The translations under genes were made by a program, and so were the position numbers. A stretch of 64,000 bases of DNA from Bosea sp. (in: a-proteobacteria) (GTDB lineage Bacteria > Pseudomonadota > Alphaproteobacteria > Rhizobiales > Beijerinckiaceae). Shown here piece after piece: positions 1 to 64,000 of this stretch. Where the stretch lies: assembly GCA_023910605.1 (NCBI GenBank), contig JAAVVV010000001.1, positions 1,478,698-1,542,697 of the forward strand. Direction: 5' to 3'. The notes under the pieces were generated by a model, which was given only the letters and a program-made list of their open reading frames with translations, did no database searches and was not told where the DNA came from. Each line of letters opens with the position of its first letter. Within the stretch, counting starts at the first letter, position 1.

Positions 1-207
1 CTTGGCACGGGGCAGGTCGCCTATGTCCGGCCCATGCGCTCCGAGGAGGTGCGCAAGCTGGTGCCCCAGGCGCGCGACATCCCCGGCGGGCTGGACCTCT
101 TCGCCCTGCTGGACGCGGACGGCACGCCGATCATGATCGCGGACTCGCGCGATGAATTGACGGCGAACGCCATCGAGAACGAGCTTACCACGGTGTCAGT
201 GCACTGA
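1..207 (+). CDS. DUF1150 family protein (3' part)
   Basis: The reading frame is open from the window edge and ends in TGA, giving the last 68 residues of a small acidic protein; its start lies upstream of the window. The pattern GQVAYVRP, then a predicted strand with DGTPIM and the closing ENELTTVSVH, is what I recall for the DUF1150 family of Alphaproteobacteria, which is often encoded beside small heat-shock proteins. The function is unknown. The next gene is convergent. Confidence 0.75.
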   Translation, partial: LGTGQVAYVRPMRSEEVRKLVPQARDIPGGLDLFALLDADGTPIMIADSRDELTANAIENELTTVSVH

Positions 208-261
208 AGGCCTGATGAGCCGAACCTGCTGGCGCGGGCTGTGGCCTGCGCCGGTTTCCGT

Positions 262-1047
262 TCACGCCTCCGGGGCGCCCGTCATCGCCGCCACGGCCCG
301 GATCAGCAAGGCTATGTCGCTGTCGCGCGACAGCCTGTGGTCGCCATCCTTCACCAGCGTCAACGTCACGTCATCGGCGGGCAGGTGTTCGACAAGCGTC
401 ATGGCATGCTGCCACGGCACGTCGGGGTCCTGCATGCCCTGCAGGATCGCGATGGGACAGCCCGGCTCGATCGGCTTGCCCAGCATCAGATGGTTGCGGC
501 CATCCTCGATCAGCGCCCGCGTGATCGGGTAGGGCTCGGGCGCATAGGCCGACGCGCGCAGCCAGCGGCCCTGGCTCATGATCTCCTCGCGGATCGCCGG
601 GCCGAACTGCGCCCACATCAGCGCTTCGGTGAAGTCGACGGCCGGCGCGATCAGCACCAGCCCGCCCGGAGACCGACCCTTCGCCCTGAGCGCCCGCGCC
701 GCCAGCAACGCGAGCCACCCGCCCATGGACGAGCCCACGAGGATGGGCTTCTCGCCGCCAGCATGGGCGATCATGGCGAGGACATCCGCCAGCCAGACCG
801 CGATCGTGGCTTCATCGAAGGACCCGCCGCTCTCGCCATGACCGGTATAGTCGAAGCGCAGCAGCGCGCGGCCCTCCTGCGCGGCCCAGTTCGCCAGCGC
901 CTCCGCTTTCGTGGCGCGCATGTCCGAACGGAAGCCGCCGAGCCAGATCACGGCAGGCCCGGCGCCCTGCTGCGCCAGATAGGCGAGCTCGCGGCGGCCC
1001 GGCGCGTCATGCCGTGTCAAAAACTGTGGGTGCGGGCGCATGAGCAT
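262..1047 (-). CDS. alpha/beta hydrolase, ABHD10-like
   Basis: A 261-residue cytosolic alpha/beta-hydrolase with no signal peptide. The nucleophile elbow is GSSMGG, the likely acid is the Asp in QDPDVPW and the catalytic His is in GDHRLS near the C-terminus. The HG-type oxyanion region reads WLGGFRSDM, which resembles the ABHD10/palmitoyl-thioesterase branch of serine hydrolases. The ATG at 1047 has a good Shine-Dalgarno (GGGAG) about 5 nt upstream on the minus strand. The substrate cannot be told from sequence; an esterase or thioesterase role is inferred. It is transcribed away from the glycosyltransferase gene. Confidence 0.8.
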   Translation of the reverse strand: MLMRPHPQFLTRHDAPGRRELAYLAQQGAGPAVIWLGGFRSDMRATKAEALANWAAQEGRALLRFDYTGHGESGGSFDEATIAVWLADVLAMIAHAGGEKPILVGSSMGGWLALLAARALRAKGRSPGGLVLIAPAVDFTEALMWAQFGPAIREEIMSQGRWLRASAYAPEPYPITRALIEDGRNHLMLGKPIEPGCPIAILQGMQDPDVPWQHAMTLVEHLPADDVTLTLVKDGDHRLSRDSDIALLIRAVAAMTGAPEA

Positions 1048-1176
1048 GGCATCTCCCTGTCATGGTGCTTGGACCTGATGCCGTGATTCGTGCCAGGATG
1101 CCGCGACAATGTCGCGGCCAGCCTTTGGAGACCCGGTCTCGGCAGCGGCCTTATGTGGTGATGCCCAAGCCTTTTG

Positions 1177-2451
1177 ATGTCCAGCTCATTGATCCCCAGG
1201 CCTCCTGATGCTCCAGACCTTGCGATGCTGCCGACCCTGCGCGCTGGCGGGCAGGACGCCGTGAGCGCCCGCGGCGCTCATGCCCTTGCCGGGCGCACCA
1301 TCCTGCAGATCGTGCCCGAGCTGCAGGCCGGCGGGGCCGAGCGCACCACCGTGGACATCGCCGAGGCGCTGGCCTCGCTGGGCGCTCGCTCGCTGGTCGC
1401 CACAGCGGGCGGCCGGCTCGTGGCTGAGCTTCAGGCCAAGGGCGGCGTCTGGCTGCCCTTTCCGGCGGCCGAGAAGAACCCGTTCAAGATGCTGCGGAAC
1501 ATCAGGGTCCTGTCACGGCTGTGCGCGGCGGAGAAGGTCGATCTCGTGCATGCGCGCTCCCGCGCCCCCGCCTGGGTGGCGCTGGCTGCGACGCGGGCGA
1601 TGAAGCTGCCTTTCGTGACCACCTATCACGGCTCCTATTCAGGCAGCTCGGCCATCAAGGTGCTCTACAATTCGGTGATGGCGCGGGGCGATGTGGTGAT
1701 CGCAAACTCCCATTACACCGCCGGCCTGATCGCGTCGATGCATCCCTTCGCCAAGCATCGCACGCGCGTCATCCACCGCGGCACGGATTTCTCGTCCTAC
1801 AGGCCAGACGCGGTCGAGCCCGAACGAATCAGCGCGCTGCGCAGGGCCTGGGGCGTGGAGCCGGACCAGCGGATCATCCTGCTGGCTGGCCGCCTCACAG
1901 GCTGGAAGGGCCAGCGCGTGCTGATCGAGGCCGCGCGGCTGATGAAGCAGTCCGGCGCCCTCGGCGATGCCGTTGTCGTGCTGGCCGGGGACGCGCAGGG
2001 CCGCAATGATTATGTGGCCGAGCTTGACGGGCTGATCGCGGCGGGCGGGCTGGAGCGCGTCGTGCGCCGCGTCGGGCACTGCGCCGACATGCCGGCGGCT
2101 TTCCTCGCAAGCGCCGTGGTGGCGGCTCCCTCGACCGAGCCCGAGGCCTTCGGCCGCGTCGCGGTCGAGGCGCAGGCCATGGGCGCTCCGGTCGTGGTGT
2201 CCGACCTCGGCGCCGTGCCCGAGACGGTCCTGGCTCCGCCGCAATGCACGGCGCAGGAGCGCACGGGCTGGCGCGTGCCCGCAGGCGACGCCTCCGCGCT
2301 GGCGCGGGCGCTCGAGGAGGCACTGGCCTTGAGGCCGAGCGCGCGCGATGCACTGGCGCGGCGCGCCCGCAGCCATGTCGAAGCCAGATTTTCGCTGCAA
2401 CACATGGTGGGCGAGACCCTCGACGTCTACAGCGCCCTGCTTGGCGGCTGA
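1177..2451 (+). CDS. Glycosyltransferase family 4 protein
   Basis: A GT-B-fold glycosyltransferase of 424 residues. The N-terminal acceptor domain carries the glycine-rich AGGAERTT loop, and the C-terminal donor domain contains AGRLTGWKGQ and the retaining E-x7-E signature in EAFGRVAVE. It probably transfers a nucleotide-activated sugar to a lipid or polysaccharide precursor at the inner membrane face. An in-frame TTG lies just before the ATG at 1177, and later starts (for example ATG 1225) are possible because the first 40 residues are poorly structured. It lies about 100 bp upstream of infC on the same strand. The acceptor is unknown. Confidence 0.85.
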   Translation: MSSSLIPRPPDAPDLAMLPTLRAGGQDAVSARGAHALAGRTILQIVPELQAGGAERTTVDIAEALASLGARSLVATAGGRLVAELQAKGGVWLPFPAAEKNPFKMLRNIRVLSRLCAAEKVDLVHARSRAPAWVALAATRAMKLPFVTTYHGSYSGSSAIKVLYNSVMARGDVVIANSHYTAGLIASMHPFAKHRTRVIHRGTDFSSYRPDAVEPERISALRRAWGVEPDQRIILLAGRLTGWKGQRVLIEAARLMKQSGALGDAVVVLAGDAQGRNDYVAELDGLIAAGGLERVVRRVGHCADMPAAFLASAVVAAPSTEPEAFGRVAVEAQAMGAPVVVSDLGAVPETVLAPPQCTAQERTGWRVPAGDASALARALEEALALRPSARDALARRARSHVEARFSLQHMVGETLDVYSALLGG

Positions 2452-2538
2452 ATCTGGCCCTCATGGGCCACGCAGGCGTTGAAACTCGATGTTCATTGTG
2501 CAAAATGTGGTCGGCCAGCGCGCAAGGCGCGATCACGC

Positions 2539-2554
2539 AGGAGAGACTCCCATT
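2539..2554 (+). promoter_or_regulatory. infC ribosome binding site and AUU start codon
   Basis: AGGAGA (2539-2544) is followed by 7 nt and then ATT at 2552-2554, which opens the conserved [10 protein letters not shown]-terminus of IF-3. The only upstream ATG in frame (2489) would add 21 residues that look nothing like IF-3 and has no Shine-Dalgarno. AUU is the known autoregulated start of enterobacterial infC, where IF-3 itself discriminates against it. Confidence 0.85.
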
Positions 2555-3091
2555 CGCAGACCGTTTCGTGCCCTTCCCGTGCCCCAGAAGGACGGCCCCC
2601 GGATCAATCGCGACATCCGCATCCGCGAGGTGCAACTGATCGATCAGAATGGCGAGAACAAGGGCGTCGTGCTGTCCGCCGATGCGCTGAAGATGGCGGA
2701 GGATGCGGGCCTCGATCTCGTCGAGATTGCGCCCAATTCTGTGCCGCCCGTCTGCAAGATCCTTGATTACGGCCGCTTTCGCTTCGCCGAGCAGAAGAAG
2801 GCCGCCGAAGCGCGCAAGAACCAGAAGATCATCGAGATCAAGGAGCTCAAGCTTCGCCCCGGCATCGACAAGCACGATTACGAGGTCAAGATGCGCTCCC
2901 TCAAGGGGTTCATCGAGGAAGGCGACAAGGTCAAGATCACCTTGCGCTTCCGCGGCCGCGAGATGGCGCACCAGCATCTCGGCATGGAAGTGCTCAATCG
3001 CGTCAAGGCCGAGACCGCGTCCTTCGTGAAGGTCGAGTCGGAGCCTTCCATGGAAGGCCGCCAGGTGGTGATGGTGTTGGCCCCGAAGTGA
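2552..3091 (+). CDS. infC: Translation initiation factor IF-3
   Basis: Starting at the AUU codon the protein is 179 residues, close to the usual IF-3 length of about 180. The N-terminal domain carries [13 protein letters not shown], followed by a Lys-rich linker helix ([11 protein letters not shown]) and the C-terminal ribosome-binding domain (KEIKLRPGI-like, here [14 protein letters not shown]). IF-3 binds the 30S subunit and proofreads initiator tRNA and start codon. A factor-independent terminator follows 23 bp after the stop, so the usual rpmI-rplT partners are not cotranscribed here. Negative autoregulation through the AUU start is inferred from the E. coli precedent. Confidence 0.97.
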
Positions 3092-3114
3092 GGCCTGCGC
3101 CGCACGCTTGAGGC

Positions 3115-3140
3115 AAGCCCGGCTCCAGGCCGGGCTTTTT
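3115..3140 (+). terminator. Rho-independent terminator of infC
   Basis: A 9-bp perfect stem AAGCCCGGC/GCCGGGCTT with a 5-nt loop (TCCAG), running into five T residues, starts 23 bp after the infC stop codon. Confidence 0.9.
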
Positions 3141-3252
3141 CGTTTCCGGATGCCTTGTTTTTTGGCTTCTGGTGCTGGTCAACAGGCGAGGGCGGCACGA
3201 CAATCGCTTGCATGTGCGCGGCCATTCCCGCGCCCGCCTTGATGAGACCGCC

Positions 3253-4113
3253 ATGATGACCTACGTCGCGACCCCGATGCCGCCGATGGACCCCACGGTG
3301 GACACGTCCAGCAATCATTACTGGACCTACCACGACCTGCCGACGCTGCTGGCCTGCAAGCGGCCCGTCACCGCCTCGAAGGACGAGGATCTCTTCATCG
3401 CCGTCCATCAGGTCTGCGAGATCGCCTTCCACCAGATGATTCTGGACCTTGAGCGCACGCTTGAGGGTCTGAAGCAGGGTGTCGATGTGCCCGGCGGGCG
3501 CATCGGCGATCTCTCCGAGCCTGCCTATTTCCTGAAGCGCGTGGTGCAGCTGTGGCGCACCGTCAACGCCACCATGCCCATCCTGGCCGGCATGCGCGGC
3601 TTCGCCGAGTTCCGCACCGCGCTGGGACCCACCTCCGGCTTCCAGTCCTGGCAGTTCCGCCGCATCGAGATCATGAGCGGAGTCGCTCGCCGCTACTGGC
3701 AGGGCGGAACTGCGGACGAGACCGGTAAGGTCCATGTCGCGGAGAGCGAGTTCGACCGGCATTTCGGCGCCGAGGTGCAGCAATGGTTCGAGCGCCACCG
3801 CAGCCATTCCCTGCGCCATTATGCCGATGAGCTTGTCGCGATCGCGAAGACCGCAGGCGCCCAAGATCCTGCGGCCTGGCTCGACGAACATCCCGTGGCC
3901 GGGCCGCTCACACGCCTGATGGCCGTGTTCGACCGCGCGCAGCTCGTGTTCCACCGCTCGCATCTCCAGCTTGCGGCGGTGCAGCTCGCCCGCGTCGGCG
4001 TCGAGGTCGGCACGGGCGGCACCTCCTTCAAGGATTATCTCGCCCGTTACGAGGCGGAACTGGCCCCGCTCTTTCCGATGCTCCGCGCGCGGCCTGAGAT
4101 CGAGGAGATTTGA
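3253..4113 (+). CDS. kynA: Tryptophan 2,3-dioxygenase family protein
   Basis: A 286-residue all-helical heme dioxygenase of the TDO family, which oxidises L-tryptophan to N-formylkynurenine as the first step of the kynurenine route. The active-site blocks are readable: VHQ near the N-terminus (base-position His), GFQSWQFRRIE (substrate-binding Arg), a C-terminal His in HRSHLQ at the expected heme-ligand region, and GTGGTS near the C-terminus. The frame is open back to 3172, but the conserved region begins after ATG 3253/3256. No kynB or kynU is adjacent, so it looks like a stand-alone gene. The TDO assignment is firm at family level; substrate is inferred. Confidence 0.85.
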   Translation: MMTYVATPMPPMDPTVDTSSNHYWTYHDLPTLLACKRPVTASKDEDLFIAVHQVCEIAFHQMILDLERTLEGLKQGVDVPGGRIGDLSEPAYFLKRVVQLWRTVNATMPILAGMRGFAEFRTALGPTSGFQSWQFRRIEIMSGVARRYWQGGTADETGKVHVAESEFDRHFGAEVQQWFERHRSHSLRHYADELVAIAKTAGAQDPAAWLDEHPVAGPLTRLMAVFDRAQLVFHRSHLQLAAVQLARVGVEVGTGGTSFKDYLARYEAELAPLFPMLRARPEIEEI

Positions 4114-4186
4114 CCGGCCATTGACGCCGGCCGCTGCGCCGGGTCACGAATGGCCCATCCAAAAGGTGCCAACTGCGCTATGAGAC

Positions 4187-6313
4187 ATGGCGACTCAGAC
4201 CGGGACTCCCTTCATGAATCTGCTGATCGCGCTTTCCGGCCTTGCCTCCGCCGCCGGCCTTTCCGGCGCACTGTGGGGCGGCTGGTTCGCAGACGTGCCG
4301 CTCTATGTGGCGGTGGCCGGGGTGCTCATGACCGGCGCGCTGGTGCTCAGCCGCGGGGTAGGGCCGTTCCTGCGCTTCTTCATCGCGTTCTATGCGATGG
4401 GCTATGTGGCGCTGATCGCCATGCTGGCCCTGCAGGGCCAGTTCCCCGCCTCCTGGCGCCCCTTCGTGCCGCCGCCGCTGACGGCCTTCACCGCCGCCGC
4501 CTTCGCGCTGCTGGCGTTCGTCATGAGCCGCGTGCCGGTCATGCGCCAGATCACCGAGATCACCGACAAGTATTTCTCCACCGACGAGCGCGCCACCTAT
4601 GAGCTGATTCCGGGCCGGCCCTTCACCTTCCCCGTGCGCTGGATGGCGATGGCGCTTCTGGCCATCATCATCCTGATCAATCTGGGCCAGGTCTGGGTGT
4701 CGGTCAGCCTTTCCTTCTTCAACCGCGACTGGTTCGACGCCATCCAGGCCAAGAATGCGGGCGAGTTCTGGCGTCTGTTGTGGAAGGTGTGGCTGCCGCT
4801 GGTGGGCGTTCTGATCGCCTCGAACTTCATCGAATTTCTCATCGTCTCGGCCTTCAAGATCCGCTGGCGCTCCTGGCTCACGGAGAAGCTGTTCGGCCGG
4901 TGGCTGGAGGATGGCACGCATTACCGGCTCCAGTTCGGCGATGCCCGCGTCGACAACCCCGACCAGCGCATTTCCGAAGACATCCGCAAATACATCGAGA
5001 CGACCTATTCGCTCACCATCTCGATGATCCAGCAGATCTCGGGGCTGGTGTCCTTTTCGGTCATTCTCTGGGGCCTGTCCGCCAACCTCACCTTGCCCGG
5101 CCTTGATGCCAAGGTGCCGGGCCTGCTGTTCTGGATCGCGTTGGCCTATGCCGCCATCGGCACGCTCATCACGCACATGATCGGCAAGCGGCTTATCCGG
5201 CTCAACTTCCAGCAGGAGGTCTATGAGGCGGATTTCCGCTTTGGCCTGGCGCGGCTGCGCGAATATGGCGAGCCCATCGCGCTGCTGGCTGGCGAACGGG
5301 CCGAGACGCGGCGTCTGGGCCGCCAGTTCGGCGAGGTGATCCGCAACTTCTTCGGCATCGTGCGGGTGCAGAAATGGCTGTCCGCCTTCATCCAGCTTTA
5401 TGGCTCGTCCAATTCCATCGTGCCCATCGTCATCACCGCGCCCTTCTTCTTTGCCGGGCAAATCACGCTGGGCGTGCTCACCCAGACCAGCCAGGCCTTC
5501 GCGCGGGTGGATGCCGCCCTGTCCTTCTTCATCGACCGCTATTCCGTGCTGGCCGACTTCAAGGCAGTGGTGGATCGCCTTTCCAGCTTCGATGCCTCCT
5601 TGCTCAAGGCGGAGACGATCAAGGCCGAGAGCCGCATCGCGCTGTCTTCTTCGCCGGATGACCGGCTCCATGTCTCGGGGCTCACCTTGAGCCTGCCCAA
5701 TGGCCAGCCCATCGTGAAGGTGGGCGAACTGAGCATGCGCCAGGGCGAGCGCACCTTGCTGGTCGGGCCGTCAGGCTCGGGCAAATCGACCCTGTTCCGG
5801 GCCGTGGCCGGCATCTGGCCTTTCGGCGAGGGCGTGATCGCGGCCCCGGGGGGCAAGTCCGTGATGCTGCTGCCGCAGCGTCCCTATCTGCCGCTCGGCT
5901 CCTTGCGCGATGCGGTCAGCTATCCGGGCGTGGCGGGCGCCTATTCGGACGAGGCGATCATCGCTGCGCTGGAGGTGGCGCGCCTGCCGCACCTCACCGG
6001 CCGGCTGAACGAGGAGGCCTTCTGGGTGCAGGTGCTTTCGCTCGGCGAGCAGCAGCGCCTCGCCATCGCCCGCGCGCTTCTGTCGCGGCCGGACTGGCTG
6101 TTCCTCGATGAAGCCACGGCTGCGCTCGACGAGCCGCTGGAGGCGGCGATCTATGGCGTGCTGCTTGAGCACCTGTCGGGCACGACCATCGTCTCGATCG
6201 GGCACCGCTCGACGCTGAGGGCCATGCATGACCGCATCATAGCGATGAAGCCCGTGGGTGATTCGGAACGGCTCTTCACGCCGACTGACTTCGCGGCCGG
6301 GAAGGCTGGCTGA
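4187..6313 (+). CDS. ABC transporter, fused permease/ATPase (SbmA/BacA-like)
   Basis: A 708-residue half-transporter. The N-terminal ~450 residues hold several hydrophobic helices and the SbmA/BacA-like membrane core (ADFRFGLARLREYGE, preceded by NFQQEVYEADFR). The C-terminal ABC domain has Walker A GPSGSGKST, signature LSLGEQQRLA and Walker B DWLFLDEA, followed by the switch His in SIGHRS. It resembles the YddA/ABCD group of homodimeric exporters or importers. Unlike E. coli SbmA it keeps its own ATPase. An alternative ATG lies at 4214. Substrate is unknown; peptides, vitamin B12 or very long acyl chains are typical for relatives. Confidence 0.85.
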   Translation: MATQTGTPFMNLLIALSGLASAAGLSGALWGGWFADVPLYVAVAGVLMTGALVLSRGVGPFLRFFIAFYAMGYVALIAMLALQGQFPASWRPFVPPPLTAFTAAAFALLAFVMSRVPVMRQITEITDKYFSTDERATYELIPGRPFTFPVRWMAMALLAIIILINLGQVWVSVSLSFFNRDWFDAIQAKNAGEFWRLLWKVWLPLVGVLIASNFIEFLIVSAFKIRWRSWLTEKLFGRWLEDGTHYRLQFGDARVDNPDQRISEDIRKYIETTYSLTISMIQQISGLVSFSVILWGLSANLTLPGLDAKVPGLLFWIALAYAAIGTLITHMIGKRLIRLNFQQEVYEADFRFGLARLREYGEPIALLAGERAETRRLGRQFGEVIRNFFGIVRVQKWLSAFIQLYGSSNSIVPIVITAPFFFAGQITLGVLTQTSQAFARVDAALSFFIDRYSVLADFKAVVDRLSSFDASLLKAETIKAESRIALSSSPDDRLHVSGLTLSLPNGQPIVKVGELSMRQGERTLLVGPSGSGKSTLFRAVAGIWPFGEGVIAAPGGKSVMLLPQRPYLPLGSLRDAVSYPGVAGAYSDEAIIAALEVARLPHLTGRLNEEAFWVQVLSLGEQQRLAIARALLSRPDWLFLDEATAALDEPLEAAIYGVLLEHLSGTTIVSIGHRSTLRAMHDRIIAMKPVGDSERLFTPTDFAAGKAG

Positions 6314-6356
6314 CGAAACCGCCCGGGCGGCGGGGCTCGCCCGCCGCGCCCCGTCC

Positions 6357-6836
6357 TCAGAGCGCGCGCTCGAAACGCAGTTCGCCGCCCACGCCCTGCA
6401 GCACGAGCTGGCCATTGACGATGTCCCATTTGCGTGCCCCGCGCAGCGACACAAGGAAGCTGCGCTCTGCCGCCATGGCCGGGGCAGGGCAGGCGCGCCG
6501 CGTCACGGCCACCGGCCCCACGGCGAAGCCCTGGTCGCGAAGCGGATAGGCCGCGGCCGAGAAGGTGTTGCAGCCCGCGAAGCCCTTGGCGCGCAGCTGG
6601 TCGTCGATGACCAGCGTGGGGCGCTCGCCATCGAGCGGGCGCCCGTTGAGGCTGATCGCCGACCACGAGGCGCCCAGAGGGAACTGCTTCTCGGTGCGCG
6701 GCTGCGGCACGGGGTTGGTGTCCGAATAGCGCGGATCGGGCCGGGTCTGGGCCAGCGCGCCCGCCGCGACAAGGCCAGCTGCGGCGACCATGCCCACAAG
6801 GGCGATACGTCTGGAAGAAAGCAGTCTGCGCGACAT
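6357..6836 (-). CDS. META-domain secreted protein
   Basis: The chosen ATG at 6836 gives 159 residues with an N-terminal hydrophobic signal (RRIALVGMVAAAGLVAAGAL) and a likely cleavage after ALAQ. The rest is a META/HslJ-type domain: LGASWSAISLNGR, CNTFSA, and the conserved late Cys in TRRACPAP, which could pair with the Cys of CNTF. The open frame continues upstream to 7121, but that part has no signal-like or conserved character. HslJ proteins are linked to stress and novobiocin resistance in E. coli; a periplasmic role here is inferred. It is convergent with the ABC transporter gene, and the 43-bp gap holds a GC-rich 7-bp hairpin (6328-6346) without a T tract. Confidence 0.8.
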   Translation of the reverse strand: MSRRLLSSRRIALVGMVAAAGLVAAGALAQTRPDPRYSDTNPVPQPRTEKQFPLGASWSAISLNGRPLDGERPTLVIDDQLRAKGFAGCNTFSAAAYPLRDQGFAVGPVAVTRRACPAPAMAAERSFLVSLRGARKWDIVNGQLVLQGVGGELRFERAL

Positions 6837-7111
6837 CGAAACAACCCGATCAGGTGCGGCATGGCCGGCGGTCCATGCCCAAGGCCGAAAACTCAGGAAA
6901 CCGGTTGCGGACCATAGAAAGCTGCGCCGCATAGTCAACTTCGCAAGCGCGCCCCAGCGCCCGGCCTCGGCCACTTCATCGCCACCGGTGCAAGCGAGGC
7001 TCATTGCACGACAGTCGGTTTCGCCCGCCTTTCCGGCGCAAGATTGCGAGGCGCGCTCAGGTTCCGGAAAAACTCGCCAGCTTCGCTGATCCGGCCTCGG
7101 GCAAACTACGT

Positions 7112-7220
7112 ATGCCACCACGAAGCTCCTTTTGGACTTCCTTCCCCAAGGTCAGCCCACCCCTCCCCGGATGGGCTGTTTTCTGTGAGGCCACCTCTCC
7201 CCCGGGGTGGCCTCTTTTTT
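7112..7220 (+). ncRNA. Candidate small RNA with two C-rich-loop hairpins (cuckoo-like)
   Basis: The 419-bp gap between two minus-strand genes contains a plus-strand structure that neither explains. Hairpin 1 has a 7-bp stem CAGCCCA/TGGGCTG (7153-7178) with loop CCCCTCCCCGGA. Hairpin 2 has a 9-bp stem GAGGCCACC/GGTGGCCTC (7187-7214) with loop TCTCCCCCGG and then six T. Two successive stem-loops exposing anti-Shine-Dalgarno-like CUCCCC loops, ending in an intrinsic terminator, are the hallmark of the alphaproteobacterial cuckoo/CcsR/ar14-15 type sRNAs. The 5' end (about 7112) is a guess from the usual ~100 nt length; I cannot point to a clear promoter. Confidence 0.5.
7187..7220 (+). terminator. 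Rho-independent terminator of the candidate sRNA
   Basis: A 9-bp GC-rich stem with a 10-nt loop is followed directly by T6 on the plus strand. On the minus strand the same hairpin is not followed by T, so it does not serve hisG. Confidence 0.8.
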
Positions 7221-7255
7221 GGGCGCGTGCTGGCTCCAGCGCCAGAGCTTGCGGT

Positions 7256-8290
7256 TCATGCCTGGCCGATGCGGCCCAGCAGCCTTTCCAGCAGCGGGTT
7301 GTCCTGCCGGAAGACGTAATCGAGCGAGCGCACCGTCACGTCGCTGGCGCCCGCCTCCTGGAGCGCATCCGCCAGTGCGAAGACCGAGTCTGCCGGGCAA
7401 TGCGCGGTCAGGATGCCGGCGCCGGCCCCGTTGGGCGCGCCGAATGGCAGTCTGGCCTGATGGCGGCCGATCAGATCCCAAAGCGCGGCTTCCTCCAGCT
7501 CGCCAGGCCGGGCGCGCACCTCGCTCATGCGGCGGCCTTCTTCCTCGGCTGCGATGCGCAACAGGATGGACCGGGCGGCGCGACGGGCGCGTGCGCCCCA
7601 CGAAGCCTTCATCGAGGCGACGAGGTTAGCTTCCGAGGCCAGCATCACCCCGTCATCCAGCACCTTCAGCGCGTTCGCCGCCAGGGTGGACCCGGTTGTG
7701 GTGATGTCCACGATGATCTCGGCCGTGCCTGCGGCCGGCGCGCCTTCCGTGGCGCCGAGACTCTCGACGATCCGGTAATCGGTCACGCCATGCCCGGCGA
7801 AGAAGCGCCGGGTGAGGTTCACGTATTTCGTGGCGACACGCAGCTTGCGGCCATGGCGCAGGCGCATGTCCTCGGCGATGTCATCGAGATCGGCCATGGT
7901 CGCGACATCGATCCAGGCCTGCGGCACGGCCACCACCACATTGGCCGAGCCGAAGCCGAGCGGCGTGATCAGTTCCATCGTCCCCGCCACGTCGGCCACC
8001 TGCTCGCGCACCAGGTCCTCGCCCGTGATGCCCAGATGCGCTGTGCCGCTGGCCAGCTGCGCCACGATTTCCGATGCCGACAGGAACGCGACCTCGACAT
8101 CCGCGAGCCCGGCGATGACGCCGCGATAGTTCCGCTCGCCCTTCTGCTGGGCGAAGGCGAGGCCTGCGCGGGCGAAGAAGGCCGAGGCGTTTTCCTGCAG
8201 CCGGCCCTTGGAGGGCACGGCCAGCACCAGCGGCGGATCAAGCGAAGGGCCGGCGGCGGCGCTGTCGGCGGAGGAATTCATGGCGCTCAT
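7256..8290 (-). CDS. hisG: ATP phosphoribosyltransferase catalytic subunit
   Basis: A 344-residue HisG, the first enzyme of histidine synthesis (ATP + PRPP to phosphoribosyl-ATP). The periplasmic-binding-protein-like catalytic core carries [12 protein letters not shown], the substrate-binding [11 protein letters not shown] and the PRPP loop DITTTGSTL. The core would end near residue 250. A further ~90 residues end in a segment ([19 protein letters not shown]) that resembles the ferredoxin-like HisG C-terminal domain of the long form. The ATG overlaps the hisZ stop region by 4 bp, so the pair is translationally coupled. Confidence 0.95.
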
Positions 8291-9411
8291 GCGGGCCTCC
8301 CCACCAGCCGGCCGAGCCAGATCGAGGCGCCGACAGCCGGCGTCGGCTCCGCCGCGCCGAGCTTGCCGAGCAGGGTGTCGTAGCGTCCCCCGCCGGCGAC
8401 CGGCTTCGGCGAGCCAGGGGAGGGGTCGTGCAGCTCGAAGATGAAGCTGGTATAGTAGTCGAGATTGCGCGCGAAGCTGGCGTCAAAGCGCATGGCGCCG
8501 ATGTCAAGCCCACGGGCCGCGATGAAGCCGGTGCGGGCCTCGAGCGCGTCGAGCTCCGACGCCAGCCCGAGCCCGGCATCGGCCGCGAGCGCGCGCAGCG
8601 CGGCGGCGCAGCTGTCTGGATCGCCGGAGACGCCGAGCAGGCGCTCGATGATCCGCCGCGCCTCGGATGATACGCTCAGGTCGCGCTCGCTGGCTCTGGC
8701 CAGGAAGCGGCTGGCGATGTCACCGGCCGTCCGCCCGCCGACAGTCGAGATGCCCGCGATGGACAGCACGTTTTCCACGAAATCGCGCGCGGCCCTGGGG
8801 TCCTGGCCCTGTAGCGCGGCGAACAGGCCGGAATGCTGCGCGAAGGCTGAATCGGCCGGCGTCTCGAGGGTTGCCGCCGCCGCCACGCCCTCGCCAGCGC
8901 CAACCGCCCGCATCAGCCGGCGCTGGGCGCTGGCGGGTAGGTTGAGCGCGCCGAGCGCGGCCCTGAGCACGGCCACGTCGCCGAGGCGGATCTGCGGGCT
9001 GGCCAGCCCGGCCGCGGCTGCGGCCTCGCATGTCAGGGCCAGCACTTCGGCGTCGGCGGCTTCGGCATCGGTCCGGCCGATGGATTCGATTCCTGCCTGC
9101 AGGAACTCGCCGCTCTCGCCGCTGCGCATGCGGAAGACCGGTCCGAGATACGCATAGGCGCCGGCCTCGCCGGTGGCGGCGGAGGCGAGGTGCGCGCGGC
9201 ACACGGGTATGGTGAATTCGGGCCTGAGGCACCATTCCCGGCCATCGCCGTCCTGGGTCATGAACATGCGCTTTCGCATGTCCTCGCCCGAGACATCGAG
9301 GAAGATATCGGCCGGCTGCAGGATGTCCGGCTCCGCGCGCTGATAGCCCGCGCGTCCGAACGTGCCGAGCAGCGCCACCGCCAGAGCCTGATCAGCCGCG
9401 CCGATCATCAT
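8287..9411 (-). CDS. hisZ: ATP phosphoribosyltransferase regulatory subunit
   Basis: A 374-residue HisZ, a HisRS-like paralogue that binds HisG and allows feedback control by histidine. Class II synthetase-like landmarks are [10 protein letters not shown], the motif-2 region [10 protein letters not shown] and a motif-3-like end [10 protein letters not shown]. It lacks the anticodon-binding domain. It is the first gene of a two-gene minus-strand unit with hisG (ATGA-type overlap, 8287-8290). Confidence 0.93.
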
Positions 9412-9743
9412 GCATGCGTCCCCGAGAATGTCCCACCTGTCCGAGGGGCTCTCTAACAGCCCTTCTCGTGCGAGGCGACGGTTTTTGCCGCGCAGGGTGA
9501 ACGGTTATGGCCGCAAGCGCCAGCGCGGCCGCCGCGCGTGTTGGCCCGGACCGTTTGCGTCCATGCCCCGCCCGCAGTATCGCTCGGCGAGATCGCGGCG
9601 TGCATGAAAGCTTGAGAAATCGCGCGCTCCGCAGTATCTCCGCAGCATCCGGACTGCCAGAGCGGCGTCGCGGCCTGTTTTCGCAGGCCCTGGCTGCGCC
9701 CGGTGCGGCCCGGTGCGGCCGGCCGGGCGAAAGAAGAGTGCTG
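9412..9743. other. Divergent intergenic region hisZ / murA leader gene
   Basis: This 332-bp stretch separates minus-strand hisZ from the plus-strand small gene ahead of murA and must hold both promoters. Frames run through it but none has a plausible start plus conserved content. I see no clear hairpin or operator in it. Confidence 0.5.
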
Positions 9744-9908
9744 ATGGCGAAGGAGCCCGCTGAGGACCCGAAGGCAAAGCGGCTGGCCGCTGCGCTGCGC
9801 GAGAACCTCAGGCGCCGCAAGGCGCAGGCGAGGGGACGGGCCGCGGACCGGCCTGCCCCCGCTGACGGTCCTGCCGCGCCACGGGATGACGCCGACCGCG
9901 TTGAGTGA
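9744..9908 (+). CDS. Small highly charged protein upstream of murA
   Basis: The ATG at 9744 gives 54 residues: KAKRLAAALRENLRRRKAQA followed by an Arg/Ala/Asp-rich tail. Short proteins with this basic LAAALRENLKRRKAQARGR-like core are commonly annotated as hypothetical proteins next to murA in Rhizobiales. The frame is open upstream to 9507 but the upstream part is low-complexity. It ends 53 bp before murA, so cotranscription is likely. The function is unknown; the basic helix could bind nucleic acid or the membrane. Confidence 0.6.
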   Translation: MAKEPAEDPKAKRLAAALRENLRRRKAQARGRAADRPAPADGPAAPRDDADRVE

Positions 9909-9961
9909 CTTCGATCAGGCCCGCGCCCGTCGCGCCGTGCCGCATCCGATGAAAGAGCAAG

Positions 9962-11251
9962 ATGGACCGCATTCGCATCGTGGGCGGCGCCCGCCTCAAC
10001 GGCTCGATCCCGATCTCTGGGGCCAAGAACGCCGCCTTGCCTCTGATGATCGCCAGCCTGCTCACCGACGACACGCTCACGCTCGAGAACGTGCCGCGCC
10101 TGTCGGATGTCGCGAATCTCTCGCGCATCCTCTCCAATCACGGCGTTGACCGCACGGTTCCGGGCAAGCGCGTCGGCCAGACCGTCGAGACCGGCCAGAC
10201 CCTGTCGCTCTGCGCCCGGACCATCGTCGACACCTGCGCGCCCTATGAGCTCGTCTCCACGATGCGCGCCTCGTTCTGGGTGGTCGCGCCGCTGGTGGCC
10301 CGCATGGGCGAGGCCCGCGTCTCGCTGCCCGGTGGCTGCGCCATCGGCACGCGGCCGGTCGATTTCCTGCTGATGGCGCTGGAGAAGCTCGGCGCGACCA
10401 TCCGCATCGAGGCAGGTTACGCCATCGTCACCGCGCCCAAGGGGCTGCAGGGCGGCCGCATCCAGTTTCCGAAGGTCACCGTGGGCGGCACCCACACCGC
10501 GCTGATGGGCGCCGTCCTGGCCCGCGGCGCTTCCGTCATCGAGAATGCCGCGCGCGAGCCCGAGGTGGTCGACCTCGCCCAGTGCCTCATCAAGATGGGC
10601 GCGAAGATCGAGGGCATCGGCACCTCGACGCTGCATGTCGAGGGCGTGGCCCGCCTCAATGGCGCGCGCCATGCCGTGGTGCCCGACCGCATCGAGACAG
10701 GCACCTATGCCATGGCAGTGGCGATGACCGGCGGCGACGTGCTGCTGGAAGGCGCCCATGCCGGCGACCTTCAGGCCGCGCTCTCCGTGCTGGAGCAGGC
10801 CGGCGTCGATGTGGTGAACGAGCGCGCCGGGGTGCGCATCCGCCGCAATGGCCATGCGCTGATGCCGGTCGATGTCACGACCGAGCCCTTCCCTGGATTC
10901 CCCACAGATCTTCAGGCCCAGCTCATGGGTCTGATGAGCATGGCGAAGGGCACCTCGCGCATTCGCGAGACGATCTTCGAGAACCGCTTCATGCATGTGC
11001 AGGAACTGGCCCGGCTTGGCGCCAGGGTGCGTCTCGACGGCGACACCGCCTATGTGGACGGCGTCGAGAAGCTGACGGGCGCCCCGGTGATGGCGACTGA
11101 CCTGCGCGCCTCGGTCTCGCTGGTCATCGGCGCGCTGGCGGCCGAAGGCGAGACGACGATCAACCGCGTCTATCATCTCGATCGCGGCTTCGAGGCGCTC
11201 GAGACAAAGCTCTCCCGTTGCGGCGCAACGGTGGAGCGGCTCAGCGGCTGA
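9962..11251 (+). CDS. murA: UDP-N-acetylglucosamine 1-carboxyvinyltransferase
   Basis: A 429-residue MurA, which transfers enolpyruvate from PEP to UDP-GlcNAc as the first committed step of peptidoglycan synthesis. SGAKNAALP near the N-terminus contains the substrate-binding Lys-Asn pair, and LPGGCAIG carries the catalytic, fosfomycin-reactive Cys (residue 126). Length and both EPSP-synthase-like halves are normal. The stop codon abuts the convergent next gene's stop, with no terminator between. Confidence 0.97.
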
Positions 11252-12271
11252 TCAGGCCAGCGCTTCTTCCACGATCGCCCTGAGCGCCGCCCGGTCGCCC
11301 GCCTCGCGGCCGAAGGCGGCGCCGTGGCCAGAGAGGCTGTCCACCACCTTGACTGCCGCATGGGGAAACAGCCGCGCATGGTCCGCCGCATCCTGCGGAT
11401 GGAAATAGATGTCCGTGGCGATCGGCGCGAAGACCACCGGCATCATTGCCCGCTTGGCAGCCGTGGCGAGACAGCCGCCGCAGCCTGGCGTTCCGGCGAT
11501 GTCATGGCGCGCCCACATGCCAAGATGGCTCAGCAGATCGTTGGCGTCGCGGGCGTGATAGCGCGTGCGCCATTTGGCGAGGAAGCCCTCAAGGTCTTCA
11601 GCGGCCATGTCGGCATGGGCCTGATGGAGCCCTTCGGAGAAGTAGCGCGGCGAGAGCGCGAACGGCGCCCAGGCTTCCGACAGGCGCGACAGCCCTTCCA
11701 TGGGCGGGCTGGCGTAGCGTCCGTCCGCGAAGGCCGGGTCGCTCTTCAGCGCCGAGGCCACGACGTTCAGGAACATCTGGCCATAAAGCGTCGTCCGCGC
11801 ATTGCCGGCGATGCAGATCGCGGAGCCGACCCGCTCGGGATGGCTGACCGCCCACTGCACGGCCTGCTGGCCGCCCATGCTGGCCCCGATAACCGCCCGC
11901 ACGCGCCCGATGCCGAGCGACGCGAGAAGCGCCGCCTGCAAGGCGACATTGTCGCGGATCGCCAGCGGCGGAAAATCGGCCCCTGCATGGGGCGCCGGCG
12001 TGTTGGAGGGCGAACTGGACCGGCCATTGCCCATCAGCTCGACATCAATGATCCAGCGCCGGCTCTCCGCCAGCGGCCCGTCATCGGCGCCCAGATAGCC
12101 AAGGCCAAGCGGGTTCGAGGCGAATGCGGTGCACAGCAGAACAGGCTCGCCATGGCCGATGCGGCCACGCTGGCGCCAGGCCAGCCTTGCCTCGGGCAAG
12201 ACCGCGCCGCATTCAAGCGCGAAGTCGGCGATCATGAAGGTGTCGAAGGACGGTGCGGCTGGGACTTGCAT
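11252..12271 (-). CDS. MetX-like alpha/beta hydrolase
   Basis: A 339-residue alpha/beta-hydrolase of the homoserine O-acetyltransferase family. The nucleophile elbow is GASMGGQQAVQWA, the acid is in ATDIYF and the catalytic His in SGHGAAFG, as in MetX. It lacks the typical MetX strings around the acyl-CoA tunnel and is shorter (MetX about 370-400), so an acyltransferase or esterase of unknown substrate is safer than metX. It is convergent with murA. Confidence 0.75.
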   Translation of the reverse strand: MQVPAAPSFDTFMIADFALECGAVLPEARLAWRQRGRIGHGEPVLLCTAFASNPLGLGYLGADDGPLAESRRWIIDVELMGNGRSSSPSNTPAPHAGADFPPLAIRDNVALQAALLASLGIGRVRAVIGASMGGQQAVQWAVSHPERVGSAICIAGNARTTLYGQMFLNVVASALKSDPAFADGRYASPPMEGLSRLSEAWAPFALSPRYFSEGLHQAHADMAAEDLEGFLAKWRTRYHARDANDLLSHLGMWARHDIAGTPGCGGCLATAAKRAMMPVVFAPIATDIYFHPQDAADHARLFPHAAVKVVDSLSGHGAAFGREAGDRAALRAIVEEALA

Positions 12272-12361
12272 GTCGCGTGTCGTGAAACGGGTTGAGGATC
12301 GGGCGCAGCCATCCTAACTAGCGCATCGATCCTTTTCCGACAGCTCAGACAGGCTCCCCCC

Positions 12362-13270
12362 ATGCGCATCGCCCATTTGCCGGAACGCAGCGTGCTCAAG
12401 GTTTCGGGCGAGGACGCGCGCAAGCTGCTTGACGGGCTGTTCACCAATGATCTCGACCTCGTGACGCCTGAGCGTGCCGGCTATGGCGGGCTGCTCACGC
12501 CGCAGGGCAAGATCATCACCGATTTCCTCATCATCGAACTGCCCGATGAGGATGGCGGCGGCTTCGTGATCGATGTGCCCGCGGCGATGGCGCCTGATCT
12601 CGCGCGCCGGCTCACGATCTACAGGCTCCGCGCCAAGGTGGCGATCGAGGACATCTCCGAGCAGGCGACCGTGATCGCTTCCGCCGAAGGCGGGGCGCTG
12701 CCGGCGGATTGCGGCGTGGTGTTCACCGATCCGCGCTTCGCCGCCATGGGAGAGCGGGCCATCGTGGCGCGCGAGGACGCCGCGGATCTCGCGAACGCCT
12801 CCGCCGATGACTACCACGCCCACCGCATCAACCTCGGCATGCCCGATAGCGGCAAGGACTTCAGCCTGGGCGGCCATGCCAGCTTCCCGCATGAGGCGCT
12901 GTTCGACCAGCTGGGCGGGGTCTCCTTCACCAAGGGCTGCTATGTCGGCCAGGAGGTCGTCTCGCGCATGGAGCATCGCGGCACGGCACGCACCCGCATC
13001 GTGCCGGTGCGCTTCACCGGCGGCTTCCGCTCCGAATGGGGCGTCGACGTCACCGCCGGCGACCGCATCATCGGCTCGGTCGGCTCCACCGCCGGAGTGC
13101 GCGGCATCGCCACGCTGCGCCTCGACAAGGTGGCCGATGCGATGGCGGCCGGCATCCCCGTGCTGGCCGGCGGCCTCGACATCGCGATCGAGCCCGCGCC
13201 CTTCATCCGCTTTCCCTTGCCCGGCCAGCCCGGCTTCGGCGACGCCGGGGCGGGCGAGGGCGCGGCATGA
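12362..13270 (+). CDS. ygfZ: YgfZ/GcvT-type folate-binding protein
   Basis: A 302-residue aminomethyltransferase-fold protein. The diagnostic YgfZ motif K-G-C-Y-x-G-Q-E is present as TKGCYVGQEVVSRM, with the redox-active Cys. YgfZ (mitochondrial IBA57) uses a folate and helps maturation or repair of Fe-S clusters in radical enzymes such as MiaB. The gene leads an overlapping run: its TGA overlaps the ATG of tag (ATGA), and tag overlaps the HD-hydrolase gene. Confidence 0.9.
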   Translation: MRIAHLPERSVLKVSGEDARKLLDGLFTNDLDLVTPERAGYGGLLTPQGKIITDFLIIELPDEDGGGFVIDVPAAMAPDLARRLTIYRLRAKVAIEDISEQATVIASAEGGALPADCGVVFTDPRFAAMGERAIVAREDAADLANASADDYHAHRINLGMPDSGKDFSLGGHASFPHEALFDQLGGVSFTKGCYVGQEVVSRMEHRGTARTRIVPVRFTGGFRSEWGVDVTAGDRIIGSVGSTAGVRGIATLRLDKVADAMAAGIPVLAGGLDIAIEPAPFIRFPLPGQPGFGDAGAGEGAA

Positions 13271-13893
13271 ACGGCGCGGCCCCACGCTCCGTCATCGAGC
13301 ATCCCGACGGCCTTAGGCGCTGCCCCTGGCCCGGCACAGACCCGTTCTACGTGGCCTATCACGACACCGATTGGGGCGTGCCCGAACTGGATGACCGCGC
13401 CCTGTTCGAGAAGCTGATCCTCGACGGCTTCCAGGCTGGGTTGAGCTGGATCACCATCCTGCGCAAGCGCGAGAACTTCCGCGCCGCCTTCGACGGCTTC
13501 GATCCCGGCAAGATCGTGCATTACGGCCCCGGCAAGATCGAGGCGCTGATGCAGGATGCCGGCATCATCCGCAACCGCGCCAAGATCGAGGGCGCGATCC
13601 GCTCCGCGCGCATCTGGCTCGCCATGATGGAGCGAGGCTCCTTCAGCCGCCACCTCTGGGGCTTCGTGGATGGCCGGGCGGTGCAAGGCGCCTGGCGCTT
13701 CCACGATGAGGTGCCGACGCAGACGGCCGCCGCCGAGAAGCTGTCGAAAGATCTCAAGCGGCGCGGCTTCGCCTTTGTCGGGCCGACGATCGTTTATGCC
13801 TTCATGCAGGCGGTGGGCATGGTCAACGATCACCTCATCGATTGCTTCCGTCATGAGGAGTGCGCCGCGCTCGGCCGCGAGCTTCAATGGTGA
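13267..13893 (+). CDS. tag: DNA-3-methyladenine glycosylase I
   Basis: The ATG overlapping the ygfZ stop gives 208 residues. TAG removes 3-methyladenine from alkylated DNA. The zinc-snap ligands of E. coli TAG are recognisable: Cys in LRRCPWP, His in YHDTDWG, and the C-terminal His/Cys pair in RHEEC. The GLSWITILRKR helix and the core FVGPTIVYAFMQAVGMVNDH are canonical. The stop overlaps the next start by 7 bp, so the three genes ygfZ-tag-HD are probably coupled. Confidence 0.95.
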   Translation: MNGAAPRSVIEHPDGLRRCPWPGTDPFYVAYHDTDWGVPELDDRALFEKLILDGFQAGLSWITILRKRENFRAAFDGFDPGKIVHYGPGKIEALMQDAGIIRNRAKIEGAIRSARIWLAMMERGSFSRHLWGFVDGRAVQGAWRFHDEVPTQTAAAEKLSKDLKRRGFAFVGPTIVYAFMQAVGMVNDHLIDCFRHEECAALGRELQW

Positions 13894-14483
13894 AGACGCA
13901 GCTTTCACGCGCCTGGCAGCGCATGTTGTCGGGCCGCAGGCTGGACATCCTTGATCCCTCGCCGCTCGACGTGGAGATCGAGGACATCGCCCATGGACTC
14001 GCCCGCATGGCGCGCTGGAACGGGCAGACGCGCGGACCCTTCATCTTCTCGGTGGCCCAGCATTCGCTGCTGGTGGAGGCGATCAACGCCCATCTCGAAC
14101 CTCGGATGGCGGGCCGCGAGCGGCTGATGGCGCTGCTCCATGATGCGCCCGAATATGTCATCGGCGACATCATCTCGCCCTTCAAGGCGGCGGTCGGCGA
14201 GAGCTACAAGAGCGTCGAGCATCGCCTGCTGGCGGCCATCCACATCCGCTTCGGCCTGCCGCCTGAAACCCCGGCCGGGCTCTACCGCAAGATCAAGCGG
14301 GCCGACCGCATCGCCGCCTTCCTGGAAGCCACGCTGCTGGCCGGCTTCTCCCGCGAGGAGGCGCTCCGGTTCTTCGGCCGCCCCGAGCCGCTGCCGCGGG
14401 AGGTGCTCGCGCTTGTCGAGCCAGTGGGCGCAGGCGACGCGCAGGCGCTCTTCCACGCCCGTTTCCTTGCCCTCACGGAGTGA
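13887..14483 (+). CDS. HD-domain phosphohydrolase (YfbR-like)
   Basis: A 198-residue metal-dependent phosphohydrolase. The HD-fold residues are visible: VAQHSLLV (first His), LLHDAPEYVIGD (HD pair) and a distal Asp in RADRIAAFLEA. This arrangement matches the YfbR/HDDC family of 5'-deoxynucleotidases in alphaproteobacteria, but nucleotide specificity is inferred. The chosen ATG overlaps tag by 7 bp; an upstream start inside tag is less likely. A 6-bp GC hairpin after the stop lies between convergent genes. Confidence 0.85.
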   Translation: MVKTQLSRAWQRMLSGRRLDILDPSPLDVEIEDIAHGLARMARWNGQTRGPFIFSVAQHSLLVEAINAHLEPRMAGRERLMALLHDAPEYVIGDIISPFKAAVGESYKSVEHRLLAAIHIRFGLPPETPAGLYRKIKRADRIAAFLEATLLAGFSREEALRFFGRPEPLPREVLALVEPVGAGDAQALFHARFLALTE

Positions 14484-14504
14484 TGCGCGAGGCCGCCGGG
14501 CCTC

Positions 14505-15377
14505 TCAACGCCCTTCGCCGGCCTCGAACAGGGCCTTGAGCCCCTCGCGATAGGTCGGGAACCGGAACCGGTAGCCCAGCGCCGTCCTGAGCCGCTCATT
14601 CGAGACGCGGCGCGAGTCGAGATAGAAGGAGCGCGCCATTGGCGATAGCTCCGCCGTCTCGAACGGCTCCTCGGGAGGCGGGGCGATGCCCAGGAGCGCT
14701 GCGGCGTGGGCGACGACATCCTGCGGCGGAGCCGGCTCGTCATCGGCCACATTCCAGATCCGCCCCCGGTCCGGCCGTGCGAGCCCTGCAAGGCAGGCGC
14801 CGGCGATGTCCTCGACATGGATGCGGCTGAACAGCTGACCCGGCTTGACGATGCGCCGCGCCGTGCCGCCGCGCAGCCCGACAAGCTGGTTGCGGCCCGG
14901 CCCGTAGATGCCTGCCAGCCTGAAGATCTGCGTTGGCTTGCCTGCGGCCGCGCCCAGGTCGAGCCAGCCTTGCTCTGCCGCGATCCGGTTCAGCCCGCGC
15001 CGGCTGGCGGCCCTGAGGGCGGAGCCTTCATCGACCCAGGCGCCCTGATGGTCGCCATAGACCCCGACCGTGGAGAGATAGCCGATCCAGCGAAGCTGTC
15101 GCGCCGCGGCGATGGCCTCACTCAGGACCGCCAGCGCAGGGTCGCCCCCATCCTCGGCGGGAATCGAAACAAGCAGCGCCCCGGCCCTGTCGATCGCCGC
15201 CACAAGCGCGTTGTCGGCGGCGCCGCCATCGAAGGCATGGGCCTCGATGCCGCGCCGCCGCAGCGCCTCGGCCTTCTGCGGTGAACGCACGGTCGCCGCC
15301 ACATGGCTGAACAGCGGCCCGCCCTGCCGCACGAACGCCTCGGCCGAATAGCCCAGCCCGAGCACCATCAGCCTCAT
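14505..15377 (-). CDS. NAD-dependent epimerase/dehydratase family (extended SDR)
   Basis: A 290-residue Rossmann-fold protein when started at the ATG overlapping the queG stop (ATGA, 15374-15377). The cofactor loop is [11 protein letters not shown], a variant of GxxGxx[12 protein letters not shown] supplies the Ser-x-Tyr region, but the usual YxxxK is not obvious (the region reads [12 protein letters not shown]), as in the YeeZ-type atypical SDRs. The substrate is unknown. It is the last gene of the GST/queG/SDR unit. The frame extends upstream to 15425 inside queG, but the coupled start fits better. Confidence 0.75.
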
Positions 15378-16522
15378 CGAATCGTCTCCTGCATCGGGGC
15401 GCCGCCTTCGAGCGCGGCCTGCCACTCGGCCCGCACGTCGCTGTCGGCCTCCCGCGCCATCGCATCGGTGGCGAGGCGGCGCGCCTCATGGGGCGCAAGG
15501 CGGGCCAGCGCCCAGACCGCCATGCCGCGCACCAGAGGCGACGCATCGCCAAGGCCGTCCCGCGCGCAATCGGTCAGGTCAAGCCTGCCTGAATTGCCCA
15601 GCGCGATCATCACATTGCGCACGAACCGGTCTCGCCCGGTGCGCTTGATCGGCGTGCCCGCGAACAGCGCGCGGAAGGCGGCGTCGTCGAGCGCCGCCAG
15701 CTCCCGCAGCGGCCGGGTGAGCAGATCCGCCCGCAGCGCCAGCCGCGCCTCGCGCGAGGCTGCGGCGAACTTGTTCCAGGGGCACACGGCGAGGCAGTCA
15801 TCGCAGCCGAAGACCCGGTTGCCGATGCCCTCGCGCAGCTCGCGGGCGATCGGGCCGGCATGCTCGATGGTGAGATAGGCGATGCAGCGCCGGGCATCGA
15901 GCACGTAAGGCTCGGGAAAGGCGTGGGTCGGGCAGATGTCGAGGCAGCGGCGGCAGGAGCCGCAATGGTCCGCCCCGGCCTCGTCAGCCGGCAGCTCCGC
16001 AGTGGTGAAGATCGCGCCCAGGAACAGCCACGAGCCGTGCTCGCGCGAGACGAGAACGCTGTGCTTGCCCTGCCAGCCGATGCCGGCCGCCTGGGCCAGC
16101 GCCTTCTCCATCACCGGCGCGGTGTCCACGAACACCTTGACGCCTGCATCGGCAGGCGCCAGCGCTCCGGCCACGGTCTTGAGCTTGCCCTTGATGATGT
16201 CGTGATAATCGCGCCGCGCGGCATAGACCGACAGCGCCGCGCGATCGCGCCTCTCCAGCGCCGCCAGCGGATCATGATCCGGCGCGTAGGACATGCCGAG
16301 CATGATGACGGAGCGCGCCTCCGGCCAGAGCTTCGCCGGATCGCCCCGCCAGTCCGCGCGGTCATGCATCCAGTCCATGCTGCCGTGGTGGCCTGCGTCG
16401 AGCCAGCGGGCCAGCCGCCCGGCAGCCTCCGGGATCGCATCGGGCCGGGTCACGCGCATCACCGCGAAGCCCTCGCGCTTCGCCCTCGCCAGAACGGCCT
16501 GCTTGAGCGCTGCGGGCGTCAG
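15374..16522 (-). CDS. queG: Epoxyqueuosine reductase
   Basis: About 382 residues, close to E. coli QueG. This cobalamin- and Fe-S-dependent enzyme makes the last step to queuosine in tRNA. It shows the DUF1730 N-terminal domain, two 4Fe-4S motifs ([13 protein letters not shown] and, downstream, [10 protein letters not shown] with a Cys in RRCIAYLT) and a C-terminal HEAT-like repeat region. No ATG, GTG or TTG precedes the conserved N-terminus closely. I placed the start at CTG 16522, which overlaps the TGA of the upstream gene; the alternative is ATG 16621, adding 33 unconserved residues. Confidence 0.93.
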
Positions 16523-17211
16523 AAGTCGAGGTTCTCGTATGTGGCGGCCGGCGCCATGCCTGCCACGCGGTCGGACAGCAGGGCGCGGAAGCTCGGACGG
16601 GACTTCATCTTCGCATACCATCCGCGCGCGCCCTCGCTTTCATCCCATGCCACGTCGCCCAGATAGTCGACGCAGGACAGGTGCGCCGCCGCGGCCAGGT
16701 CGGCATAGCTCATCTGGTCCCCAGCCAGCCAGTTCCGGCGCGCCATCAGCCAGCCGATATAGTGCAGATGGTAGCGCACATTGCTCCGCGCCGCGCGGAT
16801 CGACACCGTGTCGGGCGGCCCGCCGCCCTCTTCGTTGCGCATGAAGCGCTTGGAGATCTTTTCGAGGGTCAGCGGCCCTGAAACCTCGGCGTGGAACTTG
16901 TGGTTGAACCAATGGGTCAGCCGCCGCACCTCCACCCGCTCGGCCGGCGGATCGGGCAGCAGGCGCCGCTCGCCCAGCGCCAGCCCGCGGGTCTCGTCGA
17001 GATATTCGGCGATGATGTCCGCCTCGGGCACGACGAGCGTGCCTTCCTCGATGAGCACGGGCGTCGTGCCGGCCGGGTTCATCGCGAGGAATTCGGTGCG
17101 GCGCTCCCATATCTGTTCCGTGGTGAGTTCGGCCTCCATGCCCATTTCGGCCATGACGAGGCGGATGAACCGCGAATGGGGACAGAACGGGGCGTGGATC
17201 AGACGAGGCAT
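16519..17211 (-). CDS. fzlA: Glutathione S-transferase-like protein, candidate FzlA
   Basis: A 230-residue GST-fold protein with a thioredoxin-like N-terminus ([13 protein letters not shown]), a cis-Pro region ([13 protein letters not shown]) and a helical C-terminal domain. The length equals that of Caulobacter FzlA, an essential GST-like protein that binds and curves FtsZ filaments and links division to cell-wall synthesis. The acidic/aromatic C-terminal tail (TYENLDF) fits the C-terminal region important in FzlA. Orthology is my inference; the fallback is an ordinary GST. It is first in a unit with queG and the SDR, and is divergent from uppP. Confidence 0.55.
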
Positions 17212-17465
17212 GGGTCCGGGCGCTTAATGGGCGGTCTGGTCGTGTGGAGGAGCGCATCAGGCTGGCCTGACGGCGGCGATGTGCGGAGCGGCATGAAACC
17301 CTGTCCGGGTTAACACGGTGTTCATAAAGTCGGGGCGTGAACCATCCCGGGTTGTGCCCGCACGCATCGGCGGGCCGAGGCAGGGCTATAAAGGCGCGCA
17401 GGCTTGCCTACAATCCGAATCGATTGCACAGAATCGGGTCAAGGGGCGGGTTGCAAGGATTGGAC

Positions 17466-18266
17466 ATGGATTACCTGAAGGCGCTCCTTCTCGGCATTGT
17501 CGAGGGCCTCACCGAGTTCATCCCCGTCTCGAGCACGGGCCATCTGCTGCTGATCGACCATTTCCTCGGCATCGGGGACGATGATTTCGGCAAGACCTTC
17601 GCCGTCCTGATCCAGCTCGGCGCCATACTCGCCATCCTGTCCGTGTATTCCGGCCGGCTGTGGAAGGTGGCGGTGACCTTGCCGACGCGCGAGGATTCCC
17701 GCCGCTTCGTGGCGGGCGTCCTCCTTGCCTTCCTGCCTGCGGCGGTGATCGGCGCGCTGCTCCATGGCTTCATCAAGGGCGTGCTGTTCAACCCGTTCCT
17801 GGTCTGCTGCACCCTGATTGCGGGCGGGCTCATCCTGCTCGTCGTCGACGACCTCGAGCTTGAGGTGCGCCATGACGACGCCATGCGCTTTCCGACGATG
17901 ATGTATCTCAAGATCGGGCTGATCCAGTGCCTCGCCATGGTGCCCGGCGTCTCGCGCTCGGGCTCCTCGATCGTGGGCGCCATGCTGCTCGGCGCCTCCA
18001 AGCGCGCGGCGGCGGAGTTCTCCTTCTTCCTCGCGATGCCGACCATGGCCGGCGCCTTCGCCTATGATCTTTACAAGAACCGCGGGCAGTTGAGCGTGGA
18101 TGACGTTGTGCTGGTCGCGATTGGCTTCGTGGCCGCCTTCTTCGCGGGGCTCATCGTGGTCAAGAAGCTGCTCGATGTGGTGTCGAATTACGGCTTCAGG
18201 CCCTTCGCCTACTGGCGGATCATCGTGGGCGGTGTCGGCCTCGCGCTTCTGGTCGCGATGGGGTGA
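17466..18266 (+). CDS. uppP: Undecaprenyl-diphosphatase
   Basis: A 266-residue polytopic membrane protein (about 8 helices) that dephosphorylates undecaprenyl diphosphate to recycle the cell-wall lipid carrier; formerly bacA for bacitracin resistance. The two catalytic regions are present: [15 protein letters not shown] (the E-x3-E-type acidic motif and its Ser-rich turn) and [13 protein letters not shown] 17466 begins exactly at the conserved [14 protein letters not shown]-like start. The 254-bp divergent gap to the GST-like gene should carry both promoters. Confidence 0.96.
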
Positions 18267-18270
18267 CGCC

Positions 18271-19002
18271 TCAGCCGGCGCGCTTGTCGGGGCTGTCGCA
18301 CAGATCCGCCACCACGCAGGCGCCGCACAGCGGCTTGAGCGCCTTGCAGGTGTAACGCCCGTGCAGGATCAGCCAGTGGTGCGCATGATGGCCGAACTCG
18401 TCCGGCACCACGCGCTCCAGCCCCATCTCGACGATGACAGGGTTCTTGCCCGGCGCGATGCGCAGCCGGTTGGCGACGCGGAAGACATGGGTGTCGACCG
18501 CATGGGTGATCTGGCCGAAGGCCATGTTGAGCACGACATTGGCCGTCTTGCGCCCGACGCCGGGCAGGGCCTGAAGCGCCTCGCGCGTCTGCGGCACCAC
18601 GCCGCCATGCTCGGTGATGAGCTTCTCGCACAGGGCGATCACGTTCTTCGCCTTGGTCCGGAAGAGGCCGATGGACTTCACGTAGTCGCGGACCGTGTCC
18701 TCGCCGAGCGCCAGCATCTTTTCGGGCGTGTCGGCGATGGCGAAGAGCGGCCGCGTCGCCTTGTTCACGCCTGCATCCGTGGCCTGCGCCGACAGCACCA
18801 CCGCCACCAGCAACGTGAAGGGGTTGACCGATTCGAGCTCACCCTTGGGTTCGGGGTTCCGGGCGCGGAAGCGCTCGAACAGCATGCGCACCTCGGCTGC
18901 GGGCCGTGGTCCGGGGCCGGCGCGGCGGCGCGCGGCCTTGGACGGCACGGCCCTGGGCGTGTTCACGGAGGCTTGAGGAGCGGCAGGCTGGCGTGGCGGC
19001 AT
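18271..19002 (-). CDS. nth: Endonuclease III
   Basis: A 243-residue DNA glycosylase/AP lyase for oxidised pyrimidines. The helix-hairpin-helix LPGVGRKTANVVL contains the catalytic Lys, VDTHVFRV the catalytic Asp, and the C-terminus holds the 4Fe-4S ligands in the pattern C-x6-C-x2-C-x5-C. The N-terminus (first ~30 residues) is Pro/Arg/Ala-rich and variable. The open frame reaches 19230, but ATG 19002 is chosen because the divergent DUF2244 gene begins at 19025. The stop lies 4 bp from the uppP stop. Confidence 0.95.
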   Translation of the reverse strand: MPPRQPAAPQASVNTPRAVPSKAARRRAGPGPRPAAEVRMLFERFRARNPEPKGELESVNPFTLLVAVVLSAQATDAGVNKATRPLFAIADTPEKMLALGEDTVRDYVKSIGLFRTKAKNVIALCEKLITEHGGVVPQTREALQALPGVGRKTANVVLNMAFGQITHAVDTHVFRVANRLRIAPGKNPVIVEMGLERVVPDEFGHHAHHWLILHGRYTCKALKPLCGACVVADLCDSPDKRAG

Positions 19003-19024
19003 GGCTTGTCTATAAGCTGTGACG

Positions 19025-19531
19025 ATGCAGGCGCGCCACCCGAATTCCGCAGTTGAGCACGGCCCCGAGGCGCCGATCTTCAGCGCCGTGATCACGCCGC
19101 ACCGGTCGCTTGGCCGGCAGGGCTTCCGGCTGGTGATGACGCTTGTCTGCATCGCCAGCATCGTCTCGTCGATTCCGTTCATGATCGCCGGGGCCTGGCC
19201 CGTGGCAGGGTTCTTCGGCCTCGACATCATCGCGCTTTACATCGCCTTCCGCGTGAATTTCCGCGACGCCCGCGGCTTCGAGGAGGTGGCCGTGACCCCG
19301 CTCAAGGTCATGCTCGCGAAGGTCACGCCCCGGGGCGAGCGCGCGGAGTGGCGTTTTGACACGCTCTTCACCCGCATCGAGCGCCAGGATGATGAGGATT
19401 ACGGGCTGATGAAGCTTAACGTCGTTTCGCGCGGGCAGATGGTTCCGATCGCGGGCGCCCTGTCCCCCGGCGAGCGGGAAAGCTTTCACGACGCTTTCTC
19501 GGGCGCGCTGCGCACGGCCAGGGGCGGCTGA
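19025..19531 (+). CDS. DUF2244 membrane protein
   Basis: A 168-residue protein with two adjacent hydrophobic helices (LVMTLVCIASIVSSIPFMIA and WPVAGFFGLDIIALYIAF) followed by a cytosolic beta-rich half, the layout of DUF2244 integral membrane proteins. An in-frame GTG precedes by two codons. DUF2244 genes are frequent neighbours of nth in Rhizobiales. The function is unknown. Confidence 0.8.
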   Translation: MQARHPNSAVEHGPEAPIFSAVITPHRSLGRQGFRLVMTLVCIASIVSSIPFMIAGAWPVAGFFGLDIIALYIAFRVNFRDARGFEEVAVTPLKVMLAKVTPRGERAEWRFDTLFTRIERQDDEDYGLMKLNVVSRGQMVPIAGALSPGERESFHDAFSGALRTARGG

Positions 19532-19612
19532 GCGTCCGTCTCGCAAATCGGGTGTCGCGGAGCGCGCGCAGCGCCTATCACAAGGCTCGTTGTTTCCTGG
19601 CGGAGCCCGATC

Positions 19613-20554
19613 ATGACCGTGTCGCTGTCCCTTTCCCGCTTGGCCGACCTCGCACCATCCACGGCCCTCACCACAGCCCAGGCCGATTATGAAGTCGTGC
19701 GGCGCATCCTTGCCCTCATCACCGAGGAATGGCGCCGCCAGCCCGGCATCGAGGCCATCGCCGCGCAGGTGGGGCTGACCACTGAAGAGACGCATCTGAT
19801 CTTCCGCCGCTGGTGCGGGCTCACGCCCAAGGCCTTCCTTCAGGCCGTTACGCTCGATCAGGCCAAGCGGCTGCTCAGGCAGGACGCCAGCCTGCTGGAT
19901 GCCTCGCTTGATCTCGGACTCTCCGGCCCGGGCCGCCTGCATGACCTGTTCGTCACGCACGAGGCCATGAGCCCCGGCGAATGGAAGACCGGGGGCCGGG
20001 GGCTTGCCTTGCGCTATGGCTACCACCCCTCGCCGTTCGGCGAGGCCATCATCGTGGCGACGGAGCGGGGGCTTGCGGGGCTCGGCTGGGTCGATGACAA
20101 GGCGGCTGCGGGCCGCGCGGCCGATACCGGCAAGCCGGCCGGCGGACGCGCCGGCGCTCTGGCCGACATGCAGCGGCGCTGGCCCAACGCGGCCTATGTC
20201 GAGGATGGGCCGGGCACGGCGCCGCTGGCCGCGCGCATCTTCGATCCCGCGCAATGGCGGGCGGACCAGCCCCTGCGCGTCGTGATGATCGGCTCCGATT
20301 TCGAGGTCAGGGTCTGGGAGGCGCTGCTGTCGATCCCGCTGGGACAGGCCACGACCTATGGCGCCATAGCCGGGCAACTGGGCTCGCCGCGCGCTGCCCG
20401 TCCCGTCGGCGCGGCGGTGGGGCGCAATCCCGTCTCCTTCGTGGTGCCCTGCCACCGCGTGCTCGGCTCGACGGGGGGGCTGACCGGGTATCATTGGGGG
20501 CTGACGCGCAAGCGCGCCATACTGGGCTGGGAGACAGGCCTGTCGGGCGCCTGA
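19613..20554 (+). CDS. Ada-like AraC HTH / methylated-DNA-protein-cysteine methyltransferase
   Basis: A 313-residue two-domain protein. Residues ~25-110 form an AraC-type helix-turn-helix (EAIAAQVGLTTEETHLIFRR), and the C-terminal half is an O6-alkylguanine transferase with the acceptor Cys280 in PCHRVLG and the downstream GYHWGLTRKRAIL. The N-terminal zinc domain of classical Ada, which senses phosphotriester methylation through a Cys, is missing. Repair of O6-methylguanine is secure; transcription activation is possible but would need another trigger. It lies near nth. Confidence 0.9.
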   Translation: MTVSLSLSRLADLAPSTALTTAQADYEVVRRILALITEEWRRQPGIEAIAAQVGLTTEETHLIFRRWCGLTPKAFLQAVTLDQAKRLLRQDASLLDASLDLGLSGPGRLHDLFVTHEAMSPGEWKTGGRGLALRYGYHPSPFGEAIIVATERGLAGLGWVDDKAAAGRAADTGKPAGGRAGALADMQRRWPNAAYVEDGPGTAPLAARIFDPAQWRADQPLRVVMIGSDFEVRVWEALLSIPLGQATTYGAIAGQLGSPRAARPVGAAVGRNPVSFVVPCHRVLGSTGGLTGYHWGLTRKRAILGWETGLSGA

Positions 20555-20582
20555 GGCGCGCCGATGGCGGCGGGCGGCCGTC

Positions 20583-21476
20583 TCAGCGCCGGGCCTTCGG
20601 CTCGGTGGCGAGGATGCGCGCGCGCAGCGAGGCGGCCCGCGCCTCGGTGACCTTGGCAGCGCAGAACCCGTGATTGGACTCACGCGCGAACTCACGGCAG
20701 ATCTGCTCGCGCTCGGATGAAAAGCCTGCCTGCTCGCGCGCGATGGCACGCTGCTCGCCTGCTTTGGCGCGGGCGCCCAGTAGCCGGAAGCCTTCGTGCA
20801 CCTGGGACTCGGCGCGGCCGCGGTCGCGCTCGATCTCCTTCGCCAGCGCCGTGAGGCCGCGCGCGTCAGGCGCCCAGAGCCCACGCGGGTTGATGCGGCA
20901 CTGCGCGGCCTCGATCACGCAGGGCGCCTGCGGCGCGATCACCAGCAGCGCATTGTCCAGCACGTCGAAGACGATGGGGCAGGCGCTCGACTGCAGCCGG
21001 AAGCGCGGCAGCCCATCGGGCCGGCCCATCGGCTCCAGCGGCACCGGCTGCTCGCCGAAGGACACCCCGCAGGGCTCCAGCAGGTTGCCGGGCTGGAAGC
21101 CCTCCGCCTGGAACCGGAGCCCGTAGCCGCGCCCTGCGCGCTCCATCACGAAACGCCCGGCACGGCCCTCATGCAGCAGGACCTGGCCCACCACCGAATC
21201 TTCGGCGACGGATTTGGCGCTGGGGGCGGCCGGCCGCGCCGGCGTGGGGAAACCTGCGGGCGGGCGCTCGCCGGGGCCGCCGGCGGCCGGGGGCGCCACG
21301 GGCGTTCCTGCCGGAGACGAGCCCACCGAGCCGGGCAGGCGCATCGGCTGCGCGAGCGGCGAGGAGAGCCCCGCGACGCCCATGGCCAGCGCCAGCGCAA
21401 GGATCGCGGCCGCCTTGCGCGGCGCACGGCCGCCTTGCGAGGGCGGGATAGGGCTTTGCGGCTCTGTCTGGGACAC
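20583..21476 (-). CDS. Hypothetical secreted or anchored protein, Pro/Ala-rich
   Basis: Taking the GTG at 21476 (Shine-Dalgarno GGAAG five nt upstream) gives 297 residues. An N-terminal hydrophobic stretch (AAAILALALAMGVAGLS) suggests export; then a Pro/Ala/Gly-rich linker; then a domain with four or five Cys (EPCGVSFGE, SSACPIVFD, QAPCVIEAAQCRINPRG) and a charged alpha-helical C-terminus with two more Cys (QICREFARESNHGFC). I do not recognise a named family. Paired Cys suggest disulfides in the periplasm. An ATG at 21524 is an alternative start. Confidence 0.6.
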   Translation of the reverse strand: MSQTEPQSPIPPSQGGRAPRKAAAILALALAMGVAGLSSPLAQPMRLPGSVGSSPAGTPVAPPAAGGPGERPPAGFPTPARPAAPSAKSVAEDSVVGQVLLHEGRAGRFVMERAGRGYGLRFQAEGFQPGNLLEPCGVSFGEQPVPLEPMGRPDGLPRFRLQSSACPIVFDVLDNALLVIAPQAPCVIEAAQCRINPRGLWAPDARGLTALAKEIERDRGRAESQVHEGFRLLGARAKAGEQRAIAREQAGFSSEREQICREFARESNHGFCAAKVTEARAASLRARILATEPKARR

Positions 21477-21604
21477 GTCAGCTTCCCGGGTTTGCGGTGG
21501 GTGGCAGGCCGCTTGGCCCGGCACGCAGCAAGCGCCCGCGCGAACAGCGAATCCGCATTCTGACCGATTTCAGACACGGCGAAAGCCTTGCGTCAATCGC
21601 TGGC

Positions 21605-21614
21605 TCTGCGGAGC
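21605..21614. repeat. Left target-site duplication of the IS
   Basis: TCTGCGGAGC immediately before the left inverted repeat is repeated exactly after the right end at 22868-22877. Confidence 0.93.
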
Positions 21615-22867
21615 CAGGGCAACGAGTCCAGGTTAACGCGGTGAGGCATGGATGATCTGGGCGAGGGTGTTTGTGTTCCATCCAGCGGCTTTTCGGGCTG
21701 TTTTGATGGAGCGGTTTCCCTTTCCTGCGCGGACGAGGTTGAAGGCGAGCCTTCGCACGAGGGCCATGTTCTGCGCTCCATGACCGCGCCTGAGGCGTGA
21801 TTGATCCTCCTTGAAGACGACATCGAGCACCCAGTGGAGGCTTTCGATGCCCCAATGGCTGCGAATGGCGGTTGCAGCGCGTTCGGGTGTGAGAAGGGCG
21901 GAGGAGATGAAGAACCGCGTCTCCCGGGAGGTCTTGCCCTGCCGTTCGACTTGTGTGGTGGCTCGCACGATGCTTCTGAGACGGTGGAAGCGATGCTCGC
22001 CGGGATGGCGTCGCCCGCCTTCCAGCCAGCCGATCTCATGGCTGACCGTGGTGGTACGGGTCTCGATGCGTCCATGATCCTTGTCGACGCTGATGCTGGT
22101 GGCGAGCCCTGTCGTGGCCGGATCGTCGAAATAGGCCGCGACCTCGTCGTGCAGGGTCGGCTGGTTGCGCTTGAGGGCCAGAAGATAGTCGCCTTCCTTG
22201 TCCGTGATCGCCTTGGCCATGGACGGGTTGGTGGCGATGGCGTCGATGGTGACGAGCGCGCCCTTGAGCGTCAGCCGCTCCAGGATTGCCAGCATGGCGG
22301 CGCATTCGTTGTCCTTGGCGTCCACGGCCTCCTGCGCCAGCACGAGGCGCTGGGTCGAGGCCCAGGCGCTGACCAGATGGATGGGGGGCAGACTGCGGCC
22401 AGCCTCGCCGCTGCGGCGCGCTGTCTTGCCGTCCAGCGCGATCAGGTCCGCCGCGTCCGGTCGCAGCTGCGTCGCCCAGGCCGTGAAGCAGGCCGCAAAC
22501 AGCGCCGGATCGATCCGGTTCAGCACCACCCGCAGCCAATCCTCCTTGGGAGTGCCGAAGAAATACTCGGCATGCTCGCGCAGGAAAGGCAGATGCGCAT
22601 CGCCCCAATCGGCGATCTCGTCATAGTCGTCGCAACCCGCGACAGACGCGCAGGTCACCAGAAAAAGCACTTCCGCAAGCGGATACTTGACCTTGCAGCT
22701 CTCGCGCGGGTCCCCGACGCGTCCGAAGTGATCCAGCAGAAGGCGCAACCGGTCCTTGACGAAAATCTGATCCATCGTTCGGGCTCCTGATCCGAGCCCG
22801 TTGAATCAGAAGCCATACTCCAAAGCTATCCCGTGCGCTCCGCCGTTAACCTGACAAAGTTGCCGTG
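21615..22867 (-). mobile_element. Intact ISAs1-family insertion sequence
   Basis: A 1,253-bp element bounded by 24-bp imperfect inverted repeats (18 of 24 matches). The left end starts CAGGGCAAC and the right end, read inward, starts CACGGCAAC; both share the inner block CAGGTTAACG (21629-21638 and its complement 22844-22853). A perfect 10-bp direct repeat flanks it, within the 8-10 bp range known for ISAs1. The single transposase frame is complete and its TAA stop lies inside the left repeat. It landed between the secreted-protein gene and the dnaK promoter without breaking a gene. Identical duplications and an intact frame suggest a recent insertion. Confidence 0.95.
21633..22775 (-). CDS. 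ISAs1 family transposase
   Basis: A 380-residue DDE transposase. The N-terminus matches the DDE_Tnp_1-associated domain (VGDPRESCKVKYPLAEVLFL), and the catalytic core has the first Asp in ALDGKTARRS, the second in VTIDAIATN and the Glu in HWGIESLHWVLDVVF, the usual Y/H-W-x-I-E block of this family. The length is normal for ISAs1. No frameshift or internal stop, so it is probably active. Confidence 0.95.
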   Translation of the reverse strand: MDQIFVKDRLRLLLDHFGRVGDPRESCKVKYPLAEVLFLVTCASVAGCDDYDEIADWGDAHLPFLREHAEYFFGTPKEDWLRVVLNRIDPALFAACFTAWATQLRPDAADLIALDGKTARRSGEAGRSLPPIHLVSAWASTQRLVLAQEAVDAKDNECAAMLAILERLTLKGALVTIDAIATNPSMAKAITDKEGDYLLALKRNQPTLHDEVAAYFDDPATTGLATSISVDKDHGRIETRTTTVSHEIGWLEGGRRHPGEHRFHRLRSIVRATTQVERQGKTSRETRFFISSALLTPERAATAIRSHWGIESLHWVLDVVFKEDQSRLRRGHGAQNMALVRRLAFNLVRAGKGNRSIKTARKAAGWNTNTLAQIIHASPR

Positions 22868-22877
22868 TCTGCGGAGC
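22868..22877. repeat. Right target-site duplication of the IS
   Basis: TCTGCGGAGC directly after the right inverted repeat, identical to 21605-21614. Confidence 0.93.
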
Positions 22878-22936
22878 GCCAATGGGCCTTCAACACCCAT
22901 CCACCATTTTTTCGACGCGGTTTGTTCGCCGATTAT

Positions 22937-22965
22937 CTTGCGCTCAGAATGGCTTCCCCCCATAT
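22937..22965 (+). promoter_or_regulatory. RpoH (sigma-32) type heat-shock promoter of dnaK
   Basis: CTTGCG (22937-22942), 15 nt, then CCCCATAT (22958-22965). This matches the sigma-32 consensus CTTGAAA-N13-17-CCCCATNT closely. It would start transcription near 22972, leaving a ~165-nt leader before the dnaK ATG. The IS right end is 69 bp upstream of the -35 box, so the promoter itself is intact. Confidence 0.8.
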
Positions 22966-23084
22966 GCCGGTCATCGCGCGCAGGGGCGCTGCAACGACAT
23001 GATCCGAAGCCGGACCGGCCCATCGCCGCGACGGATCCTCGGAGCTTGAAGTCCGTTTCCCGCCGCTCAACTGCAACACCATCA

Positions 23085-23135
23085 GGCCGGATGCTTCGGG
23101 TCCGGCCGGGATCATGCTTCGAAAGGGATCATCCC
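23085..23135 (+). promoter_or_regulatory. Structured dnaK leader around the ribosome binding site
   Basis: A 7-bp hairpin GGCCGGA/TCCGGCC (23085-23107) precedes the Shine-Dalgarno AAAGGGA (23122-23128), which itself can pair as GGGA/TCCC (23125-23135) right up to the ATG. A near-direct repeat GGGATCAT occurs at 23108 and 23125. Partial masking of the start site is possible but the inner stem is only 4 bp; control by temperature is speculation. Confidence 0.35.
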
Positions 23136-25058
<1,923 letters not shown>

Positions 25059-25098
25059 GTTCGGGCGCGGCAGCCTTTCCGCCTACATGCCGCGCCAC

Positions 25099-25129
25099 CG
25101 TCATGGCCGGTTCAAGCCCGGCCATGACG
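25099..25129 (+). other. Strong hairpin in the dnaK-dnaJ intergenic region
   Basis: A perfect 12-bp stem CGTCATGGCCGG/CCGGCCATGACG with a 7-nt loop lies between the dnaK stop and the dnaJ start. It is followed by TTGAAGGGG, not a T tract, so it is not a simple terminator. It probably stabilises the dnaK message 3' end or lowers dnaJ expression. Confidence 0.7.
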
Positions 25130-25151
25130 TTGAAGGGGGCCACCCATCCAG

Positions 25152-26294
25152 ATGTCCAAGCGTGATTACTACGAAGTCCTCGGCGTGCAGCGCAACGCGG
25201 ACGATTCCGCCCTGAAGTCGGCCTTCCGCAAGCTGGCCATGCAGCACCATCCGGACAAGAATCCGGGCAACAAGGAGGCGGAGCTCAAGTTCAAGGAGCT
25301 CAACGAGGCTTATCAGGTCCTCTCCGACCCCAACAAGCGCGCCGCCTACAACCAGTATGGCCACCGCGCCTTCGAGAATGGCGGGGGCGGCGCAGGGCCG
25401 GGCGGGGCCGAGTTCGGCGACTTCATGTCGGACATCTTCGACCAGTTCTTCGGCCAGGGCGGCGGACGCCAGCGTGGCCAGGGCGGGCGCGAGCGCGGCG
25501 CGGACATGCGCTACAATCTCGAGATCACGCTTGAGGAAGCCTATCAGGGCAAGGCCGCCTCGATCCGCGTGCCGACCGCCATCAGCTGCGAGGTCTGCTC
25601 CGGCACCGGCGCCAGGCCGGGCACCAAGCCGCGGCAATGCCCCACCTGCGGCGGCTACGGCCGCGTGCGCGCCAGCCAGGGCTTCTTCTCGATCGAACGC
25701 ACCTGCCCGACCTGCAACGGGCGCGGGGACATCATCGACGATCCGTGCAAGGCGTGCAGCGGCGCAGGCCGCGTGGTGCGCGAGCGCACCTTGTCGGTCA
25801 ATGTTCCCGCCGGCGTCGAGGACGGCACGCGCATCCGCCTTGCGGGCGAGGGTGAGGGCGGCGCCAAGGGCGGGCCTGCGGGGGACCTTTACATCTTCCT
25901 TTCGGTCAAGCCGCACCAGATCTTCCAGCGCGACGGCTCGGATCTGTTCTGCCGCGTTCCCATTTCCATGACGAAGGCGGCGCTCGGCGGCGAGGTCGAG
26001 GTGGTGACGCTCGACGGCGCCAAGGCCGTGGTCAAGATCTCCGAAGGCACGCAGACGGCCATGCAGTTCAGGCTCAAGCGCAAGGGCATGCCCGTGCTGC
26101 GTTCGAGCGACATGGGCGATCTGTACATCCAGGTCCAGGTCGAGACGCCGCAGAATCTCAACAGGCGCCAGCGCGAGCTGCTCACAGAGTTCGAGAAGGA
26201 ATCCTCAGGTGACACCCACCCTGAAACGGCCGGATTCTTCGACAGGATGAAGGGATTCTTTGACGGTTTCGGCGGCGCCGGCGCCAAGAGCTGA
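25152..26294 (+). CDS. dnaJ: Chaperone protein DnaJ (Hsp40)
   Basis: A 380-residue type I DnaJ, co-chaperone of DnaK. The J-domain has the HPD tripeptide in QHHPDKNPG, followed by a Gly/Phe-rich region (~75-115) and four zinc-binding CxxCxGxG repeats: [27 protein letters not shown] and CKACSGAGR. The C-terminal substrate-binding domains and dimer region are complete. It lies 93 bp after dnaK and is probably cotranscribed. Confidence 0.97.
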
Positions 26295-26382
26295 ACCCGA
26301 CCCTTGCCTGATCTGGCCAGCCTGCCCTCCCGCCGCCCGTGCGCAAGCTTGACGCGCGCGCCAGAGCGAGTATGCCTAGCCT

Positions 26383-27027
26383 TTGATCGATCATCTTTTG
26401 CGGCTGTTTTTCGTGTTCGAACCCACGCGCCATAACGTCGATCGTCGCCCGCCCCGCAAGAAGCGTGTGGCCGATGACGAGACGAGGTTTCTCAAATCCT
26501 GGCTTGAAAGGCCCCTGCTCACCGGCGCGGTGATGCCGTCGGGCAAGTTCCTCGCCAAGGCGATGGCCAGGGAGGTTGATCCGCGCGAGCCCGGCCCCAT
26601 CGTCGAGATCGGCCCCGGCACGGGCCCCGTCACCGAAGCGCTGATCGCCCGCGGCGTCGCACAGGAGCGCCTTGTCCTGGTGGAGTTCAACCCCGATTTC
26701 GTCGAACTCCTGAAGAAGCGCTTTCCGCTCGCCACCGTGATCCAGGGCGATGCCTACAAGCTTGCGGATCTGCTGCACGACAAGCTGTCCGCGCCGGCTG
26801 CGGCTGTCGTGTCCAGCCTGCCGCTCTTCACCAAGCCGCCCGAGCAGCGCCGCAGCTTCCTCCATCAGGCCTTCACCGTGATGGCGCGGCGCGCGCCCTT
26901 CATCCAGTTCACCTATGCGGTTGTCCCGCCCATCCCCGAGCGCGGTCCCGGCTACTCCTCTCGCGCCTCGAACTGGATACTGCTCAACATCCCGCCGGCG
27001 CGGGTCTGGGTCTATCGCAAGAGCTGA
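26383..27027 (+). CDS. PmtA-like phospholipid N-methyltransferase / class I SAM methyltransferase
   Basis: About 214 residues. The SAM-binding motif I is IVEIGPGTGPV, followed by an acidic LVEFNPDF and the post-motif SSLPLF, the pattern of Rhizobium-type phosphatidylethanolamine N-methyltransferase and rRNA-dimethylase-like relatives. The N-terminal basic stretch and a hydrophobic patch (LLRLFFVFE) suggest membrane association. No ATG is available: TTG 26383 is taken, with GTG 26413 as alternative. It may methylate phosphatidylethanolamine toward phosphatidylcholine; this is inferred. Confidence 0.7.
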   Translation: MIDHLLRLFFVFEPTRHNVDRRPPRKKRVADDETRFLKSWLERPLLTGAVMPSGKFLAKAMAREVDPREPGPIVEIGPGTGPVTEALIARGVAQERLVLVEFNPDFVELLKKRFPLATVIQGDAYKLADLLHDKLSAPAAAVVSSLPLFTKPPEQRRSFLHQAFTVMARRAPFIQFTYAVVPPIPERGPGYSSRASNWILLNIPPARVWVYRKS

Positions 27028-27215
27028 TCCGCTCCTGCCGCATACGATCTTGCGGCGGTGCAAGCAACGCTTCGCACTGGCCGGTCTTTATGGCGGCCCG
27101 CAGTTCTCTATGTTGAAAAAGACGTTCCGGCTGACCTCCGCAGGGCCCGCCGCCATCTGGCCTCGGCGCTCCCGTCCGGGCCGCCGCTTTCCTCCTCTGA
27201 CCGGATCTGTTCCTC

Positions 27216-27776
27216 ATGACCAAGATTCTCGTCTTCTCGGGCTCCTCCCGTCCCGGCTCTCTCAACCACAAGCTGGCGGAGCTGGCCGCGCGCAGCATCA
27301 ATGCCTCCGGCGGCGCCGCGACGCTGATCTCGCTCGCCGATTTCCCGCTGCCCATGGTCACCGCCGCCGGCTTCGGCAATGCGCCCGAACCCGCCCACAA
27401 GCTGCGTGACCTGATCGATGGCCATGCCGGCCTCTTCATCACCTCGCCCGAGTACAATGCGGGCTACGCCGCCGAGCTCAAGAACGCGCTGGACTGGGCC
27501 ACGGTGGCCAGGCCGGGCGCCCCGGGCACCGGCCTCGCCGGCAAGGTGGTGGGTCTGGGCGCAGCCTCTCCGGGCGGCCTTGGCGGCTATCGCGGCCTGA
27601 CTCAGCTGCGCACCGTGCTGGAGCTGGGCATGGGCGCGCTGGTCATTCCCGAGATGGCCTCCGTCGGCAATGCCGGCGAAGCCTTCGACGCTGCGGGCAA
27701 TCTCAAGGATGAGCGCACCGCCGCCTTCTTCCAGGCCACCATCGCCCGCCTCGTGAAGGAGGCGGCCAGGGCCTGA
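27216..27776 (+). CDS. NADPH-dependent FMN reductase
   Basis: A 186-residue flavodoxin-like protein. The FMN phosphate loop GSSRPGSLNHKLA is at the N-terminus and the flavin-ring motif TSPEYNAGYAAELKNALDW is typical of the NADPH-dependent FMN/azo/quinone reductase family. It likely reduces flavin or quinones in the cytosol. It sits on the same strand upstream of pyrF with a 105-bp gap. Confidence 0.9.
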   Translation: MTKILVFSGSSRPGSLNHKLAELAARSINASGGAATLISLADFPLPMVTAAGFGNAPEPAHKLRDLIDGHAGLFITSPEYNAGYAAELKNALDWATVARPGAPGTGLAGKVVGLGAASPGGLGGYRGLTQLRTVLELGMGALVIPEMASVGNAGEAFDAAGNLKDERTAAFFQATIARLVKEAARA

Positions 27777-27881
27777 GCCTTCGCTCCGTAACTGCGGCCC
27801 TGCCGCGCCGGATTGTTTCGACGACCGGTCCCGAATCGTGCTCCACGCATCGGGGTTCTTGATGAGCCGGGAGAGCCCGCC

Positions 27882-28586
27882 ATGGCCGTGGTGAAAGATC
27901 TGCGCGACCGGATGATCGTCGCGCTCGACGTGCCGACGCTTCGCGAGGCCCATGACATCGTCGACAGGCTGGGCGATGTGGCGAGCTTCTACAAGATCGG
28001 CTATCGCCTCGCCTTCGCCGGCGGCTTCGGCCTGGCCGAAGAACTGGTGCGCGAGGGCAAGAAGGTCTTCCTCGACCTCAAGCTCCACGACATCGGCAAC
28101 ACGGTGCGGGAAGGGGTGGAATCGCTGTCGCGGCTCAACCTCAGCTTCCTCACAGTCCATGCCTATCCGCAGACCATGCGCGGCGCGGTTGAAGGGCGTC
28201 AGGACAAGGCGCTGCGCCTGCTCGCAGTCACGGCGCTCACCTCCTATGATGATGGCGACCTGCACGATGCGGGCTATCGCATGGCGGTGCGCGATCTGGT
28301 GCGCGTGCGCGCGCAGCAGGCCGCGATCACGGGAATCGACGGCATCGTCTGCTCCGCCGCCGAGGCGCAGATCGTGCGCGAGGCCATCAGGCCGCAGATG
28401 GTCATTGTCACGCCCGGCATCCGGCCTGCGGGCGCCGATAGTGGCGACCAGAAGCGCACGCTGACCCCAACCGAGGCCCTGCGCGCTGGCGTCGATCACA
28501 TGGTGATCGGCCGGCCCATCATCCGCGCTGCAGATCCGCGCGCCGCCGCCAGCGCCATCATGGACGAGATCGCCGCCGTCTCGTAA
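27882..28586 (+). CDS. pyrF: Orotidine 5'-phosphate decarboxylase
   Basis: A 234-residue TIM-barrel enzyme that decarboxylates OMP to UMP. The N-terminal IVALDVP, the catalytic [11 protein letters not shown] (the D-x-K-x2-D triad) and the phosphate-binding [11 protein letters not shown] with late IGRPI are all present. ATG 27882 starts just before the conserved strand; the frame is open to 27813. Two DUF1330 genes follow closely. Confidence 0.97.
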
Positions 28587-28619
28587 GACTGTCCCCACCA
28601 CGATCCACCGGAGCTTCCC

Positions 28620-28907
28620 ATGCCCAAGGGCTATGTCATCGCGCGCGCCATCGTCACCAACGCCAGCCAGTGGGCGCTGTATTCCGCAGAGGCGGGCAAG
28701 GTCATCCAGCAATATGGCGGCAGGCCGCTCGTGCGCGGCGGGCAGATGACCATCGCCGAAGGCGAGGGCCGCGCCCGCAATGTCGTGCTGGAGTTCGAGA
28801 GCCTGGAAGCTGCCAGGGCCTATGCGTTCTCGCCTGAATATGCCGCCGCCCGCAAGCTGCGCGAGGGCGCGGGCCATATCGACATCGTCTGCGTCGAAGG
28901 CGCCTGA
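28620..28907 (+). CDS. DUF1330 protein
   Basis: A 95-residue ferredoxin-like alpha/beta protein (dimeric alpha-beta-barrel group): KGYVIARAIV, a conserved GGRPLVRGG turn, NVVLEFESLEAA and the SPEYAAARKLRE helix. Its Shine-Dalgarno is GGAG. It begins 33 bp after pyrF and is paralogous to the next gene, so both are probably expressed with pyrF. The biochemical role of DUF1330 is unknown. Confidence 0.9.
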   Translation: MPKGYVIARAIVTNASQWALYSAEAGKVIQQYGGRPLVRGGQMTIAEGEGRARNVVLEFESLEAARAYAFSPEYAAARKLREGAGHIDIVCVEGA

Positions 28908-28918
28908 GGGAGGCTCCC

Positions 28919-29230
28919 ATGGCCAAGGGTTACTGGATCGCCCGCCTCGATGTGCATGATCAGGACGCCTATGCGCGCTACCGCTCGCTGAATGCAGCGG
29001 CCTTCGCCAGATTTGGCGGCCGCTTCCTCGTGCGTGGCGGGCCCTATCTCCTCGCCAGGGGCGAGGGCCGCCAGCATAATGTGGTGATCGAGTTTCCCAG
29101 CGGGGGGGCGGCGCGGGCCTGCTATGAATCGCCCGAATATCAGGAGGCGCTGCGCCACCTGCTCAAGGCCTGCGCCACCGACATGCTGGTCATCGATGGT
29201 TATGACGGTCCGCAGCCTGGCGACGCCTGA
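28919..29230 (+). CDS. DUF1330 protein, second copy
   Basis: A 103-residue paralogue of the preceding gene, 11 bp downstream, with the same anchors (AKGYWIARLDV, GGRFLVRGG, NVVIEFPS, SPEYQEALRHL). The Shine-Dalgarno GGGAGG lies just after the upstream stop, so translation is coupled. The copies are clearly diverged, which points to an old tandem duplication and perhaps a heteromer. Confidence 0.9.
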   Translation: MAKGYWIARLDVHDQDAYARYRSLNAAAFARFGGRFLVRGGPYLLARGEGRQHNVVIEFPSGGAARACYESPEYQEALRHLLKACATDMLVIDGYDGPQPGDA

Positions 29231-29409
29231 AGCGCAAATGCCCCAGCGTTAACCGGGCCTTCAGGACATCGGTCCATGGTGCCCGGAACGTTGCCTCAAA
29301 GCAGCTTCTGCCACGATTCAGCCATTTTCATGCCGCGCCGTTGGCCGCTTCTGCCGTTAGGGAATCGCCCGCGTCAATCCGGCGCGTGACCAGAGGATGT
29401 CAGACTTCC

Positions 29410-29613
29410 ATGTCCAGCGCCGTTCAACGCCGCGACGCGCGCAAGAGCGCGAACTTCCACGATGTGACCGCCCGCGATCTTTATGCGCGCCAGTTCAGGT
29501 CCATCGGCATCGCAGCCGTCCTGGCCGGCGCCAACCAGCACAAATCGGTGCGCGCCACGCCGGCAGCCCGCGATATTCCTGCCATTCTCCGCTTCGGACC
29601 CGAAGCGGAATGA
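29410..29613 (+). CDS. Small hypothetical basic protein
   Basis: ATG 29410 gives 67 residues: an Arg-rich start (VQRRDARKSANFHDVTARDL), a helical centre (YARQFRSIGIAAVLAGANQH) and a loose C-terminus. It has no signal peptide. I do not recognise a family. It stands 30 bp upstream of the metallophosphoesterase on the same strand. The frame is open upstream to 29341, but codon content before 29410 looks non-coding. Confidence 0.5.
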   Translation: MSSAVQRRDARKSANFHDVTARDLYARQFRSIGIAAVLAGANQHKSVRATPAARDIPAILRFGPEAE

Positions 29614-29643
29614 TGTCCTGACAGCACACTGGATTCGAGACCC

Positions 29644-30570
29644 ATGACTGTCACCCGGCGCTCGATCCTCAAGATCGGCGCCGGCCTTTTTTTGACCGGT
29701 GCAAGTGGCGCCGCCTATGCGCGCTACATGGAGCCGGGCGGCGCCTTCGCCATCACCCGTCATCGCCTGACGCCGCCGGGCTGGACGCCCGGCCTGCGGC
29801 TGCGGCTCGTCGCGCTCACCGACCTGCATAGTGGCGGCGTGCACATGCCGCTGGCCCGTATTGCAGAGATTGTCGACACCACGCACGCGCTGGAGCCCGA
29901 TGCGGTTGTGCTGCTGGGCGATTACATCACGCGCCTTCAGCGCAACGTCCATGGCGTCTCCATGGCGCAATGGAGCCAGGAGCTGGCGCGGCTGCGCGCA
30001 CCGCTCGGCGTGCATGCCGTGCTGGGCAATCACGAATTCTGGGACGATCCGCAGGTGCAGCGGCGCGGCCATGGCGAGCCCGAAGCCCAGCGCGCCTTGC
30101 ACGATGTCGGCCTTTCCGTGATGCAGAACACGGCCCGGCGCCTCGTCAAGGATGGGCATGCGTTCTGGATCGCAGGGCTGGGCGACCAACTCGCCTTCCG
30201 CCTCGGCCATGACCGCTCAACCGGCCGCTTCATGTATCGCGGCCTCGATGACCTTCCGGCCACGCTGGGGCGGGCGGCCGATGGCGCGCCAGTCATCCTG
30301 CTGGCCCATGAGCCCGATGTCTTCGCCCGAATGCCGGAGTTGCCGGAGGCGCTGCGGCCGGCGCTCACCCTGTCGGGCCATACCCATGGCGGACAGGTGC
30401 GCCTGCTCGGCTGGTCGCCGCACGTGCCTTCGGCGTATGGCGGCCGCTTTGCATACGGGCATATCCGCGAAGAGGGCCGCGATCTCGTGGTCTCGGCGGG
30501 CCTTGGCACCAGCGGCATCCCGATCCGCTTCGGCGCGCCGCCCGAGATTGTCGTGCTCGAACTGGGGTGA
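29644..30570 (+). CDS. Tat-exported metallophosphoesterase
   Basis: A 308-residue calcineurin-like phosphoesterase. The N-terminus carries a twin-arginine signal (TRRSILKIG followed by a hydrophobic stretch and ASGAAYA). The metal-binding blocks are in order: LTDLHSGG (D-x-H), LLGDY (GD), GNHEFW (GNHE) and LSGHTHGGQVR (GH-x-H). It resembles the YkuE/LpxG-type phosphodiesterases, some of which cleave UDP-diacylglucosamine; a periplasmic location makes phospholipid or other phosphoester substrates more likely. Confidence 0.88.
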   Translation: MTVTRRSILKIGAGLFLTGASGAAYARYMEPGGAFAITRHRLTPPGWTPGLRLRLVALTDLHSGGVHMPLARIAEIVDTTHALEPDAVVLLGDYITRLQRNVHGVSMAQWSQELARLRAPLGVHAVLGNHEFWDDPQVQRRGHGEPEAQRALHDVGLSVMQNTARRLVKDGHAFWIAGLGDQLAFRLGHDRSTGRFMYRGLDDLPATLGRAADGAPVILLAHEPDVFARMPELPEALRPALTLSGHTHGGQVRLLGWSPHVPSAYGGRFAYGHIREEGRDLVVSAGLGTSGIPIRFGAPPEIVVLELG

Positions 30571-30594
30571 GGCTTCCCCGGCCGGGCCAGCGCC

Positions 30595-31215
30595 CTAGAG
30601 CACGATCACCCTGGCCCCGATGCTGACCCGGTTGAACAGGTCGATGGCATCGACGTTGCGCATCCTGATGCAGCCCGAGGAGGAGGCACGGCCGATGGAT
30701 TCAGGCTCGTTCGTCCCATGGATGCGATACAGCGTGTCGCGGCCGTCCTGGTAGAGGTAGAGCGCCCGCGCGCCGAGCGGATTCTCCGGCCCTCCCGCCA
30801 TTCCGCCGGCGCGATGGCGCAGATGCGGCCAGCGCAGCAGCATTTCGGTCGGAGGCGTCCAGCTCGGCCATTCCGCCTTGCGCGCGATGTCGGTCTTGCC
30901 CTTCCAGCCGAAAGCCTCGTCGCCGACGCCCACGCCGTAGCGGATGGCCTTGCCTCCCGGCAACACGAAGTAGAGCAGGCGGTCCGCCGTGTAGACAACG
31001 ACGGTGCCCGGCTTCTCGCTGGTCTGGTAGTCAACCTCGTAGCGCTCGAACTGCGGGTCGAGGGGCGCTGTCGGCACCAGCGACATGTACTGCGTGTCAC
31101 GCGCGCTGAAAGAAGGATCCGGCACGCCACGAAAACTGCACGCGCCGAGCGCAAGGGCGATGAGGGCGAGCGAAGCGGGCTTGCGAATCTGGTATGACAT
31201 CCCTGAAAAATGCAT
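30595..31215 (-). CDS. L,D-transpeptidase (YkuD), lipoprotein
   Basis: A 206-residue envelope enzyme. The N-terminus has a lipobox (ALALGAC), predicting a lipoprotein. The YkuD catalytic region has the conserved IHGTNEP His and the catalytic Cys in SSSGCIRMRN. These enzymes make 3-3 cross-links in peptidoglycan or attach proteins to it. An internal ATG at 31200, with GGG just before it, is an alternative start. It is convergent with the phosphoesterase and divergent from the deacetylase. Confidence 0.9.
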   Translation of the reverse strand: MHFSGMSYQIRKPASLALIALALGACSFRGVPDPSFSARDTQYMSLVPTAPLDPQFERYEVDYQTSEKPGTVVVYTADRLLYFVLPGGKAIRYGVGVGDEAFGWKGKTDIARKAEWPSWTPPTEMLLRWPHLRHRAGGMAGGPENPLGARALYLYQDGRDTLYRIHGTNEPESIGRASSSGCIRMRNVDAIDLFNRVSIGARVIVL

Positions 31216-31318
31216 GATTTAGGGTTAACCAAGTCTTTTGACTGCGGCCACGAATCATCTGGTCAACAAGCCATTTCGAGATGAAGCGTGGCCATTGTGC
31301 AACGCGGGAGACGCTGTT

Positions 31319-32248
31319 GTGACGACGCTGCTGTTGAGCCATGCCGCCTGCCTTGCCCACGAGACGCCGTTGGGCCATCCCGAACGGGCGGACCGGATGC
31401 GCGCCATCGCGCTCGCGCTGTCGGCCGAGGCCTTCCAGCCCCTGCTGCGCGAGGATGCGCCCATGGCCGGGCATGAGCCCATCCTGCGCTGCCACTCCGA
31501 GCGGCATCTTGCCGCGATGCTCGCCGCAGCCCCTGGGGAAGGCCACGCTGCCATCGATGCCGACACGGTGATGTCGCCCGGCACCATCGAGGCGGCTCTT
31601 CGCGCCGCCGGCGGCGCGGTCGCGGCCGTCGATGCGGTGATGCAGGGCCGCGCCGCCAACGCCTTCGTCGCCACGCGCCCGCCGGGACATCATGCCGAGC
31701 ATGCCAGGGCGATGGGCTTCTGCTTTTTCAACAACGCCGCCATTGCGGCGCGTCATGCCCGCATTGTCCATGGCGCGGAGCGGGTCGCGGTGTTCGATTG
31801 GGATGTGCATCACGGCAATGGCACGCAGGACATCCTGTGGGCCGATCCCTCCACGCTCTACATATCCTCGCACGAGATGCCGCTCTATCCCGGCACGGGC
31901 GCACCATCCGAAGCCGGCGAGCATGGCACCATCCTCAATGTGGCGCTGGCGGCCGGCGATGGCGGCGAGGCCTTCCGCGCCGTGCTCGACAGCGTGATCC
32001 TGCCGCGGCTGAACGCTTTCCAGCCCGATCTCATCATCATTTCCGCCGGCTTCGACGCCCACTGGCGTGATCCTCTGGCCAGCCTCAACCTGACGGAAGG
32101 CGATTTCGCCCAGGCCACGCGCGATGTCATGGATATTGCGGACCGGCGCTGCGGTGGCCGCGTCGTCTCGCTGCTCGAGGGCGGCTATGACCTGCAAGGG
32201 CTTTCCGCCTCGGTCGCGGTCCATGTGGCCGAACTGATGCGCGCCTGA
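31319..32248 (+). CDS. Histone deacetylase family protein
   Basis: GTG 31319 gives 309 residues of an arginase/HDAC-fold amidohydrolase. Catalytic and zinc residues are in RPPGHHAEHARAMGFC, FDWDVHHGNGTQ and SAGFDAH, and the active-site Tyr region is LLEGGYDL. Bacterial members act on acetylated small amines or acetoin-related substrates. In many Rhizobiales this gene precedes xseB-dxs-tlyA. Here dxs-tlyA follow, but a KGG gene sits in the xseB position. The open frame extends to 31238 without conserved content. Confidence 0.88.
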   Translation: MTTLLLSHAACLAHETPLGHPERADRMRAIALALSAEAFQPLLREDAPMAGHEPILRCHSERHLAAMLAAAPGEGHAAIDADTVMSPGTIEAALRAAGGAVAAVDAVMQGRAANAFVATRPPGHHAEHARAMGFCFFNNAAIAARHARIVHGAERVAVFDWDVHHGNGTQDILWADPSTLYISSHEMPLYPGTGAPSEAGEHGTILNVALAAGDGGEAFRAVLDSVILPRLNAFQPDLIIISAGFDAHWRDPLASLNLTEGDFAQATRDVMDIADRRCGGRVVSLLEGGYDLQGLSASVAVHVAELMRA

Positions 32249-32363
32249 CGCACCAGCGCCACGGGCGGCCTCAGCTTGGCATGACCGGATCATGGCGCCC
32301 TTCGCCGTGATCTGCCGCGCCGGGAATGCGCGCCATCAAGCTCATGACAAAAAATGGTAAACA

Positions 32364-32388
32364 GGAACCGGGGCCGCCTTGACGCGTT
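32364..32388 (+). promoter_or_regulatory. EcfG (general stress response) promoter
   Basis: GGAAC (32364-32368), exactly 16 nt, then CGTT (32385-32388), followed by a T run. This is the complete GGAAC-N16/17-CGTT consensus of the alphaproteobacterial EcfG/SigT/RpoE2 sigma factor. It lies 49 bp upstream of the ATG of a KGG stress protein, the right distance for a short leader. Confidence 0.8.
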
Positions 32389-32437
32389 TTTTTCTCCACG
32401 ATGGCTTTGCTGTCGACGAGCAGGACAGGAGAAAGAA

Positions 32438-32704
32438 ATGCCGAACTCCACCAAGGGTACGAGCAATCGGGGTTTCGCCTCGATGGACCAGGCAAAGCAG
32501 CGCGACATCGCTTCCAAGGGCGGCCAGAGCGTGCCTGCCGAAAAGCGGTCCTTCTCCAAGGACCCTGCGCTGGCGGCTGAAGCAGGCCGCAAGGGCGGCG
32601 AACGCGTGCCGGACGAGAAGCGGTCCTTCTCGAAGGATCCCGAACTGGCGGCCGAGGCCGGCCGCAAGGGCGGCGAATCTTCCCAGGGTGGCCGCGGGCG
32701 CTGA
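32438..32704 (+). CDS. KGG-repeat stress protein (Con-10/GsiB type)
   Basis: An 88-residue, highly hydrophilic Gly/Lys-rich protein. Three stress-induced acidophilic (KGG) motifs are visible: FASMDQAKQRDIASKGG, then two 25-residue repeats each with KRSFSKDP, LAAEAGRKGG. Family members are desiccation, osmotic and general-stress proteins and probably disordered. The start at 32438 has a purine-rich Shine-Dalgarno (AGGAGAAAG) and is preceded by an EcfG promoter, so induction by the general stress response is strongly suggested. The upstream open frame to 32354 would cover the promoter and is rejected. Confidence 0.9.
   Translation: MPNSTKGTSNRGFASMDQAKQRDIASKGGQSVPAEKRSFSKDPALAAEAGRKGGERVPDEKRSFSKDPELAAEAGRKGGESSQGGRGR
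32537..32686 (+). repeat. Two tandem 75-bp coding repeats in the KGG gene
   Basis: Units 32537-32611 and 32612-32686 encode near-identical 25-residue KGG repeats. Synonymous differences (tccaaggacc versus tcgaaggatc) show the duplication is not brand new. Confidence 0.85.
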
Positions 32705-32892
32705 GCGCCTGCAACCAACCGCTCCGATTGCCGTTGAGAGGATGCGAACGCCCCGGGGCAGCCGCCACGGGGCCTTCGCCTGTACGTGGGGCCGCCAGCC
32801 CGTGGGAGTGTGCCGTTGAGCCTGCGCCGCTTTAGTCCGTTCCCTTCGTTTCCGATCTCGACTATAGGCCAGGTCGACACAGGAACCGAAAC

Positions 32893-34812
32893 TTGACCGC
32901 GCGCATCACGACGCCCTTGCTGGACCGTATCCGAACCCCCGCCGATCTGCGCGCCCTCACGGATGCCGAACTGCCGCAACTGGCTCATGAGCTGCGCCGC
33001 GAGACCATCGATGCCGTCTCGGTCACGGGCGGCCATCTCGGCGCCGGCCTCGGCGTGATCGAGCTCACGGTGGCGCTGCATCATGTCTTCGATACGCCCC
33101 GCGACCGCCTGATCTGGGATGTCGGCCACCAGGCGTATCCCCACAAGATCCTGACGGGCCGTCGCGATCGCATCCGGACGCTGCGTCAGGGCGGCGGGCT
33201 CTCCGGCTTCACCAGGCGGTCGGAAAGCGAATACGATCCTTTCGGCGCGGCCCATTCCTCCACATCGATCTCGGCCGGCCTCGGCATGGCCGTGGCGCGG
33301 GATCTCGCCGGCGGCGCCAACAACGTCATCGCGGTGATCGGCGACGGCGCGATGTCCGCCGGCATGGCCTATGAGGCGATGAACAATGCCGGCGCGATGC
33401 ACTCGCGCCTGATCGTCATCCTGAACGACAATGACATGTCGATCGCCCCGCCAGTGGGCGCAATGAGCGCCTATCTGGCGCGCCTCGCCTCGGGCCGCAC
33501 CTACCGCAAGCTGCGCGAGACCGCCAAGCAACTGGCGTGCAAGCTGCCGAAGTTCTTCTACGACAAGGCCCGCAAGACCGAGGAATGGTCGCGCAACTTC
33601 TTCACGGCGGGCACCTTGTTCGAGGAGCTCGGCTTTTACTATGTCGGCCCCATCGATGGCCACAATTTCGACCATCTGCTGCCGGTGCTGCGCAATGTGC
33701 GCGATGCCGGGACCGGGCCGATCCTGGTCCATGTCGTGACGCAAAAGGGCAAGGGCTATGCCCCCGCCGAGGCTGCCTCCGACAAGTATCATGGCGTGGT
33801 GCGCTTCGATCCCGTCACGGGCGAGCAGGCAAAGGCGTCGCCCAACGCGCCGAGCTACACCAATGTCTTCGCCCAGTCGCTGATCGCGGAGGCGCGCGCC
33901 GACGACAAGGTGGTGGCCATCACCGCCGCCATGCCTGCCGGCACGGGGCTCGACCGCTTCGCGCGCGCGTTTCCGGCGCGGACCTTTGATGTCGGCATCG
34001 CCGAGCAGCACGCCGTCACCTTCGCCGCCGGCCTCGCCGCCGAGGGCTTCAAGCCTTTCGTCGCGATCTATTCGACCTTCCTCCAGCGCGCCTATGATCA
34101 GGTCGTGCATGATGTCGCGCTCCAGCATCTGCCGGTGCGCTTCGCGCTCGATCGGGCGGGGCTGGTGGGCGCTGACGGCGCGACCCATGCCGGCGCCTTC
34201 GATGTCGCCTATCTGGGCTGCCTGCCGGGCATGGTGGTGATGGCCGCCGCCGACGAGGCCGAGCTGTCGCACATGGTGGCCACGGCCGCGGCCTATGAGG
34301 ACGGTCCCATCGCGTTCCGCTTCCCCCGGGGCGAGGGCGTCGGCGTCGAGGTGCCGGAGCGTGGCACGCCGCTTCTCATTGGCAAGGGCAGGGTGGTGCG
34401 CGAGGGCAGCCGTGTCGCGCTGCTCTCCTTCGGCACGCGCCTGGCCGAATGTCTTGCGGCTGCTGATCTTCTGGCCCAGCGCGGCGTGTCCTGCACCGTG
34501 GCCGACGCCCGTTTCGCCAGACCGCTCGATTCCGACCTGGTGCTGCGGCTTGCCCGCCATCACGAGGCGCTGCTCACCGTCGAGGAAGGCTCGATCGGCG
34601 GCTTCGGCGCGCAGGTGCTCCATGCCCTGGCGAAGGGCGGCGCGCTGGACCGTGGCCTGATCGTGCGGACGATGACGCTGCCCGACATCTATCAGGATCA
34701 CGACAAGCCCGAGCGCATGTATGCCGCGGCCGGGCTGGACGCCGGCGGGATCGTGCGTGAGGTCGAGGCGGCGCTTGCGGGCGCTGTCGCGGCCCGTCCC
34801 CGCCGCGCCTGA
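32893..34812 (+). CDS. dxs: 1-deoxy-D-xylulose-5-phosphate synthase
   Basis: A 639-residue thiamine-diphosphate enzyme that joins pyruvate and glyceraldehyde 3-phosphate as the first step of the MEP isoprenoid pathway. Visible landmarks are [22 protein letters not shown], the ThDP motif [16 protein letters not shown] and [14 protein letters not shown]. The start is TTG 32893, supported by AGGAA 8 nt upstream and by the conserved [15 protein letters not shown]-terminus. tlyA follows 8 bp later. Confidence 0.97.
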
Positions 34813-34820
34813 GCGCGAAC

Positions 34821-35549
34821 ATGGCCGCCAGCCGCGCCGATGTGCTTCTGGTGGCGCGGGGCTTCTTCGAGAGCCGCGCCCGGGCCCGCGCCGCCATCGA
34901 GGCCGGCCTTGTCAGCGCCAATGGCACGCCCGTGCTCAAGCCCTCGGCGCTGATCGAACCTGATGCGCTCATGACAGCCGAGGCGGCGCATCCTTATGTC
35001 TCGCGCGGCGGGATCAAGCTCGCCGCCGCGCTCGATCACTTCGCCATCGATCCGGCAGGTCTGGTCGCGCTCGATGTCGGCTCGTCCACCGGCGGCTTCA
35101 CCGATGTGCTGCTCAGGCGCGGGGCAAGCCATGTCGTCGCCATCGATTCAGGCCGTGACCAGCTTCATCCCTCGCTGCGGGCGGATTCGCGCATCAGCCT
35201 CTTCGAGGGTGTGGATGTGCGGGCTTTTGGCCCCGCCGCCATGCCATTCCCTGCCGCGCTGGCGGTGGCGGATGTCAGCTTCATATCCTTCATGCTGGTG
35301 CTGCCGGCGCTGTCCGCGCTGCTTGCGCCGCGCGCCCGCCTGGTGGCCCTCGTCAAGCCGCAATTCGAGGTTGGCCAGGCTCGCATCGGCAAGAACGGCG
35401 TGGTGAAGGATGCCACCGCCCGGCTGGCGGCTGTCGCTCGGGTCGCTGAGGCGGCGCGGGCTGAAGGCTGGACCGTGACAGGCGTGATCGAAAGCCCCAT
35501 CACGGGCGGTGAAGGCAACCTCGAATATCTGCTCGCCGCCGTGCGCTGA
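34821..35549 (+). CDS. tlyA: TlyA family RNA methyltransferase
   Basis: A 242-residue protein with an N-terminal S4 RNA-binding domain (ARGFFESRARARAAIEAGLV) and a C-terminal FtsJ-like Rossmann methyltransferase (ALDVGSSTGGFTD), with a catalytic Lys in VKPQFE. TlyA makes 2'-O-methylcytidine in 16S (and in some bacteria 23S) rRNA, affecting capreomycin susceptibility. It is in the conserved dxs-tlyA pair. Confidence 0.92.
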   Translation: MAASRADVLLVARGFFESRARARAAIEAGLVSANGTPVLKPSALIEPDALMTAEAAHPYVSRGGIKLAAALDHFAIDPAGLVALDVGSSTGGFTDVLLRRGASHVVAIDSGRDQLHPSLRADSRISLFEGVDVRAFGPAAMPFPAALAVADVSFISFMLVLPALSALLAPRARLVALVKPQFEVGQARIGKNGVVKDATARLAAVARVAEAARAEGWTVTGVIESPITGGEGNLEYLLAAVR

Positions 35550-35556
35550 GGCGTGG

Positions 35557-36483
35557 TCAGATCGCGGCGAGCGCCCTGGCCGTCGCATCCTCCGGCACGA
35601 TGGCGCCGCGATGCTGGATCACCGCGCCCGCCATGGCGTGTCCGGTCAACGCGGCGCGCTCCACCGAAGCGCCGGCAAGACGGGCCGCCAGATAGCCGCC
35701 ATTGAAGCTGTCGCCGGCCGCGGTGGTGTCGACAGGCGTGACGGGCGCAGGTATGGGCACGAGCCTCACTTCGCCGCCTGACGCCACCATGACGCCGCCG
35801 GGGCCGAGCTTGATGCCGATCTCGCCGATGCCATGGGCCTTCAGCCGCGCCAGCGCGTCCTCGGGCGCCGCGTCGCCCCAGAGCATCTGCTCGTCGTCGA
35901 AAGTCGGCAGCGCGATGTCGCAGTGCGGCAGGAAGCGGGCGAAGGTGGCCCGTGCCCGCGACAGATCATGGCCCCAGCCGCGTGGCCGGAAATTGCCGTC
36001 GAAGGCGATCCGCGCCCCCGCCTTGCGCGCGCCCACAAGGGCCGCCTCGAAGCCGTCGAGCCCCGCAGCGCTGTAGAGCGAAAGCGTGATGCCGGAAAAA
36101 TAGACGATCCGCGCATGCAGCATCCCGGCGATGATGCGGGCGGCTTCCGGCAGTTCGAACAACTCGCGAGCTGGAGAGCAGTCGCGCCAGTAATGGAAGG
36201 TGCGCTCCCCGGCGCCATCCGTCTCGATGATGTAAAGACCCGGATTGCGCCCCTTGAGCCTGGGGATGCTCGCGCCATCCACGCCCTCGGACGCTATCAG
36301 GGCGGCGATGCCATCGCTGTAGGGATCGTCGCCCAGCGCGGTGGCATAGCCAGGCTTCGCGCCTGCCCGCGCCATGTAGGCTGCCGTGTTGAACGTGTCC
36401 CCGCCATAGCCGAGCCGGTAGCCCGCGCCGTCGCGGCAGAGTTCCACCATGCATTCGCCGATGCAGATGGCGTCAAGGCTCAT
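35557..36483 (-). CDS. kdgK: 2-keto-3-deoxygluconate kinase (PfkB family)
   Basis: A 308-residue ribokinase-like sugar kinase. GYGGDTFNTAAYMARAG is the first substrate-binding motif; FDGNFRPRGW supplies the Arg typical of KDG kinases; VDTTAAGDSFNGGYLA is the PfkB signature with the catalytic Asp. It phosphorylates 2-keto-3-deoxygluconate from sugar-acid breakdown toward KDPG. The ATG overlaps the upstream gene's stop by 4 bp. KDG specificity is a family inference. Confidence 0.83.
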   Translation of the reverse strand: MSLDAICIGECMVELCRDGAGYRLGYGGDTFNTAAYMARAGAKPGYATALGDDPYSDGIAALIASEGVDGASIPRLKGRNPGLYIIETDGAGERTFHYWRDCSPARELFELPEAARIIAGMLHARIVYFSGITLSLYSAAGLDGFEAALVGARKAGARIAFDGNFRPRGWGHDLSRARATFARFLPHCDIALPTFDDEQMLWGDAAPEDALARLKAHGIGEIGIKLGPGGVMVASGGEVRLVPIPAPVTPVDTTAAGDSFNGGYLAARLAGASVERAALTGHAMAGAVIQHRGAIVPEDATARALAAI

Positions 36484-36830
36484 CGCGGCGCCCGGCGCGG
36501 CGCGCCCACATCGACGCTGGCGCGGACCCGCCCCCCGCTGATGTGCTGCACAGCAAGGCCCTGCACGGGGCGTGTCGCGGTGGCCTTGCGGCCATGGACG
36601 CGGCCCCCGGGACCCTCGGCGCGGGGCTGTCCGGTGAGCGCGCGCTGGCCACGGCGGGGCCCGAAGGATGCCAGGCACAGATTGTAGGCGTGAGTGTCTT
36701 TGATGGCTTCGCAATCGGCCAGCGTGCGCGACCGGGCTTCCCCGCCGCCCAGCGCAACACTTGCTCCCAGCGCAAGCGCTGCAAGCCGAAGGCCCGTCCA
36801 GCCGGGCCGAAAGCGTTGAATCGCGATCAT
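36480..36830 (-). CDS. Small secreted hypothetical protein
   Basis: About 116 residues from the ATG at 36830. A hydrophobic segment (LRLAALALGASVALGGG) is followed by RTLADCEAIKDTHAYNLCLASFGP, with two Cys 12 residues apart, then an Arg/Gly/Pro-rich tail. DCEAIKD...YNxCLA-type proteins occur in Rhizobiales as small periplasmic proteins of unknown function. It overlaps kdgK by 4 bp and lies just downstream of selO, so it may be cotranscribed. ATG 36881 is an alternative start. Confidence 0.6.
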   Translation of the reverse strand: MIAIQRFRPGWTGLRLAALALGASVALGGGEARSRTLADCEAIKDTHAYNLCLASFGPRRGQRALTGQPRAEGPGGRVHGRKATATRPVQGLAVQHISGGRVRASVDVGAPRRAPR

Positions 36831-36868
36831 GCCCCGGTATAGGCCGAGTGCCCGTTTGCTGTCACGCT

Positions 36869-38431
36869 TCAGGACGAGCATGACACCTCAAGATCGCGCA
36901 TCTCCCCGGCCGGAGGCGCGGCGAAACGCTGGTCGGCCTCGCCATGCTCCGCGAAGGGGCGCGTCACGAGGCGGAAGATGCGGTCGAGCGTGGCCACGTC
37001 GCCATCATCCTCCACGGCGCGGATGGCGGTCTCCGCCACCCAGTTACGCAGCACGAAGCGCGGGTTGAGCTGATCCATCGCCTGCCGCGTCGCCGCGAAA
37101 TCGGCCCCGTTCTCGCCGAGCTGCGCATGCCAGCGGTCGAGCCAGGCGAAGGCCTCGGGCCGGGTCGCCTCATCGAACAGCGCCGTCCATGCCATCCGGC
37201 CGGGATTGTCGTCTGTGCGCGAGAGCAGGCGGAAGCTCAGCGTGTAATCCGCGCCCGAGCGCTTCATCAGGCCAAGCAGATCCGTCGCCAGCGTCGATCC
37301 GGCGTCGCCATCATGTCCTGCGAGGCCGATCTTTCCGCGCATCAACGCATCGTAGCGCGCCATGAAGCGTGGCGCATACTGGCCAAGACTCGCCTTGATG
37401 GCCTCCCACCCGACCTTCTTTTGCAGGGTCACCGCAAGCGCCTGCAGATTCCACAGCCCGATGCCGGGCTGCTGGTCATAGGCGTAGCGGCCACCATGAT
37501 CCGAATGGTTGCAGATGAAGCCGGGATCGAAGGCGTCGAGGAAGCCGAACGGGCCATAATCGATCGTATCGCCCAGGATCGACATGTTGTCGGTGTTCAT
37601 CACCCCATGGCAGAAGCCGAGCGCCTGCCAATGCGCCATCAGATGCGCGGTGCGCGTCACCACAAGGTCGAACCATGGCGCAACGCTCTCTTGCGCGTTG
37701 GCGAGATCGGGATGGTAGGTCCCGATCACGAAGTCGATCAGCCTGGCCAGATCATCGCCGCGGCCATTGTGGAAGAAATGCTCGAAATGCCCGAAGCGGA
37801 TGTTGCTGCGCATCAGCCGCGTCACCACGGCCCCCGGCTCCATGTCCTCGCGCATCACCCGGGCGCGGGTCGCCACCAGCGCCAGCGCCCGCGTGGTGGG
37901 CACGCCCAGCGCGGCCATGGCTTCGCTGCACAGATACTCGCGGATCGATGAGCGCAGCACGGCTCGGCCATCGCCGAAACGCGAATAGGGCGTGCGCCCG
38001 GCGCCCTTGAGCTGGATGTCCCACAGCGCGCGCTCGGCGTTGCGCACCTGGCCGATGGTCAGCGCCCGGCCATCGCCGAGCTGCCCGGCCCACTGGCCGA
38101 ACTGGTGCCCCGAATAGACCATGGCCAGCGGCTCGAAGCCGGCCAGCGGCTCAAGCCCGCTGAAGATCGCGGCGAAGGAGGGGTGGGCGAAGGCGGCGCT
38201 ATCGAGGCCTATGAGGCTGGCCGCCGAGGCGCTGGCATGGATCGCCACCGGCTGAGAGGTCACCTTCTCGGGCCTCATCGTCGTGTAGAAGGCGGGACCG
38301 AGCCGCTGATAGGCGGCCTCCATCGCCAGATGGAAGGGGCCATGCGCGGGGCTGGCGTCCGGCGCGGGGCTTGCGTCCGGCGCGGGGCTTGCGTCAGGGC
38401 GGGGCGTATGGGTCCGAAGGGCGCTGTCCAT
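36869..38431 (-). CDS. selO: Protein adenylyltransferase SelO/YdiU
   Basis: A 520-residue pseudokinase-fold AMP-transferase. MVYSGHQFGQWAGQLGDGRA, QLKGAGRTPYSRFGDGRAVLR and HGVMNTDNMSILG (metal-binding Asn/Asp) are hallmark SelO blocks, and the C-terminus ends in the conserved Cys-containing SCSS. SelO AMPylates proteins involved in redox balance, such as glutaredoxin. The first 30 residues include three PDASPA-type repeats from an 18-bp tandem repeat and are probably disordered. Confidence 0.94.
   Translation of the reverse strand: MDSALRTHTPRPDASPAPDASPAPDASPAHGPFHLAMEAAYQRLGPAFYTTMRPEKVTSQPVAIHASASAASLIGLDSAAFAHPSFAAIFSGLEPLAGFEPLAMVYSGHQFGQWAGQLGDGRALTIGQVRNAERALWDIQLKGAGRTPYSRFGDGRAVLRSSIREYLCSEAMAALGVPTTRALALVATRARVMREDMEPGAVVTRLMRSNIRFGHFEHFFHNGRGDDLARLIDFVIGTYHPDLANAQESVAPWFDLVVTRTAHLMAHWQALGFCHGVMNTDNMSILGDTIDYGPFGFLDAFDPGFICNHSDHGGRYAYDQQPGIGLWNLQALAVTLQKKVGWEAIKASLGQYAPRFMARYDALMRGKIGLAGHDGDAGSTLATDLLGLMKRSGADYTLSFRLLSRTDDNPGRMAWTALFDEATRPEAFAWLDRWHAQLGENGADFAATRQAMDQLNPRFVLRNWVAETAIRAVEDDGDVATLDRIFRLVTRPFAEHGEADQRFAAPPAGEMRDLEVSCSS
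38343..38396 (-). repeat. Three 18-bp tandem repeats in the selO 5' end
   Basis: Units at 38343, 38361 and 38379 (ggcgcggggcttgcgtcc type on the plus strand) encode three copies of DASPAP in the N-terminal tail of SelO. Copies two and three differ at one base. Confidence 0.85.
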
Positions 38432-38587
38432 CCGCCAGATGTGGCGTCATGCGGCCCGGATGCAAGCGCCAGGCGGGCGTTTCCGGCCGAAGCGTGCTGA
38501 TCGCAGCCATCCTGCTGTCCCCATAAGCAATGATGCGGATGGTCCCGGTCGATTGCCAAGCCGCATGCCATGTGTTTGTTGAAGCGG

Positions 38588-38776
38588 CTTTCGGTGCCTC
38601 CCTTGAAGGGGAGGTGAAACGGGAATGCGGTGCGGCCTCACAAGGGCCCAAGCCGCAGCTGCCCCCGCAACTGTAAGCGGCGAGCGTCGCCTCAATCGCA
38701 CCACTGGCCTCACGTGCAATGCGTGGCTGGGAAGGCGAGGACGATGCAGTGACCCGCGAGCCAGGAGACCGGCCGG
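38588..38776 (+). promoter_or_regulatory. Cobalamin riboswitch
   Basis: A ~190-nt leader with the class-defining elements in order: GGTGCC and the following hairpin, GCTGCCCCCGCAACTGTAAG core, CACTGG, GGGAAGGC and the B12 box GAGCCAGGAGACCGGCC. It sits directly ahead of a BtuB-type receptor, so binding of adenosylcobalamin should lower its expression. The start site GGAG of the receptor is ~40 nt downstream, consistent with translational control; no T-rich terminator is obvious. Confidence 0.93.
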
Positions 38777-38824
38777 AAGCTTGTGCAACACGTTCCCGGC
38801 GGTGGGCCGGGGCTCGGAGACTGT

Positions 38825-40822
38825 ATGACGGCTTCCCTCCTGAAGGCTGCGCTGTGCGCGGCAACCCTGACCTGCATCCTCAATCCCGATAGAGCCTTCG
38901 CCCAGTCCGGAAGGCCGCCCGACACGCCGCTCGACGTGGTGGTGACGGCGGCGCGGCAGCCGCAGGCTATCCAGCGCGCCGGCTCCGCCATCGAGGTGAT
39001 CCGGGCCGACGAGATCGACAGATCATCCCTTTCCACCGTGTCGGACCTGCTGAGGGCCCAGCCTGGCCTCGCCCTCGTCGAGAATGGCGGGCCGGGCAAG
39101 CTCACCAACATCCAGCTGCGCGGGGCCGAAAGCCGCCACACGCTGGTCCTGGTGGATGGCTTCCGCATCAACGACACATCCAGCACCGGCGGGGAGTTCG
39201 ACTTCTCGAACCTCGCGCTGGCCGATGTCGAGCGCATCGAGATCCTGCGCGGCCCGCAATCGGCGCTTTATGGCTCCGATGCCATCGGCGGCGTGATCAA
39301 CATCATCACGCGCAAGGGGCGCGGCGCGCCCCGCGCCAGCCTCACCATGGAAGCGGGCAGCTATGGCACCTTCGGCGCCCGCGCCAGCGTCTCGGGCGGC
39401 ACGCGCGACCTGTCCTATGCCTTCGGGCTGCTCGGCGTCCGCTCGCAGGGCTTCTCCGCCTATGGCTACCGCATACCGGGGCTGGCTTCTTTCGGCCCCT
39501 TCGACAAGGACGGCTTCGAGAGGCTGGCCGGCAATGCGCGCCTGTCCTGGCGCGTCGCTGACGGCGTCGAGATCGAGGCCGGCTTTTATGGCGGCCGCAA
39601 CCGGTCCGGCTATGACGCGGCCTTCGCCGGCTTTGGCTATCTCCCCGACACGCCATCGACGGCAAAGGCGGACATCGCCAGCGGCTTCCTGCGCGGCGTG
39701 GTCGATCCGGCCGGCTCCATCTGGCGCCATCAGCTCACCGTCTTCGGCAGCCAGACGCGGCGCGTGCTCGATGATGTGCAGCTCTATGATTTCGGCTTCG
39801 GACTGACGCGCGAGAAGAATCGCTATGCCTATCTCGGCGAGCGCGTCGGCGCCGAATACCAGGGCCTGCTGCGCCTCGGCGCGCTGGGCTCGCTGACCTT
39901 TGGCGGCGGTCTCGAGCGCGAGAGCCTTCGCTCGGTCACCACGGCCGATCCGGCTTCGGCATTCGTGGTCAACGAACGCGCCTCCTTCCAGCGTGCGGCC
40001 TACAACGCCTTCGCGCTGCATCAGATCGCGCTGGGCGACAGGCTGGATCTGTCTTTCGGCGTGCGACTCGATCAGGTCGAGGGCGTGAAGACTTTCGTGA
40101 CCGGGCGCGCCACGGCGGCTTACCGCATTCCGGAAAGCGGCACGCGGCTGCGCGCCTCGGTGGGCACCGGCGCCAAGGCGCCCTCGCTCTACCAGAACTT
40201 TTCCATCTTCGGCCCGACCCGCAATGGCGATCCGGCGCTGAAGCCCGAGGAATCCGTCGGCGTCGACATCGGCATCGACCAGCAGTTCCTGGATGGTCGC
40301 CTCAACCTCTCGGCCACGCTGTTCCACAACCGGCTGCGCAACCTGATCGACTTCGACTTCGCGCGCGGCGTGCCGGGGCTGTTCGGGCCGCAGGGACAGT
40401 ACATCAATGTGGCCCGCGCCCGCACCCAGGGGCTCGAACTGTCCGCCAATGCCGTGCTGATCGAAAACTACTTGAGCGCGCGCGCCAGCTACACCCGGCT
40501 CGACGCCATCGACGAGCGCACCGGGCTCAGGCTCGCCCGGCGGCCAGCCCATCAGGCGCGCCTGAGCCTCGCCTTCACACCGCTGCCGAAGCTCAGCATC
40601 GAGCCGACGCTGGTGGTGGTCGGGGAACGCTACTCCGCGCCGCGCCAGGGCAGCCGGCTTTCGCCCTATGCCAGGCTCGACATGCGCGTGAGCTATCAGC
40701 TCAACGACAATCTGGGCTTCTATGTCCGCGCCGAGAACCTGACCGATGTGCGCTATCAGGAGGTGGCCAATTACGGCGTCACCGGGCGCGCCATCTATGC
40801 GGGGCTCAACGCCACCTGGTGA
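38825..40822 (+). CDS. btuB: TonB-dependent cobalamin receptor, BtuB-like
   Basis: A 665-residue outer-membrane receptor with a signal peptide ending in AFAQ, a TonB-box-like DVVVTAARQ, a plug domain (LRAQPGLALVENGG, RGPQSALYGSDAIGGVINI) and a 22-strand barrel ending in an aromatic (NATW). Imports vitamin B12 with TonB/ExbBD. Function is supported by the cobalamin riboswitch upstream. No btuCDF transporter is in the window. The ATG at 38825 has GGAG 6 nt upstream. Confidence 0.92.
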   Translation: MTASLLKAALCAATLTCILNPDRAFAQSGRPPDTPLDVVVTAARQPQAIQRAGSAIEVIRADEIDRSSLSTVSDLLRAQPGLALVENGGPGKLTNIQLRGAESRHTLVLVDGFRINDTSSTGGEFDFSNLALADVERIEILRGPQSALYGSDAIGGVINIITRKGRGAPRASLTMEAGSYGTFGARASVSGGTRDLSYAFGLLGVRSQGFSAYGYRIPGLASFGPFDKDGFERLAGNARLSWRVADGVEIEAGFYGGRNRSGYDAAFAGFGYLPDTPSTAKADIASGFLRGVVDPAGSIWRHQLTVFGSQTRRVLDDVQLYDFGFGLTREKNRYAYLGERVGAEYQGLLRLGALGSLTFGGGLERESLRSVTTADPASAFVVNERASFQRAAYNAFALHQIALGDRLDLSFGVRLDQVEGVKTFVTGRATAAYRIPESGTRLRASVGTGAKAPSLYQNFSIFGPTRNGDPALKPEESVGVDIGIDQQFLDGRLNLSATLFHNRLRNLIDFDFARGVPGLFGPQGQYINVARARTQGLELSANAVLIENYLSARASYTRLDAIDERTGLRLARRPAHQARLSLAFTPLPKLSIEPTLVVVGERYSAPRQGSRLSPYARLDMRVSYQLNDNLGFYVRAENLTDVRYQEVANYGVTGRAIYAGLNATW

Positions 40823-40824
40823 GC

Positions 40825-41412
40825 CTATGCGGCGGCCAGCCTGCTGATGCTGGCCACCAGAACGCGGCCCTCCCGGCAGGTGGCGCTGGCGCCGGCGGGC
40901 GCATCGATGCGGATGGCCGCATCGGGCGCCAGCCTGTGGTCAGCGCCTTCCAGCGTGACGATTGCCGGGCCTGACGCCGCAAGGATCAGAATCGTCTCGG
41001 CATCGAGGCTGGCCGTTTCGCCGGCCTCGACCACGATGAGGTCGATCAAGGCGCGCCTGCGGTCTGCGATCAGGTTCACGACCTCGACCGGGCCGCTCTC
41101 CAGCCGTGACTGAATGGGCGCTTCGCCAGGGTAGCGGGCGGGCTTGAAGGGCTGGCGCAGATCGACCTCGCCCTGCGCCGTGTCGAGCACGAGGCCCGAT
41201 CCGCTGACGACCACCTGCAGCCGGTCGTAGCCCGCGAAATCCGAGAAGGCCGCCGGGGAGGGGATCGCGGTGCGTCCAAGCCGCCAGATCACGCCGGTCC
41301 AGCCCTCGGCGCCCGCCTGCAGGCGTTCCTCGGCGATGTCGATGGTGACGCCGCCTCCATTCTTCCACGGGCTGCGACGGTAGGAGGCCGGGTCGGGAAA
41401 GGTCACGTGCAT
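40825..41412 (-). CDS. hutD: HutD family protein
   Basis: A 195-residue double cupin of the HutD/Ves family: YRRSPWKNGGGVTIDIAEE at the N-terminus, WRLGRTAIPSPAAFSDFAGYDR in the middle. HutD is tied to histidine utilisation in Pseudomonas, where it is thought to limit pathway over-expression; its ligand may be formylglutamate. The location beside hutF/hutI/hutH/hutU supports the call. ATG 41412 opens the conserved region; the longer frame to 41505 is not conserved. Confidence 0.85.
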   Translation of the reverse strand: MHVTFPDPASYRRSPWKNGGGVTIDIAEERLQAGAEGWTGVIWRLGRTAIPSPAAFSDFAGYDRLQVVVSGSGLVLDTAQGEVDLRQPFKPARYPGEAPIQSRLESGPVEVVNLIADRRRALIDLIVVEAGETASLDAETILILAASGPAIVTLEGADHRLAPDAAIRIDAPAGASATCREGRVLVASISRLAAA

Positions 41413-41549
41413 GCCCCCAGCATGAACCGCGCATGGCCTGATGTCACGCGGCGCCGTGGGGTGTCGCAGCATTGCCGCGCCTGCGCGCCGCCTCTTGCCG
41501 GCCATGGAGCAATGCGGAAAGACTGGGCTCCGTTCACGGATCTCCCGCC

Positions 41550-42785
41550 ATGCTCCCGCCCTCGCTCCGCATCGACGCCGCGCGCGTCAGCCTCGATCCG
41601 CGCGATGATGTCTTCGTGCAGGAACCCTATCGCGCCTACGACGCCATCCGGCAGGCGAGCCCTGCCTTCTGGTGGGAGCAGTATGGCCACTGGTGCTTCG
41701 CGCGGCATGATCATGTCACCGCGCTCCTCAAGGACCGGCGTTTCGGTCGCCAGATCCTCCATGTCACGAGCCGCGAGGCGCTGGGCTGGCCAGAGCCGGC
41801 GCCGCATCTGGCGCCTTTCCTCGCCGTTGAGCGCCACTCCCTGCTGGAGCTGGAGCCGCCCGACCACACCCGGCTGCGCGGCCTCGTCAACCGCGCCTTC
41901 GTCTCCCGGCACGTGCAGCGGCTGCGTCCGCGCATCGCCGCGCTCGCCCATGAGCTGATCGACGGCTTTGCGGGCGAGGGCGCGGCCGATCTGCTCGAAC
42001 GCTTCGCCACGCCGATTCCCGTCATCATCATTGCAGAACTTCTGGGCGTCTCGCCCGCCCGTGCGCCCGATCTGCTGCGCTGGTCCCACGCCATGGTGGC
42101 GATGTATCAATTCCGTCGCAGCCGTGCGATCGAGGACGAGGCCGTGCTGGCGACGCAGGCCTTCGTGGCCTTCCTGCGCGATCAGGTGGCCGAGCGGCGC
42201 CTCAGCCAGACCGATGATCTCATCAGCACGCTGATTGCGGCGCGGGAGGCGGATGACCGGCTCTCCGGGGATGAGCTCATCTCCACCGCGATCCTCATCC
42301 TCAACGCCGGGCACGAGGCCACGGTCCACGCCATCGGCAACGGCGTCCGGGCCCTGCTGGAACACGGCATTGATGTGCGTGGCGCCATGGCGGGAGACGA
42401 TGGCGGCGCCGGCCTTGTCGAGGAGGTGCTGCGCTTCGATGCGCCGCTGCACATGTTCACCCGCTATGCGCTGGAGGATTGCGAGGCCTTCGGTGTCACG
42501 CTCCGGCAGGGTGAGCAGATCGGCCTGCTGCTCGGCGCTGCGAACCGCGACCCGGCCCGCTTCGACGCCCCCCACCGTTTCGACCCGATGCGGCCTGCAA
42601 ATGCGCATGCCAGCTTCGGCTCGGGCATCCATTTCTGCATCGGCGCGCCGCTCGCGCGGCTTGAACTCGAGGTGGCGCTGCCGATCCTGTTCTCGCGCCT
42701 GCCTGGGCTCGTGCTCGATGGGCCTCCGCGCTACCGCGACAGCTACCACTTCCACGGGCTGGAGCGGCTCGACGCGCGCTGGTGA
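41550..42785 (+). CDS. Cytochrome P450
   Basis: A 411-residue soluble bacterial P450. The I-helix oxygen-binding region is [13 protein letters not shown], where the usual Thr is kept; the K-helix ExxR is in EEVLRFDAP; the heme loop [17 protein letters not shown] places the axial Cys at residue 363. It oxidises an unknown substrate with an external ferredoxin. It is 137 bp from hutD and 68 bp before the IYD-like gene on the same strand. No ferredoxin gene is adjacent. Confidence 0.93.
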
Positions 42786-42853
42786 CCGCGCCGCCGCCGC
42801 GTTGTAGCCTCGGCCTCCCAACCGCGCGCAAGCCTCGCAGACCCGATCACGCC

Positions 42854-43522
42854 ATGTCCCAGCCCCACGCCACCATTCCGCTCGATTTCCAGCTGCTGCC
42901 CGAGCCGGAGATGCTCGCGCGGGCGCAGGCCTTCCGCGCTGTCATGCAGCGCCGGCGGACCGTCCGCGACTTCTCGGACAGGCCGGTGCCGCGCGCCGTG
43001 ATCGAGGAGGCGCTGCTCACGGCCGGCACCGCGCCGTCAGGGGCCAACCAGCAGCCCTGGAGCTTCGCATGCGTCGAAAGCCGCGCGCTGAAGGCCCGCA
43101 TCCGCGAGGGCGCCGAGGAGGAGGAACGGGCCTTCTATGCCGGGCGGGCGGGCGAGGAATGGCTGGGCGCGCTCGCCCATCTCGGCACCGATGACCGCAA
43201 GCCCTTCCTCGAGACAGCGCCCTGGCTCATCGTGATCTTCGCCCAGCGCTGGGGGGTCGATGCGGAAGGGCGCAAGGTCAAGCATTACTACGTGCCCGAA
43301 TCGGTCGGCATCGCCACGGGCCTGCTCATCGTCTCGCTGCATCAGGCCGGCCTCGCCACGCTGACGCACACGCCCGCGCCGATGAACTTCCTCAACGAGA
43401 TCTGCGGGCGCCCCGACAACGAGAAGGCGCTCATCCTGCTGGTCGTGGGTTATCCGGCCGAGGGCGCCCATGTGCCTGCCATCGGCCGCAAGCGGCTGGA
43501 CGAGATCGCCAGCTTCCTGTGA
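42854..43522 (+). CDS. Nitroreductase-fold protein, iodotyrosine-deiodinase-like
   Basis: A 222-residue flavoprotein. [14 protein letters not shown] and [14 protein letters not shown] are the FMN-binding blocks. The lid region [16 protein letters not shown] and [11 protein letters not shown] aligns with vertebrate iodotyrosine deiodinase (IYD), including the three active-site residues Glu (91), Tyr (95, four on) and Lys (116, 21 further). [15 protein letters not shown] and [17 protein letters not shown] also match IYD. It may reductively dehalogenate halotyrosines or reduce a related phenol. It sits downstream of the P450 gene. Confidence 0.8.
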
Positions 43523-43528
43523 GGCGCA

Positions 43529-44887
43529 TCAGGCCAGGACGCGGCGCATGACCGAGACATAGCGCTGGCGGATGGACTGGGCATGGACATGCCGCCCGCC
43601 TTCGACCATCAGCCGGCCGCCCACGCGCACCTCCGCCACGGGCCATTCCGGCGCGGCGAAGATGGCGCTGTCCAGCAGCGCGTGGCCTTCGCGCCCCACC
43701 ATGGAGGGATGGTCGATGTCGAGCGTCACCAGGTCGCCCCGCAGCCCCGGCGCGATGGCGCCGAGCGCCCGTCCGCTGGCCTGCGCGCCGCCAGCCAGAG
43801 CCGCCCGGCACAGGGACGCTCCCACCGAGCCGAGCGGCGGCGCAAGCCGCGCCCTCCGGCGATCGCGCAGGCGCTGCGAGTATTCGAGCTGCCTGAGTTC
43901 GGCCGCCGCGCCGATCTGGATGTTGGAATCGCTGCCGACGCCATAGCGCCCGCCGGCTTCGGCGAAGGCGACGCCGTCAAAGATGCCGTCGCCAAGGCTC
44001 GCCTCGGTGATGGGGCACAGCCCCGCCACCGCGCCGGAGCGGGCGATGGCGTCGCGTTCGGCAGGGTTCAGGTGGGTGGCGTGGATCAGGCACCAGCGCG
44101 CGCCGGGCTCGGCATGGTCGAAGAGCCATTCCACCGGCCGCTGTCCCGACCAGGCGAGGCAGTCGGCCACCTCCTTCTCCTGTTCGGCGATGTGAATGTG
44201 GACCGGCCCGCCATTGGCCAGCGCCAGCGCCATTGACAGGTCTTCGCCCCCCACCGCGCGCAGCGAGTGCGGCGCGACTCCGAGCGCGGCATCCTCCACC
44301 CCGGCCACCATCTCGCGGGACGCCTCGACCAGTGCGGCGAAGCGGTCGGGCGTGCACAGGAAGCGCCGCTGCCCATGGCTGGCCTCGACCTGTCCGAAGC
44401 CGCCGAACCGGTAGAGCACCGGCAGCAGGGTGAGGCCGATGCCCGTCTCGCTGGCAGCCTGCGCGATCGCGCCGGCCATGGCGCCAAGTTCGCCATAGGG
44501 CCGGCCGTCCACATCATGATGCAGGTAGTGGAACTCGCACACGGCGGTGAAGCCGGTCTCCAGCATCTCCACATAGGCCTGCGCCGCGATGGCGGCGACA
44601 TCGTTCGGGTTCAGCCGGTCGAGGAATCGGTACATCACCTCCCGCCAGGTCCAGAACGAATCATCCGACGCCCCGCGCATTTCGCCCAGCCCCGCCATGC
44701 CGCGCTGGAAAGCGTGGCTGTGGAGGTTCGGCAGGCCGGGCAGGGTGAGGCCCTTTATCCGGCTCCAGGCCCGCTTGCGCGCCACGCCCGGCGTCACGCT
44801 GGCGATCCGGCCGCCTTCGATGGCGACGGCCACGTCGCTGGCGATGTCGTCGCCGATCAGGGCTTTCTCCAGGTGCAGCGTCGGCAT
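43529..44887 (-). CDS. hutF: Formimidoylglutamate deiminase
   Basis: A 452-residue amidohydrolase-superfamily enzyme that converts N-formimino-L-glutamate to N-formyl-L-glutamate and ammonia. LPNLHSHAFQRGMAGLGE holds the metal-binding H-x-H; later metal/substrate residues are in HIHIAEQEKEVADC and GVGSDSN. ATG 44887 with ACGGAA upstream gives the conserved MPTLHLEKALI-like start. It is divergent from hutI, its pathway neighbour, and convergent with the IYD-like gene. The next enzyme, N-formylglutamate deformylase HutG, is not in the window. Confidence 0.93.
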   Translation of the reverse strand: MPTLHLEKALIGDDIASDVAVAIEGGRIASVTPGVARKRAWSRIKGLTLPGLPNLHSHAFQRGMAGLGEMRGASDDSFWTWREVMYRFLDRLNPNDVAAIAAQAYVEMLETGFTAVCEFHYLHHDVDGRPYGELGAMAGAIAQAASETGIGLTLLPVLYRFGGFGQVEASHGQRRFLCTPDRFAALVEASREMVAGVEDAALGVAPHSLRAVGGEDLSMALALANGGPVHIHIAEQEKEVADCLAWSGQRPVEWLFDHAEPGARWCLIHATHLNPAERDAIARSGAVAGLCPITEASLGDGIFDGVAFAEAGGRYGVGSDSNIQIGAAAELRQLEYSQRLRDRRRARLAPPLGSVGASLCRAALAGGAQASGRALGAIAPGLRGDLVTLDIDHPSMVGREGHALLDSAIFAAPEWPVAEVRVGGRLMVEGGRHVHAQSIRQRYVSVMRRVLA

Positions 44888-44989
44888 GATGACATTCCGT
44901 GAAGAGGGGGGGGGCGACCCTTTGGCGGGGCCTTCGCGGCAGACATGTGGCGATGGCGGCCGGCGGCCCTTGCACGCCTTACTCGATAG

Positions 44990-44995
44990 CATAAT
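44990..44995 (+). promoter_or_regulatory. Possible -10 box directly ahead of hutI
   Basis: CATAAT lies 9 nt upstream of the hutI ATG, in a gap with no Shine-Dalgarno. If used, the transcript would have almost no leader. A TTGCAC at 44970-44975 is only 14 nt away, too close for a standard spacer, so this is tentative. Confidence 0.25.
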
Positions 44996-45003
44996 GTTGG
45001 CGC

Positions 45004-46236
45004 ATGGCGAGCCAAGGGAAGACATCCGCAGAATCCGGCAGGGTTTGGCGCAACGCCCGGCTTGCGACCATGGACCCGGCCTTGCCCGGCCTCGGCATCG
45101 TCGAACGCGGCGCTGTCGCGGCGGATGCCTCGGGCCGAATCGTCTTTGCCGGTGCTGACGGCGATCTGCCTGCGTGCTCAGGCGCCGAGATCATCGATTG
45201 CGAGCGCCGCTGGATCACGCCGGGGCTGATCGATTGCCACACGCACCTCGTCTTCGGCGGCGATCGCGCCCACGAGTTCGAGATGCGTCTCGAAGGCGCG
45301 AGCTATGAACAGATCGCGCGCGCCGGCGGCGGCATCATCTCGACGGTGAAGGCGACCCGCGCCGCGAGCGACGATGCGCTTGTGGCCTCGGCCAGCCGCA
45401 GGCTCGCCGCGCTGATGGCTGAAGGCGTCACCACCATCGAGATCAAGTCGGGCTACGGGCTCGACATCAGGACCGAGCTTCGCCAGCTGCGCGCCGCGCG
45501 CCGGCTCGGCGCCGCCCACCCCGTCACCGTGCGCACCACCTTCCTCGGCGCCCATGCCGTGCCGCCGGAGTTCGCGGGGCGTGCCGATGCCTATGTCGAT
45601 CTGGTCGCCGGGCCGATGCTGGACGCGGTGGCTGGGGAGGGGGTGGCCGACGCGGTGGACGCCTTCTGCGAGGGCATCGGGTTCTCGCCAGAGCAGACGG
45701 CCCGCATCTTCGCGGCGGCGCGTCGCCATGGCCTGCCGGTCAAGCTCCACGCCGAGCAGCTCTCCAATCTCCACGGCGCGGCCCTGGCCGCAAGCTTCGG
45801 CGCTCTGTCGGCCGATCATCTCGAGCATCTCGACGCTGATGGCGCCGCCGCGCTGGCCAGGTCCGGCACCGTGGCCGTGCTTTTGCCCGGTGCGTTCTAC
45901 TTCATCCGGGAGACCAGGCTGCCGCCCATCGCGGCCCTGCGCAGCGCGGGCGCGACGATGGCCCTCGCCACCGATTGCAATCCGGGCTCATCGCCCATGA
46001 CCTCGCTGCTGCTGGCGCTCAACATGGGCTGCACGCTGTTCCGGCTGACGCCGGATGAGGCCTTGCTCGGCGTCACGCGCAACGCCGCCCATGCGCTTGG
46101 GCTGCTGGGCGAGGTGGGCACGCTGGAGGCGGGCAAGTGGTGCGATCTCGCCATCTGGGATATCGAGCGCCCGGCCGAACTGGCCTATCGCATCGGCTTC
46201 AACCCGCTTCACGCGCGCATCCGGAGGGGTCGTTGA
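45004..46236 (+). CDS. hutI: Imidazolonepropionase
   Basis: A 410-residue metal-dependent amidohydrolase that hydrolyses 4-imidazolone-5-propanoate to N-formimino-L-glutamate. [21 protein letters not shown] is the H-x-H metal site and substrate loop; [16 protein letters not shown] and [10 protein letters not shown] supply the remaining ligands. The first gene of the hutI-hutH-hutU run. Its TGA overlaps the TTG start of hutH. Confidence 0.97.
46223..46235 (+). promoter_or_regulatory. Strong Shine-Dalgarno and TTG start of hutH
   Basis: GGAGGGG (46223-46229) is within the last hutI codons and 3 nt ahead of TTG 46233-46235, which overlaps the hutI TGA. The start yields the normal HutH length and couples the two genes. 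Confidence 0.8.
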
Positions 46237-47768
46237 CCAGCCTGACGCTCAATCCCGGCAAAAGCCGCCTCGGCCTCTGGCGCGCCGTCCATGGCGGCGC
46301 TGCGCTCGATCTGCACGACGGGTGCTGGCCGCTGATCCGGCAGGGCCATGAGCTGCTGCTGCGGGCCGCGCGGGGCAATGATGCCGTCTATGGCGTCAAC
46401 ACCGGCTTCGGCAAGCTCGCCTCGGTGCGCATTCCCGTGGACAGGCTCAGTCAGCTTCAGGTCAACATCGTGCGCTCCCACTGCGCCGGCGTGGGCGACC
46501 CCCTCCCTGAGGCGGTTGTGCGCCTCGTGATCGGCCTCAAGCTCGCCAGCCTGGCGCAGGGGGCATCCGGCGTGCATCCGGCCACCATCGGGTTGCTGGC
46601 TGCGATGCTGCGGCGCGGCGTGCTGCCTGTCATTCCCTCGCAGGGTTCGGTCGGCGCTTCGGGCGATCTTGCCCCGCTCGCGCATCTCGCCGCCGTGCTC
46701 ATCGGCGAGGGCGAGGCCGTGATCGACGGCGAGATCATGACCGGGGCTGCCGCGCTCGGGAGGGCGGGGCTTCATCCTGTCGAGCTTGGCCCCAAGGAGG
46801 GGCTGGCCCTGCTCAACGGCACCCAGGTCTCCACCGCGCTGGCGCTGCACGGACTGTTCGCGCTCGAGCGCTGCTTCGGCGCGGCGCTGGTCACCGGCGC
46901 GCTCTCCACCGATGCGATCATGGGCTCGGACACGCCCTTCCATCCCGGCATCCACGCGCTGCGCCAGCATCGCGGCCAGATCGCTGTCGCCGGTGCGCTG
47001 CGCGCCCTGATGGCGGACAGCGTCATCCGCCGCTCGCATCTTGCCGATGATCCGCGCGTGCAGGACCCGTATTCGATCCGCTGCCAGCCCCAGGTCATGG
47101 GCGCAGCGCTGCAGGTCATCACCGATGCCGCCAACATGCTGGCGGACGAGGCCAATGCCGTCACCGACAACCCGCTTGTGCTGATCGAGACAGGCGAGAT
47201 CGTCTCGGGCGGCAACTTCCACGCCGAGCCCGTCGCCTTCGCCGCGGACATGCTGGCGCTGGCCGCCACGGAGGTTGGCAACATCGCCCAGCGCCGCTGC
47301 GCCATGCTGGTTGACCCGGCACTCTCGGGGCTGCCGGCCTTCCTTGTCCAGGAGCCGGGCCTCAATTCGGGCTTCATGATCGCGGAGGTCGCCTCCGCCG
47401 CGCTCGCATCCGAAAACCGCCAGAGGGCCGCGCCCGCCGTCATCGACACGATTCCGACCTCCGCCAACCAGGAGGATCACGTCTCGATGGCCACTCATGG
47501 CGCGCGGCGGCTTGGACCGATGTGCGACAACCTCTCCCGCATCATCGGCATCGAGGCCATGATGGCGGCGCAAGGCGTGGAGATGCGCGCGCCGCTTCAG
47601 ACATCGCCGCGCCTGCGCCAGGCGCTGGCCACCATCCGCCGCGTCTCGCCCTTCCTCGACAGCGACCGCGCCATCTCGAAGGAGATGGAAGCCTGCGCCG
47701 CGCTGGTCAGGGTCGGGGCGCTCGGCGCGCCCCACGCCGACGTGCTCGACGCGCTGAGCGTTGAATGA
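46233..47768 (+). CDS. hutH: Histidine ammonia-lyase
   Basis: A 511-residue enzyme from the TTG start; normal HutH length. It deaminates L-histidine to urocanate, the first step of the pathway. The autocatalytic MIO cofactor arises from Ala142-Ser143-Gly144 in [23 protein letters not shown], the catalytic Tyr region, and [11 protein letters not shown] and [11 protein letters not shown] are typical of the family. It is coupled to hutI and followed by hutU 34 bp later. Confidence 0.97.
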
Positions 47769-47802
47769 ACGACGACACGCGACCGCCACAGGGAAGCCTT
47801 CC

Positions 47803-49461
<1,659 letters not shown>

Positions 49462-49525
49462 GTCGCGGCGCTCGTCGCCGCGGCTTCAGCGGCAAATCCC
49501 GTGGACCGGGCGCGCCGGCCGCCTT

Positions 49526-52500
49526 ATGGTCCGGACCATGAACGCGCCTGTCCAGACCTCTGCCAGCCTTGCTCCCGTCGCCGCCGGCGATCATGTCGTT
49601 CTGGTCGATGGCTCGGGCTACATCTTCCGCGCCTATCATGCGCTGCCGCCGCTGACGCGCAAGTCGGACGGGCTGCCCGTCGGCGCGGTGGCGGGCTTCT
49701 GCAACATGCTCTGGCGCCTGCTGCGCGACAAGATCGACGGCGAGAAGGCGACCCACATAGCGGTCATTTTCGATGCCTCGTCGGAGACCTTCCGCAACCA
49801 GATCTATGACGCCTACAAGGCCAACCGCACCGAGCCGCCGGAGGATCTGCGGCCCCAGTTCGAGCTGATCCGCGCCGCCACCCGCGCCTTCGACCTGCCC
49901 TCCATCGAGATGCACGGCTTCGAGGCGGACGACCTGATCGCCACCTATGCCCGTGTCGCTTCCGGGGCTGGCGCGAGCGTCACGATCATCTCCTCAGACA
50001 AGGACCTGATGCAGCTCATCGACGACAACGTCTCGATGTTCGACACGATGAAGGACAAGAAATTCACCGCCCCCGAGGTGGTGGAGAAGTTCGGCGTCCT
50101 GCCCGACAAGGTGGTGGACGTGCAATCGCTCGCCGGCGACAGCATCGACAATGTGCCGGGCGTGCCCGGCATCGGCATCAAGACCGCCGCCCAGCTTGTG
50201 GCCGAATATGGCGATCTCGAAGGCATCCTTGCCGCCGCAGCGGAGGGCCGCATCGCCCAGCCCAGGCGGCGCGAGGCGTTGGTGGAACATGCCGACAAGG
50301 CGCGCATCTCGAAACGGCTGGTGCAGCTCGATGCCCATGTGCCGGTCGCGGTGCCGATCGGAGACTTGCGCGTCATCGACCCAGACCCGCGCAACCTCAT
50401 CGCCTTCCTGAAAGCGATGGAGTTCAACGCCGTCACGCGCCGCGTCGCGGAAGCCTATGACGCGGATGCCTCCGCCATCGATGCGGCGGCCGATTATGCG
50501 CGCCCCGGAGCGGGCACGAGCTGGGGCTCAGGCGTTGCCGGAGCTGCCGGGCCCGCCGGAGCGGCCACCGGCGCGCGAGCCGCCCATGCAGCGGAGGCGA
50601 CGCAGGAGCCCCCCGCCCAGCGCCCCGGCCTGCCAGGATTCCTTGCCGAGCGCCATGCCGAGCTGGTTTCGGCCAAGGTCAAGGCGATGCCCTTCGACCG
50701 CGATGCCTATGAATGCGTCCGCACGGCCGACCGGCTGCGCGCCTGGGTCGCCGCCGCGCGCGAGGCCGGCGTCTTCGCTGTGGACACCGAGACGACCGAC
50801 ATCGACCGCATGAAGGCCGATCTCGTTGGCGTCTCGCTCGCTGTGGCGCCGAATCGCGCCTGCTACGTCCCGCTGATTCACCGGGGCGGCACCGACCTTT
50901 TCGGCAGCGGGCTCACGCCGGACCAGATCCCGGTCGACGAGGCGCTGGCCATCCTCAAGCCGCTGCTGGAAGACCCCGGCGTGCTCAAGATCGGCCAGAA
51001 CATGAAGTATGACTGGCTGATCTTCGCGCGGCGCGGCATCGAGGTCGCGCCTTTCGATGACACGATGCTGATGTCCTATGTGCTGGATGCCGGGCTCAAC
51101 CCGCATGGCATGGATCGGCTCTCGGAAATCCACCTCGGCCACACGCCGATAACCTTCGCTGAGGTTGCCGGCGCCGGCAAGGCCATGGTCACCTTCGACA
51201 AGGTGCCGATCGACAAGGCCACCGCCTATGCCGCCGAGGATGCCGACGTGACCTATCGCCTCTGGCAGGTCTTCAGGGCGCGGCTGGCGGCGAGCGGCCG
51301 CCAGTCGGTCTATGAGACGCTGGAGCGGCCGCTGATCCCGGTGCTGGGCCGCATGGAGCGCCACGGCGTCGCCATCGACCGGCAGATCCTGTCGCGGCTT
51401 TCGGGCGATTTCGCGCAGAAGGCCACGGCCCTCGAGGACGAGATCCAGGAACTTGCGGAAGAGCGCTTCAACGTCGGCAGCCCCAGGCAGCTGGGCGACA
51501 TCCTCTTCGGCAAGATGGGCCTGCCCGGCGGCAAGAAGACCACGACCGGCCAGTGGGCCACCGGCGCCGGCGCGCTGGAGGAGCTTGCCGAGCAGGGCCA
51601 CCCGCTGCCCGCGCGCATCCTGGACTGGCGCCAGCTCACCAAGCTGAAATCGACCTACACCGATGCGCTGCCGACCTTCCTCAACCCCGGGACGGGGCGA
51701 ATCCACACCTCCTTCTCGCTCGCCGCCACCACCACAGGACGGCTCTCCTCCTCCGAGCCAAACCTCCAGAACATTCCGGTGCGCAATGCGGAAGGCCGGC
51801 AGATCCGCACCGCCTTCGTGCCCGAGCGCGGCATGAAGCTGATCTCCGCGGACTACAGCCAGATCGAGCTGAGGCTGCTGGCCCACATCGCGGACATTCC
51901 CCAGCTCACCCAGGCCTTCGCCGATGGGGTGGACATCCATGCCATGACCGCTTCTGAAATGTTCGGCGTGCCTGTGAAGGACATGCCCGGCGAGATCCGC
52001 CGCCGTGCCAAGGCCATCAACTTCGGCATCATCTACGGCATCTCGGCCTTCGGCCTCGCCAACCAGCTTGGCATCGGCCGGGAGGAGGCGGGCGCCTACA
52101 TCAAGAAGTATTTCGAGCGCTTCCCCGGCATCCGCGCCTACATGGACGAGACCAAGCAGTTCGCGCGCAAGAACGGCTATGTCACCACCATCTTCGGCCG
52201 CGTCTGCCATTATCCGGACGCCGCCTCGCCCAACCCGCAACAGCGCGCGGCGGTGGAGCGACAGGCGATCAACGCGCCGATCCAGGGCTCGGCTTCCGAC
52301 ATCATCCGCCGCGCCATGATCCGCATGGAGCCTGCGCTCGCGGCAGCGCGGCTCAACCTGCGCATGCTGCTCCAGGTGCATGATGAACTCGTCTTCGAGG
52401 CGCCCGAGAGCGAGGTGGAGCGTGCCATTCCCGTGATCCGCAAGGTCATGGTCGAGGCGCCGTTCCCGGCCGTGAGCCTGAAGGTGCCCCTGCAGGTCGA

Positions 52501-52537
52501 TGCGCGCGCCGCTGCCAACTGGGACGAGGCACATTGA
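49526..52537 (+). CDS. polA: DNA polymerase I
   Basis: A 1003-residue three-domain polymerase. Residues ~20-300 are the 5' nuclease (LVDGSGYIFRAYHALPP, FEADDLIATYA), followed by a Gly/Ala/Pro-rich linker (~325-370). The 3'-5' exonuclease keeps its metal residues (VDTETTDIDRM, and the late YAAEDADVTY). The polymerase has motif A DYSQIELRLLAHI, O-helix RRRAKAINFGIIYG and motif C QVHDELVFE. ATG 49538 is an alternative start. It is convergent with alkB, with a 6-bp GC hairpin after the stop. Confidence 0.97.
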   Translation: MVRTMNAPVQTSASLAPVAAGDHVVLVDGSGYIFRAYHALPPLTRKSDGLPVGAVAGFCNMLWRLLRDKIDGEKATHIAVIFDASSETFRNQIYDAYKANRTEPPEDLRPQFELIRAATRAFDLPSIEMHGFEADDLIATYARVASGAGASVTIISSDKDLMQLIDDNVSMFDTMKDKKFTAPEVVEKFGVLPDKVVDVQSLAGDSIDNVPGVPGIGIKTAAQLVAEYGDLEGILAAAAEGRIAQPRRREALVEHADKARISKRLVQLDAHVPVAVPIGDLRVIDPDPRNLIAFLKAMEFNAVTRRVAEAYDADASAIDAAADYARPGAGTSWGSGVAGAAGPAGAATGARAAHAAEATQEPPAQRPGLPGFLAERHAELVSAKVKAMPFDRDAYECVRTADRLRAWVAAAREAGVFAVDTETTDIDRMKADLVGVSLAVAPNRACYVPLIHRGGTDLFGSGLTPDQIPVDEALAILKPLLEDPGVLKIGQNMKYDWLIFARRGIEVAPFDDTMLMSYVLDAGLNPHGMDRLSEIHLGHTPITFAEVAGAGKAMVTFDKVPIDKATAYAAEDADVTYRLWQVFRARLAASGRQSVYETLERPLIPVLGRMERHGVAIDRQILSRLSGDFAQKATALEDEIQELAEERFNVGSPRQLGDILFGKMGLPGGKKTTTGQWATGAGALEELAEQGHPLPARILDWRQLTKLKSTYTDALPTFLNPGTGRIHTSFSLAATTTGRLSSSEPNLQNIPVRNAEGRQIRTAFVPERGMKLISADYSQIELRLLAHIADIPQLTQAFADGVDIHAMTASEMFGVPVKDMPGEIRRRAKAINFGIIYGISAFGLANQLGIGREEAGAYIKKYFERFPGIRAYMDETKQFARKNGYVTTIFGRVCHYPDAASPNPQQRAAVERQAINAPIQGSASDIIRRAMIRMEPALAAARLNLRMLLQVHDELVFEAPESEVERAIPVIRKVMVEAPFPAVSLKVPLQVDARAAANWDEAH

Positions 52538-52618
52538 GAAGGCCCCGTCATTCCGGGGCGGCGCAGCCGATCCTGAAACCCGGGCGGCGCGAGGCCGGCA
52601 GAGGTGGAGGCGCTGCCG

Positions 52619-53242
52619 TCAACCGACCTTCGTCACGCGGCGCATGGTCAGGTTGATCCGTCCGCCTTGCGGCAGCAGCGTCGAGGTGCCGGGCACGATG
52701 CGGTCGATGCCATGGAAGGCGAGGCGCGCAGGCCCGCCGAAGCTGAGCAGATCGCCCGATTGCAGCTTCACCGAGGCGGCCCTGCCCCCGCGGGTGGTTC
52801 CCCCCACGCGGAAAACGCCCGTGTCGCCCAGCGAAACCGACAGCACGGGTGCGGCGAATTCCTCCTCGTCGCGATCCTGGTGCAGCCCCATCTTCGCGGC
52901 GCTCTCGTAATAGTTGACGAGGCAGGCCTCCGGCGGATGCGGGAAGCCGGCCAGCGCCTGCCAGGCATCGAGCAGAACCTGCGGCATGGGCGGCCAGGGT
53001 TCGCCAGTTTCGGGATGGCGCGGCTGATAGCGGTAGCCCGCCTCGTCCGAGACCCAGCCCAGCGCCCCGCAATTGGTCATCTTCACCGAGAACGGCTTGC
53101 CGGTGCGCGGCATGCGCGGGGTGAAGAAGGGCGCCAGCCGCGCCACGCCGCGCAACGCCTCCACCAGCGCCTCCTGCGCCGGCCTGTCGAGCCAGCCGGG
53201 GTAGTGGACGACGCCCGGCGCGATCTCGACGCGGGCGCTCAC
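52619..53242 (-). CDS. alkB: Alpha-ketoglutarate-dependent dioxygenase AlkB
   Basis: A 207-residue Fe(II)/2-oxoglutarate oxygenase that repairs 1-methyladenine and 3-methylcytosine. The iron ligands are HQD in GLHQDRDEE and the His in [16 protein letters not shown] carries the Arg pair that binds 2-oxoglutarate. [14 protein letters not shown] is the family signature. It overlaps gpmA by 4 bp and is the last gene of dapB-gpmA-alkB, an unusual place for alkylation repair. Confidence 0.95.
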
Positions 53243-53862
53243 CCCTTGAGGATGGCCTTGGACGCCACCGATGTGTCGGCGTTGAGCCGATAGACGATGG
53301 GCTCGCCGGTCGCGAGTTCGACATGGACGATCTGCTGCGGCGTCAGCCGGTCGAGCACCATGATCAGCGCGCGCAGCGAGTTGCCATGGGCCGAGACCAG
53401 GACGCGCTGCCCGCCCATCACCCGCGGCAGGATGTCGGTCACGAAATAGGGCAGTGTGCGGGCCACCGTGTCCTTGAGCGACTCGCCGCCCGGGGGCTGC
53501 ACGTCATAGCTGCGCCGCCAGATGTGAACCTGTTCGTCGCCATACTTCGCCGCCGTCTCGGCCTTGTCGAGGCCGGAGAGGTCGCCATAGTCACGCTCGT
53601 TGAGCGCGATGTCGCGGATGGTCTGGAGCCCCGGCTGGCCGAGTTCATCGAGGATCAGCGCGCAGGTCTTCTGCGCGCGGCTCAATTCGGAGGTGAAGGC
53701 GAGGTCGAAGCCCAGCCCCTGCGCCTTGAGCCGCCTCCCGCCGGCCCTGGCCTCCTCCACGCCGAGCGCGGTGAGGTCAGGGTCCTTCCAGCCGGTGAAC
53801 AGGTTCTTGAGGTTCCATTCGCTCTGGCCGTGGCGGCAGAGCACGAGCAGGCGTTCGGTCAT
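53239..53862 (-). CDS. gpmA: 2,3-bisphosphoglycerate-dependent phosphoglycerate mutase
   Basis: A 207-residue histidine phosphatase-superfamily mutase, shorter than the 250-residue E. coli enzyme, as usual in Rhizobiales. The phospho-acceptor His is in [20 protein letters not shown] and the second His in [11 protein letters not shown] complete the site. It interconverts 3- and 2-phosphoglycerate. It lies 19 bp after dapB. Confidence 0.95.
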
Positions 53863-53881
53863 GGCTGTCTCCGGAAAACAA

Positions 53882-54697
53882 TTAGTCGTTGAGGCCGAGC
53901 ACGTCGTCCATGCCGTAGAGCCCGGGCTTGCGCCCGCGCGCCCACAGCGCGGCGCGGATGGCCCCGCGCCCGAACAGGCTGCGGTCCTCGGCCTTGTGCA
54001 TCAGTTCGATGCGTTCGCCATCACCCGCAAGGATCACGTTGTGCTCGCCGATCACCGAGCCGCCCCGCAAGGTGGCGAAGCCGATCGTGCCCTTCTCGCG
54101 CGGCCCGGTCAGCCCGTCGCGCACGGCCACCTTCTTGTCCATGAGCGCCACGTTGCGCCCTGCGGCGGCGGCCTGGCCGAGCAGCAGCGCGGTGCCTGAT
54201 GGCGCGTCGACCTTGAGCCGGTGGTGCATCTCCAGCACCTCGATGTCCCAGTCGTCGCCCAGCGTCGCGGCGGCCCGCCGCACGAGCCCGGCCAGCAGGT
54301 TGACGCCAAGGCTCATGTTGCCGGACTTGACGATGGTGGCATGGCGCGCCGCGGCATCGAGCCGGTGCAGATGCCTGTCCTCGAAGCCTGTGGTGCCGAT
54401 GATGTGCGCGATCCGCGCCTGCGCCGCGAAGGCCGCGATGGTGCACGAGACGTTCGGCGTGGTGAAGTCAAGGATGCCGTCCGCCTCGGCGATGGCGCCC
54501 AGCGCGTCCTCGGTTATGGGTACGCCATTGGGCTTGATGTCCGCCATCACGCCCGAATCCTGCCCCAGCAGGGGCGAGTCGGCGCGCTCCAGCGCGGCAT
54601 GCAGCACCACACCCTTCGACTCCTGCACCGCCCGCACCAGAGTCCGGCCCATTCGCCCGCCGGCGCCGACGACGACAAGTCTCATCGATGTGGTCAT
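53882..54697 (-). CDS. dapB: 4-hydroxy-tetrahydrodipicolinate reductase
   Basis: A 271-residue reductase of lysine/diaminopimelate synthesis. The nucleotide loop is [12 protein letters not shown], the catalytic region [16 protein letters not shown] holds the His-His and Lys residues, and the GTTGF strand is conserved. An internal ATG at 54685 is possible. It heads the unit with gpmA and alkB; the dapB-gpmA adjacency is common in Rhizobiales. Confidence 0.96.
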
Positions 54698-54788
54698 GCA
54701 AGCTCCTGCCGGTGACGACGCCTGTGTCTAGTGTGCAGGAGCGGCAGGGGCAAGCGGCGGGCAGGGGGTGAGGGGCGGGCGGCGCCGA

Positions 54789-56129
54789 TCAAGCCACCGC
54801 CCGGATCGTCCTGCGCACTTTCTCCACCACTTCGTCGATCTGGCTATCGGTGATGATCAGCGGCGGGGTCAGGGCCAGCGTGTCGCCGGTGTAGCGCAGC
54901 ATCAGCCCTTCGCTGTGGAAGGCGTGGTCCATCGCCGCGAAGCCGCGCTTGGTCGGGCCGTCCGCATGGGGCTCGAGGTCGATGCCCGCGACGAGCCCGA
55001 GCGTGCGGATGTCGACCACGTTCGGCTCGCCCTTCAGCGTCATCAGCGCGTCGGCCCAGACGGGCTCGAGATCGCGCGCGCGCTCGAACAGGCCTTCCTC
55101 GCGGTAGATGTCGAGTGCGGCGAGCGCAGCGGCCGCAGCGAGCGGATGGCCCGAATAGGTGTAGCCGTGGAAGAGCTCGATGGCGTGGTCCGGCCCGTTC
55201 ATGAAGGCATCATAAATGCCCTTGCGCACCAGAACGCCGCCCATCGGCACGGTGCCGGAGGTCACGCCCTTTGCGAAGGTTATCATGTCGGGGATGACGC
55301 CATAGCGCTCGGCGGCGAAGGCATGGCCCAGCCGGCCGAAGCCGGTGATGACCTCGTCGAAGATCAGCAGGATGCCGTGCTTCGTGCAGATCTCGCGCAG
55401 CTTCTGCAGGTAGCCCACCGGCGGGGGAAGCACCCCGGTCGAGCCGGCCATGGGCTCGATCATGACGGCTGCGATGGTGGAGGCGTCATGCAGGGTGACG
55501 ATGCGCTCCAGCTCGTCGGCGATGTGCGCGCCCCATGCGGGCTCGCCCTTGGTGAAGGCCTGCTTCTCGCGGTTGTAGGTGTGCGGCATGTGGTCGGCGC
55601 CGGCCAGCAGCGAGCCGAAGAACTTGCGGTTGTTGACGATGCCGCCAACCGAGATGCCGCCGAAGCCGACCCCGTGATAGCCGCGCTCGCGCCCGATCAG
55701 CCGCGTCTTGGAGCCCTTTCCGGTGACGTTCCAGTAGGCGATCGCGATCTTCAGCGCCGTGTCGGCAGCCTCGGAGCCCGATCCGGCGAAGAAGACATGG
55801 TCGAGATCGCCCGGCGCCAGCGCCGCGATGCGGGCTGCGGCGGCGAAGACCTTGGGATGGCCGAACTGGAAGGACGGCGCGTAGTCCAGTTCCTCGGCCT
55901 GGGCCTGGATGGCGCGGATGATCGGCTTGCGCGCATGGCCGGCATTGCAGCACCAGAGCCCGGCCGTCCCGTCCATGATCGGCTTGCCCTCGGCGGTGTA
56001 GTAATGCATGCCCTCCGCCCGCGAGATCATCCGCGGGTTTTTCTTGAACGAGCGGTTAGCCGTGAACGGCATCCAGAACGAGTCAAGATCATTGGGCTGT
56101 TCGGCGGCGCTCGGGATCGTGGGGGGCAT
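54789..56129 (-). CDS. Class III aminotransferase (beta-alanine/omega-amino acid:pyruvate type)
   Basis: A 446-residue PLP enzyme. DSFWMPFTANRSFKKNPRM at the N-terminus, GSGSEAADTALKIA, IFDEVITGFGRLG (PLP-contacting Asp) and the Schiff-base Lys in ITFAKGVTSGTVPM match omega-amino acid:pyruvate aminotransferases. The likely reaction moves the amino group of beta-alanine or a similar omega-amine to pyruvate. It is upstream of dapB on the same strand with a 91-bp gap. A good AAGGAG precedes the ATG. Confidence 0.9.
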   Translation of the reverse strand: MPPTIPSAAEQPNDLDSFWMPFTANRSFKKNPRMISRAEGMHYYTAEGKPIMDGTAGLWCCNAGHARKPIIRAIQAQAEELDYAPSFQFGHPKVFAAAARIAALAPGDLDHVFFAGSGSEAADTALKIAIAYWNVTGKGSKTRLIGRERGYHGVGFGGISVGGIVNNRKFFGSLLAGADHMPHTYNREKQAFTKGEPAWGAHIADELERIVTLHDASTIAAVMIEPMAGSTGVLPPPVGYLQKLREICTKHGILLIFDEVITGFGRLGHAFAAERYGVIPDMITFAKGVTSGTVPMGGVLVRKGIYDAFMNGPDHAIELFHGYTYSGHPLAAAAALAALDIYREEGLFERARDLEPVWADALMTLKGEPNVVDIRTLGLVAGIDLEPHADGPTKRGFAAMDHAFHSEGLMLRYTGDTLALTPPLIITDSQIDEVVEKVRRTIRAVA

Positions 56130-56416
56130 GGTGGGCTCCTTGTCGGCGCGTCAAAGGCCGGGCGCGCATGTGTCCGGCGTCGATCTCATGGCAGCCTAGC
56201 AGCACCCGCGCCCAAGTAAACTCGCGGGCCGCACATGCAGCCCCCCCAACGTTGCGCTTGGGGCAATCGGGCAGGATGGGAGGCCATTCAGCCTGTTCCA
56301 GGTCAGCGGAGCCATCAGCCGGCCTGTCGACAACAGGCGCATTCGCGTAAATCCTTATGCAGATGATTCGGGGCATGGGCACAGGGCCCGGCCTTCCAGT
56401 GAAGACGAGGTCCCGC

Positions 56417-58039
56417 ATGGCCGCCCTGCCAAAGCTCAGCGCGCTCCACAACGAGGCAGCCCTGCGCGCGCCGCTTTTGAGCACGCTGACCGGCATCGCC
56501 GCTGCCGTCGGCCTCGCCATCGCGCTTCCTCCTTCCTATGCGGCGGCGGCCTCGGTCGCGACCATGGGGCTTGCCTCGCTGTCCGCGCTTCTGGCGCTCG
56601 ATGCGCGTCGCCGTGAGCAGGCCGATGCGCTGGCCCGGAATGTCGGCGAGCTCAACGTGCGTCTGGCGGCGGCCCGCATCAAGCTCGACTCGCTGCAGGC
56701 CCGCACCGATTCAGAGCCCCTGCGCCAGGCGGATTTCGCGCCCACCCGCGCCGCCCTCTCCGAACTCACGGCCGAGGTCGGGCTGCTGGGCGGGGTGCTG
56801 CGCGATGTCGCCACCGCCGTCTCCGAGCATGAGGAGAAGCTCAGCGGCTTGCCGGCGGAGGAGGAGAAGGCGCCATCGCCGCGAGACGGGGCTTCCCTCG
56901 CCGCCACCCGCGAGAGCCCCGCCGCTGGACAACTTGTCGCGCAGCCCGCCGCGCAGGTCGATGCCGACCTGCGCAAGCGTGACGAGGTCCGCCTCGCCGC
57001 GCTGAAGGAGGCCTTCGCGGCCGGCGGGCTCGAGATTCATCTGCAGCCGGTCGCCTCGCTACCGCAGCGCCGCACGGTGGGCTACGAGGCGCTGGCGCGG
57101 CTGCGCATGCCTGATGGCGCCCTTCTGCAGCCGGCCGAATTCCTGGCGGCGCTGGAGCGGGCCGGTCAGGGCGCCAATCTCGATGCGCAGGTGCTGACCC
57201 AGGTCCTCGCCATTGCCGGCCATCTCAACGGCAAGGGGCTCGACCACTTCATCTCGCTCAACCTCTCCCGGGGCACCTGGGCGGAGTCCCGCGCCCTTGG
57301 CTCCATCGCGCGGGTGCTGGACACCTACCGCGCGCAGTCGGCGCGGGTCGTGATCGAGATCCCGCAGCGCGTCTGGCGCTCGCTCGATCCCACGCGCCTC
57401 GGCATCATCGGCGGCATGGCGGCCGGCGGGCTGCGCTTCGCCCTCGATCAGGTCACAGATCTTCGCCTCGACCCAGCAGCCCTGTCGGATCGCGGCGTGC
57501 GCTTCGTCAAGGCGAGCGCGCCGGTCCTCGCCGGCCTGACGCAGGGCTCCTCGGGCCTCGACATCGACGCCGGCGACCTTGCCCAGCTGCTGCGCCGGGC
57601 GGGCGTCGAGTTCATTGGCGAGCGCGCCGAGACCGACCGGATGGTGGCCGACCTCATCGATCTCGACATCCGCTTCGCGCAGGGCTTCGCCATTTCGCAG
57701 CCGCGCGCGGTCAAGCCCGAAGCGTTCCAGCCGGCCACGACGCCGGCGGTCGCCACGGGTTCGGCCGAGGCGCTGGTCGACAACCTGCCCATGAACGCGC
57801 GTCCCGCGCCGCCCCGCGTCGCGGCCCAGCCCGTGACCCTGGCTCAGGGCGAGCGGACCATGCAGGGCAGGGGGGGCGCGCAAGCAACTGTCCAGAGCGC
57901 GCCTTCGAGCGCGCAAGCAACTGTCCAGAGCGCGCCTTCGGGCGCGAAAGCAACCGTCCAGAGCGCGCCTGCGGGCGCGCAGCCGGATCTGCCGGTGCGC
58001 GTGCCCTTCCGTGCCGTGCTGCGCCGGGCCAACGGCTGA
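56417..58039 (+). CDS. Membrane-anchored EAL-domain protein (degenerate)
   Basis: About 540 residues. Two hydrophobic helices (~20-38 and ~42-63) anchor it; a coiled coil follows (~65-150); then an EAL domain from ~residue 185. The EAL motif YEALARLR, the Asn of SLNLS, the Glu of VIEIPQ, a Lys in FVKAS and the late Gln in FAQGF are kept, but the usual DDFG-T-G loop reads LDQVTD, so one catalytic Asp is replaced by Gln. Catalysis may be weak; c-di-GMP binding is possible. The C-terminus has three 11-residue ATVQSAP repeats. In-frame ATGs lie upstream at 56357-56375. Confidence 0.8.
   Translation: MAALPKLSALHNEAALRAPLLSTLTGIAAAVGLAIALPPSYAAAASVATMGLASLSALLALDARRREQADALARNVGELNVRLAAARIKLDSLQARTDSEPLRQADFAPTRAALSELTAEVGLLGGVLRDVATAVSEHEEKLSGLPAEEEKAPSPRDGASLAATRESPAAGQLVAQPAAQVDADLRKRDEVRLAALKEAFAAGGLEIHLQPVASLPQRRTVGYEALARLRMPDGALLQPAEFLAALERAGQGANLDAQVLTQVLAIAGHLNGKGLDHFISLNLSRGTWAESRALGSIARVLDTYRAQSARVVIEIPQRVWRSLDPTRLGIIGGMAAGGLRFALDQVTDLRLDPAALSDRGVRFVKASAPVLAGLTQGSSGLDIDAGDLAQLLRRAGVEFIGERAETDRMVADLIDLDIRFAQGFAISQPRAVKPEAFQPATTPAVATGSAEALVDNLPMNARPAPPRVAAQPVTLAQGERTMQGRGGAQATVQSAPSSAQATVQSAPSGAKATVQSAPAGAQPDLPVRVPFRAVLRRANG
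57881..57979 (+). repeat. Three tandem 33-bp coding repeats
   Basis: Units 57881-57913, 57914-57946 and 57947-57979 encode successive QATVQSAPSSA-like peptides at the end of the EAL gene. They are head-to-tail with no spacers, so they are a minisatellite and not a CRISPR array. Confidence 0.9.
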
Positions 58040-58137
58040 GGCCGCGCGGCTCAAGTTGCAGCATGGCCTGGCCGGCTTGACGGCGGCGGCCCGCTCGGCC
58101 ACTGACCGCGAGCCGCATCCTGCCGCTGGAGCCTGCC

Positions 58138-59031
58138 ATGCCTGACTTGTCCGCTGCCACCGCACATGGCGTTGCCGCAGCGCCCCGGCTGGTTGACGGC
58201 TTGCGCGAACTGGCTGGCGGCATCGACGTGCTGCTGTGCGATGTCTGGGGCGTGGTGCACAATGGCCAGAGCGCGCACCCTGCGGCCTGCGCGGCGCTGG
58301 AGACCTATCGCGCGGGCGGCGGGCTCGTCGTCATGGTGTCGAATTCTCCGCGGCCCTCGCCCGATGTCATCCCCCAGCTGCTTGGCTATGGCGTGACCCG
58401 GTCCTCCTTCGACCGCATCATAACCTCCGGCGATCTGACCCGCCAGATGATCACAGCCCGCGCCGGCCAGCCGCTGCTGCATCTGGGCCCCGGGCGCGAC
58501 CACACGCTGTTCGCTGGCCTTGATGCCCCGCGCGCCGGCGTGGAGGATGCAGAATACTGCGTCTGCACCGGGTTCGCCGACGACGAGAGCGAGACGCCGG
58601 ACGACTATGCCGCCATTCTCGCCGCAATGGCCGCGCGCGGGCTGACGATGATCTGCGCCAATCCTGATCTCATCGTCGAGCGCGGCCATCGGCTGATCCC
58701 CTGCGCGGGGGCCATGGCGCAGGTTTACGAGAAGCTGGGCGGGGAGACCATCTACGCCGGCAAGCCGCACCGCCCCGTCTATGAGCAGGCGCTTGCCATC
58801 GCCGGCGAACTGCGCGGCGGCCCCGTCGATCTGGCGCGCGTCTTGGGAATCGGCGACGCGATCCGCACCGATGTCGCGGGAGCGCATGGCATCGGCGTGC
58901 GCTCGATCCTGCTGCTCGATGGCATTCACTGGGGTGATGTCGGCCGCCAGGACTGGCGCGACCACCATGGCGACTGGCTCAGGGCCCAGCCTTTCCAGCC
59001 GACCTATGTCATGCCGCGCCTGAGCTGGTGA
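58138..59031 (+). CDS. HAD class IIA hydrolase (TIGR01459 type)
   Basis: A 297-residue NagD-like phosphatase. Motif I is LLCDVWGVVHNG (nucleophile D-x-D variant DVW), motif II VMVSNSPRP, a class IIA cap in the middle, and motifs III/IV KPHRPVYE and GIGDAIRTDVAGA. Members of this alphaproteobacterial family lie next to ribF, as here (a CheY gene intervenes). Substrate unknown; a sugar phosphate or FMN-type phosphate is possible. Confidence 0.87.
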   Translation: MPDLSAATAHGVAAAPRLVDGLRELAGGIDVLLCDVWGVVHNGQSAHPAACAALETYRAGGGLVVMVSNSPRPSPDVIPQLLGYGVTRSSFDRIITSGDLTRQMITARAGQPLLHLGPGRDHTLFAGLDAPRAGVEDAEYCVCTGFADDESETPDDYAAILAAMAARGLTMICANPDLIVERGHRLIPCAGAMAQVYEKLGGETIYAGKPHRPVYEQALAIAGELRGGPVDLARVLGIGDAIRTDVAGAHGIGVRSILLLDGIHWGDVGRQDWRDHHGDWLRAQPFQPTYVMPRLSW

Positions 59032-59043
59032 GACCGGCCCTTC

Positions 59044-59427
59044 TCAGACGCCGCAGACCGCATCGATCTTCGACTTCAGCGTGTGCGCGTTGAACGGCTT
59101 GACGATGTAATTGCTCACGCCGGCCTTCTTGGCGGCGATGACGTTCTCGGTCTTGGATTCAGCCGTGACCATGATGAAGGGCGTGTTGCGCAGGCCGTCA
59201 TCGGCGCGCACCTGGCGCAGCAGCTCGTAGCCCGTCATCGGCTCCATGTTCCAGTCGGAGATCACGAGGCCGTACTTCTTCTGCTTGAGCTTGTCGAGCG
59301 CGGCGCCGCCGTCCGCAGCGTCGTCGACATTCTCGAAGCCGAGCTGCCTGAGCAGGTTCTTGATGATGCGCACCATGGTCTGGTAATCGTCCACGATCAG
59401 GATCGGCATCGATGTGTCAAGAGCCAT
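59044..59427 (-). CDS. CheY-like single-domain response regulator
   Basis: A 127-residue receiver domain. PILIVDDYQTM contains the acidic pair, LVISDWNMEPMTG the phospho-acceptor Asp, VTAES the switch Thr and NYIVKPF the Lys. No output domain. The ISDWNMEPMTGYELL core resembles the CheY proteins of Rhizobiales and would bind the flagellar switch or act as a phosphate sink. It is on the minus strand between the HAD gene and ribF, away from any che operon in this window; a chemoreceptor lies 1.3 kb away. Confidence 0.92.
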   Translation of the reverse strand: MALDTSMPILIVDDYQTMVRIIKNLLRQLGFENVDDAADGGAALDKLKQKKYGLVISDWNMEPMTGYELLRQVRADDGLRNTPFIMVTAESKTENVIAAKKAGVSNYIVKPFNAHTLKSKIDAVCGV

Positions 59428-59644
59428 GGCTCACTCCGTGCAGTGCATGACCCTACGTTCTCGGACCATCGGCCCAACTCGCCCCACCAGGCAGGCCTTC
59501 CCTGTGCAGATACGCCCCCGCGGTTGATATCGGGTTAAGTGCCTGTCGCGGCGCGGCTCCGGGCAGGTTCCGCCGCGCGCCCCGCGCTTGACGCCGCGCC
59601 CTGATCGCGTCACCAGCCCTCAGCGCCAACCGGAAGACAACAGC

Positions 59645-60634
59645 GTGTCGAGCGAACTCTCCCCCCTTGCAGCAAGTGCGCTCACGGCCTGGACCGGGGA
59701 GGGCGCAGCGCCCGCGCCCCTGCGCGGCGCGGTGGTGGCGATCGGCAACTTCGACGGCGTCCACCTCGGCCACAAGGCGCTTCTGGTCGAGGCGGCGAGG
59801 CTTGCGGCGGCTCAGGGCCGTGGGACGAAATCTGGCGGGGCTGAACGCCTTGCGGTGGGGCTGATCACCTTCGAGCCGCATCCGCGCAGCGTCTTCAGGC
59901 CGGATCAGCCCGTATTCCGGCTCACCACGCCGCTGATGCGGCGCATCCTTGCGGCGGAGAATGGGTGCGAGGCCATCGCCGAGCTGCCGTTTGACAAGCC
60001 CTTCGCCGCCCGCAGCGCCGCCTCCTTCATCGATGAGCTGCTGCTTGGACAGATCGATGTCGCCGGCGTCGTCATCGGCGGGGACTTCGCCTTTGGCCGC
60101 AGCCGCGAAGGCGATGCCGACATGCTGCGGGATCGGCTGCGGGCGGCGGGCCGCTTCGTTTCGGTGGCCGCGCCGGTGCTGGACGGGGAGGGTGGCGTCG
60201 TCTCCTCCTCGCGCATCCGCGATGCGCTCGGGCAGGGCGATGTGGCCCGGGCCAATGCGCTGCTCGGCCACCGCTGGCGCATCGCGGCCGAGGTCGTGCA
60301 CGGCGACAAGCGCGGCCGGCTCCTTGGCTATCCCACCGCCAACATGGCGCTGCCGCCCGACAATCGGCTGCGGCACGGCATCTATGCGGTGCGCCTGCGG
60401 ATCGACGGCGCCTGGCGCGGCGGCGTGGCCAGCTTCGGCCGCCGCCCGACCTTCGACGATGGCGCGCCGCGGCTCGAGAGCCATGTATTCGATTACGCCG
60501 GCGATCTTTATGGACGCACCGTGGAGGTCGAGTTCGCCGGCTGGATCAGGGGCGAGCTGAAGTTCGATTCGGTGGATGCGTTGATCGCCCGCATGGATGC
60601 CGATTCGCTGGTCGCCCGCGGCATGCTCGGCTAA
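59645..60634 (+). CDS. ribF: Bifunctional riboflavin kinase/FAD synthetase
   Basis: GTG 59645 with GGAAG 10 nt upstream gives 329 residues. The N-terminal adenylyltransferase domain has AIGNFDGVHLGHKALL and VVIGGDFAFGRSREG; the C-terminal flavokinase domain has GDKRGRLLGYPTANM and the ESHVFDYAGDLYGRTVEVEF block. It makes FMN and then FAD. A TTG at 59588 is an upstream alternative. Confidence 0.96.
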   Translation: MSSELSPLAASALTAWTGEGAAPAPLRGAVVAIGNFDGVHLGHKALLVEAARLAAAQGRGTKSGGAERLAVGLITFEPHPRSVFRPDQPVFRLTTPLMRRILAAENGCEAIAELPFDKPFAARSAASFIDELLLGQIDVAGVVIGGDFAFGRSREGDADMLRDRLRAAGRFVSVAAPVLDGEGGVVSSSRIRDALGQGDVARANALLGHRWRIAAEVVHGDKRGRLLGYPTANMALPPDNRLRHGIYAVRLRIDGAWRGGVASFGRRPTFDDGAPRLESHVFDYAGDLYGRTVEVEFAGWIRGELKFDSVDALIARMDADSLVARGMLG

Positions 60635-60732
60635 GCCCTGACCTGCGCGCCGGGCGGCCTGCCGCCGACTCGTTTGCAGAACGTTAACTGTAATCGCCCC
60701 ATGCTCCGCGTCACTGTGGAGACTGTCGGTTC

Positions 60733-62451
60733 ATGAAGCGGCCTGTTGTCTCGGGTATGTCGCTGCACGTCAGGATGGCGCTCGGCGTGATCCTGCTGAT
60801 CATGGCCAGCGCGGCGTGCCTTGGCGCGCTTTCCGTGTCGATCGTCAATTCCAGCATCATGAGCAGCGGCTTCCAGGCCCAGAACAACGCTATGAAGCTG
60901 GCTGCGCACCTGATGCGCACCTCCCAGCCCGGCATCGAGGTTCTGCATTCTCCGCTTGGCGTGGACCGCATCCGGATGCCCGCTGTCGAGGGCTTCTCCG
61001 ATCATCGCCTTGTCGACACCGTGGCCCAGATCCTTGGCGGGAAGGCCACGATCTTCCGCTGGGACCCCGAGCGCGGCGATTACGAGCGCATCAGCACCTC
61101 CGTGCGCAGGCCCGATGGCGGGCGCGCGGTCGGCGGCCATCTCGGCACGGCGGCTCCGGCCTTCGCGGCGGTGCGTTCCGGCCTGCTGTATCTGGGCGAG
61201 ACCAGTCTGCATGGCGTCGCCTATCTCGATCAGTATGTGCCCATCGTCACGCCCAACGGCGCGGTGAGCGGCATCCTCAATGTCGGCGCCCGCAAGTACG
61301 AGTTGCAGGCGATGGCCAACGGCATCGACAGCGCCATCATGATCGGCTCGGCCTTCCTGGCTTTGCTTGGCGGCGCGGTCGGCTTCATCATGATGAGCCG
61401 GAGCCTGAACCCGCTCGGCCCGCTGGCCGGGTCGATCCGCGAGCTGGCGCGCGGCAAGCTCTCCAGTATGGTGGGTTATCGCGACCGCAAGGATGTCTTC
61501 GGCGACATGGCCCGCTCCATCGAGCTGCTTCGCGCCTCGCTGGTCGAGAAGGAAATGATGACGGAGGAAGAGGCCCGCCAAACCAGCGAGCGCATGCAGC
61601 GCGCCGAGCACATCGCGGATGCCGCGCGCCATCTCAACCAGTCCGTGGAGCAGTCGGTGTGCAGCGTGCTCGAGACCACCACGCTGCTGCGCGCCAATGC
61701 CGAGCAGCTCCGGCAGGCCGCCGACATGACAGCCTCGCAGCTCGGCGCGGCCTCGGCGGCCTCGGCCGGGTCCGCCGACAGCGTGCGGATTGCGGCCGCC
61801 GCCGCAGACCAGCTCAATTCCGTGATCGCCGACATTTCCCACCAGATCAGCCAGGGCTCCTCGGTCACCGCCGAGGCCGTCGCTGCCATGGACACAACGC
61901 GCGAACTTGTCGGCATCCTCGCCGCCTCATCCACCCGCATCGGCGAGGTGGTGAAGCTCATCACCTCCATCGCCGAGCAGACAAACCTGCTCGCGCTCAA
62001 CGCCACCATCGAGGCCGCCCGCGCCGGCGAGGCGGGGCGCGGCTTCGCCGTGGTGGCGCAGGAGGTCAAGCAACTCGCCAGCCAGACCGCGCGCGCCACG
62101 GACGAGATCCGCCGCCAGGTCGCGGAAATGCAGGGCGCCACCCACCAGGCCGTCGGCGCCATCGGCGGCATCGGCGAGACCATCGCCATGATCGACCGAA
62201 TCACGATCTCCATAGCCGGCGCGGTCGAGCAGCAGGGCGCCGCCACACTGGAAATCGCGCGCTCGATCTCGGACGCCGCAAGCTCCAGCGCCGAGATGAC
62301 CAACGCCATCGTCGCCGTGGACCAGGCCTCCAAGCGCAGCGCCTTGAGCGCGGCGGGCGAGCTGGATAGCGCAGCCGAAACGGTGATGCGCAATGCCGAC
62401 ATGCTGCGCCAGGCTGTCGGCCAGCACATCTCCACCATCAAGGCGGCCTGA
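60733..62451 (+). CDS. Methyl-accepting chemotaxis protein (Cache sensor)
   Basis: A 572-residue chemoreceptor. Transmembrane helices at ~15-37 and ~200-222 bracket a periplasmic Cache_3/Cache_2-like sensor ([38 protein letters not shown]). A HAMP domain follows (~223-275), then a signalling domain whose hairpin tip is [20 protein letters not shown]. The C-terminus lacks a CheR pentapeptide. The ligand is unknown; small carboxylates are common for this sensor type. Confidence 0.93.
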
Positions 62452-62781
62452 GGTCGAGACGGCGCTTCGCCTTGGCAAGGCCGGCGCGAAGCTGCTACAG
62501 GCGCGCCATGGAAAGCGCCTTTCGCCTCGCTTCGCGAATTATGCGCCCGGCCCCTCGCGCCTGAACGGCGCCGACGGGCCGGGATGATCGACGGCGCCGG
62601 CTCGGCCCCGCAAGTCCATGCACGCAGCACTTTCCATCCAGCCCTTTCCATCCAGCCGATTCTTGCAACAGCCGATTCTTGCAACAGCCGCCCCAATGGC
62701 CCATGAGAGCGCTGATCCCGGCGCAGCCCGGCGTTACGGGCCGCCTCTGGTCCATGAGCGCGGCAGACAAGCGAAAAGACC
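62452..62781. other. Intergenic region between the chemoreceptor and ileS
   Basis: 330 bp with no supportable gene: the frames here have no conserved content, and an ATG at 62508 gives only a short peptide. It contains the tandem short duplications listed separately and presumably the ileS promoter. I do not see a T-box or other known leader. Confidence 0.5.
62630..62689. repeat. Two adjacent pairs of short tandem duplications
   Basis: CTTTCCATCCAGCC is repeated exactly at 62630-62643 and 62644-62657; it is followed directly by GATTCTTGCAACAGCC repeated exactly at 62658-62673 and 62674-62689. The patch lies 92 bp before the ileS start and looks like recent replication slippage. Confidence 0.9.
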
Positions 62782-64000
62782 ATGACGGACGTTCCTGACA
62801 CACCCGCCACGCGCGACTACTCGCAGACGCTGAACCTGCCGCAGACCGGGTTCCCCATGCGCGCGGGCCTGCCCAATCTCGAACCGCGCCTGCTTGCCCG
62901 CTGGCAGGAGACGGGGCTCTATGCCCGCCTGCGCAAGGCCGCCAGGGGCCGCGACCGCTTCGTGCTGCATGACGGACCGCCCTACGCCAATGGCGACATC
63001 CACATCGGCCATGCGCTCAACAAGATCCTCAAGGACCTCGTGGTGCGCGGCGCGCAGATGGCGGGCCATGACAGCAACTACGTGCCCGGCTGGGACTGCC
63101 ACGGCCTGCCCATCGAATGGAAGATCGAGGAGCAGTATCGCGCCAGGGGCAAGAACAAGGACGAGGTGCCGATCATCGAGTTCCGCAAGGAGTGCCGCGC
63201 CTTCGCCGAGCACTGGGTCGGCGTGCAGCGCGAGCAGTTCAAGCGCCTCGGCGTCGAGGGCGACTGGGACAAGCCCTACCTGACCATGAGCTACCCCGCC
63301 GAAGCGCAGATCGCGCGCGAGATCATGAAGTTTGCCACCAACGGCCTGCTCTATCGCGGCTCCAAGCCGGTGATGTGGAGCGTCGTCGAGCGCACCGCGC
63401 TGGCCGAGGCCGAGATCGAATACCACGACTACCAGAGCGACATGGTCTGGGTGGCGTTTCCGGTGCGCAAGTATGGCTCTGCGGTGGGCGTAACTGGTAT
63501 TCTCGGAATTGGGGAATCGGTGCTGGATGCATCCAACGCGCGTCAAGCGCTTGAAAGCGCCTCCATCCTCATCTGGACCACCACCCCCTGGACCATCCCC
63601 GGCAATCGCGCGATCTCGTTCAATAACAGGATCGGCTATGGTCTTTATGAATTGACCGGGCTGCTTGATGGCAGCTTCGCCACGCTCGGCAAGCGCTACA
63701 TCGTCGCCGACAAGCTAGCAGACGAGGTGTTCGGCAAGGCGAAAGCCGTTGCGACCCGGCTGATGGACGTTCCTGCCGACCTGCTTGGCGGCATCACCTG
63801 CGCCCACCCGCTCGCCGGCGAAGGCTACGATTTCGACGTGCCCCTGCTCGACGGCGACCATGTGACCGATGATGCCGGCACCGGCTTCGTCCACACCGCC
63901 CCCGGCCATGGCCGCGAGGACTTCGACATCTGGATGCGGGCGGATACGCAACAGATGCTCCGCGCCAAGGGCATCGACACGGCCATCCCCTACACGGTGG
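62782..64000 (+). CDS. ileS: Isoleucyl-tRNA synthetase (5' part)
   Basis: The frame is open from ATG 62782 to the window edge (406 codons). Class I synthetase features: [19 protein letters not shown] with the HIGH motif, [13 protein letters not shown] and the editing-domain entry [17 protein letters not shown]. The KMSKS loop and anticodon domain lie beyond the window. An extra, less GC-rich stretch (about residues 231-262, reading [14 protein letters not shown] and on) precedes the editing domain and looks like a lineage-specific insertion. Confidence 0.96.

Follow-up and report, generated by a model that had tools for sequence, protein, structure and literature searches.

The 64,000-nucleotide stretch of Bosea sp. 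DNA analysed here (the window) contains, next to hisG, what is probably (we estimate three chances in four) an autonomous gene for a trans-acting small RNA (sRNA) with C-rich loops, driven by an RpoE-type sigma factor and representing an RNA arm of the photo-oxidative stress response. In the best reading of the data, this RNA would act like the cuckoo/ar14/CcsR and GsrN RNAs, yet it differs from all of them in the features examined as marks of membership. The gene has not been catalogued previously, and its carriers are a Bosea-like phototroph and a scattering of relatives. As judged from the sequence, the novelty would lie in the combination of a C-rich-loop sRNA with an RpoE/ChrR-type promoter, sRNAs with C-rich loops as such being already known. 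In the literature searched, to which the original description of the cuckoo family did not belong, no RpoE-type C-loop sRNA beside hisG is reported.

The window belongs to a host genome of 3.76 Mb from the genus that includes Bosea, and the features of the gene and its flanks are compiled in Table 1. The initial annotation had described two tandem plus-strand hairpins with C-rich loops followed by T6, located between two minus-strand genes. Both hairpins and the T6 are present, and family matches identify the flanking genes as coding for a META-domain protein and HisG, the closest genes altogether being META, hisG and SbmA/ABC. Both hairpins had been recognized correctly, except that two C's assigned to the loop of hairpin 2 pair with GG. 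These elements (7153-7220) make up the 3' two-thirds of an RNA of roughly 100 nt, whose gene spans about 7087-7220 on the plus strand, because hairpin 1, the linker and the promoter, which are located upstream of them, also belong to it; hairpin 1 and the CUUCCCC linker had been missed, and the TGATCC-N16-CGTA motif lies upstream of the part described initially. The transcript would start 5-8 nt past the CGTA. A terminator scan of 6850-7300 yielded two sites (shuffles, 0.7 +/- 1.0), a plus-strand one formed by hairpin 3 and its T tail, and a minus-strand one at 7089-7077. Folding of 7100-7230 (131 nt) gave z = -3.2, with one of 200 shuffles equally good, and folding of the predicted transcript alone gave z = -4.3 (100 shuffles). 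Five open frames overlap the sRNA gene and the flanking sequence, none of them with a Pfam match. Elsewhere in the window, a cobalamin riboswitch was recorded at 38575-38791 on the plus strand (131.9 bits).

Table 1. Positions of the sRNA gene elements and of the neighbouring genes, counted from the first nucleotide of the window.
Feature	Position	Strand	Description
RpoE/ChrR (ECF11-type) promoter, predicted	7087-7112	+	-35 TGATCC at 7087-7092, 16-nt spacer, -10 CGTA at 7109-7112
sRNA transcript, predicted	~7117/7120 to 7219/7220	+	~100 nt; from promoter and terminator
Hairpin 1	7122-7140	+	GAAGCUCC-UUUU-GGACUUC; loop not C-rich
Single-stranded linker CUUCCCCAAGGU	7141-7152	+	CUUCCCC at 7141-7147; pyrimidine motif with CCC end, 3' of hairpin 1
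Hairpin 2	7153-7178	+	stem CAGCCCA / TGGGCTG; hexaloop CUCCCC, anti-SD-like
Hairpin 3	7187-7214	+	11 bp, loop UCCCCC; intrinsic terminator stem
Terminator U6 tail (T6 in DNA)	7215-7220	+	read directly from the sequence and found by terminator scan
META-domain protein gene	6360-6836	-	PF03724, 71.3 bits (cut-off 24); divergent neighbour, context only
hisG	7256-8290	-	TIGR00070, 178.3 bits (cut-off 75.75); convergent neighbour, context only

The three-hairpin structure is conserved and covaries. In an alignment of 30 copies, which was made on a covariance model and is therefore fitted to the structure, so that the pairing measures favour it, 95.4% of the cells are paired (77.4 after shuffling), both partners differ in 108 cells (shuffles, 29.5 +/- 5.2; slid partners in the same alignment, 5-19), and the covariation score reaches 0.505 compared to 0.178 for shuffled data; none of 500 shuffles attained any of the five structure measures. 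Changes on both sides occur in all four pairs of the outer helix of hairpin 1 (100% of cells paired), in all four pairs of the hairpin 2 helix (89.3%) and in nine of the 11 pairs of the hairpin 3 helix (100%), while the inner two pairs of hairpin 1 are the weakest part, with 71.4% of the cells paired. Compensatory changes across relatives, on which the initial annotation had staked its proposal, are thus seen at least once in 19 of 21 pairs, and its proposal of an independent sRNA gene whose C-rich loops resemble an anti-SD sequence is supported. Model-free folding gave z values from -4.3 to -8.2 in all 30 copies. The 5' hairpin is found in every copy, and exactly three hairpins in 28; L300 and L301 show four, which is partly an artefact in L301, as this copy was cut at an internal T-run and its hairpin 3 was omitted from the loop counts.

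A view on loops and stems among the relatives, a comparison likewise suggested at the outset, shows that the stems vary and that hairpins 2 and 3 mostly retain C-rich loops, as is expected if the loops carry the function. The C content amounts to 71% in the loop of hairpin 2, 80% in that of hairpin 3 and 31% in that of hairpin 1; CCCC occurs in the hairpin 2 loop of 24 of the 30 copies and in the hairpin 3 loop of 26 of 29 (without L301). No C-run is found in the hairpin 3 loop of the three copies from the Salinarimonas group, and the linker motif, seen in 25 of the 30 copies, is missing in the five of genus g27 (L303, L304, L306-L308), so neither of these elements is indispensable by itself. 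C-rich terminator loops are also found in other alphaproteobacterial RNAs.

This layout was the basis for regarding the RNA as cuckoo-like, and it might indeed be a true member of the cuckoo/ar14/CcsR group that descends from a common ancestor, retains three hairpins and anti-SD loops and has only changed its promoter. We consider this unlikely. ar14 is the Rfam family with the lowest E-value in the window region (1.5e-4 in 401 bases), as it is in a lenient scan for L118 and L293, and the three hairpins as well as the occurrence of CCUCCUCCC in hairpin 3 of three relatives fit such a descent. However, the scores of 32.8, 35.1 and 34.7 bits miss the gathering threshold of 58.8 every time, CcsR1 attains 19.0 bits compared to 65.3, and of the other loci among the five scanned leniently, L288 matched suhB, and L290 and L142 matched nothing. 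No Rfam family reached its threshold in the window region, and there were no gathering matches in 20 homologue loci. ar14 is described as consisting of three hairpins, each with an unpaired CCUCCUCCC, behind the sigma-70 promoter CTTAGAC-N17-CTATAT (PMC10746234). The loops in the window are UUUU, CUCCCC and UCCCCC, that of hairpin 1 not being C-rich at all, and exact copies of CCUCCUCCC are confined to three of the 30 copies (G026, G031 and G034) and do not include that of the window. TGATCC-N16-CGTA occupies the place of the sigma-70 promoter, a simple scan for plus-strand sigma-70-like sites in 6850-7300 found none, and the neighbours are META and hisG. The C-rich loops of the initial proposal are retained, but only two of the three hairpins have one, the promoter is of neither ar14 nor CcsR type, and the assignment to the family itself is not supported.

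An autonomous RNA could also work by sequestration, its C-rich loops binding a protein or a ribosome-related factor rather than mRNAs. The conservation of the loops as short C-runs instead of one specific seed would agree with this, but GsrN, a characterized C-loop RNA driven by an ECF sigma factor, pairs with G-rich RNAs (PMC5869019), and we regard sequestration as improbable.

Since a plain DNA search of 61 genomes retrieved only the copies of the three nearest relatives, a covariance model was needed for remoter ones. The first, RNA-only model (R1; six training sequences, no promoter columns) gave seven matches of at least 40 bits outside the training set, found among 67 genomes of the genus (G088, G067 and G004), among 397 genomes of the order (G360 and G273) and in 80 named hisG loci (Salinarimonas ramus and S. 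rosea). Two of the matched genomes belong to another family, where the gene is not located beside hisG. An additional match in G083 scored 36.5 bits (E = 1.8e-5 genome-wide and 9.7e-8 in a small search) and lies at hisG with GCATCC-N16-AGTA. The weaker R1 matches that were read (E from 1e-5 to 1e-3; L121 and L143-L148) show no promoter motif, and the specific range of R1 therefore ends near there. The second model (R2) includes promoter columns and so partly selects promoter-bearing copies, of which it found 22 in 397 family genomes. This count disregards the GCATCC variants in G004 and G009, the coding-like matches in G619 and G597, a different RNA with a promoter in G772, the promoterless matches in G715, G680 and G468, and everything that scored lower; among the matches assigned a locus number (L285-L343), 45 of 59 were read, namely L285-L329. 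A class-wide R2 search of 385 genomes with strict filters gave, besides the own genome, a best match of 30.5 bits without a promoter (L315).

In 20 of the 22 R2 copies, a hisG match on the other strand ends no more than about 110 nt away. It is about 1 kb away in L296, and in L292 the SbmA/META-like side is kept, with a flavin-oxidoreductase-like gene instead of hisG on the other side (names judged from sequence). L141 and L142 from another family have no adjacent hisG match and are set among other genes. The copies away from hisG (L141, L142 and L292) indicate that the unit is kept in its own right and is not a mere by-product of hisG. Some further loci in these searches deserve mention. The exact TGATCC-N16-CGTA followed by a short transcript with a terminator, without a hisG match alongside, was seen in L317 (G1039; terminator loop CUCCCCC), which we take as a lead, and in L310 (G772); both are possible further RpoE-type sRNAs. 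Similar tandem C-loop hairpins without a TGATCC promoter occur in three genomes of genus g43 from family f36 of the same order (L154-L156).

The site at 7087-7112 is identical to TGATCC-N16-CGTA, given as consensus of the RpoE/ChrR-type sigma factor of Pseudomonas syringae (PMC5507510). Single sites of this kind are no proof: the host genome contains 17 loose TGATCC-N15-18-CGTA sites (17.9 expected from composition) and eight with N16 (4.5 expected), and because the genome-wide count fits the base composition, occurrence of the motif by itself proves nothing, and the case for a promoter rests on its conservation. The exact motif lies only a few bases 5' of the RNA in six of the seven non-training R1 matches of at least 40 bits (G088, G067, S. 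rosea, S. ramus, G360 and G273), the seventh, G004, having GCATCC-N16-TGTA. Among the regions downstream of hisG in the genus, it occurs opposite hisG in seven of 61, never with spacers of 12-15 or 17-20 nt, compared to a mean of 0.01 (maximum 3) for permuted motifs. The exact motif is absent from the other 54 regions, nine of which contain GCATCC-N16-CGTA. The 80 named hisG loci carry either form on the RNA strand in seven cases and on the opposite strand in one, and the six named Methylobacterium/Methylorubrum loci have no motif beside hisG. The spacers in the 22 counted R2 carriers are N16 in 16, N15 in five and N17 in one. Controls with the reversed motif gave zero counts in the genome and at chrR loci but are weak, as the reversed motif contains the rare CTAG; permuted-motif, spacer and composition controls were used instead. 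The nine genus loci with GCATCC-N16-CGTA at the same place, with spacer 16 only, are L044, L057, L170-L173, L176, L180 and L193. In the GCATCC forms that were read, hairpins follow, most of them with C-rich loops but mostly without a T-run; these forms may represent a diverged or decaying version or one read by another sigma factor.

The combined evidence leaves little room for two simpler explanations. Hairpin 3 with T6 is a good terminator just beyond the hisG stop, and the hairpins might serve merely as a tandem or bidirectional terminator for hisG or a plus-strand transcript without any regulatory RNA; this is very improbable, since the T-run works for the plus strand alone, with the divergently oriented META as the closest gene upstream, covariation extends to hairpins 1 and 2, the promoter motif, unlike the stems, is conserved exactly, and the unit is retained away from hisG. 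The one-strand T-run, the covarying hairpins 1 and 2 and the conserved promoter led us to reject this terminator explanation. The second possibility, a small coding RNA comparable to Pos19 from Rhodobacter sphaeroides, with which the gene shares the promoter type (PMC5036791), is hardly credible and was likewise rejected: an ATG is found where hairpin 1 begins at its base in several copies, but in most of them its frame reaches the end of the transcript without a stop, in L298 it is closed following 13 codons, and in the window copy it does not exist; copy lengths differ by non-multiples of three, and no start codon with a common frame exists across the 30 copies.

Features of an RpoE/ChrR (ECF11) regulon are found in the host, which combines the promoter TGATCC-N16-CGTA with genes for ChrR and a candidate sigma factor. 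Its genome contains one ChrR gene above the cut-off (TIGR02451); the motif precedes the matched part of this gene by 135 nt and is also found in front of an RpoH gene. The closest ECF sigma gene is 49% identical to the chrR-linked sigma factor of a relative and is not adjacent to chrR. Across the order, TGATCC-N16-CGTA precedes chrR in 26 of 30 loci, exclusively with spacer 16 (none at 12-15 or 17-20), compared to a mean of 0.02 (maximum 3) for permuted motifs. Note that the host chrR (L096, L108) keeps the RpoE-type motif upstream without a neighbouring sigma gene, the nearest sigma-E homologue being located at C1:410975. The motif was also seen upstream of a thioesterase-like open frame, as judged from sequence, in L076 (host C1:3390479).

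The host genome further contains two genes for photosynthetic reaction centres (Photo_RC), as would be expected of an anoxygenic phototroph at risk of singlet oxygen. Photo_RC genes are found in 17 of 67 genomes of the genus, comprising all eight known TGATCC-type carriers and nine of the 59 others. Phototrophs account for 18 of the 22 carriers in the family scan, compared to 108 of the other 375 genomes (Fisher p = 9e-7), and by genus the ratio is 7 of 8 to 12 of 35 (p = 0.014); both tests ignore shared ancestry and are weakened by it. Four of the 22 carriers, belonging to genus g168, gave no Photo_RC match, and 108 of the 126 phototrophs in the family scan no counted R2 match.

The step from promoter to RNA is well supported by these sequence data. 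Singlet oxygen or peroxide would free sigma-E from ChrR, plus-strand transcription would proceed from the ECF11 (RpoE/sigma-E, ChrR-controlled) promoter at 7087-7112 to the hairpin 3 terminator, and an RNA of about 100 nt would accumulate. The step from RNA to target is modelled on ar14, CcsR and GsrN: by analogy, CUUCCCC in the linker and the two C-rich loops may pair in trans with G-rich ribosome-binding regions of target mRNAs, perhaps with a need for Hfq, and mostly lower their translation. A rough duplex scan covered 50 start regions, consisting of 48 window regions with rough gene starts plus rpoH and chrR. Its top rank went to the antisense of the sRNA itself; rpoH came sixth and was strongest for the hairpin 3 loop among the 12 rows listed, GGGGGGUGAG adjoining its start codon facing that loop. 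The rpoH duplex is a hint towards a feed-forward loop. It is conceivable, if still doubtful, that the RNA represents an undescribed family forming a direct arm of the sigma-E/ChrR singlet-oxygen response in phototrophs of the Beijerinckiaceae and of one or more further families, and represses the co-regulated rpoH among others via its C-rich loops, as an incoherent feed-forward brake on the path from sigma-E to RpoH.

Should the predicted promoter be functional, an sRNA with anti-SD-like loops would stand directly under the singlet-oxygen sigma factor, one step earlier than the Rhodobacter CcsR RNAs, which are placed under RpoHI/HII. This would offer a conserved and testable post-transcriptional part of photo-oxidative defence in phototrophs, and the covariance models may be used to annotate genomes in which Rfam finds nothing at threshold. 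Together with the cuckoo RNAs and GsrN, the gene would be another alphaproteobacterial coupling of stress sigma factors to C-rich-loop RNAs, raising the question whether such RNAs share an origin or have converged. The sigma-EcfG promoter used for comparison reads GGAAC-N-CGTT.

The relation to the known systems may be outlined as follows. The RNA resembles ar14 / NfeR1 (RF02344) of the cuckoo family in its length of about 100-120 nt, its three hairpins, its C-rich anti-SD-like loops, its variable stems and conserved loops and its occurrence in Alphaproteobacteria, and differs from ar14 by the sub-threshold score, the restriction to two C-rich loops and the RpoE/ChrR-type promoter. CcsR1-4 (RF02791) of R. 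sphaeroides are C-rich-motif sRNAs of the photo-oxidative stress response (PMC7074977), processed from the ccaF1 (DUF1127) operon, which is transcribed from an RpoHI/HII promoter (PMC10253847). The RNA shares with them the C-rich motifs and the photo-oxidative stress setting of a phototroph, but its CcsR score is below gathering, and it is encoded singly, behind a promoter motif of its own; co-transcription with DUF1127 is not apparent among the neighbours META, hisG and SbmA/ABC. Like Pos19 (RSs0019) of R. sphaeroides, transcribed from the RpoE promoter TGATCC(N15)GCGTA (PMC5036791), it is an sRNA gene behind an RpoE-type promoter, and unlike Pos19, a 219-nt RNA carrying sORFs, it shows no coding sign. 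GsrN of Caulobacter is a stress-related sRNA driven by the general-stress sigma factor sigma-T/EcfG, with a C-rich loop in the 5' part and homologues typically, with exceptions, near ecfG/nepR/phyR (PMC5869019). With GsrN, the RNA has in common the direct control by an ECF sigma factor, predicted in our case, a C-rich loop and a putative stress role, whereas it is distinguished by the RpoE/ChrR motif TGATCC-N16-CGTA, the C-rich loops in hairpins 2 and 3 and the location between META and hisG.
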